64,000 bases of DNA from Alphaproteobacteria bacterium (GTDB taxonomy: Bacteria; Pseudomonadota; Alphaproteobacteria; UBA6615), in contig SHVS01000007.1 of NCBI GenBank assembly GCA_009694135.1, forward strand, positions 1-64,000. The letters are read 5' to 3'. The notes below the pieces were generated by a model, which was not told the DNA's origin, did not search any database, and saw nothing but the letters and a program-made list of their open reading frames with translations. The position numbers were made by a program, and so were the translations under genes. Position 1 is the stretch's first letter, and each line of letters begins with the position of its first letter. Shown piece after piece: positions 1 through 64,000 of this stretch.

Positions 1-56
1 CGTCACGCCCCGACCGACACTCAATCCAACGCAAGAAGCCCGGCCTGAATGCGGCC

Positions 57-90
57 AGCACAAAGGGCCCCCGCGGGGGCCCTTTGTGCT
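57..90. repeat. Perfect 34-bp palindrome, terminator-like
   Basis: The two arms (57-73 and 74-90) are exact reverse complements and read AGCACAAAGGGCCCCCG inwards. It would fold into a very stable hairpin. No long T-run follows on either side, so intrinsic termination is possible but not proven. It lies just inside the putative IS end at 100-149 and may terminate the element's last gene, which would lie left of the window. Confidence 0.5.
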
Positions 91-99
91 ACCCCGTCT

Positions 100-149
100 G
101 ATGCATTTTTGCTCCGGCCCACCGACGCATTTTTACTCCGGCGTTGACA
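100..149. mobile_element. Putative right end of an IS21-family element (repeated terminal motif)
   Basis: Two near-identical 19-mers with a 24-bp period, GATGCATTTTTGCTCCGGC (100-118) and GACGCATTTTTACTCCGGC (124-142), are followed by GTTGACA ending at 149. Read on the minus strand this is TGTCAACGCCGGAGTAAAAA and onwards, the style of IS21-family ends, which carry several subterminal copies of the terminal repeat. The element body would lie left of position 1. No transposase gene is visible here, so the call rests on the repeat pattern alone and could be a solo end. Confidence 0.45.
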
Positions 150-285
150 AAAGGAACTTGAAACACAATCCGCGCCGGTGCGCGCCTTTGCGAATGGCAG
201 CAGACCTGCCCGCAAGGCCGCCGCGGCCGATAACCGCCCGGCGCGCGTGACCCGCGGTCCGAAGCAGTCCAGCCGGCGGTAGCAG

Positions 286-316
286 CCCTCGCCCTGCCGG
301 GACGGCGGGGCGAGGG
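286..316 (-). terminator. Hairpin just downstream of ftsH
   Basis: A perfect 9-bp inverted repeat (CCCTCGCCC / GGGCGAGGG, 13-nt loop) starts 9 nt after the ftsH stop codon on the minus strand. There is no T-tract, so it is either a weak or factor-assisted terminator or an mRNA-stabilising stem. Positions 150-285 hold nothing else I can recognise. Confidence 0.4.
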
Positions 317-324
317 GTTACGTT

Positions 325-2265
<1,941 letters not shown>

Positions 2266-2385
2266 CTTGGAGCGCCTCCTCCGACGGGTGTTTATGCCCC
2301 GGCTGCCGGCACCTGGACGGTACCTCGCGCCCGAGCCCGGGACCCGCGCCCGCACTCTACAAAAGACATAGTGCCGACCCGATCC

Positions 2386-3648
2386 CTAAACAATGCCGAA
2401 TGCCGCCTGAACTACCGGCCGCGGCGGAGTAAAATACACGTCCAGGGCTTTAGTCGCGCGTTCGCCCGCCACGCCGTCGCAATGGCCAAGATGAGGGACC
2501 GCCATCAACCGCGCTCCGGCCCACACCGCCGGCACCGTCTGCCGCACCTGTTGGGGCAGGCTACGCTGCCTCGGACCCGGCAGGGCTAAACCAAGACGGC
2601 GGAGGGTCATTCGCGGCGGGAAAGCCCCGGCGGTTTCGACCGTAAAGCGTCCGTCCCACAGAACCAGCTTCCCAGGGCGTAGCGCCAAGGCCGCCGCCAC
2701 CCCAACCGGTTCGCGCATGACCCGGATTTCGCCCCCTTGTAGATCGATGAGGCAGCCACCAAGCGTACGCGCACGGCCCTTTACCCGTGCAACGGCCTGC
2801 CACAGGCGCAGCAAATCGGTGGCTCGCGGCGGAAACTCGCTGCCCGCCACCGCGGCCACGGCCGAGGCTAAAAGGCGTTGGCGAATTTCAGCCGGCGCCC
2901 GCCGCAATCCGGCCAGATCCAGTCTTACAAATCCAGACGGATGAACGCGTACGGCCTCCGCCGCATATCGAGCCAACGCAAGATCGAGCGCCGCGCGCGC
3001 CAGCCCGAGTTCCAGCGCCGTACGCGCCAATCGCTCACTTGCCAGTCCGTCAGCACCCAAACCCGGCAGGGCGGCCCGAAGCCTTGCGCGTGCGCGTACG
3101 GGGTCAAGATTGCTCGGGTCGTCAACCCACGCCTGACCCGAGGCCGTCAGAGTCGCGGCTAAACGTTCGCGCTGCACATACAACAGCGGGCGCAGGATCC
3201 GTACATGCGTATGTTCAACAATGCTCGGCATCGCCGCGAGACCGGCCAGGCCGCTTCCGCGCCCCAGGCGCAAAAGCAGCGTCTCGGCCTGATCGTCGCG
3301 TTGATGCGCCAGCAAGAGGTGGAGGACGCCATGCTGACGGCACCATTCCTCCAGAAGGCCATACCGCGCCGCGCGTGCGGCGGCTTGCAGGTCTCCGGCC
3401 GGCTTGCGGCCGCTCCAGGGTAGAATTCTGGCCGAAATTCCGCGCGCACGCAGCCAGTCGCGCGTTTGGCGGGCTTCGGCACCCGACTCGGGGCGCAGCC
3501 GATGATCGACAATCAGGGCAGTGAGCTTACCCGCGCGCGTCTTGGCCCAATCCTGAGCCAGCAGGACCAGCGCCATGCTGTCGCGCCCACCGGATACCGC
3601 GACGGCGAGATGCGGCTCTGCCTCGAAGGGGCCCAAGGGCTCCATCAA
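2386..3648 (-). CDS. tilS: tRNA(Ile)-lysidine synthase TilS
   Basis: Adds lysine to C34 of the CAU-anticodon tRNA-Ile so that it decodes AUA; essential in most bacteria. The 420-aa product has the N-type ATP-pyrophosphatase PP-loop SGGRDS at residues 19-24 and the downstream HQRDDQAETLLLRL segment (family HHxDDQAET). The start is taken as TTG at 3646-3648, immediately followed by ATG; the frame is open further upstream, almost to the cpoB stop, but holds no ATG, GTG or TTG there. It sits between cpoB and ftsH on the same strand, 74 bp after the cpoB stop, and is probably co-transcribed. Confidence 0.93.
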   Translation of the reverse strand: MMEPLGPFEAEPHLAVAVSGGRDSMALVLLAQDWAKTRAGKLTALIVDHRLRPESGAEARQTRDWLRARGISARILPWSGRKPAGDLQAAARAARYGLLEEWCRQHGVLHLLLAHQRDDQAETLLLRLGRGSGLAGLAAMPSIVEHTHVRILRPLLYVQRERLAATLTASGQAWVDDPSNLDPVRARARLRAALPGLGADGLASERLARTALELGLARAALDLALARYAAEAVRVHPSGFVRLDLAGLRRAPAEIRQRLLASAVAAVAGSEFPPRATDLLRLWQAVARVKGRARTLGGCLIDLQGGEIRVMREPVGVAAALALRPGKLVLWDGRFTVETAGAFPPRMTLRRLGLALPGPRQRSLPQQVRQTVPAVWAGARLMAVPHLGHCDGVAGERATKALDVYFTPPRPVVQAAFGIV

Positions 3649-3722
3649 GCGGCGGAACTCAGCCGCCGTTACGCCCCGCCCGCCGCCAGAAGCAGTCTCG
3701 ACGATCGTACGCGTACGTTTTC

Positions 3723-4589
3723 TTAAGTGCAGGACAGCGCCTTGATCTCGGCCTGGGCCCGGTCCCTGATATTCGCCGCGGCGGACTTGAACTCATCCAT
3801 CAATTTGGCGAAGGTCAGGCAGGCGTCCCGCTTGCGGTCGAGCGCCTTAAGCGACAACCCAAGCTTAAGCAGATTGGACGAAGCTTTATCGTGCTTCGGG
3901 AACTGCGTGTAACCGGCCCCGAAGGCGCGCGCCGCCTCGACGAAATCGTCTCGCACATACAGGGACTCGCCCAGCCAATACTGCGCGTCTGCTGCCTTGG
4001 CATGCTTCGGATTGGCCTGAATGAAAGCGCGCAGGGCGGTTTCGGCGCCGGCGTAATTGCGCCGGTTCAGCAGCCCAACGGCCTGTTCATATTGGGTATC
4101 CGGTGAAAGCGCCGCGGTCTGCGTCTGGGCGACCCCACCGGCCGGAGCAGGCGCTGCCGCCGGTCGCGGGGCGGCCCCCGGTTGCGCCGCCAGCTCCTTG
4201 ATGCGGAAATCGAGATCGGTCATGACCCGGTCAAGCCGTTCAGACATCTGGTGCATCTCGAAGCCCATCTCCTCGATCTTGCCGGTCAGCTCACCCAGCT
4301 CGCGTTCGAGGTCGCTCACACGCAGATTCAGAGACGCCACCGGAGCATCCAGCCCGGCTTGCGGAGCGCCGGCAGGCCCGGCGACCGGCGGCGCGTCACC
4401 GCGGTATACCGTTCGCTGCATGGCGGTCATGTCGCGCTGCAGCCGATCAATCCGATCGATCAGGGTCTGCATATCGTTGCCCTGCGCCCAAGCAGGCGTC
4501 GCCGCCGCCAAGACAAGCGCCAGAGCGGCCGGGATGAGCCCGGAGGTCATTCGTGAGAGAGTGAGCGCCATGGTGCCCTTGTCAGTCAT
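3723..4589 (-). CDS. cpoB: Cell division coordinator CpoB / Tol-Pal system protein YbgF
   Basis: Periplasmic TPR protein that links Tol-Pal with peptidoglycan synthesis during constriction. The product is 288 aa with a signal peptide ending ATPAWAQ, an N-terminal coiled coil (trimerisation region, with the SLNLRVSDLERELGEL heptads), an Ala/Pro linker, and C-terminal TPRs beginning at YEQAVGLLNRRNYAGAE. The start ATG at 4587-4589 is chosen because GGGGAG lies 7 nt upstream; the frame is open from 4607 and another ATG lies at 4571. It is separated from pal by a hairpin and about 300 bp, so it may have its own promoter. Confidence 0.92.
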   Translation of the reverse strand: MTDKGTMALTLSRMTSGLIPAALALVLAAATPAWAQGNDMQTLIDRIDRLQRDMTAMQRTVYRGDAPPVAGPAGAPQAGLDAPVASLNLRVSDLERELGELTGKIEEMGFEMHQMSERLDRVMTDLDFRIKELAAQPGAAPRPAAAPAPAGGVAQTQTAALSPDTQYEQAVGLLNRRNYAGAETALRAFIQANPKHAKAADAQYWLGESLYVRDDFVEAARAFGAGYTQFPKHDKASSNLLKLGLSLKALDRKRDACLTFAKLMDEFKSAAANIRDRAQAEIKALSCT

Positions 4590-4852
4590 CGCTGCACTCC
4601 CCATCACATGTCGGCGTTAAAGCCGGAGCGTGGACCGAAGCGTCCTGGTCCTGCGCGACTCAGTTTACTCTAGTTTTGGGCCCAAGCACGCGTCGCGTGC
4701 AATCCTTGCGCGTGCCGCCCCCACTGGCGAGAGCAGACTTACGCGGTGCATGATGTCTGCGCTGCAATTGGGACAGCATTGGGGCGTCAATGCGACGAAG
4801 ATCGGCGCGAAGCGAATCTCGCTCGGCACGCGCCGAGACCTAAACACAAGAA
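4590..4852. other. Intergenic region between cpoB and pal, no gene recognised
   Basis: About 260 bp between the pal terminator hairpin and the cpoB start. Open frames exist on both strands but none shows a ribosome-binding site with a plausible protein. A cpoB promoter is expected here; I see no convincing -35/-10 pair. Confidence 0.5.
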
Positions 4853-4892
4853 CGGCGGGCGACTCGACCAGCAAGGGTCGAATCACCCGCCG
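4853..4892 (-). terminator. Probable pal terminator
   Basis: A 17-bp stem with two imperfect positions (arms 4853-4869 and 4876-4892, 6-nt loop) is followed on the minus strand by a T-rich stretch, TTCTTGTGTTT. It begins 28 bp downstream of the pal stop codon, consistent with intrinsic termination of the tolQRAB-pal transcript. Confidence 0.65.
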
Positions 4893-4919
4893 CAATCAGC
4901 CGAGAGGTGCAGCCCCAGA

Positions 4920-5423
4920 TTAGGAGCGCACGTCTAGCACGGCGCGACGGTTCTTGGACCAGGCGGCCTCGTTGTTGCCAGCGACCGTCGGGCGCTCCTT
5001 GCCATAGCTGATCGTGGTCACGCGATTGGCGGCGACGCCCAGGCTGAGCAGATATTGCCGCGCCGCATTCGCGCGGCGCTCGCCGAGCGCCAGGTTAAAT
5101 TCGCGGGTGCCGCGTTCGTCGCAATGCCCTTCGATCACGACCGTACGTTGCGGATAGCGGGTCAGCCAAGCCGCCCAGCGCTCGATCTGCGCGCGCGACT
5201 CTGGCTTCAGGTCCGAACGATTGTAATCGTAGAAGACGCGATCCCCGACATTGACTCGCATGTCGTCGACCGAACCCGGAACCGGGCCAACCGGCGCCAC
5301 GGCCGTCTGCCCAAGTGTTGTTGTCGCTCCGCCACCAGCGGCCCCCTGTGAAGAGGTCGATGCCGATTCGCAACCCGCCAACAGCACGACGGCAGCGAAG
5401 AGGCTAAGAATCCTAACGTACAT
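4920..5423 (-). CDS. pal: Peptidoglycan-associated lipoprotein Pal
   Basis: Outer-membrane lipoprotein that binds peptidoglycan and TolB and holds the envelope together at division. The 167-aa product has a short lipoprotein signal with lipobox LAGC, then an OmpA domain with DYNRSDLKPE, VVIEGHCDERGT and NLALGERRANA, the meso-DAP binding motifs. I start at the ATG at 5421-5423 because GGAG lies 6 nt upstream and the signal peptide is then compact; the frame is open to 5585 but the extra N-terminal residues do not look like a signal peptide. It follows tolB by 200 bp. Confidence 0.95.
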   Translation of the reverse strand: MYVRILSLFAAVVLLAGCESASTSSQGAAGGGATTTLGQTAVAPVGPVPGSVDDMRVNVGDRVFYDYNRSDLKPESRAQIERWAAWLTRYPQRTVVIEGHCDERGTREFNLALGERRANAARQYLLSLGVAANRVTTISYGKERPTVAGNNEAAWSKNRRAVLDVRS

Positions 5424-5623
5424 GCGCATCTCCATGATCATCCATGATATATGTGCGGAAGCGAAGGAAGACGCGCGGTTCCAAAAAACAACCTTGCGTC
5501 CGCAGGCCGTCGCTCGCCCCCGACTCCGAGCCGGCACCGATACCCTTAGCTGTGCATGCATAATGCTCGCCGCGGGCGAGATCAAGCACGACCGCTGACA
5601 ATTTGTAAGAAATTAGTCGGACC

Positions 5624-6970
5624 CTATCCTTTCTTGGCGCCGAGCGGTGACCACGCCGGATCGGAGGCGTCCAGCGGCGTCATGATTTCGCGTTCGTTGT
5701 AGCCGGTGAGATCGATCGAATACAGGCGGCTGCGAGCGGCCCCGCCCGCGGTCGACGGCTGCTGGCGGAAGAACATCAGGACGCGGCCATTGGGCGACCA
5801 AGTCGGCGCCTCGATCAGGTAATCCTCGGCCAGGATGCGCGCGCCCGATCCATCCGTGCGCATCACGCCGACAGCAAAACGGCCCTGATAAATGCGCGTG
5901 AATGCGATCAAGTCGCCGCGCGGCGACCACACCGGCGTGCCATAGTGCCCCTCGCCGAAGCTGATGCGCTTCGCCTCGCCGCCATCGGCGCCCATGAGAT
6001 ATAGTTGCTGGCTGCCGCCGCGATCCGACTCGAACACGATCCGCGTTCCGTCGGGCGAATAGCATGGAGCGGTGTCGATCGCCGGATGGTTGGTCAGTCG
6101 GCGCACCTCGCGGGTGCGCAAATCCATCGTATAGATTTCGGAGTTGCCCTCGCTCGCCATGCTCATGACGACCTTGTTGCCATCCGGCGAAAATCGTGGC
6201 GCGAAGGTCATGCCGGGGAAGTCGCCGAGAACCTCCTGCGCCCCGGTCGAAACGTTGAACAGATAGACGCGCGGCTTGTTGTTGAAATACGACAGGTAGG
6301 TGATTTCCTGCGCGCTGGGCGAAAAGCGCGGCGTCAGCACCAGAGCTCCGCCATCGGTCAGGAACTTATGACTCTCTCCATCCTGATCCATGATGGCCAG
6401 GCGCTTGACCCGCCGCTGGGCTGGGCCGCTTTCGGAAATATAGACGATCCGGGTATCGAAATAGCCGTCCTCGCCCGTCAGGCGCTTGTAGATCTCGTCG
6501 GCAACGAGATGCGCCACACGCCGCCAATTGGCCGGCGCGGAGGACAGCGTAAAACCGGTCAACAGCAATCCCGCGTACACGTCCCACAGCCGGAACTCGA
6601 CGCGCAGCTGGCCGTCGGCCTGGAATTCGGTCGCGCCCACGACGAGCGCTTGCGCATTGACCACGCGCCAATTGTTGAAATTGGGCCACACCGTGATCGG
6701 CCCGGCCGGATCAAGGAAGGCGCGCCGGTCAAGCGGCCTGAACAAGCCCGAGCGCTCGAGATCGGCCGATACCACGTCCGCGATCTCCTTTCCCCGGGTC
6801 GCCGCATCGGGCGACAGCCCTTGGAACTCGACAACGGCGACCGGCATCGGCTGCAGTTGGCCGCGCGTGATGTCGACCTTGAGCCCCTGCGCCGTCGCAG
6901 GCAGTGCGGCTAACACCAGGAAAAGCATCAGCCAGGCCGCTAAAACCAGAGATGGTGACGTGCGCTTCAT
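5624..6970 (-). CDS. tolB: Tol-Pal system beta-propeller protein TolB
   Basis: Periplasmic protein that shuttles between Pal and TolA. The 448-aa product has a cleavable signal peptide ending ATAQG, an N-terminal alpha/beta domain ([20 protein letters not shown]), and a six-bladed propeller with repeated FSPDG, YSPDG and WSPxG blade motifs. It overlaps the tolA stop by ATGA, so translation is probably coupled. Confidence 0.97.
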
Positions 6971-8016
6971 CGTCCAAGCAGCTCCTTCGGGTTGAAACTG
7001 AGCTCAAGCTCCTTCCACAACTCGTAGCGATCGCGCGGCAGCGGCAGCGGATTGCATTCGCGATTGAGCACCGCGCGGCGAGCGCTTTCCGCCGCCGCTT
7101 GAAGGTAAGGCGTCTCTGGGCGAGAGCTATCGGATAGCACGGTCGCTCCACGCACGGTGCCATCGGGATCGACCGATACGGCCAGCCGCACGACCAATTG
7201 TCCGGCATCGGCGGCGCCCACAGGCGGGTTCCAGCATTTTTCGATTTTGCGCCTGACGATTTCCACCATCCCGTCGATTTCAGTCGCGGTCGGCTTCGGC
7301 GAGGCGTTGGGCTCGGCGCGCGCGGCGCCCTCGCGCGGCGCCGGGGCGACCTCGCCCTGCGGCCGCTCCGGGCGCGTCGCCAAATCGCGCAGCAAGACAT
7401 CGAAATCGCGCGGCGGCGGCGGCGCCTTCGGCTTTGGCTTTGGCTGGGCGCGCGCGAGAACCGGCGAGGGTGGTGCCGGTTTGGCCACCGGCGGCGGCGT
7501 TGGCCGCGGCTGGGCGACCGGAGGCGCCGGCACCGGCACTGGCGCGGGCGCCGGCACCGGCGGCGGCAGCGCGGCGACCAGTGGTTCGGGCGGCGCGACC
7601 GGTGGCGGGGCGATGGCCGCTGGCGGCGTTTCCGCGGCGGCAGGCGCGGGCGGTGTCGGCGGAAGCGGCGGCGGGGGCGGGCGCGGCGCTTCGGCGACAA
7701 CGCGCTGTTCCTGCGGCCGGGTGATATCGTCGATGTTCACCACTTCGACCGGGATCACCCGCGTCTCGGTGTCATCAATGTGCACGGTAAACGACAGGCC
7801 GAATTGGAAAACGCCGAGCAGCGCGATATGCGCCAGCACAGCCGCCCCAACCGCGTAGTGCAACCGACCTGGCCCCGGGCGCGCGAGCTTGTCCGGGCCA
7901 TCGCCTTCCGCCGGCCCGAGCGCGGCCGTCTCCAGGCGGAGCCCCGGCGCATCGCGCCGGTTGTCGGCGTCGGCGAGCGAGAGCCCGCCGTTAACGATTT
8001 GGCGCGGCGTGAACAC
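6967..8016 (-). CDS. tolA: Tol-Pal system protein TolA
   Basis: Inner-membrane protein spanning the periplasm and carrying proton-motive energy from TolQR to TolB/Pal. The 349-aa product has a cytoplasmic N-terminus, one TM near residues 54-74, a long Pro/Ala-rich linker (about 105-190) and a C-terminal TolA/TonB domain with [17 protein letters not shown]. The linker is proline-rich rather than the helical Ala/Lys-rich domain of enterobacteria. The start is a GTG inside the 3' end of tolR (26-bp overlap); a shorter start cannot be excluded. Confidence 0.9.
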
Positions 8017-8437
8017 GAGGCGTCTCGGTGATCAGAGCCACACGCGTGAAGCCGGCCTCGGTGACCAGACTCATCACCTCCATGACGCGTCCGTACTGCA
8101 ACGCCCGGTCGCCGCGGAGATAGATGCGCAGATTGGGATTGGCGCCGGATAACGCCACCAGCCGCGGCACCAGCGCCTCGATTTCGGTCGCAGCCTCCTG
8201 CAGGAACAGGTGTCCCTCCTTGTCCACCGTCACGATCAAGGGCTCGGTCGTGTCGGTGATCTCCTTCACCTTTGCCTGCGGCAGGTCGACCGGCACGCCA
8301 AAGGTCAAAAGCGGCGCCGTGATCATCAGGATGATCACCAAGACCAGCATCACGTCGACAAAGGGCGCGACGTTGATGTCGGCGACCAAGCGCCCGCGCT
8401 GCTGGCGTCTGAGGCGCATCTCCTTGGCGGAGGCCAT
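7991..8437 (-). CDS. tolR: Tol-Pal system protein TolR
   Basis: ExbD/TolR-family subunit of the TolQR proton channel. The 148-aa product has one TM (about 24-44) carrying the conserved acidic residue in NVAPFVDVMLVLVIILMI (Asp28, the proton-path aspartate) and a periplasmic domain. It starts 3 bp after the tolQ stop and overlaps tolA. Confidence 0.96.
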   Translation of the reverse strand: MASAKEMRLRRQQRGRLVADINVAPFVDVMLVLVIILMITAPLLTFGVPVDLPQAKVKEITDTTEPLIVTVDKEGHLFLQEAATEIEALVPRLVALSGANPNLRIYLRGDRALQYGRVMEVMSLVTEAGFTRVALITETPRVHAAPNR

Positions 8438-8440
8438 GCG

Positions 8441-9154
<714 letters not shown>

Positions 9155-9627
9155 GATGCCCTACCCCGTTTCTTGTCAGCCCGTAGTAGTTGTCCGAGTC
9201 TAACTCATCCGCGCGCGGCTGCGCCATCACCCTCTTGAGCGCCGCGCGCAGCGCCGCCGGCAAACGAATCGCCCGACCATCGCCGCCAATAAGCGCGAGC
9301 AGGATATAGAGTCGCACCAGGATTTCATCCTGGCGCAGAATCCGCTGCTCCGCCGTCAATGTCGCGCCGCCGAGCCCCGTGAGCCGCGTGCGCACTTCGA
9401 GCGCGTCGTCGAGTCGCGCCGGCCGTTGGTAATCCACCACGGCGCGCCGAACTGCAAAGGCTACGCCGTCCGCCTGCTTGAGCGCGCCATGCTCGAAGCC
9501 CAGCGTCCGCAGATACTCGGTGCGCGCCCGTTCGGCATAGCGGAGGTAGTTGGCATGATACACGACTCCGACCGCGTCGGTGTCCTCGTAATACACACGC
9601 AGCGGCAGGACGTGTTCCGCCGCGGAG

Positions 9628-10704
9628 TCACTCTGGCTCATCGGCGGCGATGAATAGCGTCGGTTCATGGCGAGGTTGCGGCAAGCCGAGCAAATCCCAC
9701 GCGAGCCCGGTCAAAACCCGTCCGCGCGGCGTGCGCATCAGCAAGCCCTGTTGCAGCAGATAGGGCTCGACCACGTCTTCGAGCGTATCGCGCGCCTCCG
9801 ACAATGCCGCCGCCAGAGTCTCGATCCCGACCGGACCGCCGGCATAGCTTCCCGCCACCAACCCGAGATAGCGCCGGTCGAAGGCGTCCAGGCCGCGTGT
9901 GTCAACTTCGAGTCTTGTGAGCGCGCGATCGGCGACCCCGGCGTCGATCGGCAGCGTCCCGGCGACGGTGGCGAAATCGCGCACGCGACGCAGAAGCCGC
10001 CCGGACACGCGCGGCGTGCCGCGCGCGCGGCGCGCGATCTCATGCGCCCCGTCCGGGGTGAGCGCGACGCCGAGACGCCCGGCGGCGCGCGCCACCACCC
10101 GTTCAAGCTCGGCGACCGTGTAATAGTCGAGCCGGCAATTGATCGCGAAGCGGTCGCGCAGCGGCGTCGAGAGCAGCCCGAGCCGCGTGGTCGCGCCGAT
10201 CAGGGTGAAGGGCATCAGGTCGATGCGCAACGAGCGCGCCGCCGGCCCCTCGCCGATGATCAGGTCGAGCTGGCGATCTTCCATCGCCGGGTAAAGTAGC
10301 TCCTCGACCGCCGGCGACAGCCGGTGAATCTCGTCGACGAACAGCACGTCGCGCCGCTCGAGGTTGGTCAGGATCGCCGCCAGATCGCCAGGCTTGGCCA
10401 GGACCGGGCCGGAGGTGATCCGTATCCCCGAACCCAATTCGCGCGCGAGGATTTGCGCCAGCGTCGTCTTGCCCAAACCTGGCGGACCGTGCAGCAGCAC
10501 ATGATCCATCGCTTCGCCGCGTTCGCGCGCCGCTTTGACGAAGACGCCGAGATTGGCGCGCACGCCCTCTTGGCCGACGAACTCGTCCAACGAGCGCGGA
10601 CGCAGCGCCAGATCGGCGTCGGTCGCGCCGGCCTCGGGCGCGATCAGGCGCTCAGTCTCGGGATTGCTTGATTTGGCCGGCGCACGCGTGCGCGGAACGC
10701 TCAC
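9628..10704 (-). CDS. ruvB: Holliday junction branch migration helicase RuvB
   Basis: AAA+ motor that drives branch migration with RuvA. The 358-aa product has Walker [10 protein letters not shown], Walker [11 protein letters not shown], sensor motif [11 protein letters not shown] and a C-terminal winged helix. The frame is open far upstream (to 11379) across ruvA, but the real start is GTG at 10702-10704: it overlaps the ruvA stop as GTGA and has AAGGAG 8 nt upstream, giving the N-terminus [10 protein letters not shown]. Confidence 0.97.
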
Positions 10705-11303
10705 GCCGCCAGCTCCTTCAGCGCCGCCGGAACGAGGGTGGAGAGAGTCGCGCGTTCGCCCAGGACCGCGCGCACGGTCGCGACCGCGTCGAACGCCTCG
10801 CTGCGCCCGTAGCCGAGATGCACCAGCGCCGAAACGGCATCGGCGGCGAGCGCGTCTTCGGGCCGCAATGGCGCGCCGGCGGAAGCAGGCGCAAAGCCGC
10901 CAGCCGCAACCTTGTCCTTGAGTTCGTTGACGATGCGCGCCGCCAGCTTGCCGCCGATGCCATCCGCGCGCGTCAAGGGCACGCGGTCCTCGGCCGCGAC
11001 CGCGCGCAGGAGTTCTTCCGGCGCCAGGGCCGACAAAAGCGCGAGCGCGGACTTCGGCCCGACCCCCTGCACCGAGGTGAGCAGGCGAAACCAGCGCTTC
11101 TCCTCCGCCGTGGCGAAGCCGAAGAGGGTGAGCGCGTCCTCGCGCAGCCGGGTTTCGACATAAAGCTTCGCCGCCTCGCCCGGCTTGGGCAATTGCGCCA
11201 AAGTGCGTGCGGAGCAGGACAAAAGGTAGCCGACCCCGGCGACATCGATCACCGCATGCTCGGCGCCAAGTTCCTCCACGCGTCCGGACAGGCGCGCGAT
11301 CAT
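10701..11303 (-). CDS. ruvA: Holliday junction DNA-binding protein RuvA
   Basis: Tetrameric Holliday-junction binding subunit. The 200-aa product starts [13 protein letters not shown] and has an OB-fold, two helix-hairpin-helix motifs (around [16 protein letters not shown] and [16 protein letters not shown]) and the flexible C-terminal domain III that contacts RuvB ([16 protein letters not shown]). It overlaps ruvC (ATGA) and ruvB (GTGA). Confidence 0.97.
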
Positions 11304-11818
11304 GCAGCCGGAACCATGCGGCGCGCCGTCGCGCGGTGATGCGCGTGGCAGATGGCGACGGCGAGCGCATCGGCCGCATCGGCGGAGGTGAGCACGGCCC
11401 CCGGCAACAGGCGCAGGACCATGTTTTGCACCTGCGCTTTGTCGGCGTGGCCGACCCCGGTCACGGATTTCTTGACCAGATTGGCGGCGTATTCGGCGAC
11501 TTCGAGCCCGGCCAGCGCCGGCGCCAGCAACGCGATGCCGCGCGCCTGACCGAGCTTGAGCGTGGACGCACCATTCACGGTGGCGAAGGTCTCCTCGACC
11601 GCGGCTTCGCCCGGCTGGTATTGCTCGATCAGCCGCGCCAAGCCCTCGAACAGCCCAGCCAGACGGTCGGACAGTTTCAGCTTGGGCGACACGAGCAGCA
11701 CGCCATCGGCGACATGCGTCATGCGGTTGCCGGTCATGTCGAGGATCCCCCAGCCGGTCGCGCGCAACCCGGGATCGATCCCCAGGATCCGCACCGCGCC
11801 GGGAGCGCTCAAGGGCAT
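11300..11818 (-). CDS. ruvC: Crossover junction endodeoxyribonuclease RuvC
   Basis: Holliday junction resolvase. The 172-aa product has the RNase H-like fold with the first catalytic Asp in [16 protein letters not shown], the second acidic site in [12 protein letters not shown] and the C-terminal [18 protein letters not shown]. It lies 12 bp after yebC and overlaps ruvA. Confidence 0.97.
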
Positions 11819-11830
11819 TGCCTCTCCGTC

Positions 11831-12577
11831 TCAGGCCGTGAGCTTGGCGAGCACGTCGTCGGCGATCTCGAAATTGGCTGCGACGTTCTGCACGTCGTCA
11901 CTGTCCTCGAGCAGATCGATCAGCTTCATCAGCGTCCCGGCTTGCTCCTCGCCGACCTGAACCGTAGTCAGCGGGAGCCACTCCAGCGCCGCGGATTGCG
12001 GCCGGCCGAAGCGCTTTTCGAGCGCATCGAGCACAGCGTGATAGCGCTCGGGCGCGGCGCGCACCTCATGCGCGGTCGCGGAGGACTCCACGTCCTCGGC
12101 GCCCGCCTCGACCACCGCTTCGAACATCGCATCGGCGCTGGCGACCGCGGCTGGAAAGACGATCTTGCCCTGGCGCTGAAACATGAAACCGACGCTGCCG
12201 CTTTCGCCCAGATTGCCGCCGCAGCGACTGAAAGCCGTGCGCACATCGGTCGCCGAGCGGTTGCGGTTGTCGGTCAAGACCTCGACGATCACGGCGACGC
12301 CGCCCGGCCCATAGCCCTCGTAGCGCACCTCGTCGAAAGTGCCGGCGGCGGCCCCGGTCGCCTTCTTGATCGCGCGCTCGATATTGTCTTTCGGCATATT
12401 CATCGCGCGGGCGGCGGCGATCGCGGTCCGCAGACGCGCGTTCATCGCCGGATCGGGTAGCCCGGCCTTGGCCGCGGCCATCACCTCGCGCGTCAGCTTG
12501 GCGAAATGCTTGGCTCGCTTGGCGTCCTGCGCACCTTTGCGGTGCATGATGTTCTTGAATTGGGAATGGCCGGCCAT
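11831..12577 (-). CDS. yebC: YebC/PmpR family regulatory protein
   Basis: A 248-aa TACO1/YebC-family protein starting [20 protein letters not shown]. Members have been described both as transcription factors and, more recently, as translation factors relieving ribosome stalling at proline stretches. Here it precedes ruvC, the usual arrangement. The second reported role is of interest because the EF-P encoded in this window is unusual (see efp). Confidence 0.95.
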
Positions 12578-12669
12578 ATCGTCTCGATCCTTGTTCTCCG
12601 AAGAACCCCGTACGCCCCAGCCTTATAGCATCCTGCCCACGGCGGGAAAGCCGTGCTATTTGGCCGGGG

Positions 12670-13521
12670 CTATTCGGCAGCGGTGGCCCAGAGCGGCCGC
12701 GCGCCGGCCACATCCGGCCAAGCCGGGGCCAGCCGGGCGCCGAGCCGCAGCGGGGCCACGCCCAGCGCCAATCCGCTGCGCGCGTCGGTTTCGACGAATA
12801 CGCCGCACAGCGTCCCCGGCCCTTCGGCGGGGGTCAGTTTCTCCCCCGGCAGCTTGGTGCGGAAGCGCTGGATCGCCGCCTGCTTCTGCATGCCGATGAC
12901 GCTGTCGTAATCGCCGCACATGCCCGCGTCCGTCTGATAGGCGGTGCCGAGCGGCAGGCGCTGGGCATCCGCCGTCGGCACATGGCTATGCGTGCCGACC
13001 ACCAGGCTGGCGCGCCCATCGGCCTGATGCGCGAGCGCCATTTTTTCGGAGCTGGCTTCGGCATGCACGTCGATCACGCTGGCCGCCAGGTTTGCGCCGA
13101 GGCGATGAGTGTTAAGGAGCTCCTCGAGCTGGGCGAAGGGATCGTCGAGTGCATCCATGAACAGCCGCCCCATCAGATTGGCGACCATGATGTTCTGCCC
13201 GTTGCCGGCCTTGAACACGCCCGCGCCGCGCCCCGGCGTGCCTTTGGGGAAATTATGCGGGCGCAAAAGCCGCGGCTCGTTGGCGTAATAGGACAGGCTT
13301 TCGCGCCGGTCCCAGGCATGGTTGCCGGTCGTGATCACATCGACGCCGGCCTCGAACAACTGGCGGCCGATCTGCTCGGTGATGCCGAAGCCATGCGCTG
13401 CGTTCTCGCCATTGACGATGACGAAATCGAGCGCCAGCGCGCGCTTCACCCGCGGCAGGTTGCCGACCAGCACGTCGCGCCCGGCGCGCCCGACGATATC
13501 GCCGCAGAACAAAATGCGCAT
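12670..13521 (-). CDS. TIGR00282/YmdB-type metallophosphoesterase
   Basis: A 283-aa calcineurin-like phosphoesterase. Metal-binding motifs are FCGDIVGRAGRD at the N-terminus, VIVNGENAAHGFGI, TTGNHAWDRRE and VVGTHSHVPTAD. Bacillus YmdB is a 2',3'-cyclic-nucleotide phosphodiesterase; the substrate here is unknown. It starts 5 bp after fthC and probably belongs to that operon. Confidence 0.9.
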   Translation of the reverse strand: MRILFCGDIVGRAGRDVLVGNLPRVKRALALDFVIVNGENAAHGFGITEQIGRQLFEAGVDVITTGNHAWDRRESLSYYANEPRLLRPHNFPKGTPGRGAGVFKAGNGQNIMVANLMGRLFMDALDDPFAQLEELLNTHRLGANLAASVIDVHAEASSEKMALAHQADGRASLVVGTHSHVPTADAQRLPLGTAYQTDAGMCGDYDSVIGMQKQAAIQRFRTKLPGEKLTPAEGPGTLCGVFVETDARSGLALGVAPLRLGARLAPAWPDVAGARPLWATAAE

Positions 13522-13526
13522 GAAGT

Positions 13527-14123
13527 CTAGTCACCACTCCAGTTGCAGCGGATCAGCTCGGTCTCGGTCAGGATCCAGTCCAGCCGCTCATCGCCGGCTT
13601 CGGCTGGCACCTCGGCGACAAGCTGCGCCTGATAGCAAAGCCCGATCGCCAAACACGGCCCGGAAGCGCGCAGCGCCGCAAGGGTGCGGTCATAGTAGCC
13701 GCCGCCATAGCCAAGGCGGAAGCCCCGCCGATCGGCCGCCAGCAAGGGCGCGAACACCACCTGTGGCGAAACGAGCGGCGCATCCGGCGGCGGGGCGAGC
13801 GTGCCATGCCCCGCAGGCACCAGGATCATCCCCGGTTGATAGCGACGGAAGCGCAGCGGCCCTCCGGGTGCATCCACGACCGGCAACCCGACCACCGCCC
13901 CGGCAGCCAAAAGGCGCTCTATCAAGGGGCGGGTGTCGAACTCATCGCCGATCGGCCAGTAGGCCGCCACAGCGGCGCTGCGGGCAAGCTCAGCCGCCAG
14001 GCGCGGGTCGTCGAGCGCCGCGGCGACCGCCTCCCCCGCGCCACGCGGGCTGAAGGACGCACGCCGGGCGAGCGCCGCCTGGCGCAGCGCGGCTTTGGCG
14101 TCGGCTATCGTTCCGTTAGGCAT
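13527..14123 (-). CDS. fthC: 5-formyltetrahydrofolate cyclo-ligase
   Basis: Converts 5-formyl-THF to 5,10-methenyl-THF with ATP. The 198-aa product has the N-terminal basic motif ALRQAALARRASF and the C-terminal ATP/folate motif RRGFRLGYGGGYYDRTLA. The 6S RNA lies immediately upstream, the conserved ssrS-fthC (ygfA) linkage of proteobacteria. Confidence 0.95.
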   Translation of the reverse strand: MPNGTIADAKAALRQAALARRASFSPRGAGEAVAAALDDPRLAAELARSAAVAAYWPIGDEFDTRPLIERLLAAGAVVGLPVVDAPGGPLRFRRYQPGMILVPAGHGTLAPPPDAPLVSPQVVFAPLLAADRRGFRLGYGGGYYDRTLAALRASGPCLAIGLCYQAQLVAEVPAEAGDERLDWILTETELIRCNWSGD

Positions 14124-14129
14124 AGAGCG

Positions 14130-14310
14130 GGCGGCGCCAGGCTAGCCGTTGGCAGTTCATGTCCACAGAGGCCTGCCAGTGCAGGTGGGCGCCATGTACC
14201 TCGGCCCCATTTGACCGTTGAGTCAGAGGCCGAGACAGAGACAGCTCCCTTGTGGAGCTTATAGCCCCCTGGACAATAGTAGCCGGACGCACTCCCCAGC
14301 CACCGCCCTG
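14130..14310 (-). ncRNA. ssrS: 6S RNA (SsrS)
   Basis: The gene-free stretch between zapA and fthC is the classic 6S locus. On the minus strand its ends can pair (GGCGG near 14307 with CCGCC near 14131), and it contains GGGGCTATAAGCTCC and a central purine/pyrimidine pattern that can form the long open-complex mimic bound by sigma-70 RNA polymerase. The ends are approximate. The call rests on synteny plus gross structure; an Rfam 6S covariance search would settle it. Confidence 0.7.
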
Positions 14311-14319
14311 AGGATGAAT

Positions 14320-14643
14320 CTAAGGTCGTTCGAGGCGCGCGACAATGGCTTCGATGCGCGAAGCGGCGGTTTCGATCCGGCTGCTGAGGACCGACTGGTC
14401 GCCGGCGACCGGTCCGTTCCCTCGTAGAGCGTTGAGTTCCATGAGCGAATCCGACAATTCATCGGCGAGCAGGACCCCGGCCATGACGAGCAACCGGGTA
14501 TCCCCGACTTGCCCCAGGCCTTTGATCAGCTCGGCGACCTTGCCGCTGAGATAATCGGCCAAGCGCGCGACATGGTCTTCCTTGCCATTCTCGCAAGTGA
14601 CCGTGTAGCTCCGCCCATTGATGGTGACTGCGACCTGCGCCAT
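14320..14643 (-). CDS. zapA: Cell division protein ZapA
   Basis: FtsZ-ring associated protein. The 107-aa product starts AQVAVTINGRSYTVTCENG, the family N-terminal strand, followed by the helical dimerisation and coiled-coil region (LLVMAGVLLADELSDSL). The ATG at 14643 is chosen over the open frame to 14688 because the family sequence begins there and a GGGGGA lies 3 nt upstream. It is followed by the 6S RNA gene. Confidence 0.93.
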   Translation of the reverse strand: MAQVAVTINGRSYTVTCENGKEDHVARLADYLSGKVAELIKGLGQVGDTRLLVMAGVLLADELSDSLMELNALRGNGPVAGDQSVLSSRIETAASRIEAIVARLERP

Positions 14644-14743
14644 GGATCCCCCGTCTCGGCATGCGTAACAACCAGTTGTGCGTAGCAACCTGCCGCGTTT
14701 GGCTTCGCTTGCCGCGCTGCCCCGACTTGATCGGCCGCTCTAC

Positions 14744-14971
14744 CTAATCCGCCCCGGACTGTTCACCGAACACGCCGCTGAGCCGCTCGATCGCGCCATC
14801 AAGCCGGCGCGCGACCTTGCCGGCCACGGTCTTCAACTCGGCATGCTCGGCCTTGAGCTTGCCAAATTCGACCAAAGCCGCCGCATGATCGCCCTTGCCC
14901 CCGGCGAGAGCCGATCCCAGCCGCGCGATTGCCGCGTCCAGCCGTGCCTGCGCCCGTTCCAAATCCGACAT
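14744..14971 (-). CDS. Small coiled-coil protein upstream of zapA (DUF4164-like)
   Basis: A 75-aa, almost entirely helical protein with heptad-like repeats (MSDLERAQARLDAAIARLG, then KLKAEHAELKTVAGKVARRL). Short coiled-coil genes next to zapA are common in alphaproteobacteria, some annotated DUF4164. A role in the divisome is inferred from position only. Confidence 0.7.
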   Translation of the reverse strand: MSDLERAQARLDAAIARLGSALAGGKGDHAAALVEFGKLKAEHAELKTVAGKVARRLDGAIERLSGVFGEQSGAD

Positions 14972-15202
14972 CGTTCAGCCCCTGCCGCGCGCGATCTCTT
15001 AGGCCTACTGTAATGTCGTCGGCGCGGGGCGGTCAACGCCGACCGCTCACCGCCCAGCTGACACCATCGGCGCGTCTGATAGTCGCAGGACCGCCTCCCT
15101 TGCGATCACGGGCGCGCTGCCTCTAGTCTCGGGGCAGGATCGAGGCAGGGCGGCAGCGATGAGCGCCACGTCTCGCAATCATGGCGCGAGGGAGGAATTA
15201 TC

Positions 15203-16213
15203 ATGGCGGTGCGTGTCGCCATCAACGGTTTTGGCAGAATCGGGCGGCTTGTGCTTCGGGCGGCGGCCGAGCAAAAGCGGACCGACGTTCAATACGTCGC
15301 CATCAATGATCTCGGCTCGGTCGAGGCCAATGCGCATCTGTTCCGCTATGACAGCGTGCACGGTCGCTTCCCCGGCACGGTCAAGACCGGAGCCGACTGG
15401 ATGGATGTCGGCTTTGGTGAGATCAAGATCATGGCGCAGAAGGATCCGACCAAATTGCCGTGGAAAGACCTCGGCATCGACATCGTGATGGAATGCACCG
15501 GCATCTTCACCGACAAGGAAAAGGCTGCGGTGCATCTGGCCGCGGGCGCCAAGCGCGTGCTGGTCTCGGCCCCGTCCAACGGCGCCGATATGACCGTTGT
15601 CTATGGCGTGAACGAGGACAAGCTCACCGCCGAGCATAAAGTCGTGTCGAACGCTTCCTGCACGACCAACTGCCTCGCCCCCGTGGCCGCCGTGTTGCAC
15701 AAGGCGGTCGGCATCAAGCACGGCTTCATGACCACGATTCACAGCTATACCGGCGACCAGCGCACGGTCGACACCTTGCATAATGACTTCCGCCGCGCGC
15801 GGGCCGCGGCCGTGTCGTTGATCCCGTCTTCGTCGGGAGCGGCGCGCGCTATCGGACTTGTCATGCCCGAGCTCAAGGGCAAGCTCGACGGCACCTCGAT
15901 CCGCGTGCCGACGCCGAATGTGTCGGTGGTCGATCTGGTGATCGAGGCCGAGAAGGCGACGACCGCCGAAGCCGTCAATGCCGCGATCGTCAAGGCGGCG
16001 GGCGATAACCGCCTGAAGGGCATCCTGGTCGCCAGCAATGAGCCGCTGGTCTCGTCGGACTTCAACCACACCTCGGCCAGCTCGATCGTCGATCTGTTGG
16101 AGACCCAAGTGCTCGACAACACCATGGTGCGGATCCTCTCCTGGTACGACAACGAGTGGGGCTTCTCCTGCCGCATGAACGACACGGCGGCATTGATGGG
16201 CCGCTTCGGCTGA
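15203..16213 (+). CDS. gap: Type I glyceraldehyde-3-phosphate dehydrogenase
   Basis: Oxidises glyceraldehyde-3-phosphate to 1,3-bisphosphoglycerate with NAD(P)+ in glycolysis or the Calvin cycle. The 336-aa product has the Rossmann motif AINGFGRIGR, the catalytic Cys in NASCTTNCLAPV (near residue 150) and the C-terminal SWYDNEWGFSCRM. A GGAGG lies 8 nt upstream of the ATG. It is the first gene of a plus-strand run; pgk and fba are not adjacent. Confidence 0.97.
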   Translation: MAVRVAINGFGRIGRLVLRAAAEQKRTDVQYVAINDLGSVEANAHLFRYDSVHGRFPGTVKTGADWMDVGFGEIKIMAQKDPTKLPWKDLGIDIVMECTGIFTDKEKAAVHLAAGAKRVLVSAPSNGADMTVVYGVNEDKLTAEHKVVSNASCTTNCLAPVAAVLHKAVGIKHGFMTTIHSYTGDQRTVDTLHNDFRRARAAAVSLIPSSSGAARAIGLVMPELKGKLDGTSIRVPTPNVSVVDLVIEAEKATTAEAVNAAIVKAAGDNRLKGILVASNEPLVSSDFNHTSASSIVDLLETQVLDNTMVRILSWYDNEWGFSCRMNDTAALMGRFG

Positions 16214-16248
16214 GACAGCGACGCGCTCCGGTCCATCCAAGCTGGAGC

Positions 16249-16659
16249 GTGCTCGTTCATTCGCTGGCCGAAGCTCTGGCCGCGGGTGAAGCGGCGACGA
16301 TCGCGGGACGACCGGTGCGCATCGTAAGCGCACCGGCGGCCGCGTCCTCCGCCGGGCCGGGTTGGTTCGCCGCCGTGATTGAGCGCGTGCGCGACCGCCA
16401 CCCGAGGTCGGTCGCGGAAAGCGTGCTCGATTGTGGGCTGTCCGCGGGTGCGGCGCTGGCCGCCATTCGCCACGGTGGCATCGAGTCTTTGGTGGTCCGC
16501 GTGCGTCCCATGGTGCGGAAGAAGCTCGCAGCGATCGGCGCGGCGCGTAAGATTTCGGTCCTTGCCCGCCCGCCCTCTCCTGCCCTTGATCTGTTGGATG
16601 CGACCGACCCAGCCGCCGCCTGCCGCGCATGGCTCGAAAAGCATAAGGCCCGCCCATGA
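16249..16659 (+). CDS. Hypothetical protein between gap and thiE
   Basis: A 136-aa protein, soluble by appearance, with LAEALAAGEAATIAG near the N-terminus and AACRAWLEKHKARP at the C-terminus. The frame is open from inside gap, but GTG at 16249 gives a product lying entirely after the gap stop; no start has a good ribosome-binding site. It overlaps thiE by ATGA, so the two are translated together. I do not recognise the family. Confidence 0.65.
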   Translation: MLVHSLAEALAAGEAATIAGRPVRIVSAPAAASSAGPGWFAAVIERVRDRHPRSVAESVLDCGLSAGAALAAIRHGGIESLVVRVRPMVRKKLAAIGAARKISVLARPPSPALDLLDATDPAAACRAWLEKHKARP

Positions 16660-17279
16660 CCAGGCCGCCCTGCCAGCTCATCCTGGTGACCCCGGAACGC
16701 TTCGACCCGGTCGCCTTTCTGCCGGCGCTTGAGCAGGCGCTCGACGCTGGCCTTGTCGCCTGCCTCGAGCTGCGGCTCTCCGGCCTGTCCGACGCCCAGG
16801 CGCGCGCCGCGATCGACCTTTTGCGCCCGCCGGCGCAGCGGCGCTCCGTCGCCGTCCTGCTCGCCGGTCAGGCCGGGCTGGCGGCCGAGACCGGCTGCGA
16901 CGGTGCTCATCTCGATCCGGCCGCGATGAGCTACCAAGACGCGCGGCGGGTGCTCGGCCCCGGCGGGATTCTCGGCATCGCCGCCGGAATTTCCCGCCAT
17001 CTCGCCCTCGACGCGGCCGAGGCCGGGGCCGATTTCGTGTCCTTTGGGCCCTATTACCCGGACAACGAGGCACAGGCGGCCGGGCGCGACCTGTTGCGCT
17101 GGTGGCAAGAGGTGATCGAGGTCCCGTGCGTCGCCCAAGGAGGCATAACTCCGGCCAATGCCGGTATGCTGGTCGCCGCCGGGGCCGATTTCATCGCCTG
17201 CGCGCGCGGCGTGTGGGACCATGCCGATGGCCCGACCGTGGCGGTAGGCGCCTTGACGAGCCTGTTAACTACGACATGA
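16656..17279 (+). CDS. thiE: Thiamine phosphate synthase
   Basis: Joins HMP-PP and thiazole phosphate to make thiamine phosphate. The 207-aa TIM-barrel product has the pyrophosphate-binding end GADFVSFGPYY and the phosphate loop AQGGITPANAGMLVAAGADF. The N-terminus is divergent (LELRLSGLSDAQARAAIDLL). No other thiamine genes or TPP riboswitch are visible nearby. The start overlaps the preceding small gene. Confidence 0.88.
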   Translation: MTRPPCQLILVTPERFDPVAFLPALEQALDAGLVACLELRLSGLSDAQARAAIDLLRPPAQRRSVAVLLAGQAGLAAETGCDGAHLDPAAMSYQDARRVLGPGGILGIAAGISRHLALDAAEAGADFVSFGPYYPDNEAQAAGRDLLRWWQEVIEVPCVAQGGITPANAGMLVAAGADFIACARGVWDHADGPTVAVGALTSLLTTT

Positions 17280-17355
17280 GTTTGCCTCGCAGCGGCGGTG
17301 TTGCTAGGGTCCGACCGCTTTCCCAAAACCCGTTTAGAGCTTGGAATCCCACGCG

Positions 17356-17925
17356 ATGAAAATCGACGCGAGCGCCGTCCGCCAAGGCAATATCATTGAG
17401 CTTCAGGGCAAACTTTGGCGGGTGGCCAAGGCGGAATTCGGCAAGCGTGCCCAGGCGGCGGCCGTGGTGCAGGTCGAACTGCGCAACGTCATCGACGGCT
17501 ACAAGCTCAACGAGCGCTGGCGCAGTTCCGAGCAGATCGAGGTCGTGCGCCTCGAACAGCGCGATTTTCAATACTTGTTCCGGGAAGGCGACGCCTTCAC
17601 CTTCATGGATCAGCAGACCTTCGAGCAAATCACGCTCGACCGCGAGCTGATCGGCGACGAGCCGTCGAAGTTCTTGCAGGACGGCATGATCGTCTCGATC
17701 GAATCGCATGACGAAAAGCCGATTTCGGTGCGGCTGCCGGAGAAGGTGAAGCTGCGCGTGGTCGAAGCCGACGCCACGGTGAAGGGCCAGACCGCCGCCG
17801 CGTCCTACAAGCCGGCCCTGCTCGAGAATGGGGTCAGAATCCTGGTGCCGCCGCATATCGAAGTCGGGGCGCGGATCGTGGTCTCGACCTCGGAAGGCAC
17901 CTATCTCGAGCGGGCGAAAGATTAG
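17356..17925 (+). CDS. efp: Elongation factor P with an atypical modification loop
   Basis: Relieves ribosome stalling at polyproline. The 189-aa product spans all three EF-P domains, with the C-terminal EGTYLERAKD. The loop that is normally PGKGxA, carrying the lysine modified by EpmA, reads RAQAAA (residues 31-36), so Gln33 occupies the Lys34 position; the spacing to the conserved QVEL is unchanged, so this is substitution and not misalignment. The ATG at 17356 is preferred to the TTG at 17341 as it gives the family N-terminus MKIDASAVRQG. It is followed by suhB 48 bp later. Confidence 0.95.
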   Translation: MKIDASAVRQGNIIELQGKLWRVAKAEFGKRAQAAAVVQVELRNVIDGYKLNERWRSSEQIEVVRLEQRDFQYLFREGDAFTFMDQQTFEQITLDRELIGDEPSKFLQDGMIVSIESHDEKPISVRLPEKVKLRVVEADATVKGQTAAASYKPALLENGVRILVPPHIEVGARIVVSTSEGTYLERAKD

Positions 17926-17973
17926 CGTCGCCCGCCCCCGCGCGATGTTTCGCGTCACGCGCGGCCATCAACA

Positions 17974-18780
17974 ATGACCCAATCCTCCGCGCTGATCCAT
18001 GTGATGGACCGCGCCGCCCGCAAGGCCGGGCGTGCGCTGGTGCGCGATTTTGGCGAGGTCGAGCTGCTGCAGGTGTCAAAGAAGGGCGCGGCCGATTTCG
18101 TCTCCGCCGCCGATCTGCGCGCCGAGCAGACCCTCAAGGAGGAGCTGGCGCGCGCGCGCCCCGATTTCATTTTCGAGGGCGAGGAAACCGGGGTCGGCGC
18201 CGGCTCGGGAAAAACCCGCTGGCTGGTCGATCCGCTCGACGGCACGACCAATTTCCTGCACGGCATCCCGCATTTCGCCATTTCGATCGCCGTGGTCGAG
18301 GACGGCAAGATCACCGCCGGGCTCGTGTATTCGCCGCTGCTCGACGAGGTCTATTCGGCCGCCAGCGGTGAAGGCGCCTTTGTCGGCCGCCGACGGCTGC
18401 GTGTTTCCGCGCGCAGCGCGCTGAAGGAGTCGCTGATCGCCACTGGAATCCCTTATCTCGGGCGCGGCGACCACAAGCACTATCTGTCAACGCTCGAATG
18501 CGTGATGGGCAAGGTCGCCGGCATCCGCCGCTTCGGTTCGGCGGCGCTCGACTTGGCCTATGTGGCGGCCGGGCGTTTCGACGGTTTCTGGGAATTCGGG
18601 CTGAAACCCTGGGATGTCGCCGCCGGAATCATCCTGGTGCGCGAAGCCGGGGGATTCGTGACCGACGCGCGCGGCGGCGAGGACATGCTCGGCACCGGCG
18701 ACATCGTCGCCGGCAATGGCGCCATCCATCAGGAGCTGCGCACGCTTCTCTCTCCGCTTGGAATGCCCGCCGCCGCTTAA
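17974..18780 (+). CDS. suhB: Inositol monophosphatase family protein (SuhB-like)
   Basis: A Mg-dependent phosphatase of 268 aa. Metal and substrate motifs are visible: FEGEETGVG, DPLDGTTNFLHGIPHFAIS and KPWDVAAGIILVREAGG. SuhB can also act with NusA/NusG in rRNA antitermination; this sequence does not say which role applies. It lies directly after efp, a common alphaproteobacterial pairing. Confidence 0.93.
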   Translation: MTQSSALIHVMDRAARKAGRALVRDFGEVELLQVSKKGAADFVSAADLRAEQTLKEELARARPDFIFEGEETGVGAGSGKTRWLVDPLDGTTNFLHGIPHFAISIAVVEDGKITAGLVYSPLLDEVYSAASGEGAFVGRRRLRVSARSALKESLIATGIPYLGRGDHKHYLSTLECVMGKVAGIRRFGSAALDLAYVAAGRFDGFWEFGLKPWDVAAGIILVREAGGFVTDARGGEDMLGTGDIVAGNGAIHQELRTLLSPLGMPAAA

Positions 18781-19035
18781 GCGCGTTCCGTTTGCCGGCG
18801 GCGTTTGTGCTCACGCGCGCGCTTTGCTAACCGGCCCTGAGCCAGGGGCTGGCGCAGAGCTGTAAATGGCCGGCGGAACCCTTATATGCTGTTGTGTCGC
18901 GAACCCTCGCCACGATATTTTGTGGTCGGACGAAGGGGTGTTGATTCCGGTTCCCGAGTCGTACCTGATTTCGATCGCAAACACGGGCGGCCTCGCCGCC
19001 GAATAACCTGGTTCTCTCTGGCGGATGGCAGGCGC

Positions 19036-20283
19036 GTGATACGACCGAGCAGAAGCGAGCAGCCACCGATCTCCCCGAGCGCACCGCTGCCGGCGCGCGT
19101 GGGCGCGGGGCTTGGCCTGTGCCTCTTGGCCGCGCTGACGTCGACCGCGCCTTCTGACGCAGCCGAGCGCATCCTGATCGACCCCGTCGCGCTCGAGGTC
19201 GCGCCGCAAACCCCTGCCGCGGCGCCCGCCTTGCGCCCCGTGCCGAAACGCCCGGCGCGCTCCGGCTTGAGTCCCGAGGCTCAGCTGCTGCTCAGCCTGC
19301 CCGCTGCGCGGCCAAACCTCGCCCCGGGCGCGGTCCCGGCTACGACCAAGCCGGCGGAGGCGCGGCCGGCAGCCGCGCCGGCGGCGTCTAAGCCAGTCGC
19401 TGCGTCCCCCGCCCCCGAGACTCGCGCCGCGGATGCGCGCGCTCAATCGAAAGCGAACGCTTCGCCAAGCCCGTCTGCGACGGCCACCGCGCCGGCCCCG
19501 CGCGCCGCGCCCATACCCGCGGTCGCGATCACCGCCATTCCGGCGTTAGACACGCCGGTCGCGACGCCGCCAGCACCGCCGACGGTCGCCGCCACGCCAC
19601 CGACGCCGCTCGTCGCCGCTGCGCCGACGCCTTTGGCCGTTGAGCCGCCAGCCGCACGACCAACGCCGCCGGTCACCACCGCCGCGACCGCGCCCAAACC
19701 CATGGCGGCCCCTGCTCCGGTCAAGACAGCGACGCCTGAGCCGGCCGCCAAGGCTGCCGCTCAAGCCCCGGCGCCGGTGAAACCGGCACCCTCCCCGCTG
19801 CCCGCCGCTCAAGTCGCCAAGCCGATCAAAGCCGCCGCCTCTGCTACGCCGGCGGCCACGGCGAACCTGCCGCCACAGCGGCTGGAGCTGATCGAGCCAG
19901 CGGCCGGTCCCGAACCTGCGCCCGCGGCGGCCCTAGAGCCGCAACTCGCTATGGCGCCGGCGAATTTGCCGATCGATTCGGTGCGCGTCGGTTTCGCCCG
20001 CAGCCAAGCATTACTGGACGACAAGTCGCGCGCCGTGCTGTCGGAAGTCGTCAACCGCATCAAGGATAATGGTGTCCTGCGCCTGCAGCTGGTCGCCTAC
20101 GCCCAGGCCGAAGGCGATGGGGCGAGCCAAGCGCGCCGCCTGTCGCTGACGCGTGCGCTCGCGGTGCGCTCTTATCTGATCGAGCAAGGCATACGCAGCA
20201 CACGCATGGATGTACGGGCGCTCGGGCCGTCCCCGGATGGGGGCCCCGCCGACCGTGTCGACGTATTGGTGGTGAAGCCGTAA
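19036..20283 (+). CDS. Secreted OmpA-like protein with long Ala/Pro-rich linker
   Basis: A 415-aa protein. The N-terminus (GTG start at 19036) has a basic region and a hydrophobic stretch GAGLGLCLLAALTSTAPSDA, likely a signal peptide or anchor. Residues about 55-300 are almost only Ala, Pro, Thr and Val. The last 100 residues form an OmpA/MotB-like domain (VGFARSQALLDDKSRAVLSE, then RRLSLTRALAVRSYLIEQGI), although the usual TDxxG motif is not canonical. The frame is open from 18886; the upstream part looks non-coding. It heads a three-gene set with the MotA-like and MotB/OmpA-like genes that follow. Confidence 0.75.
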   Translation: MIRPSRSEQPPISPSAPLPARVGAGLGLCLLAALTSTAPSDAAERILIDPVALEVAPQTPAAAPALRPVPKRPARSGLSPEAQLLLSLPAARPNLAPGAVPATTKPAEARPAAAPAASKPVAASPAPETRAADARAQSKANASPSPSATATAPAPRAAPIPAVAITAIPALDTPVATPPAPPTVAATPPTPLVAAAPTPLAVEPPAARPTPPVTTAATAPKPMAAPAPVKTATPEPAAKAAAQAPAPVKPAPSPLPAAQVAKPIKAAASATPAATANLPPQRLELIEPAAGPEPAPAAALEPQLAMAPANLPIDSVRVGFARSQALLDDKSRAVLSEVVNRIKDNGVLRLQLVAYAQAEGDGASQARRLSLTRALAVRSYLIEQGIRSTRMDVRALGPSPDGGPADRVDVLVVKP

Positions 20284-20335
20284 TGGCGCGCCACTTTCGT
20301 TCAAGCTTCAAGCCCGTAGCCCGGATCACCCGCCC

Positions 20336-21481
20336 ATGACGACGCCGCGTCGCTACCTGATCCGCATGTCGCTGTTCATGGCGGCCGCAGTTATTGTCGC
20401 CCTGATGTTGATCGAGCAGCTGATGTTCGCCTTCACGGTGAGCCTGTTCCTCAACTCCGTGATCCTCTCGGTGATGCTCTTCGGCGTCGGCTACATCTTC
20501 CGCCAAGTGCTGATGCTTTATCCCGAGGTGACTTGGCTCGAAGCCTATCGCGGCGATCACCCGATGCTGTCCTCGGTGCCGCGGCCAAAGCTGCTGGGCC
20601 CAATGGTGCGCATGCTGGCCGAGCGCCAGGGGCGCACGACCATTTCGGCGATGTCGATGCGTTCGATCCTCGATGGCGTCAGCGCTCGCCTGGATGAATC
20701 GCGCGACATCTCGCGCTACATGATCGGGCTGTTGATCTTCCTCGGGCTGCTCGGCACGTTCTGGGGCCTGATGGGTACGATCCAGAAGGTCGGTTCGGTG
20801 ATCGGCAACCTCAATATCACCGGCACCGACGTGCAAGCGCTGTTCGAAGAACTCAAGAAGGCTTTGCGCGAGCCGCTCGACGGCATGGGCACGGCCTTCA
20901 GCGCCTCGCTCTTCGGCCTCGCCAGCTCGCTCGTGCTTGGTTTCCTCGACCTGCAGGCCGCGCAAGCGCAGAACCGCTTCTACAACGAAGTCGAGGAATG
21001 GTTGTCGGGCAGCGCGCGGCTGACCGGCGTTTCGGCCATGGTCGAAGGCGGCGAGCAATCGGTGCCAGCCTATATTCAGGCGCTGCTTGAGACGACGGCC
21101 GACTCGCTCGATAACCTGCAGCGCACGATCGCGCGCGGCGAGTCTGCGCGATCGAGCAGCAGCCAGAGCATGATGTCACTGTCGGAGCGGTTGTCGACGC
21201 TCACCGATCAGATGCGCTCGGAGCAAAATCTGATGGTGCAGCTGGCGCAGAACCAGCTCGAGATGCGCCCAGTGCTTGCCCGCCTGGCGGAAGGCACGAG
21301 CGGCATCGACGAAGGCACGCGCAACCACATCCGCAATATGGACGTGCATTTGATGCGCCTGCTTGACGACGGGGCGCAGGGCCGCACGCAGATGGTGCAG
21401 GAGATCCGCTCCGAGATCCGCCTGCTCGCGCGCACCATTGCCGCCCTGGCCGAAGAAGGCGAGGCGGAGCCCCGCCGCTAA
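20336..21481 (+). CDS. MotA/TolQ/ExbB-like proton channel protein
   Basis: A 381-aa membrane protein. TM1 (about 10-33) and TM2 (38-60) are followed by a cytoplasmic loop, then TM3 with FLGLLGTFWGLMGTI and TM4 with GTAFSASLFGLASSLVLGF, the two conserved MotA/TolQ-family helices. After TM4 comes a long helical cytoplasmic tail (about 220-380) with coiled-coil character. It is distinct from tolQ at 8441-9154, and no flagellar genes are nearby. It pairs with the next gene as a predicted stator. Confidence 0.85.
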   Translation: MTTPRRYLIRMSLFMAAAVIVALMLIEQLMFAFTVSLFLNSVILSVMLFGVGYIFRQVLMLYPEVTWLEAYRGDHPMLSSVPRPKLLGPMVRMLAERQGRTTISAMSMRSILDGVSARLDESRDISRYMIGLLIFLGLLGTFWGLMGTIQKVGSVIGNLNITGTDVQALFEELKKALREPLDGMGTAFSASLFGLASSLVLGFLDLQAAQAQNRFYNEVEEWLSGSARLTGVSAMVEGGEQSVPAYIQALLETTADSLDNLQRTIARGESARSSSSQSMMSLSERLSTLTDQMRSEQNLMVQLAQNQLEMRPVLARLAEGTSGIDEGTRNHIRNMDVHLMRLLDDGAQGRTQMVQEIRSEIRLLARTIAALAEEGEAEPRR

Positions 21482-21551
21482 GCCGATGCTCGAGACGCCT
21501 GTTGCACCGCCCACCGCGCGCGGCCACTAGCGAAACGGAGGAGCTCGAGCC

Positions 21552-22943
21552 ATGGCCATAGGGCGCAGCCGGAATGTGCGGCAGATCGATTTCTGGCCGG
21601 GCTATGTCGATGCCCTATCCAGCCTGTCGATCTCAGTCATCTTCATGGTTCTGGTCTTCGTGTTGGCGCAGATGTTTCTGTCCAACACGCTGTCCGGCCG
21701 CAATGACGCGCTCTCGCGCCTCAACCGGCAGATCGACGAGTTGTCGAAGATGCTCGATCTCGAACGCGGAACGACCGCCGATCTGCGCCTGACCGTGACC
21801 CAATTCGCCGCCGAACTGCAGAACGCGCAGGCCGAGCGCGAAGTCCTGCGCGCCAATCTGGCCAATCTGACCGGCGAACGCGGTCGGTTGGTGAGCGAGC
21901 GCGAGGCGCTCGACCGCAAGCTGGCGCAGGTCGAGGCGCAGCTCACCGCGGCCAATGCCGACGCCGCGCGGGCGCGCGGGCAAGCCGAGGACGCAACCAA
22001 GCTGGTCGCCGCCGACCGCGAAAATGTCACGCTGCAATTGGCGCAGATCGAAAGCCTGAACCGCGACCTCGCCGCGCTCAGGACCGTGCGCGCCGAGCTG
22101 GAGGCGCGGGTGGCGGAGTTGGCCAAGATCGATGCCGAGCGCCTGGCGCTGCGCGATCGCACCAAGGAACTCGAAGCGCGGATCGCGACCGATGCCGAAC
22201 GCACCGCCCTCGCCCAGCAAGACCTGGCCGCGCGCGACGTGCGGCTGGCAGAGCTCTTGGCGCAGGTCGACGCCACCAAGCTTGCACTCGGCAATGAGCA
22301 GCAAGTCTCGACCGAGGCGCAGCGGCAACTGGCGCTGCTGAATGCGCAGCTGAATGAGTTGCGCCGCCAGATGGCTGCGCTCAACGAGGCGCTGCAGGCC
22401 CAGGAAGCAAAAAATGTTGCGGCCGATGTGCAGATCGCCGACCTCGGCCAGCGGCTCAACCTCGCGCTTGCCACGCGCGTGCAGGATCTGACCCGCTATC
22501 GGTCGGAATTCTTCGGCCGGCTGCGCGAAGTGCTCGGCGACCGGCAAGACGTGCGCGTCGTCGGCGACCGCTTCGTCTTTCAGTCGGAAGTGCTGTTCCA
22601 GAGCGCACAGGCTACGATCGAGGATGGCGGCGAGCAATCGCTGCTCACCCTCGCCAATGCGGTGAAGGAAATCGCGGCCTCGATCCCGAAAGACATCGAC
22701 TGGGTGATCCGCGTCGACGGCCACACCGATCTGCGCCCGATCGCGACGCCGCAGTTCCCGTCCAACTGGGAGCTGTCGAGCGCGCGCGCGATCTCCGTGG
22801 TGCGCTTTCTCATTGAGCAAGGGATCCCGGCCGAACGCCTGGTCGCCGCCGGCTTCGGCGAGTTCCGCCCGCTCGACCCGGCGCGCACCGACGACGCCTT
22901 CCGCCGCAACCGCCGCATCGAGTTCAAGCTGACCGAGCGGTGA
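21552..22943 (+). CDS. MotB-like protein: TM helix, coiled coil and OmpA domain
   Basis: A 463-aa partner of the MotA-like protein. It has a single TM near residues 22-45 preceded by FWPGYVDALSS, whose Asp20 sits where MotB has its proton-carrying Asp. A very long coiled coil (about 50-310, rich in Ala/Glu/Arg/Gln heptads) leads to a C-terminal OmpA domain with RVDGHTDLRPI and NWELSSARAISVVRFL for peptidoglycan binding. A GGAGGAG lies upstream of the ATG. The coiled coil is much longer than in MotB or TolR. Confidence 0.85.
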   Translation: MAIGRSRNVRQIDFWPGYVDALSSLSISVIFMVLVFVLAQMFLSNTLSGRNDALSRLNRQIDELSKMLDLERGTTADLRLTVTQFAAELQNAQAEREVLRANLANLTGERGRLVSEREALDRKLAQVEAQLTAANADAARARGQAEDATKLVAADRENVTLQLAQIESLNRDLAALRTVRAELEARVAELAKIDAERLALRDRTKELEARIATDAERTALAQQDLAARDVRLAELLAQVDATKLALGNEQQVSTEAQRQLALLNAQLNELRRQMAALNEALQAQEAKNVAADVQIADLGQRLNLALATRVQDLTRYRSEFFGRLREVLGDRQDVRVVGDRFVFQSEVLFQSAQATIEDGGEQSLLTLANAVKEIAASIPKDIDWVIRVDGHTDLRPIATPQFPSNWELSSARAISVVRFLIEQGIPAERLVAAGFGEFRPLDPARTDDAFRRNRRIEFKLTER

Positions 22944-22952
22944 GCTTTCCAG

Positions 22953-24937
22953 CTACCCCTGCGTCAGCCCGGCCAGCGCGGCGAGCGCAAGAATGGCGAG
23001 CAGCCAGCCCAAAAGCTGATGCAGGCGGAAATAGGCCCGGCCGAACCGGCCGAGGTCGCGGGCGATGACTGCGCCATGTTCGCGGTCGAACTCGATCAAC
23101 GGCAGAAGGTGATCGAGGCTCGCGAGCAACATCCAGCGCATCCCGCGCGGCCGGGTCGCCGGGACACGCCACAGGATGAAGGCGCCAAGCCCGGTCAGCG
23201 CCAATGCCCAGCCGAGTGCGCGCAGGGTCTTGCCTCCCAGCCCATAGCCGACGGTCATTTTAAGCAGCGTGGCCGCGGCATAAGTGCCGAGCGCGCCGCT
23301 GGCCCAAGCTTCCGCGCGGGCGCGTTCCTTGCCGGCGTAAAGCACCGAGCGCGCATCCCCATCGGCGCCCGATACGCGCAACGCCGTCGCCAGCTGCTGA
23401 TAGGGGTCATCGAGCGCAAGCCAGGCGAGCCGGCCGGCGAGCGTCGGCGGAGCCTCGCCCGGCATGGCATCGGCCAAGCGGCGATAGGCGAAGCCGGCCA
23501 GGTCCACGCCACCCGCGGGAGGCCAAATGGCTCGCCGCGCGACGTTTCCATCGGCGACACCCGTGTCGAAGGGCCAAAGAAAGGCCTCGGCCTGGGTGCG
23601 GAGAAGCGTAAGGCGCGCGCCGGCGCCCCAAGTGGGAGAATTCCCGTTGGAGCCAAAGCTCAATTCACCACCGATACGCGTGTCACTTAAATCGAGCCCG
23701 GCCAGCCGCGCGCCGGATAGGTCGAGCGTTTGCCCGATGCTGGCGCCGGTCAGCTCGGCCCGCTGGGAAAAGCTCGCCCGGCGCAACAGCCACGACCCGG
23801 TCACGTCGAGCCCCTCGGTTACCAGCGGCCCGCCGAAGCCTGCCTCGGTCGCGTCGATCTGCCCGCGGACGCGCGCGCCGCGCAACGTGAGCCGCCCATT
23901 GACGTGCGTTCCGTTCGCCAGCGAGAGATCATGCGCGATCTCAACATTGGCGAGATTGGCGGCATCGGCCAGCGTCGTACGCTCGAACAAAGCGCCGCCG
24001 CCGATGCGCGCGCCATCGAGACTGAGCGCGCCATCGATGCGCGCCGCGCGCAGCGTGAGCCGGCCGGCGATCTCCGCCCCGGTGAGATCGAGCGCGCCGC
24101 CGACCGTCGCCGCTTCAAGAGCAAGTTCGCCGATCCTGGCGCAGGCCAGCGCCAACGCGCCCGCGATGCGCGTGTCGGCGACCAAGAGCTGGCCATCGAC
24201 GCGCAGGCGAGAGAGTGCGGCCGGGCGCGCCAAAACCGAACCCTTGATCGACAAATAGGCCTGGAAACGAGCATCCGACAGGTCCAGCGCGCCGTCGATG
24301 CGGCAGGATTCAAGGGCCAGCGGGGCAAGCGCCAGACCGCCCTTGAGATCCACCGCCTCGGCCAACCAGCAGCCGGCGATGCGCGCGCCCGCCTGCGGCA
24401 GGAGCGAGCGATACGGCTCGGAATACAGGACGGTCGGCAGGAAGCGCGGCGAGAGTAGTCGCGTCTTGTCCCAAACTCCGGCCTCGCGCGGATTGCGCCG
24501 CGGCGCGACGGCAGGGGCAGCGGTGACAGCGGCTGGGGCGGCGGGGGCTGGGGCGGCGGGGGCTGCGGCCGCAGCGGCGGGGGCCGCAGCGGCTGGAGCG
24601 GCTGCCTCGATGGCAGCGGCGGCGGCATCACGCTTGTCGAAATCAGCCACCTCGCCGGCGCACAGGCGCTGCCAAACCCAGCGCTCATTATCGCCCCATT
24701 CGGGATCGTCGAGCTCGGCGCAATACCGCAGAGCCGGTGCCGCGCTTGGCGCGGATTGCTGAGCGGGGGGGACACTTGTGGTGCTGGCGAAACCGCTGGC
24801 GTGGCCGGGGCAGCGCGGGGCACGGCCTGGGCCGGAGGCGTCGCGGGCGTAGGCCGCGAGCGTGGCGCCGGCTGCGCCAGAACCTCCACCGCGATCAGGA
24901 GCAGCGCCACCGTAACGCCGCCCACGCATGGCCCCAT
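22953..24937 (-). CDS. Beta-solenoid membrane protein, interrupted by a frameshift in a C7 tract
   Basis: Two overlapping frames encode one protein. From ATG at 24937 a signal peptide (MGPCVGGVTVALLLIAVEVL) and Pro-rich region run to a run of seven C (24765-24771); the body continues in another frame (QSAPSAAPALRYCAELDD). One extra C would join them into 661 aa. The body has a proline/alanine linker, then about a dozen imperfect 20-22-residue repeats of the form GALDLSGARIxGxLxL, typical of a right-handed beta-helix, and two C-terminal TM helices (about 570-590 and 635-660). The family is not one I can name; pentapeptide-repeat or bactofilin-like comparisons are loose. Confidence 0.7.
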
Positions 24938-25021
24938 GCCTCTCGCCCCGACCGCGGGCAGACACTATGCGAGGGTGGGGCGCGACGCCAGACCCAGGGC
25001 TATCGCTTGGCTGCGCCCGCC

Positions 25022-26857
25022 TTAATGGGTTTTGGAGCGCGCGGATTCCTCTTCGAGCGCGTAGCGGTCGAAATCGAATTGCAGCGAGGCCAAGCGGGCG
25101 TAAAGCCCGCCGCGCCTGACCAGCTCGTCATGCGTGCCAGTATCGACGATCTTGCCTTCGTCCATGACCACGATGCGATCGGCCTTCAGCACGGTCGCCA
25201 GGCGATGCGCGATCACCAGCGTGGTGCGGTCGCGCATCAAACCTTCGAGCGCGCGCTGGACGCTGCGTTCGCTCTCGGCGTCGAGCGAACTGGTGGCCTC
25301 GTCGAGCAGCAGCACGCGCGGATTGCGCAACAGGGCGCGGGCGATGGCGATACGCTGGCGCTCGCCGCCCGACAAGCGGATGCCCTTCTCGCCCAGATAG
25401 GTGCCGAAGCCGTTCGGCAGCCGGTCGAGAAAGTCGGTCGCGGCCGCCGCCTCGGCCGCCGCCTTGACCTCAAGGTCGCTCGCGCCCGGTCTTCCGTAGC
25501 GGATGTTTTCCCAGGCGTCGGCGGAAAAAATCACCGGCTCCTGCGACACCAAGCCGGTCGCGCCGCGCAGCTCGGCCGGATCGAGCTGGGCGATGTCGCA
25601 GTTATCGAGCAGAACCTGGCCCTTCTGCGGATCATAGAAGCGCAGCAGAAGCTGAAACACGGTGGTCTTGCCGGCGCCAGAGGGCCCGACCAAGGCGACG
25701 GTTTCGCCGGCTCGGATGCTGAGAGTGAAATCCTCAAGCGCCGCATCCTGCGGACGCGACGGGTAGCGGAAGGTCACATGGTCGAAGGCGACCTCGCCGC
25801 GGATCGGGCGCGGCAGGCTGATCGGATTTTTCGGCGGCTCGACATTCGAGCGTGCATCCAACAGCTCGAACAGCCGCTCGGTCGCCCCGGCCGCGCGTTG
25901 TAGGTCGGAAATCACTTCGGACAGCGCGCCGATCGACGAGGCCGACAGCACGGCATAGAACACGAAGGCCGACAGCTCGCCCGGGGACAGCTCGCGGTTG
26001 ACCACGCTGCGCCCGCCCATCCAGATGATCACGCCGATGGCGCCAAAGACCAGGATGATCACCGAGGTGGTCAGAATCGCGCGCGCGCCGACGCGCTCCA
26101 TGGCGGCGCCGAAGGCTTCCTCGGCGCGGGTGTTGAACAGCAGCCGGTCCAGGGGTTCGTGGCCGAAAGCCTGCACGGTGCGGATCTGCGCCAGGCTTTC
26201 GTCGATATAGGCGCCGACGTCGGCGATCCGGTCCTGGCTCGCGCGCGACAGCTTACGCACATTGCGGCCGAAGACGACGATCGGCACCACCACCAGCGGC
26301 ACCACCAGCGCGACGATCCCAGCCAGTTTCGGACTGGTGACCGACATCATCGCGGCCGCGCCGATGAAGGTGATGGCATTGCGCAGAGCGATCGAGGCCT
26401 GGGTGCCAATCACCACTTGCAAAAGCCCGGTGTCGGTCGTCAGCCGGGTCAATACCTCGGCGGTGCGCGTCACCTCGAAAAATCCGGGCGAGAGCGACAG
26501 AACGTGGTTGTAGACCGCCTTGCGGATGTCGGCCACGACCCGTTCGCCGAGCCAGGACACCAAATAGAAGCGGAAATAGATCGCCACCGCCAAAAGGCCG
26601 ATAGCGACCCCGAGAATGATCAACGCCTCATTCAACAGCATGGGGTTGCGTTCGCTGAAACCCTGATCGACCAGCCGGCGCAGCCCTTCGCCGAGCCCGA
26701 CCACGAGGCCGGAGGAGACGGTGAGCGCGGCCAGCGCCCCCCAGGCGCGCGCCCGATAGGGGCGGATAAAGGTCCACAGCCGCGCCAGCGCCCCGATGTT
26801 GCGGGTGCGCGCGCGGTTTTCGGCGTCGTCAATTTCCTCGCGATGCGGTGGGCGCAT
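25022..26857 (-). CDS. ABC exporter, fused permease and ATPase (MsbA/HlyB-like)
   Basis: A 611-aa half-transporter. An N-terminal six-helix ABC membrane domain (about 40-330) is followed by an ATPase with Walker A GPSGAGKTT, Q-loop SQEPVIF, signature RLSGGERQRIAIARAL, Walker B VLLLDEATSSLD and H-loop VIAHRLATV. The type is that of lipid A/lipid flippases or multidrug exporters; the substrate cannot be read from sequence. Neighbours give no clue (divergent rpmE). Confidence 0.93.
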   Translation of the reverse strand: MRPPHREEIDDAENRARTRNIGALARLWTFIRPYRARAWGALAALTVSSGLVVGLGEGLRRLVDQGFSERNPMLLNEALIILGVAIGLLAVAIYFRFYLVSWLGERVVADIRKAVYNHVLSLSPGFFEVTRTAEVLTRLTTDTGLLQVVIGTQASIALRNAITFIGAAAMMSVTSPKLAGIVALVVPLVVVPIVVFGRNVRKLSRASQDRIADVGAYIDESLAQIRTVQAFGHEPLDRLLFNTRAEEAFGAAMERVGARAILTTSVIILVFGAIGVIIWMGGRSVVNRELSPGELSAFVFYAVLSASSIGALSEVISDLQRAAGATERLFELLDARSNVEPPKNPISLPRPIRGEVAFDHVTFRYPSRPQDAALEDFTLSIRAGETVALVGPSGAGKTTVFQLLLRFYDPQKGQVLLDNCDIAQLDPAELRGATGLVSQEPVIFSADAWENIRYGRPGASDLEVKAAAEAAAATDFLDRLPNGFGTYLGEKGIRLSGGERQRIAIARALLRNPRVLLLDEATSSLDAESERSVQRALEGLMRDRTTLVIAHRLATVLKADRIVVMDEGKIVDTGTHDELVRRGGLYARLASLQFDFDRYALEEESARSKTH

Positions 26858-26968
26858 TGGGGGTCTTCTGCCTCATATGAACCCAAACGCCAAGCCACTT
26901 GCCGAAAGGACCGCGCGCCGGTATAAGCCCGCCACAGCCCAGAAGCCCACGCTGTCAGGAGCCCGTCG

Positions 26969-27190
26969 ATGAAGAGCGGCATTCATCCCGATTACCACGA
27001 GATCACCGTTGTCATGACCGACGGGACCGAGTTCCAGACCCGGTCGACCTATGGCGAGAAGGGCGCGCGGCTGCGGCTCGATATCGACGCCAAGTCGCAT
27101 CCGGCGTGGACCGGCCAGCACCGGCTGATGGATTCCGGCGGCCAGGTGGCGAAGTTCTCGAAGAAGTTCAAGAAGTTTGGCCTCGGTTAA
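26969..27190 (+). CDS. rpmE: 50S ribosomal protein L31
   Basis: A 73-aa L31 starting [20 protein letters not shown]. It lacks the CxxC zinc ligands, so it is the zinc-independent (C-minus) form common in alphaproteobacteria. It is followed convergently by the rcdA-like gene, a conserved neighbour. Confidence 0.95.
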
Positions 27191-27239
27191 GGCCGAAGCT
27201 TAGCCCGTTCCGGGCGAGCGCCGCGTTAACACGGCGGCG

Positions 27240-27659
27240 TTAAGGCCGGGCGACCCGCGCCAACAATTCGCCAAGCCGCACCAGCCGGTGGTAAAGCGCC
27301 AAGCTGGCCGCCGTCAGTGCCCTTAGCGCCGGATGCAGTTCCGAATCCTCCACCCCCGTGTCGTCCAGGCAGACCGCGTGCGCCTGTCCGGTAAGGGCGT
27401 AGTCGCGCGCCATATCGGCGGCGCTGATCTCCCCGGCATTGACTGCCTTGACCGCCATGAGCCAGGCGACCGAATTCGCCAGCCTGGTCGTCAAGCGCAT
27501 CGCCACGACCTGCCCCTTGGTGCTGGTCGAGCTTGGCGTCCGCGCCGCTGTAAGCTGGGCGATGGCGAGCGCCCCTTCGAGCGGCTCCAAGGCCTCGGCG
27601 AACATGTGATCGACGACCGGAGCTTCCACCGCCGCCTTGCCGTCCTGGCTCGCGTCCAT
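27240..27659 (-). CDS. rcdA: DUF1465 / RcdA-like protein (regulator of CtrA degradation family)
   Basis: A 139-aa helical protein with the DUF1465 signature VVAMRLTTRLANSVAWLMAV followed by KAVNAGEISAADMARDYAL. In Caulobacter the DUF1465 protein RcdA is an adaptor that helps deliver CtrA and other substrates to ClpXP at the G1-S transition. This homologue has a long N-terminal lead (about 30 residues). With TrcR and a CtrA-type box elsewhere in the window it suggests a Caulobacter-like cell-cycle circuit. The gene symbol is by homology only. Confidence 0.7.
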   Translation of the reverse strand: MDASQDGKAAVEAPVVDHMFAEALEPLEGALAIAQLTAARTPSSTSTKGQVVAMRLTTRLANSVAWLMAVKAVNAGEISAADMARDYALTGQAHAVCLDDTGVEDSELHPALRALTAASLALYHRLVRLGELLARVARP

Positions 27660-27804
27660 CTGCGCCTCCTGCGTAATCCTATGTCCGGATGCCTAAGGAC
27701 GGCAATCGCAAGCCGACAAAAGGGCTGTAAAATGCGGGAATTAACCTGCAATTCGCGTCGGGCTTGAGCGCGCAATACCTTTCCGCTAACTAACTTCGTC
27801 GCCC

Positions 27805-27835
27805 CCCTTGACGCGAAAGCGCGAATTCCCATTTT
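27805..27835 (+). promoter_or_regulatory. Sigma-32 (RpoH) heat-shock promoter of hsp20
   Basis: CCCTTGAC (27805-27812) and CCCATTTT (27828-27835) match the RpoH -35 (CTTGAA) and -10 (CCCATnT) elements with a 15-bp spacer. The expected transcription start is near 27842, giving a 5' leader of about 95 nt before the hsp20 ATG. Confidence 0.75.
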
Positions 27836-27917
27836 CGAGATGCCCAGGCGGCGCCTCGATCGAGAGCGTCTGGAAAAGCCGGGTCCGGCCACAACAGGCG
27901 GGCCCATTGGACATACA

Positions 27918-27934
27918 GTCGCTCATAGGAGGAC
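27918..27934 (+). promoter_or_regulatory. ROSE-like RNA thermometer stem over the hsp20 Shine-Dalgarno
   Basis: GTC-G-CTC (27918-27924) pairs with GAGGAC (27929-27934), with loop ATAG and one bulged G. This contains TCGCT, the UYGCU motif of ROSE thermometers, whose bulged G faces the Shine-Dalgarno. The masked site is AGGAGG (27927-27932), 4 nt before the ATG. At low temperature it would block translation; at heat shock it would melt. Confidence 0.65.
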
Positions 27935-27936
27935 TT

Positions 27937-28392
27937 ATGCGTACTCTCGACCTTTCCCCACTTTTCCGTTCGACCGTCGACTTCGACCGCTGGGATCGCG
28001 TTTTCGACCAGGCCTTCGGCGCCGAAGCCGAGGCTCAGAGCTATCCGCCCTATAATATCGAGAAGCTGAGCGAGAGCAGCTATCGCATCGCCATGGCAGT
28101 GGCTGGCTTCACCCAGGGCGACATCGAGGTGACACAGACGCGCAATTCGCTCGTGGTCCGCGGCAAGACCAAGGAGAAGGACGAGGACGTTCGCTACCTG
28201 CACCGCGGTATCGCCGGACGCGCCTTCGAACGCCAGTTCGAGCTGGCCGACCACGTCAACGTGACCGAGGCGAAGCTTGAGAACGGATTGCTGTTGATCG
28301 CGCTCCAGCGCGAGGTGCCCGAGGCTTCGCGCCCGCGCAGCATTCCGATCGCCGCCGGTGACCGTCCGCGCCTCGCGCAGCAGGAGGCCTAA
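27937..28392 (+). CDS. Small heat shock protein, Hsp20/IbpA family
   Basis: ATP-independent holdase that binds unfolding proteins. The 151-aa product has N-terminal MRTLDLSPLFRSTVDFDRWD, an alpha-crystallin domain (YPPYNIEKLSESSYRIAMAV to ARPRS), and the conserved VxLxNGLLxI motif as AKLENGLLLIALQRE. The open frame starts at 27808 but the ATG at 27937 has AGGAGG and the family N-terminus. Its promoter and leader carry both sigma-32 and ROSE-like signals. Confidence 0.95.
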   Translation: MRTLDLSPLFRSTVDFDRWDRVFDQAFGAEAEAQSYPPYNIEKLSESSYRIAMAVAGFTQGDIEVTQTRNSLVVRGKTKEKDEDVRYLHRGIAGRAFERQFELADHVNVTEAKLENGLLLIALQREVPEASRPRSIPIAAGDRPRLAQQEA

Positions 28393-28404
28393 CGCCTAGC
28401 CGAA

Positions 28405-28446
28405 AAGCCCCTTCCGCTCGACTGCTCCCGCGGGCGGAGGGGGCTT
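28405..28446. terminator. Bidirectional terminator between hsp20 and folE
   Basis: A 13-bp stem with one G-T position (AAGCCCCTTCCGC / GCGGAGGGGGCTT) lies in the 60 bp between the convergent hsp20 and folE genes. On the minus side it is followed by TTTT; on the plus side by only TT. Confidence 0.7.
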
Positions 28447-28452
28447 CCGGGC

Positions 28453-29124
28453 CTAGCTGACCCCGTTCTTGCCGATCAGCGCCAGAAACTCGCGCCTTGT
28501 GGTGGGATTATCGCGGAATTCGCCGAGCATGCGGCTGGTCACCATGCTGGCGCCGGGCTTGTGCGCGCCGCGCGTGGTCAAGCACTGGTGCTCGGCCTCC
28601 AGCACAACGGCGACGCCCTTAGGCTTGAGCACCTCGTCGATCGTGTTGGCGATCTGCGCCGTCATCTTTTCCTGCATTTGCAGCCGGCGGGCATAGATTT
28701 CCACCACCCGTGCCAGCTTGCTGATGCCGACGACACGCTGGTTGGGCAGATAGCCGATATGCGCGCGGCCGACGATCGGCACCATGTGGTGCTCGCACGT
28801 CGATTCGAAACGCACATCGCGCAGCAAGACCAACTCGTCGTAGCCTTCGGTTTCTTCGAAGGTACGGCGCAACACCTCGGCTGGATCGAGGCCATAGCCT
28901 TCGAAGAATTCGTCATAGGCGCGAGCGACGCGCGCCGGCGTCTCGGCCAGGCCTTCGCGGTCGGGATCGTCGCCGGCCCAGCGAATGAGCGTGCGCACGG
29001 CCCCTTCGGCCTCGGCGCGGGTCGGGCGATCGGCGGCGGTCGGAGCGGCGCGCAAGATCGAAGCCGCGCGCGCCTCGAGTTTGCCGGCGCCCCTCTTGCG
29101 GGGCCGTGGGCGCTTGGGCATCAC
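28453..29124 (-). CDS. folE: GTP cyclohydrolase I FolE
   Basis: First enzyme of tetrahydrofolate synthesis, GTP to dihydroneopterin triphosphate. The 223-aa product has zinc and catalytic motifs [20 protein letters not shown] and [19 protein letters not shown]. The N-terminal 35 residues are basic ([12 protein letters not shown]) and not part of the core domain. It is the zinc-dependent FolE type, not the FolE2 type. Confidence 0.96.
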
Positions 29125-29166
29125 TGAGCTCCTTCCCGGTCGGGGCTAATCCCCGCCCTCCGCAGC

Positions 29167-29565
29167 CTAGTGCAACAGCTTAGACTGGTGCGGGCTGTCG
29201 AGCGAAAAGGCCGGGATTTCGACATCGAAGGTCTCGCCCGTGGCGCTTTCCATCTGGTAGGTGCCGACCATGATGCCCGAAGGCGTATGCAGCGGCGTGC
29301 CGCTGGCGTATTCGAAATGCTGGCCGGGAGCGAGCACCGGCTGCTGGTCGATGACGCCCGGCCCGCGCACTTCGCGCGTATGGCCCTTGGCATCGATGAT
29401 GCGCCAGTAGCGACTCCGCAACTGGACCGTGCTGTCGCCATGATTTTCGATCCGGACGTGATAGGCCCAGACATAGCGGCCATCGGACGGCGATGATTTA
29501 TCCGCCAGGTATTCCGGACGGACAGTGACCGCAATGTGGCGGGTGATAGACTGGTACTTGAACAT
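29167..29565 (-). CDS. apaG: ApaG family protein
   Basis: A 132-aa FN3-like fold protein (MFKYQSITRHIAVTVRPEYL; RYVWAYHVRIENHGDSTVQL; GTYQMESATGETFDVEIPAF). The family has been tied to Co/Mg homeostasis in Salmonella but its biochemical role is unresolved. The ATG at 29565 is chosen over the open frame to 29721: it has AAGGG 9 nt upstream and the family N-terminus. Confidence 0.93.
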   Translation of the reverse strand: MFKYQSITRHIAVTVRPEYLADKSSPSDGRYVWAYHVRIENHGDSTVQLRSRYWRIIDAKGHTREVRGPGVIDQQPVLAPGQHFEYASGTPLHTPSGIMVGTYQMESATGETFDVEIPAFSLDSPHQSKLLH

Positions 29566-29721
29566 CGCCGCACCCTTGTTCCTCACGCGAAGCATGGCCG
29601 CCGGTCGAACTGTGACTGGAGCTTGATATGCGATCATGCCCCAATCATGTCCAGAGGGGCCTTGGCCAAAGGCGGCCCCGGCTCGAAAACCGCGCATGGC
29701 CGCCTCAGCCCGCACGCGCAA

Positions 29722-29750
29722 TTGCCGCGCCGACGCGCATCGGGTATAGA
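29722..29750 (+). promoter_or_regulatory. Putative sigma-70 promoter of tRNA-Gly
   Basis: TTGCCG (29722-29727) and TATAGA (29745-29750) with a 17-bp spacer, ending 11 bp before the tRNA. Confidence 0.6.
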
Positions 29751-29761
29751 TTTCGCCTGGC

Positions 29762-29835
29762 GCGGGTGTAGCTCAATGGTAGAGCAAGAGCTTCCCAAGC
29801 TCAAGACGAGGGTTCGATTCCCTTCACCCGCTCCA
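29762..29835 (+). tRNA. tRNA-Gly(CCC)
   Basis: A 74-nt cloverleaf: acceptor GCGGGTG/CACCCGC, D arm GCTCAATGGTAGAGC, anticodon loop TTCCCAA (anticodon CCC), T arm GAGGGTTCGATTCCCTT, discriminator T, and an encoded CCA. It closely resembles the E. coli GlyU tRNA. The outermost anticodon-stem pair is A-A. Confidence 0.95.
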
Positions 29836-29909
29836 ACCCTCGCGCGGCCGCCGATGAGTCATGCTTCGACTGATCTGGCCAGAAAGTCGCTTTGCCGAGG
29901 AAGCGAACG

Positions 29910-31145
29910 ATGCCCATGATCGCGCCAACCAGCCAGGGCCAAGTCGTTTTCCACCTGTCGCGTCCGTCGCTCGCCTGGATGCTGATCAAGATCGGCCTGC
30001 TTAACACGATCACCTTCGGTTTCTACCGTTTTTGGGGCAAAACGCGCGTGCGGCGGCAATTCTGGTCCGCGCTCAGCATCGCCGGGGAGCCGCTCGAATA
30101 CACCGGCCGGCCGGCCGAGCTGTTCTTGGGCTTTCTCATCGCGATCGCCGTGCTCGCGCCGATCTCCGGCTTCGCGAATATGGCCCCGAAGCTGTTCGCC
30201 GATGACGAGCGCATGCTTGCGCTGGCTCAGTTGGCCCCAAGCCTAGCGCTGATGCTGCTCTGGCCCGTCGCGCTTTTTCGTGCCCGCCGTTACCGGCTCT
30301 CGCGCACGTTGTGGCGCGGCATTCACGCGGGCCAAGACGGGTCGGCGCTCCTCTACGCGGCGAAGACGGTCGGCTGGTGGCTGCTGACCTTTCTCAGCCT
30401 CGGCTTGGCCTATCCGTGGATGCGGGTCGCGCTCCAGCGTTATAAAGTGAGCAACACCCGTTTCGGGCAGAATCATTTCGAGTTTGCCGCGACGGGCGGG
30501 GCGCTTTTCCCGGCTTGGCTGGCCGCCTGGGCGCCAGTGTTTGTTGCCGTAGTCGCTGTCCTTTTGAGCTTCGCCGTCGCCAATGCGCCAGCTGATTTCA
30601 TTGCGAACGGCGGCATTGCGGAGCCTGACGAGGGCGTGTCTTCGCTTCTCGCCCCAGGGCTTCGGCTGCTTGGTTTTGTCGCTGTCGTCATCGGCGGGCT
30701 GTTCTATTTGCGCTATCGCATGGCCGAAGTGAAGCTGTTCACCGCCGGCATGCGCTTGCTTGGGATCACCTTCCAGGCAAGCCCGGAATTTTCCGCCCTG
30801 CTTAAAATATCTTTGATCGCCGTCATCGTGCCGATCGCCATCACGCTCGCTTTTATACTTGTCGCGGGCGGACTGGCTTATCTCGTTAGCAACAATTCTA
30901 TCGGCACCCCGGGGATCGGGTCATTTTCTATTTGGCATTGGCTCGTCGTGGGTTTTGTCATCGCCTCCCTCTTGGGAGCGCCGTTGATCCGCTACATCTT
31001 GTTCGACGTGCCGCTCTATCGCCATTTGGCGGCAACGCTGTCTATATCCGATCTGTCCGTGCTCGATACCATCGTGCAGGACGAGAAAGCGCGTCCGACC
31101 TACGGCGAAGGACTGGCCGACGCGCTCGACGTCGGCGGACTCTAG
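29910..31145 (+). CDS. YjgN/DUF898 family membrane protein
   Basis: A 411-aa polytopic membrane protein. The DUF898 signature is clear: KIGLLNTITFGFYRFWGKTR, later SLGLAYPWMRVALQRYKVSN and TAGMRLLGITFQA, with about eight TM segments. The function is unknown. The ATG at 29910 has AGGAA 8 nt upstream. It is followed within 3 bp by an M48 peptidase gene, a pairing seen elsewhere, which suggests that the two work together at the inner membrane. Confidence 0.88.
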   Translation: MPMIAPTSQGQVVFHLSRPSLAWMLIKIGLLNTITFGFYRFWGKTRVRRQFWSALSIAGEPLEYTGRPAELFLGFLIAIAVLAPISGFANMAPKLFADDERMLALAQLAPSLALMLLWPVALFRARRYRLSRTLWRGIHAGQDGSALLYAAKTVGWWLLTFLSLGLAYPWMRVALQRYKVSNTRFGQNHFEFAATGGALFPAWLAAWAPVFVAVVAVLLSFAVANAPADFIANGGIAEPDEGVSSLLAPGLRLLGFVAVVIGGLFYLRYRMAEVKLFTAGMRLLGITFQASPEFSALLKISLIAVIVPIAITLAFILVAGGLAYLVSNNSIGTPGIGSFSIWHWLVVGFVIASLLGAPLIRYILFDVPLYRHLAATLSISDLSVLDTIVQDEKARPTYGEGLADALDVGGL

Positions 31146-31148
31146 GCA

Positions 31149-32240
31149 TTGGAAATATTTTCGGGGCGTTTTCACGACGGTCGCACAGCGCGCAGCGTCG
31201 CTGTGAAGGCCGAATTATTCGCGCTCTCGCTCGAGATTGTCGATGCCGAGGACATTGTGCACGCGCGCTGGCCGCTGGCGGAAATCCATCTCGCCGACGG
31301 AGCCGAACCGGCGCTTCGGCTCAAATGCGGCCATGACGATGCGGCCAGGCTCGTGCTCAGCGATCCCACGGCGCGCGACGCATTTAAACGTGCCTGCCCG
31401 AACCTGCTCCGCGTGTCGCCCCCTGTCGCCCGCAGCTGGAGCAAACTGGTGCTCTGGGGTTCGTTCGCCGTCGCCGGTCTGGCGTCGGCGCTGTTCGTCC
31501 TGGTGCCCTTCGCGGCGCGGAGCATTGCGCGCACCATCCCGATCGAGACGGAAAAAAGAATGGGCGCCGAAATCACGCGGCAAGTGATCGGCCAATTGCA
31601 ACGCCAAGAGAAAAAAAGTGGAGACGTCGTTTGCAAAGCGGCGCCGGGCCGACAGGCGGTGGAGCGGCTGATGGTACGGCTGACACCGCAAAGTCTTGAC
31701 GGAATGGTGGAGATCACGGTGATCGACCTCACCATCGTCAATGCATTCACGCTGCCGGGCGGTCAGATCCTGCTGTTCCGCGGGCTGATCGATTTGACCG
31801 AAACGCCGGAGGAACTTGCCGGCGTGTTGGGTCATGAGATGGGCCATGTGTTCTATCACCATGTGCTCGAACTGGCGTTGCAAGGCGCCGGCACGGCGGC
31901 GCTGATCGGGCTTCTGGTCGGCGACGTTACCGGCGGCACCGTCATCGCCGGCCTGGGGCAAACTCTGTTGCAGGCCAGCTATGGGCGCGACGCCGAGCGC
32001 GCCGCCGATGCTTTCGCCATCGACCAGCTCGCCTCGGCGGGAATTGACGGCAAGGGCGTCGCCACGCTGTTCGATCGCATGGAGAAAAAGGATCCCGGGC
32101 CGCGGGGCATCCTCGCGCTCATCATGTCGCATCCGCTGACGCCGGAGCGTAAGGCAACCGCCCGCGCCAACGCGCGGCCCGGCGGGGCCGCGATGTCGCC
32201 GGAGGACTGGCGCGCCATCAAGCGCATGTGCGAAACCTAA
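31149..32240 (+). CDS. M48 family metallopeptidase
   Basis: A 363-aa zinc peptidase. It has an N-terminal region, a TM near 98-122 (VLWGSFAVAGLASALFVLVP), then a periplasmic catalytic domain with HEMGH and the downstream ligand in RDAERAADAFAIDQL. BepA/LoiP-like M48 proteins degrade misassembled outer-membrane proteins; this member is anchored by a central TM. The start is taken as TTG at 31149, 3 bp after the DUF898 stop; no better start lies near. Confidence 0.88.
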   Translation: MEIFSGRFHDGRTARSVAVKAELFALSLEIVDAEDIVHARWPLAEIHLADGAEPALRLKCGHDDAARLVLSDPTARDAFKRACPNLLRVSPPVARSWSKLVLWGSFAVAGLASALFVLVPFAARSIARTIPIETEKRMGAEITRQVIGQLQRQEKKSGDVVCKAAPGRQAVERLMVRLTPQSLDGMVEITVIDLTIVNAFTLPGGQILLFRGLIDLTETPEELAGVLGHEMGHVFYHHVLELALQGAGTAALIGLLVGDVTGGTVIAGLGQTLLQASYGRDAERAADAFAIDQLASAGIDGKGVATLFDRMEKKDPGPRGILALIMSHPLTPERKATARANARPGGAAMSPEDWRAIKRMCET

Positions 32241-32243
32241 GCG

Positions 32244-33452
32244 ATGACGATCGCCCGCGCAGCCGATGCCCCTGCCGCCTCCAGCCTCAAGCGCGAGGCG
32301 CGCGTGCTCGGCGTGGTCAGCGGCGGGCATTTCCTGGCGCATTTCTATGTGATCGTGCTGCCGCCGCTGTTCCCGCTGCTCAACACCGAGTTGGGCGTGA
32401 GCTACGCCGCGCTCGGGCTGTTGATGACGGCGATGAATGTGATCACCAGCGCGACGCAGGTTCCAATAGGGTTCCTGATCGACCGGTTTGGCGCGCGGGT
32501 GCCCTTGGCGCTCGGCTTGGCGATCATGGGCGCGGCGCATGGCTTGGCCGCGCTTGCCGGGAGCTATTGGGCGCTGTTCATCGCCATGCTCGCCGTCGGG
32601 CTCGGCAACAGCGTCTTCCACCCGGCCGACTATGCCATCCTGGCGCAGCAGGTGGCGAAGCAGCGCCTCGGCCGCGCCTTCAGCGTGCACACCGCCGCCG
32701 GGCATATCGGCTGGGCCCTCGCCCCGGCTCTGGTCGGCGTCGCCTCGCTGTGGTGGGGCTGGCAGACGGCGCTCGTGCTCGCTTCCCTGCCCGGGCTGGT
32801 CATGGCGGCGGTCGTGCTCGCCAGCGGCTCACAGCTCGACGGGCGCGCCGTCGCGGCCCCCTCGGCGCCTGGGGTCGCCACCGGCTGGCGCATGCTGTTG
32901 GCGCGACCAATGCTGGCGCTGTTCCTGTTCATGCTGTTGGCAGCCATGGCCAATGGCGGGCTGAACAACTTTTCGGTCAGCGTGCTGGTGCACGCCGAGA
33001 CCGCCTCCCTGGCCGAGGCGAATACAATCCTGACCGCGTTCTTCATCGCCAGCGCGCTCGGAATCCTGCTCGGCGGCGTTCTGGCCGACCGGCTACGCCA
33101 GCATGAGACTGTCATCTCCGCCGGGCTGGTGGTCGGCGCCGTGGCGCTGATTCTCCTGGCCAGCGTGCCCCTGCCGCTGCCTGCGGTTCTGGCCGTGTTC
33201 CTGGTCGTCGGTCTGGTGATGGGCGGCGTGCGCCCGGCGCGCGACATGATGGTCGAGCGGGTCGCCCCCAAGGGCTCGGTCGGCGCGGTGTTCGGCTTCG
33301 TCACCGTCGGGCTGAACGTCGGCGGCGCGCTGTCGCCGATCCTGTTCGGCTGGCTGATCGATCAGGGCGCGCCTTACTGGGTGTTTTACGGTGCCGCGTT
33401 GTGCCTGGTGCTGGCAATTCCCTGCGGGCTGGACGGAAAAGCGAGGCGCTGA
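32244..33452 (+). CDS. MFS transporter
   Basis: A 402-aa carrier with twelve predicted TM segments and the loop 2-3 motif region GFLIDRFGARVPLALG. The first helix runs GVVSGGHFLAHFYVIVLPPL. Related to FosX/nitrate-like single MFS carriers; the substrate is not predictable. It begins 3 bp after the M48 gene, so it is probably in the same transcript. Confidence 0.88.
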   Translation: MTIARAADAPAASSLKREARVLGVVSGGHFLAHFYVIVLPPLFPLLNTELGVSYAALGLLMTAMNVITSATQVPIGFLIDRFGARVPLALGLAIMGAAHGLAALAGSYWALFIAMLAVGLGNSVFHPADYAILAQQVAKQRLGRAFSVHTAAGHIGWALAPALVGVASLWWGWQTALVLASLPGLVMAAVVLASGSQLDGRAVAAPSAPGVATGWRMLLARPMLALFLFMLLAAMANGGLNNFSVSVLVHAETASLAEANTILTAFFIASALGILLGGVLADRLRQHETVISAGLVVGAVALILLASVPLPLPAVLAVFLVVGLVMGGVRPARDMMVERVAPKGSVGAVFGFVTVGLNVGGALSPILFGWLIDQGAPYWVFYGAALCLVLAIPCGLDGKARR

Positions 33453-33456
33453 GCGC

Positions 33457-34034
33457 TTACAGCTTGGCACCCTTGGTCGGGATTTCCTTGGCCAGCTTTT
33501 CGCCAGCGGCGATCTTTTCGGTCGACATTTCCAGCGACAGGCGAATGGCGCGTTCATCGGCAAAGGGATTGCCGTTGTCGCGCGAGAGCATGTACCAGGC
33601 CAGTGCCTTGGCGTCGTCCTGATCGACGCCCTGGCCCAATTCATACAGCCGCGCGAGCGCGAATTGCGCCCCGGAATGCTTCTGCAACGACGCCTTGAGG
33701 AACAGCTCGGCGCAGGCGCGCAAATCCCTGCGCACGCCGGTGCCGTCGCGCAGCAGCACGGCCAGCGCATATTGACCGTCGGCGAAGCCCTTGTCGGCAG
33801 CACGCTTGAACCAATCGGCGGCCGCGCGCGGGTCCTCTTTCACCCCGTCGCCGCGCAAGTAAAGCTCGCCCATGCCCACTTGCGCCTGCAGATCGCCCTT
33901 TTCGGCCAGCGGCTGCCATTCCTTGATCACGGCGGCGTAGTCGTGCTTCTCGCGCGCGGCCCGGCCGGCCGCGAAATCGGCATAAGCCGGCGAGGCAGCG
34001 AGCAGCAGCAGGGTAAGGACCAGGGGGTGCGCAT
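33457..34034 (-). CDS. Secreted Sel1-repeat protein, frameshifted near its start
   Basis: The frame open from GTG at 33930 encodes Sel1 repeats (WQPLAEKGDLQAQVGMGELY, then AAADWFKRAADKGFADGQYA). The signal peptide (LVLTLLLLAASPAYADF) lies upstream in the same frame but has no start codon; the ATG at 34032-34034 reads into it only if the five-C run at 34023-34027 had six. The restored protein would be 192 aa, matching the 197-aa paralogue next door, which has the same ADFxAGxxA start of the mature chain. Either a real pseudogene or a homopolymer sequencing error. Confidence 0.75.
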
Positions 34035-34087
34035 GATCGATAATATGCTTCGTTGGACCGATTTTTTCAATCGCCTGGCCGAGACGG

Positions 34088-34681
34088 CTACAGCCCGGCT
34101 TTAAGCAGCGATTCGAGCGTATGGCGCTCGCCGGCGCGGATCGCCTCCGCCGAGGAATTCAGCGACAAGCGATTGCCGCGCTCGATGGCGTAAGGGTGTC
34201 CGGCCTCGACCGCAAGCCGATACCAGGCCAGCGCACGGCCGGCGTCATTGGTGACCCCGAGCGCCTGCTCGAACAGCGCACCCAGGGCATAGCGAGCGCC
34301 GGCGTGGCCCTGCTTCGCCGCCTTAAGAAACCAACCGCCCGCGGCATGCGGATCGGCGCTCATGCCGACGCCGTCACGGATCATCTGCCCGAGCGCGAAT
34401 TGCCCATCGGCGAGCCCCTGGTCGGCGGCGCGTTTGAACAAGTCGGCCGCCGCGCGCGGATCGCGCCGCACGCCGTCGCCGGCCAAATAAAGCTGGCCGA
34501 GCGCATGCTGGGCGCGGGCTTCGCCCTTTTCGGCCAGCGGCTGCCTTTCCTTGATCGCGACCGCATAGTCGCCCTTGGCCCACGCCCGCACGCCGGCGCC
34601 GAAATCGGCCCAGGCCACCCCTGCGTGCAGCGCAAACAAGACGGCGAGAACCCCCGCCGGCGCCTGCGTGCAGCGCGTCAT
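34088..34681 (-). CDS. Secreted Sel1-repeat (tetratricopeptide-like) protein
   Basis: A 197-aa protein with a signal peptide ending HAGVAWA and four Sel1 repeats (for example KGEARAQHALGQLYLAGDGV and DPRAAADLFKRAADQGLADG). Sel1 proteins act as scaffolds in the periplasm; the partner is unknown. It overlaps the ppc stop by ATGA and is followed by a close paralogue, a recent tandem duplication. Confidence 0.88.
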   Translation of the reverse strand: MTRCTQAPAGVLAVLFALHAGVAWADFGAGVRAWAKGDYAVAIKERQPLAEKGEARAQHALGQLYLAGDGVRRDPRAAADLFKRAADQGLADGQFALGQMIRDGVGMSADPHAAGGWFLKAAKQGHAGARYALGALFEQALGVTNDAGRALAWYRLAVEAGHPYAIERGNRLSLNSSAEAIRAGERHTLESLLKAGL

Positions 34682-37600
34682 CCAAAGGCTCCGAGAATAT
34701 GGTGCACGCCGGACGACGCGCGGCGCACCAATTCGTACAGCCGGCCGAGCGGCTGGAACACGCGCTCGTGCTCCATCTCATAGGTCTGCGAAGATTCGCT
34801 GGCGTAGGTCGCCTTCTCGCCGAAATCGACGTTCAGCGTTTCGCGGTCGGCGCGCGGGAATATTTCATCGAGCGCTTCGAGCACGGCCGGCACTTCCAGC
34901 CGCAGCACACGGTCGTGCAGCTGCTGGGCAGTGAGCGCGTAACGATCGGAAAAATCGGGGATCGCCATCGACAGCAGGTAAATGCGCAGGATCAGTGCGA
35001 TGCGCACGGCATGCAGCAGATGCAGGTGGTCGCGCACCGTCGGATCGACCGCCGCGGCGAGCGGCGCGAGCGCGTCGTCGCCGGTCAGATCGGCCAGCTG
35101 GCGGCCGAGATCGATCCAGTCGCCCTGGAACAGACGCAGCACCGCCGCCATGCGCGCATGCACGCCGGATTGTTCGAGATGATCGGCTACCCGCCGCATC
35201 CCGTCGAAACGCGCCGGATCGCCGCGCTGCCCGGCCCGGTCGAGCCAGGTGGTCGGGTCGAGCGCGCCGGCATAGGCGCGCAGCACATCGATATCGCTGT
35301 GCCGCGCGGCCCACAGGATCACGCCCATGAGGCGGCGGAAGCGCGGCGAGTGCGCCAAGAGATCGCGGAACGCATCCGGGTTCTTGGCGACCGCATGGCC
35401 GGCGCCGCCGACCGAATTCGCCAGATAGCCCATCTGCTGCAACACGGAATTATGCGGAATGGCGCGCAGCTGGCGGGCAAAAGCCGCTTCGGTCGCGCCG
35501 CCGTCGTATTGCCGCCGCTCCGGCCGGCTGCCGGACGGATAGGTCAAATTGCTGCCATAGGTCGAGAGCAGCAGCCCATAGCCCGGATCGGCCATCACCC
35601 GTTCATTGAACACCTGAATGGTGGTGAAGAACTCGGCGACGAAATCAGCTTCGCGGCCATAGAAGGGATCCTCAGTCTCGCCCGGCGGAGCGAGCGCGAA
35701 TTCGAGCGCGCGCGTCAAAGTGGCCAGCGCCGCGGTGCCGCTAAAGAAGAACAGATACCCGTCGCCGCCCTGGAAGCTGGTTTCCTGCTTCACCGCGATG
35801 CCGGCCTCGAACAGCTGACGGCGCACGGATTCGGGCGCAACATAGTCGAAGCGCTCGGCCAGCGTGCCCGGGTGGCCACCGCGCCCAACCGCTTCGCCAT
35901 GCGTGTCGAAGATCACCAGCTCGATCTGCCCCGGCGCATGCCGGGTCAACGCCTCGCCCAGGCGCATGCGCATGCGCTCGATCGCCGCCGCGGCGACGCT
36001 TTGCCCCAGATAGCGCCCGGAATCTGAATAGCCGGTCTGCACGCACAGCCGGCCGTGATTCGCGACATACGACCAGTAATGGTGGTTTTCGAGCAGTTCC
36101 TCGATCACGCGCGGGCCGCGTTCGAGCGCCTTGCGCGTCTCGAACAACGGGGTGATCTCAACTTTGTCGGCGACGCCGAACAACTTGGCGAAATACAGCG
36201 CCGCCAACAGCGTGAAGGATGTCTCCGTCTCGGCGATGAGGAAGCGCACCGGAGTGCTCGCGTCGACGTATTTCAGCATCTGCGCTATCATCATGAACAG
36301 CCGCTTGGCCGAAGAGCGCTCGGCCATGACCGAGCCGAAGCTGACCGTGACCGGCTCGACCGTGTCGAGCAGCTGGTTGAGGGCGTTCATATACGTGCGA
36401 CGGTGCGCCGGGTCGTCGGGATCGGTGCCGAGGCCGATCTGGCGGCGGATGGCATTGTGCAGCTGGGTCGCGTTCAGCCGCACATGCGTGTGGGCGGCGC
36501 CGAAGCCGAAATTGCACGCTTCGGCACGCAAAACCGAAAGCCCGAGGACGAATTCTGCATCCTCGTCGCCGGCGGCTTCGAGCGCGCGGTCGAGCATGGC
36601 GACGAAGGCGCCGCCATCGACCAGCCGGTCGGCGCGTGTCTGCGCCATGGCGCGCGCACCGCGGGCGATGGCTTCCATCCCGCCTGATCCGTCGGCCAAG
36701 GTGCGGAAGGCGCGCGCATCGGCGCTGAGTGAGTCAAAACTCTGTTCCAGCCGGGAGCGGATGGGATCAAGGACCGATGCGCCCTTCAGCGCCGCCTCGG
36801 GATGCGCCGACAGCAACGCCATGAACAGATCGCGATAGCGCCGCGTCTGGCGCAGCGCGGCATCCACGCGCTTGCCATAGGTGCGCGACCAGGCGATGTC
36901 CGAGCGGCCATCGAGGTCATAGCCGACCCAGCTCGCGACTGTCACCAGCTTCGGCTTGAGCTCGGTCCACTCCGTCGGATAGCGCTCGCGCGCGACCTCG
37001 AGGATCACGCGGTTCACCAGATGCAGCGCGCCATGCAGGTTGTCGATCGCCTCCTGCGCCAGCGCATGCTCGGTGTCGAGATCGATCGGGCCGTCCGGCC
37101 GATGCTCGGCCTCGATCGCCACCCGCAGCAAGGCGCGGCGGCGCGCGGCCGCCAGCCGCTTCCCGCCCAGGTCATGGTCGGTCGCTAGCTGGACCAGGGT
37201 GCGGGTCAGCTGGGCGTTCAGCCGAAAGGTCGGGTGTGCGGTGAACACGAAACCGTACAGCGCCCGCTCCAGCGCCAGGGCGAATTGGGCATAGAGCACC
37301 GGCTCGCCTTCGCTATTGACCGAGAGACCCTCGATCAGCCCGCGCAGCTTCGCGAGGTTGGTTTCGGCGTCGCAGTCGCCGAAACGGGTGTGGAGCCGTT
37401 CGGCGGCGGCGACGAAGGCTTGGCCGGTCAAGCGCTGGAGAAGCTGGCCGACCTCCGCCTCGCCGATCAGGTTGCCGGCCAGCCGGCGCTCGACCTCGAC
37501 CGCCAGAAGCTGGATCGGGTTGGCGAAGGGATTGGCTTCGGCCTCCTCGCGATAGGCGGCCAAGAGGTCGCGCAGCTCATGGTCGAGCTGGGCCGCGCGC

Positions 37601-37749
37601 CGCGCGGTGGCGTCGCCCGCCTCCCCCTCGGTTTCGGCCAGAATCTGGGTAAAGGTCCCCGCGAGCGTATCGCTCGTCCCCGCACCCAAGACCTGTGGCT
37701 CAATCTGTCCCGATTCCGGCACCGTCACACCCCAACCCACCGCAGCCAC
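34678..37749 (-). CDS. ppc: Phosphoenolpyruvate carboxylase, divergent type
   Basis: Carboxylates PEP to oxaloacetate (anaplerosis). The 1023-aa length fits. Recognisable catalytic segments are FTAHPTF (usual TAHPTE), TGYSDSGRYLG (usual GYSDSNKD), GEAVGRGGHPG (usual FHGRGGxxGRGG) and FQGGDGYLFFFS. The key His and the glycine-rich loops remain but several signature positions are replaced, as in a divergent alphaproteobacterial branch. The exact start is uncertain; a GTG a few codons in is possible. The two Sel1 genes follow in the same operon. Confidence 0.85.
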   Translation of the reverse strand: MAAVGWGVTVPESGQIEPQVLGAGTSDTLAGTFTQILAETEGEAGDATARRAAQLDHELRDLLAAYREEAEANPFANPIQLLAVEVERRLAGNLIGEAEVGQLLQRLTGQAFVAAAERLHTRFGDCDAETNLAKLRGLIEGLSVNSEGEPVLYAQFALALERALYGFVFTAHPTFRLNAQLTRTLVQLATDHDLGGKRLAAARRRALLRVAIEAEHRPDGPIDLDTEHALAQEAIDNLHGALHLVNRVILEVARERYPTEWTELKPKLVTVASWVGYDLDGRSDIAWSRTYGKRVDAALRQTRRYRDLFMALLSAHPEAALKGASVLDPIRSRLEQSFDSLSADARAFRTLADGSGGMEAIARGARAMAQTRADRLVDGGAFVAMLDRALEAAGDEDAEFVLGLSVLRAEACNFGFGAAHTHVRLNATQLHNAIRRQIGLGTDPDDPAHRRTYMNALNQLLDTVEPVTVSFGSVMAERSSAKRLFMMIAQMLKYVDASTPVRFLIAETETSFTLLAALYFAKLFGVADKVEITPLFETRKALERGPRVIEELLENHHYWSYVANHGRLCVQTGYSDSGRYLGQSVAAAAIERMRMRLGEALTRHAPGQIELVIFDTHGEAVGRGGHPGTLAERFDYVAPESVRRQLFEAGIAVKQETSFQGGDGYLFFFSGTAALATLTRALEFALAPPGETEDPFYGREADFVAEFFTTIQVFNERVMADPGYGLLLSTYGSNLTYPSGSRPERRQYDGGATEAAFARQLRAIPHNSVLQQMGYLANSVGGAGHAVAKNPDAFRDLLAHSPRFRRLMGVILWAARHSDIDVLRAYAGALDPTTWLDRAGQRGDPARFDGMRRVADHLEQSGVHARMAAVLRLFQGDWIDLGRQLADLTGDDALAPLAAAVDPTVRDHLHLLHAVRIALILRIYLLSMAIPDFSDRYALTAQQLHDRVLRLEVPAVLEALDEIFPRADRETLNVDFGEKATYASESSQTYEMEHERVFQPLGRLYELVRRASSGVHHILGAFG

Positions 37750-37920
37750 CCAGCCGCTGGCGCATTCCTACAAGCGCGCGCGGCCTATGGGCAAGGATTC
37801 TGCCAAATAAGCGGCCCCGGATCAAAAATCGCGTGGGTGTGTCGGCGGTCACTGAAAAAGCCCGGAAAATTGTTGATAGTCACCCTAACGGAGCAAGCAT
37901 TCGAAGGCAGGAGACACCCG

Positions 37921-38001
37921 ATGAACACCATTCACAGCGAACTGATCAGCGGGCTGGGCCTTTGGGCGGCGATCATCGGCGGCTTGATGGTCTTCCTCTA
38001 G
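37921..38001 (+). CDS. 26-aa single-TM small protein
   Basis: MNTIHSELISGLGLWAAIIG and a short hydrophobic tail form one membrane helix after a short polar N-terminus. AGGAG lies 7 nt before the ATG. The size and shape recall small subunits of membrane complexes (CydX, KdpF type), but no partner gene is adjacent. Too short for similarity evidence from sequence alone. Confidence 0.45.
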   Translation: MNTIHSELISGLGLWAAIIGGLMVFL

Positions 38002-38012
38002 GCGACGCCTAC

Positions 38013-38560
38013 TCAAAAGACGAAGCGCTCACCCACGGCGCAAGGAGCGACGACCCGGTCGCCAAAAGCGGAGGTCAGTGCGTTCACCGCGCGCCAGCCG
38101 GTGCAATGGCCGACCGCCATGACGCGAAGATCAAAGGCCCGCAAGGCCTCGACGGTCTGTCCACTAATCGGCTCGTGCATTCCGGCGAGATGCAGCCCGC
38201 CGATCACCCCCTGCGCGGTCAGCTGGTCGCGCTCGGGGATATCCTCGAACGGCATCAGTGCCAGGCGCCAGCATCATCGCGTGCGGCCGAAACATGTCGG
38301 GATGCACATGCCCCGGTACGGGGCGATGACCGTTGCCTACGCCGAAGGAATCAAGCGCCGCCACCAGTCCGCCGCCGTGATCAAAATGCCCGTGCGACAA
38401 CACGATGCCCTCGACCCTGCCGAGATCGATGGCGAGCCGTTCGCAATTCCGCCTGAAGGCATAAGGCTCCGGGCCGGTGTCGAATAAAAGGGCGTGCTGG
38501 CTTGCGCCGCGATGGGCCGTGACCAGACAGGAAAAGCCATGCGCCGCGCAGCATAGTCAC
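38013..38560 (-). pseudogene. Decayed MBL-fold metallohydrolase
   Basis: Pieces of one metallo-beta-lactamase fold protein lie in two frames. HGFSCLVTAHRGASQHALLF, then VLSHGHFDHGGGLVAALDSF (the zinc motif) runs to about 38240; the C-terminus (GVIGGLHLAGMHEPISGQTV, then MAVGHCTGWRAVNAL) is in another frame ending at 38013. The start codon and N-terminus are gone (a TGA precedes in frame near 38560) and part of the middle is missing. Related to MBL hydrolases of the GGLHLSG/GHCTGW type. Confidence 0.75.
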
Positions 38561-38583
38561 TTTGCGGCGAGAACCGGCATCTT

Positions 38584-38697
38584 GCCCGTCCGCAGCATCT
38601 GCAGGCGACACTGAAGGAACTGGGCGTCGATGCGGCCACCACCGCCGAGGTGATGACCATCGCCGCCAGCACCAAAGCCGACGTCCTCAACCAGTAG
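38584..38697 (+). pseudogene. C-terminal remnant of a group I truncated haemoglobin
   Basis: The plus strand encodes QHLQATLKELGVDAATTAEV then MTIAASTKADVLNQ and a stop, which resembles the last helix of group I truncated haemoglobins (HLxxTLxELGV...STRADVLN). The haem-binding part is absent; an in-frame stop lies at 38554-38556. It ends 4 bp before the reductase fragment, a known gene pairing. Confidence 0.55.
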
Positions 38698-38701
38698 CCC
38701 G

Positions 38702-39429
38702 ATGACCAGCGGCAAGGCGCAAGGCGAGGCGCTCGCGCCGGACGAAACAGTTCTTGCGGCGCTGCTGCGCCACGGGCTCAACCCGCCACATTCCTGCGGC
38801 CGGGGGACGTGCCTGTCCTGCCTGCTGCGCGCCGAATCCGGCCCCGTGCCGGAGGCAGCGCAAGCCGGATTGCGCGCAACCCTGCGCGCGCAAAACTATT
38901 TCCTCGCCTGTCAATGCATCCCGACCGCGCCGCTGGCGGTCGCCTCGGCCGATACCGACAATCTGTATCGCCCGGCGCGCGTCGTCGCGGCCGAAAAGCC
39001 ATCGCCCGATGTGACGCGGTTGTTCCTGGAACCGAGTGAACCCTTCGATTATCGCGCCGGGCAGTTCGTCAATCTGCGCCGGGTCGACGGTCTGACGCGC
39101 AGCTATTCGCTGGCGAGCGTACCGGGCTTTACCTGCACGAGGCGCTGCGGCTGATGAAGCGCACGCATGCCGTTTTCGACTATGTCGGCTGCATTTCCGG
39201 CGGCGAGCGAGGCCGCGGCTGTTTAAGCGGCCGCGCCGATGATTGCGCCTTCGTCGATCATCCCAACCTCGCCGGCTGGCACGTGTTTCTATGCGGCAAT
39301 CCGCCGATGGTGAACGCGGCGCGCATGACCGCCTATCTGGCCGGCGCGGCGCTCGAGGATATCCACGCCGACCCGTTCGAGCTACGCGCTGATCCGCGTC
39401 AACAAACAAACGGCGAACGCGCCGCCTGA
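38702..39429 (+). pseudogene. 2Fe-2S/FAD oxidoreductase with an internal deletion
   Basis: The first part (38702-39154) encodes a plant-type ferredoxin domain with the cluster cysteines in SCGRGTCLSCLL and FLACQC, then the FAD-binding start YRAGQFVNLRRV...RSYSLASVPG. The second part, in another frame, is the NAD-binding C-terminus (GLYLHEALRLMKRTHAVF, then GWHVFLCGNPPMVNAARM). About 110 residues that normally lie between SLASVP and GLYLHEAL are missing. Type: CDP-6-deoxyglucoseen reductase-like; probable partner of the truncated haemoglobin. Confidence 0.8.
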
Positions 39430-39457
39430 GCTATTGATCGAGGCCGGCCTCTCCCTT

Positions 39458-39474
39458 ATGTTATAATATAACAT
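39458..39474. promoter_or_regulatory. Zur operator overlapping the zur promoter
   Basis: ATGTTATAATATAACAT is a perfect 17-bp palindrome centred at 39466, matching the alphaproteobacterial Zur box (TGTTATAnTATAACA). It overlaps a TATAAT -10 element (39462-39467) and lies 13 bp before the zur ATG. This predicts zinc-dependent autorepression of the whole operon. Confidence 0.8.
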
Positions 39475-39487
39475 TCTGGACGCGGGC

Positions 39488-39970
39488 ATGGGCAAACGGC
39501 GCACAGCGCACCACAATCACAACGCCTGCGTGCGCGACGCGCTGGCTGCCGCGCGCGCGCTGTGTGGCGCAAAACTAACGCCGCTCCGCCGCCGCGTGCT
39601 CGAACTGATCTGGGCGAGCCATCGCCCGATCGGCGCCTACGCCATCCTCGAAGCCCTTGGCCGCGAGCGCGGCCGCGCCGCCCCGCCGACGGTCTATCGC
39701 ACGCTCGCGTTCCTGACCGAACACGGCCTCGCGCATCGCATCGCCATGGCGAATGCCTATGTCGGCTGCGTGCATCCGGAGGCCGCCGGCCACGCCAGCC
39801 AATTCCTGCTCTGCGCCGATTGCGGCGAGGCGGTCGAGCTCGACGACCGGCGCATCGCGCGCGCGGTCGCAAGCGAAGCGCGGCGCAAGGGTTTCGCCGT
39901 GCTGAGCCAGTCGCTCGAAGTGCGCGGACGTTGCCCCGCCTGCGCCGGAGATCGCGCCGATGTCGGCTGA
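39488..39970 (+). CDS. zur: Zinc uptake regulator Zur (Fur family)
   Basis: A 160-aa Fur-family repressor: winged helix KLTPLRRRVLELIWASHRPI, recognition region APPTVYRTLAFLTEHGLAHR, then a metal domain with HPEAAGHASQFLLCADCGEA and a second CxxC (RCPACAG) for the structural zinc. The N-terminus AHHNHNAC is His-rich. It heads zur-znuC-znuB-cobW and overlaps znuC by 11 bp. Confidence 0.92.
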   Translation: MGKRRTAHHNHNACVRDALAAARALCGAKLTPLRRRVLELIWASHRPIGAYAILEALGRERGRAAPPTVYRTLAFLTEHGLAHRIAMANAYVGCVHPEAAGHASQFLLCADCGEAVELDDRRIARAVASEARRKGFAVLSQSLEVRGRCPACAGDRADVG

Positions 39971-40739
39971 GCTTCTCCTCTCGGCTGATCGCATTTCGGT
40001 CGCACTCGGCGGCCGTTCGGTGTTAAGCGACGTGTCGGTCGCGCTGCATGCCGGCGAAGTGGTGACGCTCATCGGTCCCAATGGCGCCGGCAAAACCACG
40101 TTGCTGCGCGCCTTGCTCGGGCTGATTGCGCCGAATGCCGGACGCGTGGCGATGCGGCCCGGTCTGGTGCTCGGCTATATGCCGCAAAGGCTCACGCTCG
40201 ACGAAGCGCTGCCCTTGACCGTCGGAAGGTTCCTCGCGCTCGCCGGGCCGCTTGCGGCCGCCGGGACCAGCGCGGTCGCGGCCGAAACCGGGATCACGCA
40301 TTTGCTTGACCGCCCGGTGCAATCCACCTCCGGCGGCGAGATGCAGCGCGTGCTGCTGGCGCGAGCGTTGATGCGTGCGCCGCAGGCGCTCGTGCTCGAC
40401 GAGCCGGGGCAAAATTTGGATGCCGCGGGCCAGGCCGAGCTGTTCGTGCAGCTCGATGCGATCCGTAAGCGACGCGGTTGCGGCGTTTTGATGGTCACGC
40501 ATGACCTGCACGTCGTGATGGCGGCGGCCGACCGCGTCATCTGCCTCAACCACCACGTCTGTTGCACCGGACGGCCGGAAGCCATGCGCGATCATCCAGA
40601 ATTCCTGGCGCTCTTCCCGCAGGGTCTGCCGGACGCGATCGCGCCCTATCTCCACCATCACGATCACGGGCACCTGCCCTCCGGCGAGGTGGATAGCCAC
40701 GAAGCCGGGCACGCGCACGCGGGCCCCACTCATGCCTGA
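39960..40739 (+). CDS. znuC: Zinc ABC transporter ATP-binding protein ZnuC
   Basis: A 259-aa ATPase for zinc import. Walker A is GPNGAGKTT, signature STSGGEMQRVLLARAL, Walker B ALVLDEPGQNLD and H-loop MVTHDLHVV. The C-terminus is His-rich (YLHHHDHGH and HEAGHAHAGPTHA), typical of ZnuC. It overlaps both zur and znuB. Confidence 0.95.
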   Translation: MSAELLLSADRISVALGGRSVLSDVSVALHAGEVVTLIGPNGAGKTTLLRALLGLIAPNAGRVAMRPGLVLGYMPQRLTLDEALPLTVGRFLALAGPLAAAGTSAVAAETGITHLLDRPVQSTSGGEMQRVLLARALMRAPQALVLDEPGQNLDAAGQAELFVQLDAIRKRRGCGVLMVTHDLHVVMAAADRVICLNHHVCCTGRPEAMRDHPEFLALFPQGLPDAIAPYLHHHDHGHLPSGEVDSHEAGHAHAGPTHA

Positions 40740-41535
40740 GTTCCTGCTCAACGCGCTGCTCGCCGGGATGGGCGTGGCGCTGGTCGCCGGGCCGCTCGGC
40801 GCCTTCGTCGTTTGGCGGCGCATGGCGTTTTTTGGCGACACGCTGGCGCATGGCGCGCTGCTTGGCGTGGCGCTGGGAGCGCTGTTGCATGTCGATGCGA
40901 CGCTGGCGGTCGCCGTCGTGTCCCTGATTCTCGCCCTGCTGTTTCTCCCGCTGGAACGCCAGCGCGCGCTCGCCGCCGATAGCGCGCTCGGCGTGTTGGC
41001 GCAGGCGAGCCTGAGTCTGGGGCTGATCGCGATTTCGCTGATCGAAGGCGCGCGGCCAGATTTATTGGCCGCGCTGTTCGGCGATGTGCTGGCGGTCACG
41101 CATGCCGATCTCGCCTGGATTTGGGGCGGCGGCGCGCTGGTTTTTTGGCTGCTGCTCGCCTGGTGGCGGCCGCTGTTGGCGCTGACCGTGAGCGAGGACA
41201 TCGCGCGCGTCGAAGGCGTGCCGGTCGTGCGGCTGCGCCTCGCGCTGACGCTGATGATCGCACTCGTGCTCGCGGTCGCTCTAAAAGTGGTCGGGCTTTT
41301 GCTGTTCAGCGCCTTGCTGGTGATACCGGCCGCGGCCGCGCGGAGACTTTCGGCGACGCCAGAACAAATGGCCCTGCTGGCATCCGCGCTCGGCGCATTG
41401 GCGGTGATCGGCGGGCTTGGCGCCTCGGCGGTAATCGATATTCCCGCCGGGCCGGGCATCGTCGCCGCCGCCGCTACGCTCTTCGCCCTCGTCCAGCTTG
41501 CCCGGCTGGTGCCGCGCAGCGTCAAGCAGGCATGA
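40732..41535 (+). CDS. znuB: Zinc ABC transporter permease ZnuB
   Basis: A 267-aa permease of the ABC-3 family with seven to eight TM segments. Recognisable motifs are AGPLGAFVVWRRMAFFGDTL and AHGALLGVALG near the N-terminus and LLFSALLVIPAAAARRLS. Overlaps znuC by 8 bp and the cobW-type gene by ATGA. Confidence 0.95.
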   Translation: MPEFLLNALLAGMGVALVAGPLGAFVVWRRMAFFGDTLAHGALLGVALGALLHVDATLAVAVVSLILALLFLPLERQRALAADSALGVLAQASLSLGLIAISLIEGARPDLLAALFGDVLAVTHADLAWIWGGGALVFWLLLAWWRPLLALTVSEDIARVEGVPVVRLRLALTLMIALVLAVALKVVGLLLFSALLVIPAAAARRLSATPEQMALLASALGALAVIGGLGASAVIDIPAGPGIVAAAATLFALVQLARLVPRSVKQA

Positions 41536-42596
41536 CCACACCGCGCCCTGCTGGCGACGCTGGCGCTCTCCTTCCGGTTTCGCTGCTCACCGGCTTTCTC
41601 GGCAGCGGCAAGACCACGCTTTTGCGCCATCTGCTGCGCCAGAAGGCGCTGGCGCGCGCCGCCGTCATCGTGAACGAGTTGGGCGAGGTCGCGCTCGACG
41701 ACGCGCTGCTGCTCGCCGCCGGTGCCGAGCCTTTGACGCTTGCCGGCGGCTGCGTGTGCTGCACCGTGCGCGGCGATTTGTCCCGCGCGCTTGGCGACCT
41801 TTATGTCCAGCGCGCCAAGGGCGAAGTCGCGTATTTCGATCGCGTGCTGATCGAAACGACGGGGCTCGCCGATCCGGCGCCGATCCTGCATTCGCTGATG
41901 AGCGATCCGCTGCTGGCCGCGCGCTTCCGGCTCGATGGCGTGATCGCGACCGTGGATGCGGTGCATGGCAATCGCCAGCTCGACGCCCAGCCAGAGAGCG
42001 TCAAGCAAGCGGCGCTCGCCGACCGGCTGGTCTTGACCAAGTCCGATCTTGCGTCGCCCGAGACCGTGGCCGCGCTGCGCAAACGTCTTCGCGCGCTCAA
42101 TCCGGCCGCGCCGATACTCGTCGCGATTGACGGCCAAGTGGAGCCGGCGGACCTTCTCGATGCCGGACTCTACGACCCCGCGCGCAAAACCGCCGATGTG
42201 CGCCGCTGGCTCAAGGCCGAAGCCTATGACGATCACGCCGACCACGACCACGCCGGCCACGACCATAGCGCGCATAGCGCGCATGACGCGCGCATCCGCG
42301 CCTTTTGCCTAACGCATGATCGGCCGATCGCCTGGGACGCGCTGCTTGATTGGCTTGAAGCGCTCGCGGCGCTTGGCGGGCCACGGCTGTTGCGGCTAAA
42401 GGGGTTGATCCATGTGCGCGACCGAGAAAACCCGGTCGTGTTGCATGGCGTCGAGCAGTTGTTCCACCCGCCGGTCGAGCTCGCGCGCTGGCCGGACGAA
42501 GACCGCCGCTCAAAGCTGGTACTGATCACGCGCGATTTGCCGCCGGAGCCGGTGGCCGAGATGTTTCGCGCCTTTGTCGCCGGCGCCGAGGCTTAG
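41532..42596 (+). CDS. CobW/COG0523 GTPase, probable zinc metallochaperone (ZigA/ZNG1-like)
   Basis: A 354-aa G3E GTPase. P-loop GFLGSGKTTLLRHLL, metal site GGCVCCTVRGDL (CxCC), and a His/Asp-rich stretch DDHADHDHAGHDHSAHSAHD before the CobW C-terminal domain. Under Zur control such proteins deliver zinc to priority enzymes during starvation. The frame is open far upstream through znuB; the true start is the ATG at 41532 that overlaps the znuB stop. Confidence 0.92.
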   Translation: MTTPRPAGDAGALLPVSLLTGFLGSGKTTLLRHLLRQKALARAAVIVNELGEVALDDALLLAAGAEPLTLAGGCVCCTVRGDLSRALGDLYVQRAKGEVAYFDRVLIETTGLADPAPILHSLMSDPLLAARFRLDGVIATVDAVHGNRQLDAQPESVKQAALADRLVLTKSDLASPETVAALRKRLRALNPAAPILVAIDGQVEPADLLDAGLYDPARKTADVRRWLKAEAYDDHADHDHAGHDHSAHSAHDARIRAFCLTHDRPIAWDALLDWLEALAALGGPRLLRLKGLIHVRDRENPVVLHGVEQLFHPPVELARWPDEDRRSKLVLITRDLPPEPVAEMFRAFVAGAEA

Positions 42597-43651
42597 ACTC
42601 GTTCCGGCGGGCGCAGCTCATAGACCAGAGCGAGCGCCAGCGTGAACAGCGCCAGCGCGGTCATCTGGTGCAACGACGCGAGGCGGAAGGGCACGCCGGT
42701 GAGTACGGTCGCGATGCCGAGCGCGACCTGCCCCAACCCGACGAGCGCCATGCCATTGGCGATGCGGCGCGCGCGCGGCACGAGCGTCAGCCAGCGGCTT
42801 TCCGTCCAGGCGCATAGCACCAGCAGCAGGGTCGCGATCGCCAGCCAGCGGTGATTGAAATTGATCGTCGCCAGGTGATCGAAGGGGGCGAAATACCACG
42901 GGTCATAGCCGAAATAGCTGCTCGGCAGGAATTCGCTCTCGATCAACGGAAAAGTAGGAAAGGCAAAACCGGCGTGGCTGCCAGCCATAAGCGCGCCGGT
43001 GAATATCGTCGCCGCCACCATCCCGAGCGCGACCTTCGTCATCTTGCGCGCGCGCGGCCAGCGGAAATCCGGCAGCGTGTCGCTCGCCGGCCGCAAGACG
43101 CGCATCGCTTCCCACAGCAGCAGCGCATAGATCAGCAGCGCAAGCATCAGATGCGCGGCCAGGCGCAGCGGATCGACCCACGGGCGCTCGATCAACCCGC
43201 TCTTCACCATGTACCAGCCGAGCGCGCCCTGCGCGCCGCCAAGGATGAAGATCACGCTGTAGCGTCGGATCTGGTCGCGGCCCAGCGCTTGGCGCCACAA
43301 GAGCCACGCAAACGGCAGGAAAAAAGCCACGCCGATCAGGCGGCCGAGCAGCCGGTGCAGATATTCCCACCAGAAGATGCCGCGAAATTCGGCGACCGTC
43401 ATACCCGGATTGAGCGTGCGATATTGCGGCGTGACACGATAGGCGTCGAACAGCTTCTGCCAATCGGCAGCGGACAATGGCGGGAGAACTCCGTATACCG
43501 GCTGCCATTCGACGATCGCGAGCCCGGAGCCCGTCAGCCGTGTGACCCCACCGACAACGACCATCAGCGCGACCAGCGCGGCGCACAGAATGAGCCATTG
43601 CGCGATCAGGCGCGCACGACCGCGATCGCTCGTTTGCGACATGGCCGTCAT
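42593..43651 (-). CDS. ctaA: Haem A synthase CtaA (COX15 type)
   Basis: Oxidises haem O to haem A for cytochrome c oxidase. The 352-aa product has eight TM segments with the haem-ligand histidines in WWEYLHRLLGRLIGVAF and NFNHRWLAIATLLL, plus the family segment VVGGVTRLTGSGLAIVEWQP. I place the start at ATG 43651, which overlaps the preceding gene's TGA; the open frame to 43750 is a shadow. The 3' end overlaps the convergent cobW gene by 4 bp. Confidence 0.95.
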   Translation of the reverse strand: MTAMSQTSDRGRARLIAQWLILCAALVALMVVVGGVTRLTGSGLAIVEWQPVYGVLPPLSAADWQKLFDAYRVTPQYRTLNPGMTVAEFRGIFWWEYLHRLLGRLIGVAFFLPFAWLLWRQALGRDQIRRYSVIFILGGAQGALGWYMVKSGLIERPWVDPLRLAAHLMLALLIYALLLWEAMRVLRPASDTLPDFRWPRARKMTKVALGMVAATIFTGALMAGSHAGFAFPTFPLIESEFLPSSYFGYDPWYFAPFDHLATINFNHRWLAIATLLLVLCAWTESRWLTLVPRARRIANGMALVGLGQVALGIATVLTGVPFRLASLHQMTALALFTLALALVYELRPPERV

Positions 43652-44925
43652 GGCTCGATCGCCGCCAGCATGTCGGCGATGCGCGTGCATTTGCGCCGCG
43701 GCGCGCCCGGAGCGGCGGTAGCGCGTTCGGCCGCGTCGATCTTCAGCCAATCGGCGAAAGACACGACGCGCACGCCGCGCGCGATGAGCAGTTTATCGAG
43801 CGCCGCCGGCCCCGGCCGGTTCGCGGGCGGGCATTCTGCGCGGATGCGCTTCGCCACGATATCGCCGTCGGGCTTGTTGCTGCCGATCACGCCGAGCGGC
43901 CCGCGCTTGATCCAGCCGACGGCATAAAGGCCGGGAGCGACGCGCCCGTCCTCGTTCGGCGCGAGCGCGCGCGCCGCATCGAAGGGGGCGCCCGGAATCG
44001 GCTGCGAGCGATAGCCGATGGCCGGGATCACCGCGCCGCAGGCAAGATCGAGCTTGCCGCCGGTTCGGGTGTTTTCCAGCCGAATGCCTTCGACCCGTGC
44101 TCCGCCAAGGATTTCGACCGGCTTGAGGAAAAAGCGGAAATGCACCCGTTTGCGCCGAGCGCCCGGTTCCTGCGCCGCGAATTCTCGCAGCGTCGCCAAA
44201 TTGCGCTCGCGCACGCGCCGGTCGCGGTCGGGCATGACGCCCTCGACCGTCGCCGGCAAATCGGCGGCATCGACCAGCGGCGCGCAATCGGCCAGCTTGC
44301 CCATTTCGCGCAGCTCGACATTGGTGAATTTGGCCTCGACCGGACCGCGCCGTCCGATCATGTACACATCCGTCAGCGGCGACGCGTTGATCGCCCGCGC
44401 GGCGTAATCAACCAGATCGGTCTCGGTCATTTCCGCCGGCGTCTTGACCAGCACGCGCGCGATGTCGATCGCGACATTGCCGTTACCGATCACCACCACC
44501 GCCGTGGTGTTCAGATCGGGCGCCAGCGCGGCGAAATCAGGATGGCCGTTATACCAGCCAACGAAAGCGGCCGAGCCATAGACCCCGCGCTTGTCCTCGC
44601 CCTTGATGCCGAGCGCGCGGTCGAGTGGCGCGCCGGTCGCCAGCACCACGGCGTCATAGGCGGCGCGCAGCTCGTCCAGTGCCACATCGCGGCCGACCTC
44701 GACATTGCCGAGGAAGCGTACCCCCGCACTCTGCGCGATGCGGGTATAGCTTTTTTCGACGCGCTTGGTGTGCTGGTGGTCGGGCGCTACACCGCCGCGG
44801 ATCAGCCCAAAGGGCGTGGGCAGCCGCTCGATCAAATCGACCGCGACCTCTCCGGTCTCAAGCAGGGCCTCGGCGGCATAGAAGGCGCTGGGGCCGCTGC
44901 CCACGATCGCGACGGTAAGCGGCAT
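43648..44925 (-). CDS. Ferredoxin-NADP+ reductase, adrenodoxin-reductase type
   Basis: A 425-aa FAD/NADP enzyme of the FprA/adrenodoxin reductase family. FAD motif VAIVGSGPSAFYAAEALLET at the N-terminus, GLIRGGVAPDHQHTKRV, NADP motif VVVIGNGNVAIDIARVL and the C-terminal GWIKRGPLGVIGSNKPD. In mitochondria the homologue feeds electrons to haem A synthesis through ferredoxin; its ATGA overlap with ctaA here makes that link attractive. Confidence 0.92.
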   Translation of the reverse strand: MPLTVAIVGSGPSAFYAAEALLETGEVAVDLIERLPTPFGLIRGGVAPDHQHTKRVEKSYTRIAQSAGVRFLGNVEVGRDVALDELRAAYDAVVLATGAPLDRALGIKGEDKRGVYGSAAFVGWYNGHPDFAALAPDLNTTAVVVIGNGNVAIDIARVLVKTPAEMTETDLVDYAARAINASPLTDVYMIGRRGPVEAKFTNVELREMGKLADCAPLVDAADLPATVEGVMPDRDRRVRERNLATLREFAAQEPGARRKRVHFRFFLKPVEILGGARVEGIRLENTRTGGKLDLACGAVIPAIGYRSQPIPGAPFDAARALAPNEDGRVAPGLYAVGWIKRGPLGVIGSNKPDGDIVAKRIRAECPPANRPGPAALDKLLIARGVRVVSFADWLKIDAAERATAAPGAPRRKCTRIADMLAAIEP

Positions 44926-45034
44926 GGATTCGTCCTGGCGCCGCCGGATGCGGCGACGACCGGGATTGAAGGCGCTGGAAGCCCTCGGCGCAATGCGGCG
45001 GCGCGCCGCGCATCAGCGATGGTGGACGCGGGTC

Positions 45035-45304
45035 TTAATGCAGCCGGAACTCCTGGCCGGCGTGGCGCAGCCGTCCGGCCAAGGGGGCAGAGGCGGGGGC
45101 AACGCGGACGGAAAACAGCCGTCCCTCGATATTCCGCCGCCAGAAGGTGAGGAAATCCTTGAGCCGCGGATACTCCGGTACGCGGTCGAGCTGCTGCCAA
45201 ACAAAAGTCTGCAGCAGGTCGGGATAATCGGGCAGGCGATAGACGATTTCGGCCGTCACCGGCCGAAAACCCAGCAGCCGCAAGCGCAGATCTTCGTTAC
45301 CCAT
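45035..45304 (-). CDS. usg: Usg family protein
   Basis: An 89-aa protein with the Usg signature TAEIVYRLPDYPDLLQTFVW then EYPRLKDFLTFWRRNIEGRL. Usg proteins are small, conserved in alphaproteobacteria and of unknown function. It lies upstream of and divergent from groES. Confidence 0.9.
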   Translation of the reverse strand: MGNEDLRLRLLGFRPVTAEIVYRLPDYPDLLQTFVWQQLDRVPEYPRLKDFLTFWRRNIEGRLFSVRVAPASAPLAGRLRHAGQEFRLH

Positions 45305-45472
45305 GCGCGCCCTCCCTCGCCGACATGTTCACGAACCGATCCCGCATCTCAACAGATATTTATTGCCAATCAATGACTTCGCAGCACTCGCCGGGGACTG
45401 CTGCCAAGCCTTGACTTGAGGCCGTGGGAGCGGATAGTTGCCGCCCGCCCGCACTCCACAAGAGGTTCGTCG

Positions 45473-45799
45473 ATGAAATTCCGTCCGCTGCATGATCGCG
45501 TCGTCGTTCGCCGCCTGGAGCAAGAGAGCAAGACCAAGGGCGGGATCTTCATCCCCGACACCGTCAAGGAGAAGCCGCAGGAAGGCGAGATCATGGCCGT
45601 CGGCCCGGGCGCGCGCGACGACGACGGCAATATCGTGCCGCTGAGCGTCAAGCCGGGCGACCGCGTGCTGTTCGCCAAATGGTCGGGCAATGAAATTCGC
45701 ATGGATGGCGAAGAGCTGCTGGTGATGAAGGAATCCGACTTGCTCGGCATCCTGGGCGGGACTCCGGCCAAGGCGGGGGCGGCCAAGAAGGGGCGCTAG
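45473..45799 (+). CDS. groES: Co-chaperonin GroES, without adjacent groEL
   Basis: A 108-aa Gro[52 protein letters not shown]. The mobile loop ([12 protein letters not shown]) is present. The C-terminus has an added Ala/Gly/Lys tail ([14 protein letters not shown]). An MFS gene, not groEL, follows 31 bp later. ATG at 45473 is the family start (the open frame begins at 45416). No CIRCE element or clear RpoH site is visible. Confidence 0.93.
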
Positions 45800-45830
45800 T
45801 CCCCGTCAGCTCCAGCCGGAGCGCCCGATC

Positions 45831-47114
45831 ATGCGGGCGTGGTCCGGCCGTTCGCAGCGCGCCGGGCTGTGGCAGCACCCGGATTTCCTGAAACTGTGGG
45901 CGGCGCAAGCGATCAGCGCCTTCGGCAGCCGCATTGGCCGCACCGTCCTACCGGCGATCGCGATCCTGTCGCTCGACGCCCGTCCGGACCAGATCGGAAT
46001 TCTCGCTGCGTTGTCGATCGCGCCGGGGGCCTTGGTCGGGCTCTTGTTCGGCGGATGGGTGGATCGTTCGGCCAAGCGCCTGCTGTTGATCGGCACGCAT
46101 CTGGCGCGCGCCCTGCTCCTGTTTACCGTGCCGGCGGCCGGCTGGTTCGGGCTGCTCTCCCTGCCGCAGCTTTACTTGGTGGCGGCCGGAGTCGGCGCGG
46201 CGACTGCGCTGTTCCAGATTGCCGATAACGCCTATTTGCGGGTCCTGATCGGGCGCGATTCCCTGGTCGAGGGCAATGCCAAGCTCGGCGCGACCGACGC
46301 CGTGGCCGAGATCGGCGGGCCGAGCCTAGCCGGGTTGCTCATCGAGTTGGTCACGGCCCCTTTCGCGCTACTGTTCGACGTCGTCGCCTATCTGTCGGCG
46401 GCGCGCATCCTCGGCGCGATTCGAGCGCCGGAGGCGCCGTATATCGACGCCGATACGCGGCCAACGTTGGTGCGCGACCTGTCCATCGGGCTGCGCAGCT
46501 GGATCTCCAATCCACTGGCGCGGCCGATGCTGTTCTCTTTCGCCAACAACTCGTTTTTCGGCGCCTTTTTCAGCACGCTCTACATGGTCTTCACGCTCGA
46601 AACGCTTGGGCTCGGTCCGGGAACCGTCGGGCTTTTGATCGGCATCGGCGGGGTCGGGGCATTGCTGGGGGCGCTTGGGGCGCGGCGCGCAATCGCCGCT
46701 TTGGGCATCGGGCCGGCCATCATTTGGCTAGGCGGCGTGAGCCTGCTGGCCGCACTGCTTATTCCCCTGGCGAATGGGCCGCTGTGGCTCGTGCTCCTGT
46801 TGCTGGCGGGTCATCAGTTACTGGGCGACGGTTTTACCGTGGCGCATGTCATTGCCGCCGAGAGCCTATGGCAGTCCGTGCTGCCGCTCGGCATCCTCGG
46901 TCGCGCCCGCGCCACCTTGCAGGTGCTCGGCGGCGTATTGATGCCCCTTGGCGCGCTGACCGCCGGATGGCTTGGCACAGGCTGGGGCGTGCGGCCGGCG
47001 GTATGGGTCGGGGTCCTGGGTGGTTTGCTGTCCTTCGTCATTCTCGTTGCCTCGCCCTTGCTCAGGCTGCGGGCGATACCCTCGGTAGCGGAGAGCGATT
47101 CGGCGCCCGGTTAA
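45831..47114 (+). CDS. MFS transporter (EntS-like)
   Basis: A 427-aa carrier with twelve TM segments: HPDFLKLWAAQAISAFGSRI at the N-terminus, GGWVDRSAKRLLLIG in loop 2-3, and ATALFQIADNAYLRVLIGRD, the layout of DHA3/enterobactin-exporter MFS proteins. It may export a drug or metabolite. The nearby MarR regulator and its operator palindromes follow. Confidence 0.88.
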   Translation: MRAWSGRSQRAGLWQHPDFLKLWAAQAISAFGSRIGRTVLPAIAILSLDARPDQIGILAALSIAPGALVGLLFGGWVDRSAKRLLLIGTHLARALLLFTVPAAGWFGLLSLPQLYLVAAGVGAATALFQIADNAYLRVLIGRDSLVEGNAKLGATDAVAEIGGPSLAGLLIELVTAPFALLFDVVAYLSAARILGAIRAPEAPYIDADTRPTLVRDLSIGLRSWISNPLARPMLFSFANNSFFGAFFSTLYMVFTLETLGLGPGTVGLLIGIGGVGALLGALGARRAIAALGIGPAIIWLGGVSLLAALLIPLANGPLWLVLLLLAGHQLLGDGFTVAHVIAAESLWQSVLPLGILGRARATLQVLGGVLMPLGALTAGWLGTGWGVRPAVWVGVLGGLLSFVILVASPLLRLRAIPSVAESDSAPG

Positions 47115-47214
47115 GCGGCAGCCACCCCGTCCCGCGACCAGGCTCTCGGCGCCGCGACTGGCTGAGCCGCAGCCCACCCTCCCCCGATTGCCCTCGCCAG
47201 CCCCCTCGCCAAGC

Positions 47215-47268
47215 CCCCCGGCAGCCACCCCGGCAGCCCCACCCCGGCAGCCACCCCGGCAGCGGCCG
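47215..47268. repeat. Short GC-rich tandem repeat
   Basis: Four units of CCCCGGCAGC followed by CA, CCCA, CA and GG (12-14-bp period) lie between the MFS and marR genes. Non-coding as far as I can see, since the codon usage and stops argue against a gene in this stretch. Confidence 0.7.
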
Positions 47269-47287
47269 CGGGCGGCCCAAGCTAGTT

Positions 47288-47303
47288 AGTTTGTATACAA
47301 ACT
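47288..47303. promoter_or_regulatory. Palindromic operator, copy 1 (MarR-type)
   Basis: AGTTTGTATACAAACT is a perfect 16-bp palindrome followed by TTTACTT. The same core TTGTATACAA recurs at 47410-47419 and 48049-48058, around the marR gene. Confidence 0.65.
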
Positions 47304-47382
47304 TTTACTTGGTTGGCCACCGCGTCAATGCCGCTGGGATGACCCGTATCCGGTGGCCGCGCGCGGGTGAGCCCGTTGGATG

Positions 47383-47420
47383 TTGTCACGAGCAACGGGG
47401 GCAGTTAGGTTGTATACAAC
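47383..47420 (+). promoter_or_regulatory. marR promoter with overlapping operator, copy 2
   Basis: TTGTCA (47383-47388) and TAGGTT (47406-47411), 17 bp apart, form a possible sigma-70 promoter. The palindrome GTTGTATACAAC (47409-47420) covers the end of the -10 and the start point, as an autorepressor site would. The marR ATG is 20 bp further on. Confidence 0.55.
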
Positions 47421-47439
47421 TTTACTTTGAGGGTGGTAC

Positions 47440-47967
47440 ATGGCGATGGGCGATGAAGCAGCCGGCCGGGAAGAGCTCGGACCAGTCGGTCAGCTCGATC
47501 CGAGCCGCCCAGTCGATCCCGGCGGCATGGCGGGCGGGCTGCTGGCGCGAGCCGCGCATGCCCATGCGCGCAGCCTACGCGCCGCGCTCAAGCCGCACCA
47601 ACTCTCGGCGGCGCAGTATCAGCTCCTCGCCGGGATCGCGGCGCTGGCAACCGACCCATCGGCCAGGCGCAGCCAAGCGCTCCTCGCGGCCCGGCTGGGT
47701 ATGGACCGCGCGATGGCCTCGGCCGTGCTGACCCAGCTCGAAGATGCCCGGTTGACCGAGCGCGCGCCCGGCGCCGACCGGCGCATGCGCGCCCCGGCGC
47801 TGACCCGGCTGGGTCAAGCCAGGCTCGCGGCGGCACAGCCGGCGGTCGAGGCGGCCGAGGCTCATTTCCTGGCCCCGCTGCGCGGCGAGACCACCACCTT
47901 CGCGATTATGCTGCGCCTGCTGCTGGGCGAGCGTCCGCGCATTCGGGCGACCGCCGGCCGCGGGTGA
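47440..47967 (+). CDS. MarR family transcriptional regulator
   Basis: A 175-aa winged-helix regulator: LKPHQLSAAQYQLLAGIAAL, recognition helix LAARLGMDRAMASAVLTQLE, wing DARLTERAPGADRRMRAPAL and a C-terminal dimerisation helix. Flanked by three copies of one palindrome, which are therefore its probable operators. Probable targets are itself and a neighbour; the ligand is unknown. Confidence 0.88.
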   Translation: MAMGDEAAGREELGPVGQLDPSRPVDPGGMAGGLLARAAHAHARSLRAALKPHQLSAAQYQLLAGIAALATDPSARRSQALLAARLGMDRAMASAVLTQLEDARLTERAPGADRRMRAPALTRLGQARLAAAQPAVEAAEAHFLAPLRGETTTFAIMLRLLLGERPRIRATAGRG

Positions 47968-48046
47968 AGCACCCACCCTGCTCCCGCCACAGCCGGGGCG
48001 GAGCCACCGGAGTGATTCCGCGCCAACCTAGCTCGCCGGCGACTTA

Positions 48047-48060
48047 GTTTGTATACAATC
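48047..48060. promoter_or_regulatory. Palindromic operator, copy 3
   Basis: GTTTGTATACAATC has the same TTGTATACAA core as copies 1 and 2. It lies about 80 bp after the marR stop, before the 3' end of the convergent helicase gene. No convincing gene follows it on the plus strand, so its target is unclear. Confidence 0.55.
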
Positions 48061-48202
48061 TATTAGCGCGCGGGCCCTTCGGTCGACAATAGTGGCAGCA
48101 GCGGGAACACGGAGGGCGGGGGCGGCTTGAAGAGCAACGGCGCGAGGCCTTGCCGGCAGCCCGATGCGGGCGCGCGGTCAAAGCCCGACAACAACGGCGC
48201 AC

Positions 48203-50923
48203 TCAGGCGCGACCCAAGAACCCGCGCGTCTGCGCGACAGCGTCCGCCAAGCCGAGGCGGACAATCGGCGCCCCGACGGGAAAGGCAGTCAAGAGCCGGC
48301 TCGGCAGTCGTCCATCCAGGATGACAAATACGCCTTGATCGTCGGCGCGGCGGATCAGCCGGCCGAAGGCCTGCGCCAGGCGGAAGCGGGTCGCGCGGTC
48401 GTCTTGCCCCCGTCCGTCGTCATCCGCCATCCGGCGCGCCTTGTGCAAAATCGTCGGTCGCGGCCAGGGCACGCGATCGAACACGATCAGCCGCAGCGAA
48501 CGCCCGGGCACATCGATGCCATCGCGCACGGCATCGGTGCCGAGCAGGCAGGAATCGGTCTCGCCACGGAAGATTTCGATCAGCGTCGCCACATCATAGG
48601 CATCGACATGCTGGGCATAGAGCGGCATCCCGGCCGCATCGAGCGGCGCTGAAATGCGCGCATGCACCTGCCGCAAGCGGGCGATCGAGGTGAACAGCCC
48701 GAGCCCGCCGCCGCCGGCGGCAAGAAACAGCTCGCGGAACGCGGCCGCCACCTGATCGGGTTCGGCGCGGTTTACATCGCCGACCACCAGCACGCGCGTC
48801 TGCTGGCGATAGTCGAACGGCGACGGCACGCGGACCCGGAACGGCGGCAGCGGCAGATGCGGCGCGCCAGCGCGCGCCTCGGCCACCCGCCAGTCGGCCT
48901 CCACGTCGCCGGTCGGATCGGCCAGGGTGGCGGAGGTTACGATAATCCCGTGCGCCCGGCGCGCGATCAGCTTGGCGAAGGGCAGCATGGGATCGAGGAA
49001 ATGCCGATATTGGCCGACATCGACGTCGCGCCCATCCTGCCGCTCAACCGCCAGCCAATCGACGAAACCGGGCTGAACTTCCCCCTGCCCCGCCGTCGCC
49101 AGCATGGCGCGCCAACCGCGCGGGGCCGCAAGCGCGCGCCGGGTGATGCCGCCGAGGATGCCTTCGATACGCGCGCGCGTGGGGCTATCAAGCACCGCCG
49201 CCTGATCGTCGAGCCGCGCCTTGAGCCGCTGGGCGAGCACTTCGGCCGCGTCGGCGATCCGGTCGAGCAGCCGGGCGAGCGCCGGCAGCGTCTCCGCCAC
49301 CTCCGGCGCAAGCGGCCACAGCGCGGTCTCTAACCCGTAGGGACTGCCGTTATCGACGCAGCGCGCATAGATTTGCGCCCGTGCAGCAGCAAGAAATGCC
49401 TCGCACGGGCCGATCGGATTGCCGGCCTCGATGCGCGCGCGCCACTCGCGTGTCGGCAAGCCGCGCGCCGCCTCCTTGAGCCCGTCCAGCGCAGTCAGCG
49501 CCGCCGCATCTTCCCCGATCAGCTCGCCAACGCGCTCCTGCAACCCGCGCACCCGGCCCCCGCGCCCGCCCTCGAGCCCCAAGACCCAGCGGCGCAAAAA
49601 CCCGGTCTCGCGCCCCGATAGATTCTGCGCGAAGGCCGCATCGGCGGCGTCAAACAAATGATGGCCCTCGTCGAACACATAGCGCGTCGGCGGGGCCGCG
49701 CCGTCAGCCGCCTGGATCGTCTGCGTCAGCACCAGAGCGTGATTGGCGATCACCAGCTCGGCCTTGCGCGCGCGGCGCACGCTGCGCTCGACGAAGCAGC
49801 GGTCGTAATGCACGCAGGCCGAATAGATGCACTCGCCACGCCGGTCGGCGAGCTCGCTCGTTAAGGCCGCGCCGAACAACTGCGGCAGCCAGGCCGGCAG
49901 ATCGCCGCCCAGATCGCCGTCGCGCGTGGCCGCGAGCCAGCGCGCCATGAGCGCAAGCCCGATCGCCTGGCGCGGGGCCATGGCCGGCGCGCGTCCCACC
50001 GCCTCCTCGTAGTTGAGCAGGCAGAGATAATTCTCGCGCCCTTTGCGCACGGCGACCTTGGCGGCTTTTTCCTCCGGATCGGGAAACAGGCGATCGAGCT
50101 CTTGGTCGATTTGCCGCTGCAAATTGCGCGTGTAGGTGCTGATCCACACCGGCGTGCCGTTGCGCTCCGCCCACAGGCTGGCCGGGGCGATGTAGCCGAG
50201 CGTCTTGCCGGTGCCGGTTCCAGCCTCGGCGAGCACCAGCGTGGGCGCGTCCGGCGCCGCGCGCACGCCGAAAGCGGCGGCGACGGCCGAAGCGTAGTCG
50301 GCCTGGCTGGGGCGCGCTTCGGCGCCGGCGCCGAGCAGTTCGGCCAGCCGCGCGCGCGCCTCGCCCGGTTCGACCGGCAGCGTACCGGGTGGATCGGGTG
50401 GCGCTTCAGCCGGCCATTGCGGCAGCCGGCGCCAAACGGCCAGACCGGCGCGGGTGGCGAAGCCGCCGGCGGGCTTGGCCGTCGCCCCGAGCGCCGCTTC
50501 AGCCGACGAAGCCCAACCCCAGCCTGCTTCGGTAAGCCCAGCGAGCAGCGCCACGGCTTCGCTGTCACTGGCCGCAAGCTCGGCCAAGAGTCGGCGTGCG
50601 ATGCGCGGCAAAAGCGCGGCCGCATCGGCGAGCGATCGTGCTGCCGGCAAGCCGACCGCCTGCGCCAATCCGCCCGGGGTCGGCAGACAGAACTGCGCCG
50701 GGCGGACGAAAGCGTACAGTTCGAGGAGATCGAGCGCCGGGAATGCCTCCGACCCCAAGCTTCGTGCGAGCGACGGCAGGTGACAAACCAGCGGTAGCTC
50801 CGCCCGCGCCCGGCGTATGGCTTCGGCGTTAGCGATCTCGTTAACTTCTCCGTCCCCGGTGACCCAGAGGGCGCAGCTGGGCCCGACGACCAGGGATGGC
50901 GGATCTGCGCGCATTTTCGGCAA
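48203..50923 (-). CDS. ATP-dependent DNA helicase, DinG/XPD-like with Fe-S cysteines
   Basis: A 906-aa SF2 helicase. Motif I EAGTGTGKTLGYIAPASLW, DEAH-type box DEGHHLFD, motif III TSATLADP and motif VI region CLLGTDAVRDGIDVPG. Four cysteines lie between motifs I and II (one in YLCLLNY, then CIYSACVHYDRC), typical of the iron-sulfur cluster of XPD/DinG helicases. A 130-residue N-terminal extension precedes the helicase core. Likely a DNA repair/R-loop helicase. Confidence 0.88.
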   Translation of the reverse strand: MPKMRADPPSLVVGPSCALWVTGDGEVNEIANAEAIRRARAELPLVCHLPSLARSLGSEAFPALDLLELYAFVRPAQFCLPTPGGLAQAVGLPAARSLADAAALLPRIARRLLAELAASDSEAVALLAGLTEAGWGWASSAEAALGATAKPAGGFATRAGLAVWRRLPQWPAEAPPDPPGTLPVEPGEARARLAELLGAGAEARPSQADYASAVAAAFGVRAAPDAPTLVLAEAGTGTGKTLGYIAPASLWAERNGTPVWISTYTRNLQRQIDQELDRLFPDPEEKAAKVAVRKGRENYLCLLNYEEAVGRAPAMAPRQAIGLALMARWLAATRDGDLGGDLPAWLPQLFGAALTSELADRRGECIYSACVHYDRCFVERSVRRARKAELVIANHALVLTQTIQAADGAAPPTRYVFDEGHHLFDAADAAFAQNLSGRETGFLRRWVLGLEGGRGGRVRGLQERVGELIGEDAAALTALDGLKEAARGLPTREWRARIEAGNPIGPCEAFLAAARAQIYARCVDNGSPYGLETALWPLAPEVAETLPALARLLDRIADAAEVLAQRLKARLDDQAAVLDSPTRARIEGILGGITRRALAAPRGWRAMLATAGQGEVQPGFVDWLAVERQDGRDVDVGQYRHFLDPMLPFAKLIARRAHGIIVTSATLADPTGDVEADWRVAEARAGAPHLPLPPFRVRVPSPFDYRQQTRVLVVGDVNRAEPDQVAAAFRELFLAAGGGGLGLFTSIARLRQVHARISAPLDAAGMPLYAQHVDAYDVATLIEIFRGETDSCLLGTDAVRDGIDVPGRSLRLIVFDRVPWPRPTILHKARRMADDDGRGQDDRATRFRLAQAFGRLIRRADDQGVFVILDGRLPSRLLTAFPVGAPIVRLGLADAVAQTRGFLGRA

Positions 50924-51022
50924 ATTAGCGGGTCCGCGCGCGGGGCGCGAGCCTCAATCACTTGTTAAGACGGGTAAGCGAATAATTACCGGCGTGATAC
51001 TCCTCCATGAACGGAGGCTCAA

Positions 51023-51196
51023 ATGACTGTCACCGCAGTCGACACCCCGCCGCCGACCAAAGCGCATGATACGGGGCGCCATGAACGTCCGGCAGCCGCA
51101 CGGCATGTGGAAACGCCTCGACCCAACGAAACGCACCAAGCCCCGCACGCAGCGCGCGCCGAACCGCGCGGCAAGACGGTCAACGTGCACGCTTAG
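51023..51196 (+). CDS. Small basic/polar protein of 57 aa (hypothetical)
   Basis: MTVTAVDTPPPTKAHDTGRH continues with His, Pro and Arg-rich sequence to GKTVNVHA. A perfect GGAGG lies 5 nt before the ATG. It has no hydrophobic stretch and looks disordered. It lies in the gap between the divergent helicase and lysK. The strong ribosome-binding site is the main support. Confidence 0.5.
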   Translation: MTVTAVDTPPPTKAHDTGRHERPAAARHVETPRPNETHQAPHAARAEPRGKTVNVHA

Positions 51197-51309
51197 CCGA
51201 TGATTCCGACGCCCGCGGTCGGAGGATGCCGGCCGCGGCGGTCGTTGACCGAATACTGAGCGCGACCTAGGGTCCGGGCGGTCCAACCACCCGCACGAGC
51301 GCGACACCT

Positions 51310-52917
51310 ATGGTCGACAGCACCCTCGCGGCCACCGCCCGCGCCTGGCCGTTTGAAGAGGCGCGTAAGCTGCTCGTCCGTCTGGGCGGGGGCGATGCAA
51401 AGCACGCGCCGGCCAAGGGCCATGTTCTATTCGAAACCGGCTATGGCCCGTCCGGACTGCCGCATCTCGGCACCTTCGGCGAGGTGGCGCGCACGTCGAT
51501 GGTGCGCCGCGCCTTCCAGGAACTCTCCGGCCTGCCCACCCGCCTGGTCGCCTTCTCGGACGACATGGACGGGCTGCGCAAGGTGCCCGACAACGTTCCC
51601 AACCGCGCGGCGATGGCGGCGTTTCTCGACCGGCCGTTGACCCAGGTGCCCGATCCCTTCGGCACGCATGACAGCTTCGGCGCGCATAATAACGCGCGGC
51701 TGCGGGCATTCCTCGACCGCTTCGGCTTTGCCTATGAGTTCCTGTCGGCGACCGAGTGCTATCGCTCCGGAAGATTTGACCCAACTCTCTTGCAGGTGCT
51801 GCAGCATCTGGAAGACATCGCCGCCGTGGTTTTGCCCGAGCTCGGCGCCGAGCGGCGCGCCACCTATTGCCCGTTCCTGCCCATTAGCCCGAAGAGCGGC
51901 AAGGTGTTGCAGACGCCGCCGCTGGAAGTGCGCAAGGCCCAAGGCACGCTGGTGTTCGCCGATGAGGACGGCAGCAAGTTCGAGACTCCGGTCACCGGCG
52001 GCGCCTGCAAGCTGCAATGGCGGGTCGATTGGGCGATGCGCTGGGCCGCCTTCGGCGTCGATTACGAGATGTCGGGCAAGGATCTGATCGACTCCGTGCG
52101 CCTGTCCTCGCGCATCTGCAAGCTGCTCGGCGGCCGCCCGCCGGAGAGCATGACCTATGAGCACTTCCTCGACGAGAATGGCGAGAAGATCTCGAAGTCG
52201 AAGGGCAATGGCATGACGATCGAGCAATGGCTCACCTACGGCCCGCCGGAAAGCCTCGCCCTGTTCATGTTCCACAAGCCGAAGGCAGCCAAGCGGCTGC
52301 ATTTCGATGTCATCCCGCGCGCGGTCGATGACTATCTCGATTTCCTGGCAAAATTCGCAACCGAAGACGCCGCCGCGCGGCTGGAAAACCCCGCCTGGCA
52401 TATTCACGCCGGCACGCCGCCCGCGAGCGACATGCCGGTCAGCTTCGGGCTGCTGCTCAATCTGGTGAGCGTCTGCCACACCGATAATAAGTCCGTGCTG
52501 TGGGGCTTTTTGAAGCGTTTCGCCAAGACCGCCGACGCCGCCAGCCACCCGCTGCTCGACCGGCTGCTCGACCACGCGCTCGCCTATTACCGGGATTTCG
52601 TCAAGCCGACGCGCCAGTTCCGCGCGCCGACGGAGGTCGAACGCGCGGCGCTTATCGAGCTGGCGGCGAAGCTGGAGACGCTGCCGGATGACGCCACCGG
52701 CGAAGCGATTCAGTTCGAGCTTTACGAGATCGGCAAGCGGCACCCCTTCCCCAGCCTGCGCGACTGGTTCAAGGCGCTGTACGAAATCCTGCTCGGCCAG
52801 AGCCAAGGCCCGCGCTTCGGCTCCTTTGTCGCACTCTATGGACGTGCCGAAACCCTCGCCCTGATTCGCCGCGCGCTGGCCGGCGAGGATCTGGCGACTG
52901 ACGAGCGAGCGTCTTGA
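51310..52917 (+). CDS. lysK: Class I lysyl-tRNA synthetase
   Basis: Charges tRNA-Lys. The 535-aa product is the class I (archaeal) type found in many alphaproteobacteria: HIGH motif PHLGTFGE in [25 protein letters not shown] motif as [10 protein letters not shown], and the C-terminal alpha-helix cage. Class II LysS is not seen here. Confidence 0.96.
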
Positions 52918-52951
52918 CGCCGGGTGCGACGGCTGATGCTCTCCCGCGCGC

Positions 52952-54286
52952 ATGACCAATAAACCGCCCGCGCCCCCAATCCTGAACGTACTGCCCAACG
53001 TCAAGGCGCAGTACGAGGCCTATCCGTTTCCGCAGCGTGACCCCGAGGACGAGCGCAAGCGCCTGCATATCTCGGAATACGACTCCCTGGCGCGCATCAA
53101 TCATTACGTGTTCGGCGGGAGGCAGGACTTCCGCCACGGATTCCACGCGCTCGTCGCCGGCGGCGGCACCGGCGATGCGACCATCTTCCTCGCCGCGCAA
53201 CTCAAGCCGCTCGGCGGGCGCGTGACCTATCTCGACATGAGCGCGGCGAGCCTGGCGATCGCGCGCGCGCGGGCGGAGGTGCGCGGCCTGGATAACGTGA
53301 CCTTTGTGCACGGATCGATTCTGGATCTGCCGATGATGGGCTTGGCGCCGTTCGACTACATCTCCTGCACCGGCGTGCTGCACCATCTCGCCGATCCGCT
53401 CGCCGGCCTGCGTCCGCTCGAAGCGGTTCTCGCCGCCGATGGCGGGATGTGCCTGATGCTTTATGGCCGCTATGGGCGGCGCGACATCTATTTTATCCAG
53501 GATCTGGTCCGGCTGGCGCTCGCCGAAGTTTCGGATTTGGGCGCACGCGTCGAGGGAACGATCGCTCTCCTTCGCTCGCTGCCGCGCGCGCATCCGTTCT
53601 TTCGCGGCCAGGACCCGCAGGAATGGCTCGCGCGCCTTGAGAACGACAAGGCCAATCTGTTCGACACCTTCCTGCATGAGCAGGACAGCGCCTATTCCGT
53701 CCCGGAGATTTACGCATTCCTTGCAAGCGGCGGCCTCAAGCTAGTCGCTTTCACTAATTTTCAACGCAAGACGCCCGTCTATCGCCTGCAATACGACCCG
53801 GCCTATCACGTCGAAGACGCGCAGCTGTTGCAAACCATTCGCCGCCGTCCGTTGATCGAGCAACAAGCCGTCGCCGAAATCCTCGATGGCACGATCGGGC
53901 TGCATACTTTCTATGCATCGCGGCGCGCCGCCCAAGCCGCGCTCGGGCCGGACATGATTCCGTTTTTTGCTTATTCGGACGTCGAGGCGCTGGCGCGCGC
54001 AGCGGTCGAACGCAAGGTCGCGAAGCTCTCGATCGATCTTTGGAACGGCAAGACGCTGCGCTATCGCTGCGCACCGCACACGCTTGCGCTCCTCGCCGCC
54101 ATCGACGGCAAGCGGAGTTGCGGCCAGATCCTTGCCGAAAAGTCCACGGGCGACGCTAACGCGTGCACGCAAGAACTCGAACGGCTGTTGCGCTTTTTCA
54201 ACGATCTCGACTGGATGCTGCTGCGGCACGCGAATGTTCCGCCCTTCCCGCCCCTGCCGATGTATCGGGCGCGCACCAAACCCTGA
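52952..54286 (+). CDS. SAM-dependent methyltransferase with C-terminal winged-helix-like region
   Basis: A 444-aa protein. A class I methyltransferase core (about 40-240) has motif I ALVAGGGTGDATIFLAAQL, motif II/III region VTYLDMSAASLAIARARAEV and the acidic and aromatic segment YISCTGVLHHLADPLAGLRP. The last 80 residues (RCAPHTLALLAAIDGKRSCGQI, then ELERLLRFFNDLDWMLL) look like a PqqD- or winged-helix-type domain. The substrate is unknown. Confidence 0.75.
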   Translation: MTNKPPAPPILNVLPNVKAQYEAYPFPQRDPEDERKRLHISEYDSLARINHYVFGGRQDFRHGFHALVAGGGTGDATIFLAAQLKPLGGRVTYLDMSAASLAIARARAEVRGLDNVTFVHGSILDLPMMGLAPFDYISCTGVLHHLADPLAGLRPLEAVLAADGGMCLMLYGRYGRRDIYFIQDLVRLALAEVSDLGARVEGTIALLRSLPRAHPFFRGQDPQEWLARLENDKANLFDTFLHEQDSAYSVPEIYAFLASGGLKLVAFTNFQRKTPVYRLQYDPAYHVEDAQLLQTIRRRPLIEQQAVAEILDGTIGLHTFYASRRAAQAALGPDMIPFFAYSDVEALARAAVERKVAKLSIDLWNGKTLRYRCAPHTLALLAAIDGKRSCGQILAEKSTGDANACTQELERLLRFFNDLDWMLLRHANVPPFPPLPMYRARTKP

Positions 54287-54302
54287 CCGACGCTACGGGC
54301 GA

Positions 54303-55151
54303 TCACCTGCGCCGCGAATGCGCGAAATCCCAATAAGCCTCGCGCGCGCGGCGAAAGACCGGGCCGGGCGGAAGCGCGCGGGATTCGTAGCAGTTGAGCG
54401 GCACCACCTTGGCCCAGTTGCCGGTGGAGAAGATCTCGTCGGCCGCGGCCAATTCCTCCGGCGAAATCGCGCGTTCCTCAACCGCCGTGCCGGACTCGCG
54501 CAACAGCCCGATCACACGCCTGCGGGTGATGCCGTTGAGAAACGTACCATTCTCCGCCGGGGTCACGGCCACCCCATCCTTGGCCAGGAACAGATTGGCG
54601 GTGGCCAGTTCGGCGACATGGCCGAGCGGATCAAGCAGCACGGCATTGTCGAAGCCCTTGCCCGCCGCCTCGGCCACCGCCCGCGCGCCCTGCGCGTAAT
54701 GACCCGGCGCCTTGGCGGCGGTCGGCGCGAATTCCGGCCCCGGCCGGCGGAAGCGCGACAGGCAAGCGGAGAACCCGGTCGGCGGCGGCAGCGCCGCCGG
54801 GAAGACCGTCAACGCGAAACGCGTGCTCGCCGGATCGGCCATCAGATGCCCCATGCCTTCGGCCGCGAACAAGAGCGGGCGGATATACAGCTCGCTGCCG
54901 GGCGGGAATTTCGCCACCCCGTCGAGGGCGATGTCCATCACCTCGCCGGCCGACAGCATCGGGCCGAGCCCGAGCGCATGCGCCGAATGAATCACCCGGG
55001 CGCAGTGAAGGTCGAGGTCGGGCGTCACCCCGTCGAAGGCGCGCGCGCCGTCGAACACGACCGAGCCGAGCCACAGCCCGTGGTCCATCGCGCCCATGAC
55101 CGGGGCGTTGCCGTCCTTCCAGCCGCCGTCGACAAAGGTTATCGGCTGCAT
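54303..55151 (-). CDS. Class IV aminotransferase (branched-chain aminotransferase-like)
   Basis: A 282-aa PLP enzyme of fold type IV. DGARAFDGVTPDLDLHCARV and SELYIRPLLFAAEG at the N-terminus, the PLP lysine region FAPTAAKAPGHYAQ and the glycine turn GTFLNGITRRRVIGLL. Substrates of this family include branched-chain amino acids and aminodeoxychorismate. Assigning one needs more than the sequence. Confidence 0.85.
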   Translation of the reverse strand: MQPITFVDGGWKDGNAPVMGAMDHGLWLGSVVFDGARAFDGVTPDLDLHCARVIHSAHALGLGPMLSAGEVMDIALDGVAKFPPGSELYIRPLLFAAEGMGHLMADPASTRFALTVFPAALPPPTGFSACLSRFRRPGPEFAPTAAKAPGHYAQGARAVAEAAGKGFDNAVLLDPLGHVAELATANLFLAKDGVAVTPAENGTFLNGITRRRVIGLLRESGTAVEERAISPEELAAADEIFSTGNWAKVVPLNCYESRALPPGPVFRRAREAYWDFAHSRRR

Positions 55152-55236
55152 GCGGCAAGCCTAAGCCCGGTTTGCGCTCCAGGACAACAAGTAACGCGCG
55201 GTTTACGGCGACGCTTTCGATCCGCATAGTCGCGTC

Positions 55237-55803
55237 ATGGCGATTCTCAAAATAGCCCGCATGGGCCACCCGGTCTTGGCGCGCCGCGCCGAGCTAGTCC
55301 CCGATCCGCGCGCGCCGGAAATCCAGCGCTTGATCGCCGATATGATCGAAACCATGGAGGACGCGGACGGAACCGGTCTGGCGGCGCCACAAGTGCATGT
55401 GCCGCTGCGCGTCGTCGTGTTCAAAGTCAATACGCGGCGTTTGGCCGCCGAAGCGCCCGAAGGAGAACGCGCGCCCGAGGGAATCGCGCTCACGGCGATG
55501 ATCAACCCGGTGATCGAGCCGCTGACCGAGACGATCGAGGAAGGCTGGGAGGGCTGCCTCTCGCTGCCCGGCCTTGCCGGCAAGGTGCCGCGGCTGACGG
55601 CGATCCGCTATCGGTTCCTGACGCCGGCGGGCGAGACTGTCACGCGCGAGGCACGCGGCTTTCATGCGCGCGTGGTGCAGCACGAATGCGACCACCTCGA
55701 CGGGTTGCTCTATCCGATGCGGATGACGGATATGGCGAGCTTCGGCTTCGTCGACGACCTGTCAAAGGGCGCGCCGGATGCGGCCGAGACTATCGGTGAG
55801 TAA
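55237..55803 (+). CDS. def: Peptide deformylase
   Basis: Removes the N-formyl group from nascent proteins. The 188-aa product has motif I GTGLAAPQ, motif II EGCLS and motif III QHECDHLDG with the metal ligands. It overlaps coq9 by 26 bp. It is a type I deformylase; a paralogue next to fmt may exist elsewhere. Confidence 0.95.
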   Translation: MAILKIARMGHPVLARRAELVPDPRAPEIQRLIADMIETMEDADGTGLAAPQVHVPLRVVVFKVNTRRLAAEAPEGERAPEGIALTAMINPVIEPLTETIEEGWEGCLSLPGLAGKVPRLTAIRYRFLTPAGETVTREARGFHARVVQHECDHLDGLLYPMRMTDMASFGFVDDLSKGAPDAAETIGE

Positions 55804-56440
55804 CTTGCGCGAAGCGCTGCGCGTCCAGGTGCTCGCGGCCGCATTGAAACATGTGCCGTTCGACGGCTGGACCTGGGCGGCGCTGGAGCGTGGCGCGCTT
55901 GAGAGCGGGCGGACACGCGCCGACGCCCATCGCGCGTTCCCCGATGGCGCGCGCGAGGCGATCGCGCTGATGTGCGCGCTGGGCGATGCGCGCATGACTC
56001 AAGCGATTGGCCAAAGCGATCTTTCCGCCCTGCGGTTTCGCGAGCGCGTCGCCGCGGCGGTGATGGCGCGGCTGGCAACCCAAGCCCAGGCGCGCGACGC
56101 GACACGCCATGCGCTCGCCTATCTCGTCCTACCTGGCCAGGCGCTGTTGTCGGCGCGGCTGTTGTGGCACACGGTGGATGCGCTCTGGCGCGCGGTTGGC
56201 GATCGCTCGACGGATTTCAGTTTTTATACCAAGCGCGCGACGCTGGCGGCGGTTTATGCCGCGACGTTGCTGGTCTGGCTCGATGATACCAGCGACGGTT
56301 TGGCCGTGACGCGCGCTTTCCTCGACCGCCGCATCGAAGGCGTCATGCGCTTCGGCCAGGCGCGGGCGAAACTCGGCGAAGCCGTGGGCCGCCTGCCCGA
56401 TGCCTTCGCGCTGATCCGCCGGCTGCGCCGCGCGCTCTAG
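55778..56440 (+). CDS. coq9: COQ9 family protein
   Basis: A 220-aa helical TetR-like protein needed for ubiquinone synthesis. Characteristic stretches are ALKHVPFDGWTWAALERGAL, AIALMCALGDARMTQAI and the C-terminal DRSTDFSFYTKRATLAAVYA. The start lies in the def 3' end and is probably coupled. Ends 4 bp into the convergent purK. Confidence 0.9.
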   Translation: MRPRLSVSNLREALRVQVLAAALKHVPFDGWTWAALERGALESGRTRADAHRAFPDGAREAIALMCALGDARMTQAIGQSDLSALRFRERVAAAVMARLATQAQARDATRHALAYLVLPGQALLSARLLWHTVDALWRAVGDRSTDFSFYTKRATLAAVYAATLLVWLDDTSDGLAVTRAFLDRRIEGVMRFGQARAKLGEAVGRLPDAFALIRRLRRAL

Positions 56441-57534
56441 CCCTTAGGCAGCGGCGAAACCCAGGTGACATGGCCCATCTTGCGTCCGGGGCGCGCTTCG
56501 TCCTTGCCATAAAGATGCAGCCGCGCGCCCGGATCGGCCAGATGCGAACGCCAGTCCTGCGCTTCCTCGCCTAATAGATTCAACATGCGCGCATCGGCGG
56601 TGCGGGCGGCCGAACCCAGCGGCAGGCCGCAGATCGCGCGCACCAGCTGCTCGAACTGGCTGGTCGCGGCGGCATCGATCGTCCAATGGCCGGAGTTGTG
56701 CGGGCGCGGCGCCAGCTCATTGACCAGAAGCCCGCCGTCGCGATTGACGAACAGCTCGACCGCCAGCAGGCCCGTCAGGTCGAGCGTGATCGCGATGCGG
56801 CTGGCAAGCTCTTGTGCCTCCGCCATCAAGGCTGGAAGAAGCTGCGCCGGAACGCGGCTTTCGCGCAGAATGCCGCCTTCGTGCCGGTTTTCGGTCACGT
56901 CAAAGGCGACGGTCTTGCCGTCCAGACCGCGCGCGACGATGACCGACGCCTCGGTGCTGAAGCGGACGAAGCCTTCGAGAACCGCAGGCGCGCGGCCGAG
57001 CGTGCGCCACGCCGCCCCGGCGTCATCGCCGAGCGCCAGGCGCACCTGCCCCTTGCCGTCATAGCCGTGGCGCGACGTCTTGAGGATCGATGGCCGCCCG
57101 ATGCGCGCATCCGCCGCCGCCAGCTGCGCGTCGTCCTCGACCTCGGCGAAGGGTGCGGTCAAGAAGCCGCTGCCGGCGAGAAACTCCTTCTCCACCAGCC
57201 GATCCTGACTGATCGCCAGCACCGTCGGCGACGGACGCACCGGCGTGCGCTTGGCCAGCGCGATCAGCGTTTCGACCGGGATGTTCTCGAATTCGAAGGT
57301 GACCACATCCACCGCAGCCGCGAATGCCGCCAGCGCGGCCTCGTCGGTGAAAGGCGCAAGTGTGCGCGCCGAGGCGATTTGCGCTCCCGGCTCGTCCGCG
57401 CGTTGGCAGAAAACATGCGTGCGATAGCCGAGCCGCGCGGCGGCCAGCGTGGTCATGCGCCCGAGCTGCCCGCCGCCGAGGATGCCGATCGTGCCGCCGG
57501 GCGCGATCACGCGCACGCTAGCGGCCGACGTCAT
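56437..57534 (-). CDS. purK: 5-(carboxyamino)imidazole ribonucleotide synthase PurK
   Basis: ATP-grasp enzyme converting AIR to N5-CAIR in purine synthesis. The 365-aa product has [40 protein letters not shown] and [23 protein letters not shown] at 57534 overlaps purE by 17 bp; the open frame to 57585 is not needed. Follows purE in an operon. Confidence 0.95.
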
Positions 57535-58018
57535 CCTCGTCCGGCGCTTCCGCGACCGCCTCGGTCTGTTTCTGCCGCCAGTCATCGAGCGCCTGCGCCA
57601 CGCGCGGATCGCTCAGCGCCAGCACCGATGCGGCCAGCAGGGCGGCGTTGATCGCGCCCGGCTTGCCGATCGCCAGTGTCCCGACGGGAACGCCGCCCGG
57701 CATTTGCACGATCGACAACAGGCTATCGACGCCCTTGAGCGCCTTCGATTTGATCGGCACGCCGAACACCGGCAGCGGCGTCAAGGCCGCGGTCATGCCG
57801 GGCAGATGCGCCGCGCCGCCGGCCCCGGCGATGATCACCTTGAGCCCGCGCCCGCGCGCGCCCTTGGCATAGGCATAGAGCCGCTCTGGCGTGCGATGGG
57901 CGGATACGATGCGCACCTCATGCGCGATGCCGAGCACCTCCAGCGTGGTCGCGGTGTGCTTGAGCGTATCCCAATCGCTCTGGCTGCCCATGATGACGCC
58001 AACCTGCGGCCCAGCCAT
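57518..58018 (-). CDS. purE: N5-CAIR mutase PurE
   Basis: Converts N5-CAIR to CAIR. The 166-aa product has the class I PurE motifs [33 protein letters not shown] and [18 protein letters not shown]. Overlaps purK. Confidence 0.96.
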
Positions 58019-58198
58019 GCTTTGTTCCTCGCTCTCGCCGCGACCCAGTCGCCGCGGAGCGGCGGATTATACGGGCGTCTGGGACCCCCGCAACCGCCGT
58101 CCCGGGCGACGACCCTAGGTGCGGAAACGTTAACGTTGTACCATCAGGCGTCGAGTCGATGCGCGGGCACGGGACGCCCGATGAAGCAGGCGTGGGGA

Positions 58199-58405
58199 TC
58201 AGGCGGTGATGTCCGGCAGCAGTTGGTCCTTGAGCTCGGCGATCTGATCCTTGAGCAGGAGTTTGCGCTTCTTTAACCGCAGCAGTTGCAACTCGTCGGC
58301 ATCGGGCTCGGCCGCGACCCGGGACAGCACTGCATCGAGGTCGCGATGCTCGCCTTGCAACTCCGCCAGCTTGCGTTTGAGCGTGTCGCGTTCCCGCAGA
58401 TCCAT
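58199..58405 (-). CDS. YdcH/DUF465 family protein
   Basis: A 68-aa protein of two short helices forming a coiled-coil hairpin: ERDTLKRKLAELQGEHRDL and LQLLRLKKRKLLLKDQIAEL. Typical YdcH/DUF465, whose function is unknown. A second YdcH-like gene lies at 60181-60348. Confidence 0.85.
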   Translation of the reverse strand: MDLRERDTLKRKLAELQGEHRDLDAVLSRVAAEPDADELQLLRLKKRKLLLKDQIAELKDQLLPDITA

Positions 58406-58491
58406 GACCGACCGATACCCATCGCCGGGGCGCCGATACTAGCAGAGTCGCCCTATCGCTCTATGCCCAATTCACAGCGGAACCGCATGAC

Positions 58492-59574
58492 ATGAGCAAG
58501 CGCATCGGCATCCTGACCAGCGGCGGCGACTGCGCCGGGCTGAATGCGGCCATCGCCGGCGCCGTGCGGCGGGCGGTCGAGGGCTATGGCTGGCAGATGA
58601 TCGGCATCCGCGAAGGCACGGCAGGACTCTTGCGCCGGCCGATCGACTGCGAACCGCTCGATCCGCGCAATTTCACCGGCATGGTGGTGCGCCAAGGCGG
58701 CACGGTGCTCGGGACCACCAATCGCGGCGATCCCTTCGCCTATCCGATGCCGGATGGAACGCTGAAGGATCGCTCGGAATAGATCATCGCCGGCTATCGC
58801 GAGCTCAATCTCGACGCGCTGATCGGCATCGGCGGCGATGGCAGCCTGGCGATCCTGCGCCGGCTGGCCAAGCAGGGCGGCATCCCGCTGATCGGCGTGC
58901 CAAAGACGATCGATAACGACCTGGGCGCGACCGAGTTTTCGCTCGGTTATGCCACCGCCGTCGATGTCGCCACCCAGGCGCTCGACATGCTGCAACCGAC
59001 GGCGGCCAGCCACTCGCGCGTCATGCTGCTGGAAGTCATGGGGCGCGACGCCGGTCATATCGCGCTCGCCGCCGGCATCGCCGGCTCGGCCGATATCGTG
59101 TTGATCCCGGAAATCCCTTATAAGATCGAGGTGATCGCCGCCAAGATCGAGGCGCTGCGCGCCGGCGGGCGCAATTTCGCCCTCGCCATCGTCGCCGAAT
59201 CGGTCAAGCGCGAGAATGGGGAATCGGCGAAGATCACGCACAACACCGGCGAAAAGCGCTATGGCGGCATCGGCAACTACCTGGCCGAACGCATTGCCGA
59301 GGCGACCAGCGCGGAAACGCGCGTGACCGTGCTCGGCCACGTCCAGCGGGGCGCCGCGCCGTCGGCGACCGATCGCCTGATGGGTCAGGTGTTCGGGGTC
59401 AAGGCGGTCGATCTGATCGCCGAGGGCAAGCACGACCGCATGGTCGCCTGGCGGAATCGCGACGTGGTTGACGTGCCGATCGAAGACGCGATCCGCCAGT
59501 ATCAGGTGATCGACCCGCAAGGCATGCTGGTCCAGGCGGCGCGCGGCCTGACCATTTGTCTCGGTGATCGGTGA
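58492..59574 (+). pseudogene. pfkA: 6-phosphofructokinase interrupted by an in-frame TAG
   Basis: The N-terminal part (ILTSGGDCAGLNAAIAGAVR) and the rest (IGIGGDGSLAILRRLAKQGG, then PKTIDNDLGATE) are in the same frame, separated only by TAG at codon 97 (58780-58782). Without it the protein is 360 aa, complete. GGDGS matches ATP enzymes, while PKTIDND is the lysine-bearing loop of the PPi/mixed subclass. A GAG-to-TAG change would explain it. If real, glycolysis relies on another route or isozyme. Confidence 0.85.
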
Positions 59575-59577
59575 GCC

Positions 59578-60117
59578 ATGACTGACGCCGCCCGTCTCTG
59601 GCGGTGGTGCGGCGAGGTCTATCGGCGGCTGGGCGTGGCCGAGGCTTGCCTCCGCCTGCAAGACGAATGCGGCGCCGATGTCAATCTGGCGCTCACGCTC
59701 ATCTGGGGCGGCAGCGAGGGCATCTCCTCCATCGATGCCGCCGCGCTTTCCAAGCTGCTCGATATCTCGCGGAACTGGCAGGCGCAGGTCGTTGCGCCGC
59801 TGCGTGGCGTCCGCCGCGCGCTCAAGCCGGACACCGCCGCTGCCACGCAGGCGCTGCGCACACAGGTCAAAACCATCGAACTGGAAGCCGAGCGCATCGA
59901 GCAGGAGATGCTTGCCGCCGCGCTGCCCACGCCGAGCGGCAGCGACCGGGCCCTCGCCTCGGCGGCGGAGAATCTGAGTCTTTATCTGCATAACTTGACG
60001 CCGGTCAATTCGGCGCTTCCATTGGCGAGCATAATCCTGTCCGCGGTTTTCGCGGATGCGACAGCGGAGGAGATCGCCGCTGCGCTCGCAAAGGAAGGGC
60101 GCGCACCCAGACGATAG
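59578..60117 (+). CDS. TIGR02444 (DUF2390) family protein
   Basis: A 179-aa helical protein beginning LWRWCGEVYRRLGVAEACLR and continuing LQDECGADVNLALTLIW, the TIGR02444 signature. The function is unknown. It starts 3 bp after the pfk stop and may be translationally coupled to it. Confidence 0.85.
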   Translation: MTDAARLWRWCGEVYRRLGVAEACLRLQDECGADVNLALTLIWGGSEGISSIDAAALSKLLDISRNWQAQVVAPLRGVRRALKPDTAAATQALRTQVKTIELEAERIEQEMLAAALPTPSGSDRALASAAENLSLYLHNLTPVNSALPLASIILSAVFADATAEEIAAALAKEGRAPRR

Positions 60118-60180
60118 GAATTTTGTCCCGCATGGTGTAGCCTCACAGCGCTTGATTCGCCTGCATAAGGAGGTCTGGAA

Positions 60181-60348
60181 TTGGTGGAAGCCAAGGACGT
60201 CAGCGATCTCAAGGCTAGACATGCCGAGCTCGAAGCGAAATTGGACGCCGAAAAGCGCAGAAACGCGCCGAATGCAACGATGATCGCCGAGCTCAAACGC
60301 GCCAAGCTTCGCATCAAGGACCGTCTCGCGGTCCTCGCGCACGCGTAG
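60181..60348 (+). CDS. Second YdcH/DUF465-like small protein
   Basis: A 55-aa helical protein (VSDLKARHAELEAKLDAEKR, then MIAELKRAKLRIKDRLAVLA). AAGGAGG lies 7 nt before the TTG start; a GTG is one codon later. The two-helix pattern and KRAKLRIKD segment match YdcH. Confidence 0.75.
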   Translation: MVEAKDVSDLKARHAELEAKLDAEKRRNAPNATMIAELKRAKLRIKDRLAVLAHA

Positions 60349-60521
60349 GACTTCGGCGCCCCTAGGCGCCGAACGGAGGCTTGAGCCCTTTGACGCGACG
60401 GCGACATGCGCCGTCGCGCAGGGGAGTTGTAGCGTCCGTCACACACATTAAAGTTATTGCGGCCGTGCCGGCGATCCGTGGCAGGATCGCTTTCCGCAAT
60501 CATCCGGATGGGTCCGCGCGA

Positions 60522-61112
60522 ATGCGTAAATTTGCCCTGCTCGTCCTCCTTTCTTTGCTCCCGGCCGCGGCTTTCGCCCAAGCGGGCGGGAACGGCCCGA
60601 AAACACCCTATGCCGGCCAGGACGCGCGCGACATCAAAAGCCTCTCGGCCGACGACATCGCCGAACTGCGGCGCGGCGGCGGCTGGGGCTTGGCGAAAGC
60701 GGCCGAGCTGAACGGCATCCCCGGACCGGCGCATGTGTTGGAGCTCAAAGGCGAGCTAGGACTGACCCCCGACCAAGTGGCGGCGATCAGCGCCGTCTTC
60801 GCGAAGATGCAGGCTGCGGCCGTAGCGGAAGGCGAGCGGCTCATTGGCTTGGAATACACGCTCGAAGAGCAGTTTCGAAACCGAACCATGACTGACGCCA
60901 GCCTCCGGCAATCCCTGGGCGAGATCGAGCACAGCCGACAAGCGTTGCGGTTTATTCATTTGTCCACGCACCTGACCACATCGCCGCTGCTGTCGCCGGC
61001 GCAGATCAAGCGCTATGCCGAGCTGCGCGGCTATGGCCAGGAGGATCCTTGCGCCACGATTCCCGCCGGCCACGATCCGGCGATGTGGCGCATGCACAAT
61101 GGATGCAAGTAA
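60522..61112 (+). CDS. Small periplasmic helical protein (Spy/CpxP-like)
   Basis: A 196-aa protein with a signal peptide (MRKFALLVLLSLLPAAAFAQ) and helical content. LTPDQVAAISAVFAKMQAAA resembles the LTxxQ motif of Spy/CpxP chaperones, and LSPAQIKRYAELRGY is a second partial copy. It may bind metals or protect periplasmic proteins. ATG at 60522 is chosen for the signal peptide. Confidence 0.7.
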   Translation: MRKFALLVLLSLLPAAAFAQAGGNGPKTPYAGQDARDIKSLSADDIAELRRGGGWGLAKAAELNGIPGPAHVLELKGELGLTPDQVAAISAVFAKMQAAAVAEGERLIGLEYTLEEQFRNRTMTDASLRQSLGEIEHSRQALRFIHLSTHLTTSPLLSPAQIKRYAELRGYGQEDPCATIPAGHDPAMWRMHNGCK

Positions 61113-61132
61113 CCGCTTTCGCGGATAAGGCG

Positions 61133-62677
61133 CTAGACGCCCGCCAGCGCGCGCAGCTTGAGCCGCGCAATACGGCCGGTTGAACTCCGCGGCAAGGGGC
61201 CGAGATGCACTCGGCACGGATCGGCCGGCAGGTCGAGCGCCATGCGGCAATGCGCGGCGAGTTCGATCTCGCTCGCGACCGCGTCCGGCTTGAGTTCGAC
61301 GAAAGCGACCGCGCCGAATTCCGGGCCGGGTTCGATCGCGCTCTGCGCCACCGCCGCATGGCCCGCGAGCGCCTGGGTCAGGGCCGCAAAGCTGATGTCC
61401 CTGCCACCGACCTGCACCTTGCCGTCCACGCGCTCCTTGAACTCGATCCAGCCGTCGGCATGGCGCACCGCCAAATCGCCGGTGCGAAAGCCCTGCGGCG
61501 AGAAGGCCGCCGCCGTCGCCGCCGCATCGTCCCAATAGCCGGGCGAGATCAATTCGCCTGCGAGCGTTGCTTCGCCCTCACTCAACCCGTCGGCCGGAAC
61601 CGCGCGCGCGCTGCTTGGATCGAGCAGCGCGAGCGGCGCGAGGAATGCCGCGCGCACGCCGGCGCGCGCGACCATCGCCGTGTCGGCAACATCAGAGAGC
61701 GATTCCCATGGGCTCGTCCAATCGGTCAGTAGCGCCGGCGCATGCGCTTCGGGCGGGCCCCAGGCCTGGGTCACGCGCAAGTTGATGGCGGCCAGATCGC
61801 GCACCAGCGAAAGCGACGGGGGCGCGACCGTGAGAAACGACGCCGGGGCGCGCAGGCTGCGCTGGGCGGCGCGGGCAACGGCAAGCAGCGCTTGCAGCAG
61901 CGCCGGCGAGCCGAAGCTGTGCGTCGCGACATGCGCCTGCAGCGCCGCGAATACGCCCGCCGGCGTCACGCGCGCGAGGCAGAGACTCGTCCCGCCCAGC
62001 GCGGCCAAGGCCCAAGGCAGGCTTAAGCCCCCAGCCTGCGTCATCGGCTGGGTCCACAGCGTGATCGCGTGCCGCGGCAGGCCCCAGCCGAGGATCATCG
62101 CCAGCGCCCCGAGCGTGGCGCCACGATGGCTGTAAGTGATCGCGCGCGGTGTCGCGCCCGGCTGATACACGATCAGCAGCGGCGCCTGCTCGCTGTCCGG
62201 CCGGAGCCAAGCGTAGCCCGGATCGCCGCGGTCGACGAACGCATCGAAGGTTACGGAATCGCGTTGCCCGCGGTCGCCGGCGGAACTGGCGTCCACGATG
62301 AGCCCGTCGAATGAGTCGGCGAGGGCGGAAGCGGCCTGCATGTGCTCGAAATCGGCGAGCAGAATCTTGGCGCCGCTATGGCTAAGGGCTGAGGCCAGAA
62401 CCGTCGCATCCTGACGCGGCCCGAGCGCGGCCAAGATCGCACCGGCCATGGGTATGCCCCACAGCGCGACGGCGAGCGGGCGGCCATTGGGAAGCAAGAC
62501 CGCCACGCGGTCGCCGGGCGCGATGCCGGCTTTCGCCAGCGCAGAAGCCAAACGGCGCGCATCCTGCGCCAACTCGCGCCAGCTTGTGCGCCGCTCGGCG
62601 GCGATCAGCGCCGCCCGCTCGGGAAATGCCTCCGCCGCCCGAAGCAAAAAATCGATCGGCGTCAGCGCCATCGCCAT
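61133..62677 (-). CDS. AMP-dependent synthetase/ligase, degenerate
   Basis: A 514-aa acyl-CoA-synthetase-like protein. The A7 region RTGDL is intact, but the phosphate loop is LLIVYQPGATPRAITYSH (usual YTSGTTGxPKG) and the C-terminal catalytic lysine motif PxxxxGK reads PRSSTGRIARLK, so the A10 lysine is Arg. The enzyme may be inactive in adenylation or use a modified mechanism. Confidence 0.8.
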   Translation of the reverse strand: MAMALTPIDFLLRAAEAFPERAALIAAERRTSWRELAQDARRLASALAKAGIAPGDRVAVLLPNGRPLAVALWGIPMAGAILAALGPRQDATVLASALSHSGAKILLADFEHMQAASALADSFDGLIVDASSAGDRGQRDSVTFDAFVDRGDPGYAWLRPDSEQAPLLIVYQPGATPRAITYSHRGATLGALAMILGWGLPRHAITLWTQPMTQAGGLSLPWALAALGGTSLCLARVTPAGVFAALQAHVATHSFGSPALLQALLAVARAAQRSLRAPASFLTVAPPSLSLVRDLAAINLRVTQAWGPPEAHAPALLTDWTSPWESLSDVADTAMVARAGVRAAFLAPLALLDPSSARAVPADGLSEGEATLAGELISPGYWDDAAATAAAFSPQGFRTGDLAVRHADGWIEFKERVDGKVQVGGRDISFAALTQALAGHAAVAQSAIEPGPEFGAVAFVELKPDAVASEIELAAHCRMALDLPADPCRVHLGPLPRSSTGRIARLKLRALAGV

Positions 62678-62692
62678 CGGCGCCGGCGGGCG

Positions 62693-63331
62693 CTAGCGGG
62701 TTTCGCCGCCGCGCTTGAGCGTCATCCCGGCCATCCAGGCAGGGATGTTGGAGCGTGGCGCTTCCTTCTCCGCCGGCGCGTCCACGGTCGGCTCTGGCGC
62801 ACGCTTGCGCCCGGCGGCGCGCGCCTTGGCGATCGCGTCGTCAAGATCGACCTGGCGGCACAGGCCAAGGATGACCGGGTCGCGCGGGCGGATGTTTCTG
62901 CTGTTCCAATGCGTGCGGTCGCGTACCGCCGCAATGGTTGGCTTGGTGGTGCCGAGCAGCTTGCACACCTGCGCATCCGACAGCTCGGGGTAGTGGCGCA
63001 GCAGGAAGGCAAGCGCATCCGGCTTGTCCTGGCGCTTGGATACCGGGGTATAGCACGGCCCCTTGGCCCGCTTAGCCAGCAGGGGCACCTCAAGCCGGCG
63101 CATCTCCAGACGGACCTTGGGATCGGCGCTGGCGCGGTTGATCTCCTCCCAGGTGAGCTGGCCATTGGCGGTCGGGTCCAGGGCTTTGATCCCCTGCGCC
63201 ACCTCGCCGTCGGCGATCCCCTGCACCTCGAGCGCATGCATACCGCAAAACGCGCCGATCTGCTCAAATGTGAGATGCGTGTTCTCGACCAACCAGACGG
63301 CGGTCCCTTTGGGCATGAGTGGCGGCGGCAT
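62693..63331 (-). CDS. trcR: Cell cycle transcriptional regulator TrcR (DUF1013)
   Basis: A 212-aa DUF1013 protein: MPKGTAVWLVENTHLTFEQI, CGMHALEVQGIADGEVAQGI, ALAFLLRHYPELSDAQVCKL and GTTKPTIAAVRDRTHWNS. The family occurs widely in alphaproteobacteria and is linked to cell-cycle transcription. The ATG at 63331 has AAGGA 8 nt upstream; the open frame to 63376 has none. Confidence 0.88.
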   Translation of the reverse strand: MPPPLMPKGTAVWLVENTHLTFEQIGAFCGMHALEVQGIADGEVAQGIKALDPTANGQLTWEEINRASADPKVRLEMRRLEVPLLAKRAKGPCYTPVSKRQDKPDALAFLLRHYPELSDAQVCKLLGTTKPTIAAVRDRTHWNSRNIRPRDPVILGLCRQVDLDDAIAKARAAGRKRAPEPTVDAPAEKEAPRSNIPAWMAGMTLKRGGETR

Positions 63332-63483
63332 AGGCTGATCCTTCTCGACCGCGGGCGTCCCGGAGGACGCGCGCAATGAACCAATCGTGGGAAGGTTCCC
63401 TATATAAGGAGGGCGCGCGCCAGATGCAAAACTTCCGAGCAGGTGCTAGGCTTTAGGCCCCGTAACGCTCCCAGGCGCGGTCG

Positions 63484-63669
63484 ATGGAGCTCGACGACCT
63501 CCCGAAGAAGCCCAAGAAGCCCTATGAGCCGCTGGCGCTCGACGGGTGGTCGGCGATTGACCTACAGGAATACCTTGACCACCTGCATGCGGAGCAACGC
63601 CGAGCCAAGGCGCAGCTCGACGCCAAACAGGGCTTGCGCGGCGCCGCCGAAGCAATTTTCAAGCGCTGA
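63484..63669 (+). CDS. DUF1192 family protein
   Basis: A 61-aa protein with the pattern MELDDLPKKPKKPYEPLALD, then WSAIDLQEYLDHLHAEQRRA. DUF1192 proteins are short, alphaproteobacterial and of unknown function. Divergent from trcR. Confidence 0.85.
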   Translation: MELDDLPKKPKKPYEPLALDGWSAIDLQEYLDHLHAEQRRAKAQLDAKQGLRGAAEAIFKR

Positions 63670-63676
63670 GCGGCTG

Positions 63677-63692
63677 TTAACGCGCCGTTAAC
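63677..63692. promoter_or_regulatory. CtrA-type box
   Basis: TTAA-N7-TTAAC (63677-63680 and 63688-63692) matches the CtrA recognition sequence. It lies 7 bp after the DUF1192 gene and before the candidate sRNA. Confidence 0.55.
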
Positions 63693-63699
63693 TGTGTGC

Positions 63700-63813
63700 G
63701 GGCCAATATCGGACTGTCGACGTTAGGTCCCTTCGGCTTCGCCGAAAACCTCGTCAATGCCTCCCTGTCGTAACTCGGCCGCTCCGGCGAAATCTGGAGC
63801 GGCCTTTTTCTTT
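63700..63813 (+). ncRNA. Candidate small RNA between CtrA box and terminator
   Basis: About 110 nt without a credible ORF run from the CtrA-type box to a strong intrinsic terminator. The stretch can form a small hairpin (CTTCGGCTTCGCCGAA) and displays CCTCCCT, an anti-Shine-Dalgarno-like motif as seen in several alphaproteobacterial sRNAs. The start is inferred; it may equally be the trailer of DUF1192. Confidence 0.4.
63777..63813 (+). terminator. Intrinsic terminator
   Basis: A perfect 9-bp stem GGCCGCTCC/GGAGCGGCC with a 10-nt loop is followed by TTTTTCTTT. A strong Rho-independent terminator on the plus strand. Confidence 0.9.
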
Positions 63814-63814
63814 G

Positions 63815-64000
63815 CTAGCGCAGGTGCGGCGGCATGCTGCGACGGATCTCGGCTTCCAGCGTCTGATCGATCTGCTCCATCAGCGCCGCGGTTAGCTCGG
63901 CCCAGGCCAGCCGCCGCCCCTCGATGGTGATGCTTTCGGGCACCGAGCGGGAGGCCGTCGCCTCGGCGAACACGCGCGCAATCTTCACTTCGCCATTGAG
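63815..64000 (-). CDS. 3' end of an unidentified gene
   Basis: The last 61 codons and stop of a gene entering from the right edge. The product ends ELTAALMEQIDQTLEAEIRR then SMPPHLR. I do not recognise the family; it has no membrane segment in this part. The TAG stop is at 63815-63817. Confidence 0.6.
   Translation of the reverse strand, partial: LNGEVKIARVFAEATASRSVPESITIEGRRLAWAELTAALMEQIDQTLEAEIRRSMPPHLR

Follow-up and report, generated by a model that had tools for sequence, protein, structure and literature searches.

Two genes in the stretch of alphaproteobacterial DNA analysed here (64,000 nucleotides; the window) encode proteins, A and B, that together probably make up an ion-driven motor of the 5:2 stator kind, class-wide and uncharacterised. 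The first-pass annotation had described three plus-strand genes following efp and suhB (19036-22943) as a stator-like triad, with Tol-Pal encoded separately; the three genes are present, and the window also carries a true tolQ on the opposite strand:

17356..17925, plus strand: efp (elongation factor P), upstream context gene (TIGR00038, 209.5 bits against a cut-off of 185.8)
17974..18780, plus strand: suhB-like inositol monophosphatase, upstream context (best NCBIfam match PRK10757, E 5.6e-67, below its cut-off)
19036..20283, plus strand: secreted OmpA-like protein, GTG start (PF00691, E 4e-10)
20336..21481, plus strand: A subunit, channel protein of the MotA/TolQ/ExbB/ZorA superfamily, 381 aa (PF01618, AlphaFold2 model, Foldseek, own clade)
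21552..22943, plus strand: B subunit, 463 aa, with a single membrane helix, a coiled-coil shaft and an OmpA domain (PRK09039 (NF006543), PF00691)
8462..9109, minus strand: the genuine Tol-Pal tolQ, at a distance of 11.9 kb (TIGR02796, 261.6 bits against a cut-off of 221)

The annotation's statement that flagellar genes are absent agrees with the window's genome, whose assembly is 79% complete and in which no FliG, MotA1 or MotB plug domain was found; nor was FliG or the plug domain found in the complete genome G102, which belongs to the same family.

The locus is far from a chance arrangement, because its gene order recurs across the class and because A and B occur together (Fisher p 2e-31). 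The order efp-suhB-(secreted)-A-B is seen repeatedly across Alphaproteobacteria in the locus comparison; efp was detected in 39 and suhB in 42 of 60 related loci, and thiE and an ABC exporter are further conserved neighbours. The tol-pal genes lie within 32 kb of the A/B locus in 36 of the 41 genomes that carry both on one contig. Among the 142 alphaproteobacterial genomes sampled for presence, 91 have both A and B and 5 have only one of the two; in G141 both are kept though the genes lie about 186 kb apart. FliG is missing from 38 of the 91 genomes with A/B, and the presence of the pair shows no association with FliG (p 0.86). The phyletic and neighbourhood profiling proposed as a check on the annotation has thus returned a class-wide, tightly co-inherited pair, independent of flagella and kept together even where unlinked, with recurrent efp-suhB synteny. 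About one-third of the sampled genomes lack the pair, which is thus not universally needed.

A belongs to the MotA_ExbB family (PF01618; 25.8 bits, cut-off 22.9), and its AlphaFold2 model (pLDDT 83.2) has a core of four long membrane helices followed by tail helices at residues 245-320 and 326-376, in keeping with its earlier description as a MotA/TolQ-family channel with a long helical tail. The tail and two candidate pore residues are located as follows:

21068..21463, plus strand: residues 245-376 of A, the C-terminal helical tail, with a predicted cytoplasmic location (AlphaFold2 helices)
20756..20758, plus strand: Thr141 of A, within LLGTFWG (invariant; aligned to the pore Thr of TolQ/ExbB/ZorA)
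20906..20908, plus strand: Ser191 of A (invariant; counterpart in the alignment of the Ser of ZorA and the Thr of ExbB/TolQ in the second pore helix)

The length of the tail after L223 ranges from 11 to 229 residues across orthologues, in some of which it is nearly gone (11-15 residues). All 50 Foldseek matches listed for the model are to ExbB, TolQ or ZorA, with best E-values no better than 3e-3 though probabilities reach 1.00; against the sequences of solved structures, A alone gave no match and A as a profile gave coiled-coil noise only. In the tree, A forms its own clade, with MotA split off at 100/100 support; A lies outside the TolQ/ExbB clade (99/97), and its nearest clade, weakly supported (87/62), is ZorA. 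That A is a TolQ/ExbB paralogue was rejected on this placement and on an NCBIfam equivalog search that returned no tolQ or exbB match. Judged from its sequence, A is thus neither MotA nor TolQ/ExbB and forms a clade of its own, weakly nearest ZorA. Clear orthology to flagellar MotAB or to a Tol paralogue, which the first-pass annotation had named as evidence against its proposal, was not found; A and B group with neither.

The proximity to ZorA raises the question as to whether A/B is a Zorya-type anti-phage defence module, the more so as the PADLOC profile for ZorA matches A (E 3e-15) and that for ZorB matches B (E 2e-20). However, the NCBIfam ZorA match to A reaches 18.8 bits, far below its cut-off of 100, no ZorC, ZorD, ZorE or other Zorya gene occurs among the five neighbours scanned, and a broad, syntenic, core-genome distribution is unlike that of patchy defence systems, which leaves this reading very unlikely.

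B is a member of NCBIfam PRK09039 (NF006543; 442 bits, cut-off 305) with a clear OmpA match (PF00691, E 7.8e-16). The transmembrane protein with an Asp at the proton position, a coiled coil and an OmpA domain that had been read from the DNA is borne out in each part:

21609..21611, plus strand: Asp20 of B, within WPGYVDAL (where MotB and ZorB have their ion-binding Asp; present in all 43 aligned orthologues)
21672..22541, plus strand: coiled-coil shaft of B, proline-poor, about residues 41-330 (family-wide heptad lengths and constant a/d phase)
22563..22940, plus strand: OmpA/MotB peptidoglycan-binding-type domain of B (PF00691; ligand residues D393 and R412)

Both subunits thus carry the stator-type residues, Asp20 in all 43 aligned B proteins and Thr141 and Ser191 in all 61 aligned A orthologues. 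D393 and R412, the canonical ligand residues of the OmpA domain, are likewise invariant across aligned orthologues, and the closest solved sequences to this domain are MotS, MotB and PomB. The MotB plug domain PF13677 has no Pfam match in B and none in genomes G000 and G102.

The most distinctive feature of B is the spacing between its membrane Asp and its wall-binding domain. The distance from Asp20 to the GDRF motif is 318 residues in the window's B, and across B proteins anything from 148 to 770 residues separates the Asp from the OmpA domain; this distance is an exact multiple of 7 in 66/95 of them (p 4e-34) and, when only distinct shaft lengths are counted, in 32/57 (p 2e-13), with no unrelated period giving a comparable signal. 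Counted from the Asp, all 66 heptad-length proteins have an a/d phase of 6/2, as do 93/95 of all B proteins over the first 56 residues of the coil, while the far end of the coil is phase-locked to GDRF in 87/95. With a at Asp-1 and d at Asp+2, the hydrophobic core keeps the register reported for the membrane helix of flagellar MotB (PMC10659934). These sequence statistics show the membrane helix of B continuing in a single coiled-coil register along the proline-poor shaft as far as the OmpA domain, and B is best read as one continuous coiled-coil shaft locked to Asp20, whose length changes mainly in heptads. Straight coils would measure about 19 to 110 nm; the longest exceed a periplasm, so a shaft that merely stands upright is not feasible in all species. 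The idea of B as a periplasmic ruler of fixed length was dropped, as shaft length varies more than fivefold. Separately, A-tail and B-coil lengths correlate (rho 0.47), a figure set aside because it is uncorrected for relatedness.

Flagellar MotB served as a control for these statistics; its linker contains 6% Pro and shows no heptad signal in its length (p 0.94). These completely different linker statistics bear on whether A/B could be a flagellar MotAB copy or relic powering some motility apparatus, an idea encouraged by the MotB/MotS-like OmpA domain of B and by the frequent annotation of the family as MotA/MotB (PMC6570709). However, with no Pfam match to the MotB plug, a 100/100 branch between A and MotA and a presence independent of FliG (p 0.86), it is barely credible.

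The third gene of the locus encodes a protein that starts with a signal-peptide-like segment, continues through an Ala/Pro-rich linker and ends in an OmpA domain (PF00691), as the annotation had proposed; its reading frame stays open back to an ATG at 18886, a possible earlier start. The predicted structure of the domain, compared by Foldseek, has an OmpA-C fold:

19960..20280, plus strand: OmpA-like domain of the secreted protein (AlphaFold2 pLDDT 89.6; Foldseek best E 5.7e-9 to OmpA-like domains)

Orthologues of the secreted protein were found in 27 loci, and all 27 retain the ligand Arg; the diaminopimelate-binding Asp is present in just 3/27. Because this Asp is usually missing, the degenerate ligand site makes the protein a poor candidate for a peptidoglycan anchor. 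The gene is kept beside efp-suhB without A/B in 20 genomes (e.g., loci L087-L092), and in Sinorhizobium meliloti no secreted gene lies between suhB and A. A strict three-gene machine is thus rejected and the term triad overstated; the secreted protein is a neighbour rather than an obligate machine part. What stands of the energy-transducing machine first proposed is a stator-like channel with an Asp-bearing, coiled-coil, OmpA-type partner, a pair that groups with neither flagellar MotAB nor Tol.

The same gene is central to a reading of A/B as a second Tol/Ton-like energiser, in which the ion gradient would power a pull on some partner in the periplasm or outer membrane and the secreted protein would be a Pal- or TolA-like element. 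Its position between suhB and A in many genomes, the linkage of the locus to tol-pal and the ExbB and TolQ structures among the Foldseek matches of A would all suit such a system, but its persistence without A/B, its absence from the S. meliloti interval, the mostly missing ligand Asp, the placement of A outside the TolQ/ExbB clade and the full OmpA domain of B, which keeps its ligand residues and differs from the short TolR/ExbD type, make it quite unlikely.

In the ion-driven motor that we favour, by homology with known stators, a B dimer would sit inside a ring of five A subunits, and the ion path would run between Asp20 of B and the Thr141/Ser191 ring of A, all of them invariant. The OmpA domain of B would clamp peptidoglycan, the shaft would keep the B axle from rotating, and the flow of ions would turn the A ring together with its helical tail in the cytoplasm, on the model proposed for ZorAB; the turning ring may then drive, or signal to, some cytoplasmic partner. 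A role in envelope growth or division is the leading inference for the job, probably at poles or septa, and is held with less confidence than the motor itself. Also compatible with a rigid, phase-locked shaft, which would transmit force either way, is a mechanosensor in which B is a taut peptidoglycan tether and shaft tension gates an ion leak or twists the A tail, reporting wall strain to the cytoplasm; the tail could carry such a signal, and engagement of the wall is the proposed trigger of ZorAB (PMC11890865). The invariant Asp and Thr/Ser nevertheless suggest ion coupling as in motors, and a more than fivefold variation in shaft length speaks against a calibrated strain gauge, so that the sensor is unlikely. 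Tentatively, the ion-driven motor may be an ancestral alphaproteobacterial housekeeping machine whose torsionally stiff coiled-coil axle is a true torque shaft, phase-locked from the Asp to the wall clamp, with ZorAB as a possible relative recruited to defence.

Most of this major bacterial class, flagellated or not, would have kept the proposed motor, which has no assigned job. A survey describes non-flagellar B subunits as having no discernible OmpA homology (PMC12505986), to which the A/B family is a widespread counter-example. Its heptad-quantised shaft is a natural experiment on the coupling of ion motors to the cell wall: an insertion of 7 residues is predicted to be tolerated, one of 3 or 4 partly, and one of 1, 2, 5 or 6 not, which makes the question of a rigid or flexible tether directly testable.

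A search of the literature on PRK09039 and on putative S. meliloti locus tags found nothing useful, and a brief word search of the text on Rgs growth-zone proteins (PMC7327166) gave no match. The claim that the machine is uncharacterised holds in that PRK09039 has no assigned function, and fails in that probable orthologues have already been studied in the flagellum-less alphaproteobacterium Komagataeibacter hansenii. There, adjacent motA and motB genes (348 and 321 aa), named after and compared with flagellar proteins, encode a four-helix channel and an OmpA partner; this MotB has full-length similarity to Rhizobium, Rhodospirillum and Magnetospirillum proteins, and the products are polar, overexpression giving elongated cells in chains (PMC6570709). 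The pair probably corresponds to A/B, matched by published descriptions rather than by sequence. As a guide to the role of A/B, these overexpression phenotypes are indirect.

Among known systems, ZorAB shares with A/B a channel with a long C-terminal tail, a paired partner with a membrane Asp and an OmpA-type domain, and the motif GMxTAFxxSLxGL, common to ZorA and A; it is the precedent for the tail, the Asp/Ser/Thr ring and the peptidoglycan clamp (PMC11890865). By comparison, A/B is core, widely distributed and syntenic, has no defence effectors among the five scanned neighbours, and carries a shaft of 148-770 residues between the Asp and the OmpA domain. MotAB/PomAB share the membrane-helix Asp, the coiled-coil register around it (PMC10659934) and the OmpA peptidoglycan-binding-type domain, whereas A/B need no flagellum, lack a plug match and have an A far from MotA; the linker of flagellar MotB contains proline and has no heptad signal, while B is a continuous, proline-poor coiled coil. 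TolQR/ExbBD share the A-subunit fold and the pore Thr positions, but A has four predicted membrane-spanning helices and a tail, B ends in a canonical OmpA domain, and the genuine TolQ is encoded separately in the same window. The NCBIfam family PRK09039 'peptidoglycan-binding protein' (NF006543 and relatives) includes B and assigns it neither function nor partner; the present analysis pairs it with A and describes its quantised shaft.

The secreted OmpA-like protein, the channel protein (A) and the membrane partner (B) described by the first-pass annotation are all present as three plus-strand genes in the window. It also placed Tol-Pal apart from this locus and saw no flagellar genes: tolQ is found elsewhere in the window, and FliG, MotA1 and the MotB plug were not found in the window's genome (79% complete). 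FliG and the MotB plug were likewise not found in G102, a complete genome of the same family. The features are as follows.

8462-9109, minus: tolQ of the genuine Tol-Pal system
19036-20283, plus: secreted protein: signal-peptide-like start, Ala/Pro linker, OmpA domain (PF00691, E 4e-10)
~19165-19195: ETVxIGGSGxPSVEV(D/N)LxxL-type motif, also in L055, L068, L070, L075, L077 and other loci
20336-21481, plus: A, 381 aa, MotA_ExbB family (25.8 bits, cut-off 22.9)
21552-22943, plus: B, 463 aa, OmpA domain (E 7.8e-16), member of NCBIfam PRK09039 (442 bits vs 305)
22953-24965, minus: 670-aa protein between B and a conserved ABC exporter; contains pentapeptide-like repeats and, towards its C terminus, hydrophobic segments; unmatched in NCBIfam and PADLOC at the thresholds applied

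The main new result is the length and register of the B shaft, measured in 95 non-redundant proteins as the distance between the membrane Asp and the Gly that opens the OmpA domain's invariant GDRF motif. Shaft length ranges from 148 to 770 residues and is an exact multiple of 7 in 66 of the 95 proteins, where 13.6 are expected (p 4e-34); because related genomes are not fully independent, each distinct length was also counted once, and 32/57 are multiples of 7 (p 2e-13). No signal appears at periods of 5, 6, 8, 10, 11 or 13, and a period of 9 reaches just p 0.03. The remaining lengths mainly leave +4 (13) or +3 (8), the classic coiled-coil stutter and stammer. Counted from the Asp, hydrophobic residues occupy phases 6 and 2 in every heptad-length protein (66/66) and, within the first 56 residues of the coil, in 93/95; over the last 56 the phase is locked to GDRF in 87/95. 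The window's own B has a shaft of 318 residues (remainder 3), with the phase kept in the first half and less clear thereafter. In the control, flagellar MotB from the same class (27 proteins), linker remainders are uniform, with no heptad signal (p 0.94), and the linker is 6% proline, unlike the B coils, 92% of which lack proline altogether. Given the heptad lengths, fixed phase, scarcity of prolines and negative MotB control, B is best read from its sequence as one continuous parallel coiled coil that links the ion-binding residue with the wall clamp. Since lengths change by single heptads, a parallel coil is likelier than a hairpin. Duplication of repeat units could also favour heptad steps; however, the +4 and +3 remainders are enriched and the phase is fixed at both shaft ends, which point to a structural constraint. 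At 0.15 nm per residue, a straight coil would span ~19 to 110 nm, the long forms exceeding the usual periplasm. The B proteins of loci L154, L171, L199 and L196, with 631-770 residues from Asp to OmpA domain and no proline in the coil, would far exceed it if straight.

The three genes do not behave as the single unit first proposed. The secreted gene is kept in 20 genomes lacking A/B, directly after efp-suhB in most of those inspected, and its product thus has a role of its own and is a neighbour, not an obligate subunit. In two loci without A/B (L087, L088), the gene following it lies on the opposite strand and, as read from sequence, resembles the window's ABC exporter. Its OmpA domain adopts the OmpA-C fold (structure prediction, Foldseek). 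The roles of the ligand Asp and Arg in OmpA and Pal are well established; the secreted domain keeps the Arg in 27/27 proteins and the diaminopimelate-binding Asp in 3/27, and the equivalent D393 of B is invariant. The mature N-termini share a short motif, e.g. ETVxIGGSGxPSVEV(D/N)LxxL, somewhat reminiscent of a TonB box.

The model of A (AlphaFold2, pLDDT 83) has four long membrane helices at its core and two more long helices paired at the C terminus. All 50 Foldseek matches listed are ExbB, TolQ or ZorA, with probabilities of 0.92-1.00 and E-values of just 3e-3 to 5e-2. Profile comparisons place A about equally near ZorA and TolQ, with MotA farther; in a tree limited by long branches, A forms its own clade (94/76), groups weakly with ZorA (87/62) and stands apart from TolQ/ExbB (99/97) and MotA (100/100). 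Thr141 and Ser191 of A, both invariant, line up with the pore Thr/Ser residues of its relatives. The same genome encodes a third MotA_ExbB-family protein of 260 aa (G000:C24:12287-12472; L002 1402-2184, minus), on a long branch and without an NCBIfam match at the threshold applied.

Among 60 related loci, A occurs in 56 and B in all 60, with suhB (42), efp (39), thiE (27), an MsbA-related ABC exporter (26) and the secreted gene (23) as neighbours. Across 142 genomes of the class, 91 carry both, 4 A alone, 1 B alone and 46 neither (Fisher p 2e-31), independently of FliG (53 with, 38 without; p 0.86). The pair is kept even where ~186 kb separates its members on one contig (G141), or where they lie on different contigs, as in several other genomes. 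In a Sinorhizobium meliloti record thiE is followed by a sel1-repeat gene, the inositol monophosphatase gene, A, B and an ABC transporter gene; no secreted gene is listed between phosphatase and A in this record, whose gene table may be incomplete. A 3.7-Mb record titled S. meliloti pSymB (L138, CP090106.1) carries housekeeping genes that look chromosomal, and its replicon title may be wrong. Beyond the Alphaproteobacteria, few strong matches occur in the collections searched: a phylum-wide sample gave five, and named gammaproteobacterial ones include Aquimonas voraii (L046) and Dokdonella (L029), where the pair lacks adjoining efp-suhB, which suggests horizontal transfer. A contig titled Rhodanobacteraceae (L024, QIMA01000227.1) has an A gene that shares 59% identity with that of the window; mis-binning is possible. 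Of the 41 genomes that have tolQ and A on one contig, 36 have them within 32 kb of each other (8-31 kb apart), a linkage unusually durable across alphaproteobacterial families; it fits an envelope role but may be no more than a leftover of old gene order.

We infer the cellular role of A/B, for which the best lead is Komagataeibacter hansenii. In this bacterium, which has no flagella, motA (348 aa) and motB (321 aa) lie side by side and their GFP fusions are polar; their overexpression gives longer, chained cells with regions indicative of septa, and MotB has full-length 46-48% matches to Rhizobium, Rhodospirillum and Magnetospirillum proteins (PMC6570709). Judged from these descriptions, they are probable A/B orthologues because of size, topology, adjacency and the full-length MotB matches.

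For A/B, the sequence analysis itself shows the architecture, conservation, co-inheritance and shaft register. In ZorAB, the 5:2 complex is important, as are peptidoglycan binding, ion flow and the bundled tail (PMC11890865), and by analogy we infer stoichiometry, ion flow, rotation and tail output for A/B. In the likely cycle, B would clamp the wall, the shaft would hold the axle, ions would pass Asp20 of B and Thr141/Ser191 of A, and A with its tail would turn or twist, acting on a cytoplasmic partner. The coiled-coil register around the membrane Asp of B is the same as in the structural model of flagellar MotB, where a is residue 31 and d is 34 around D32, i.e. Asp-1/Asp+2 (PMC10659934).
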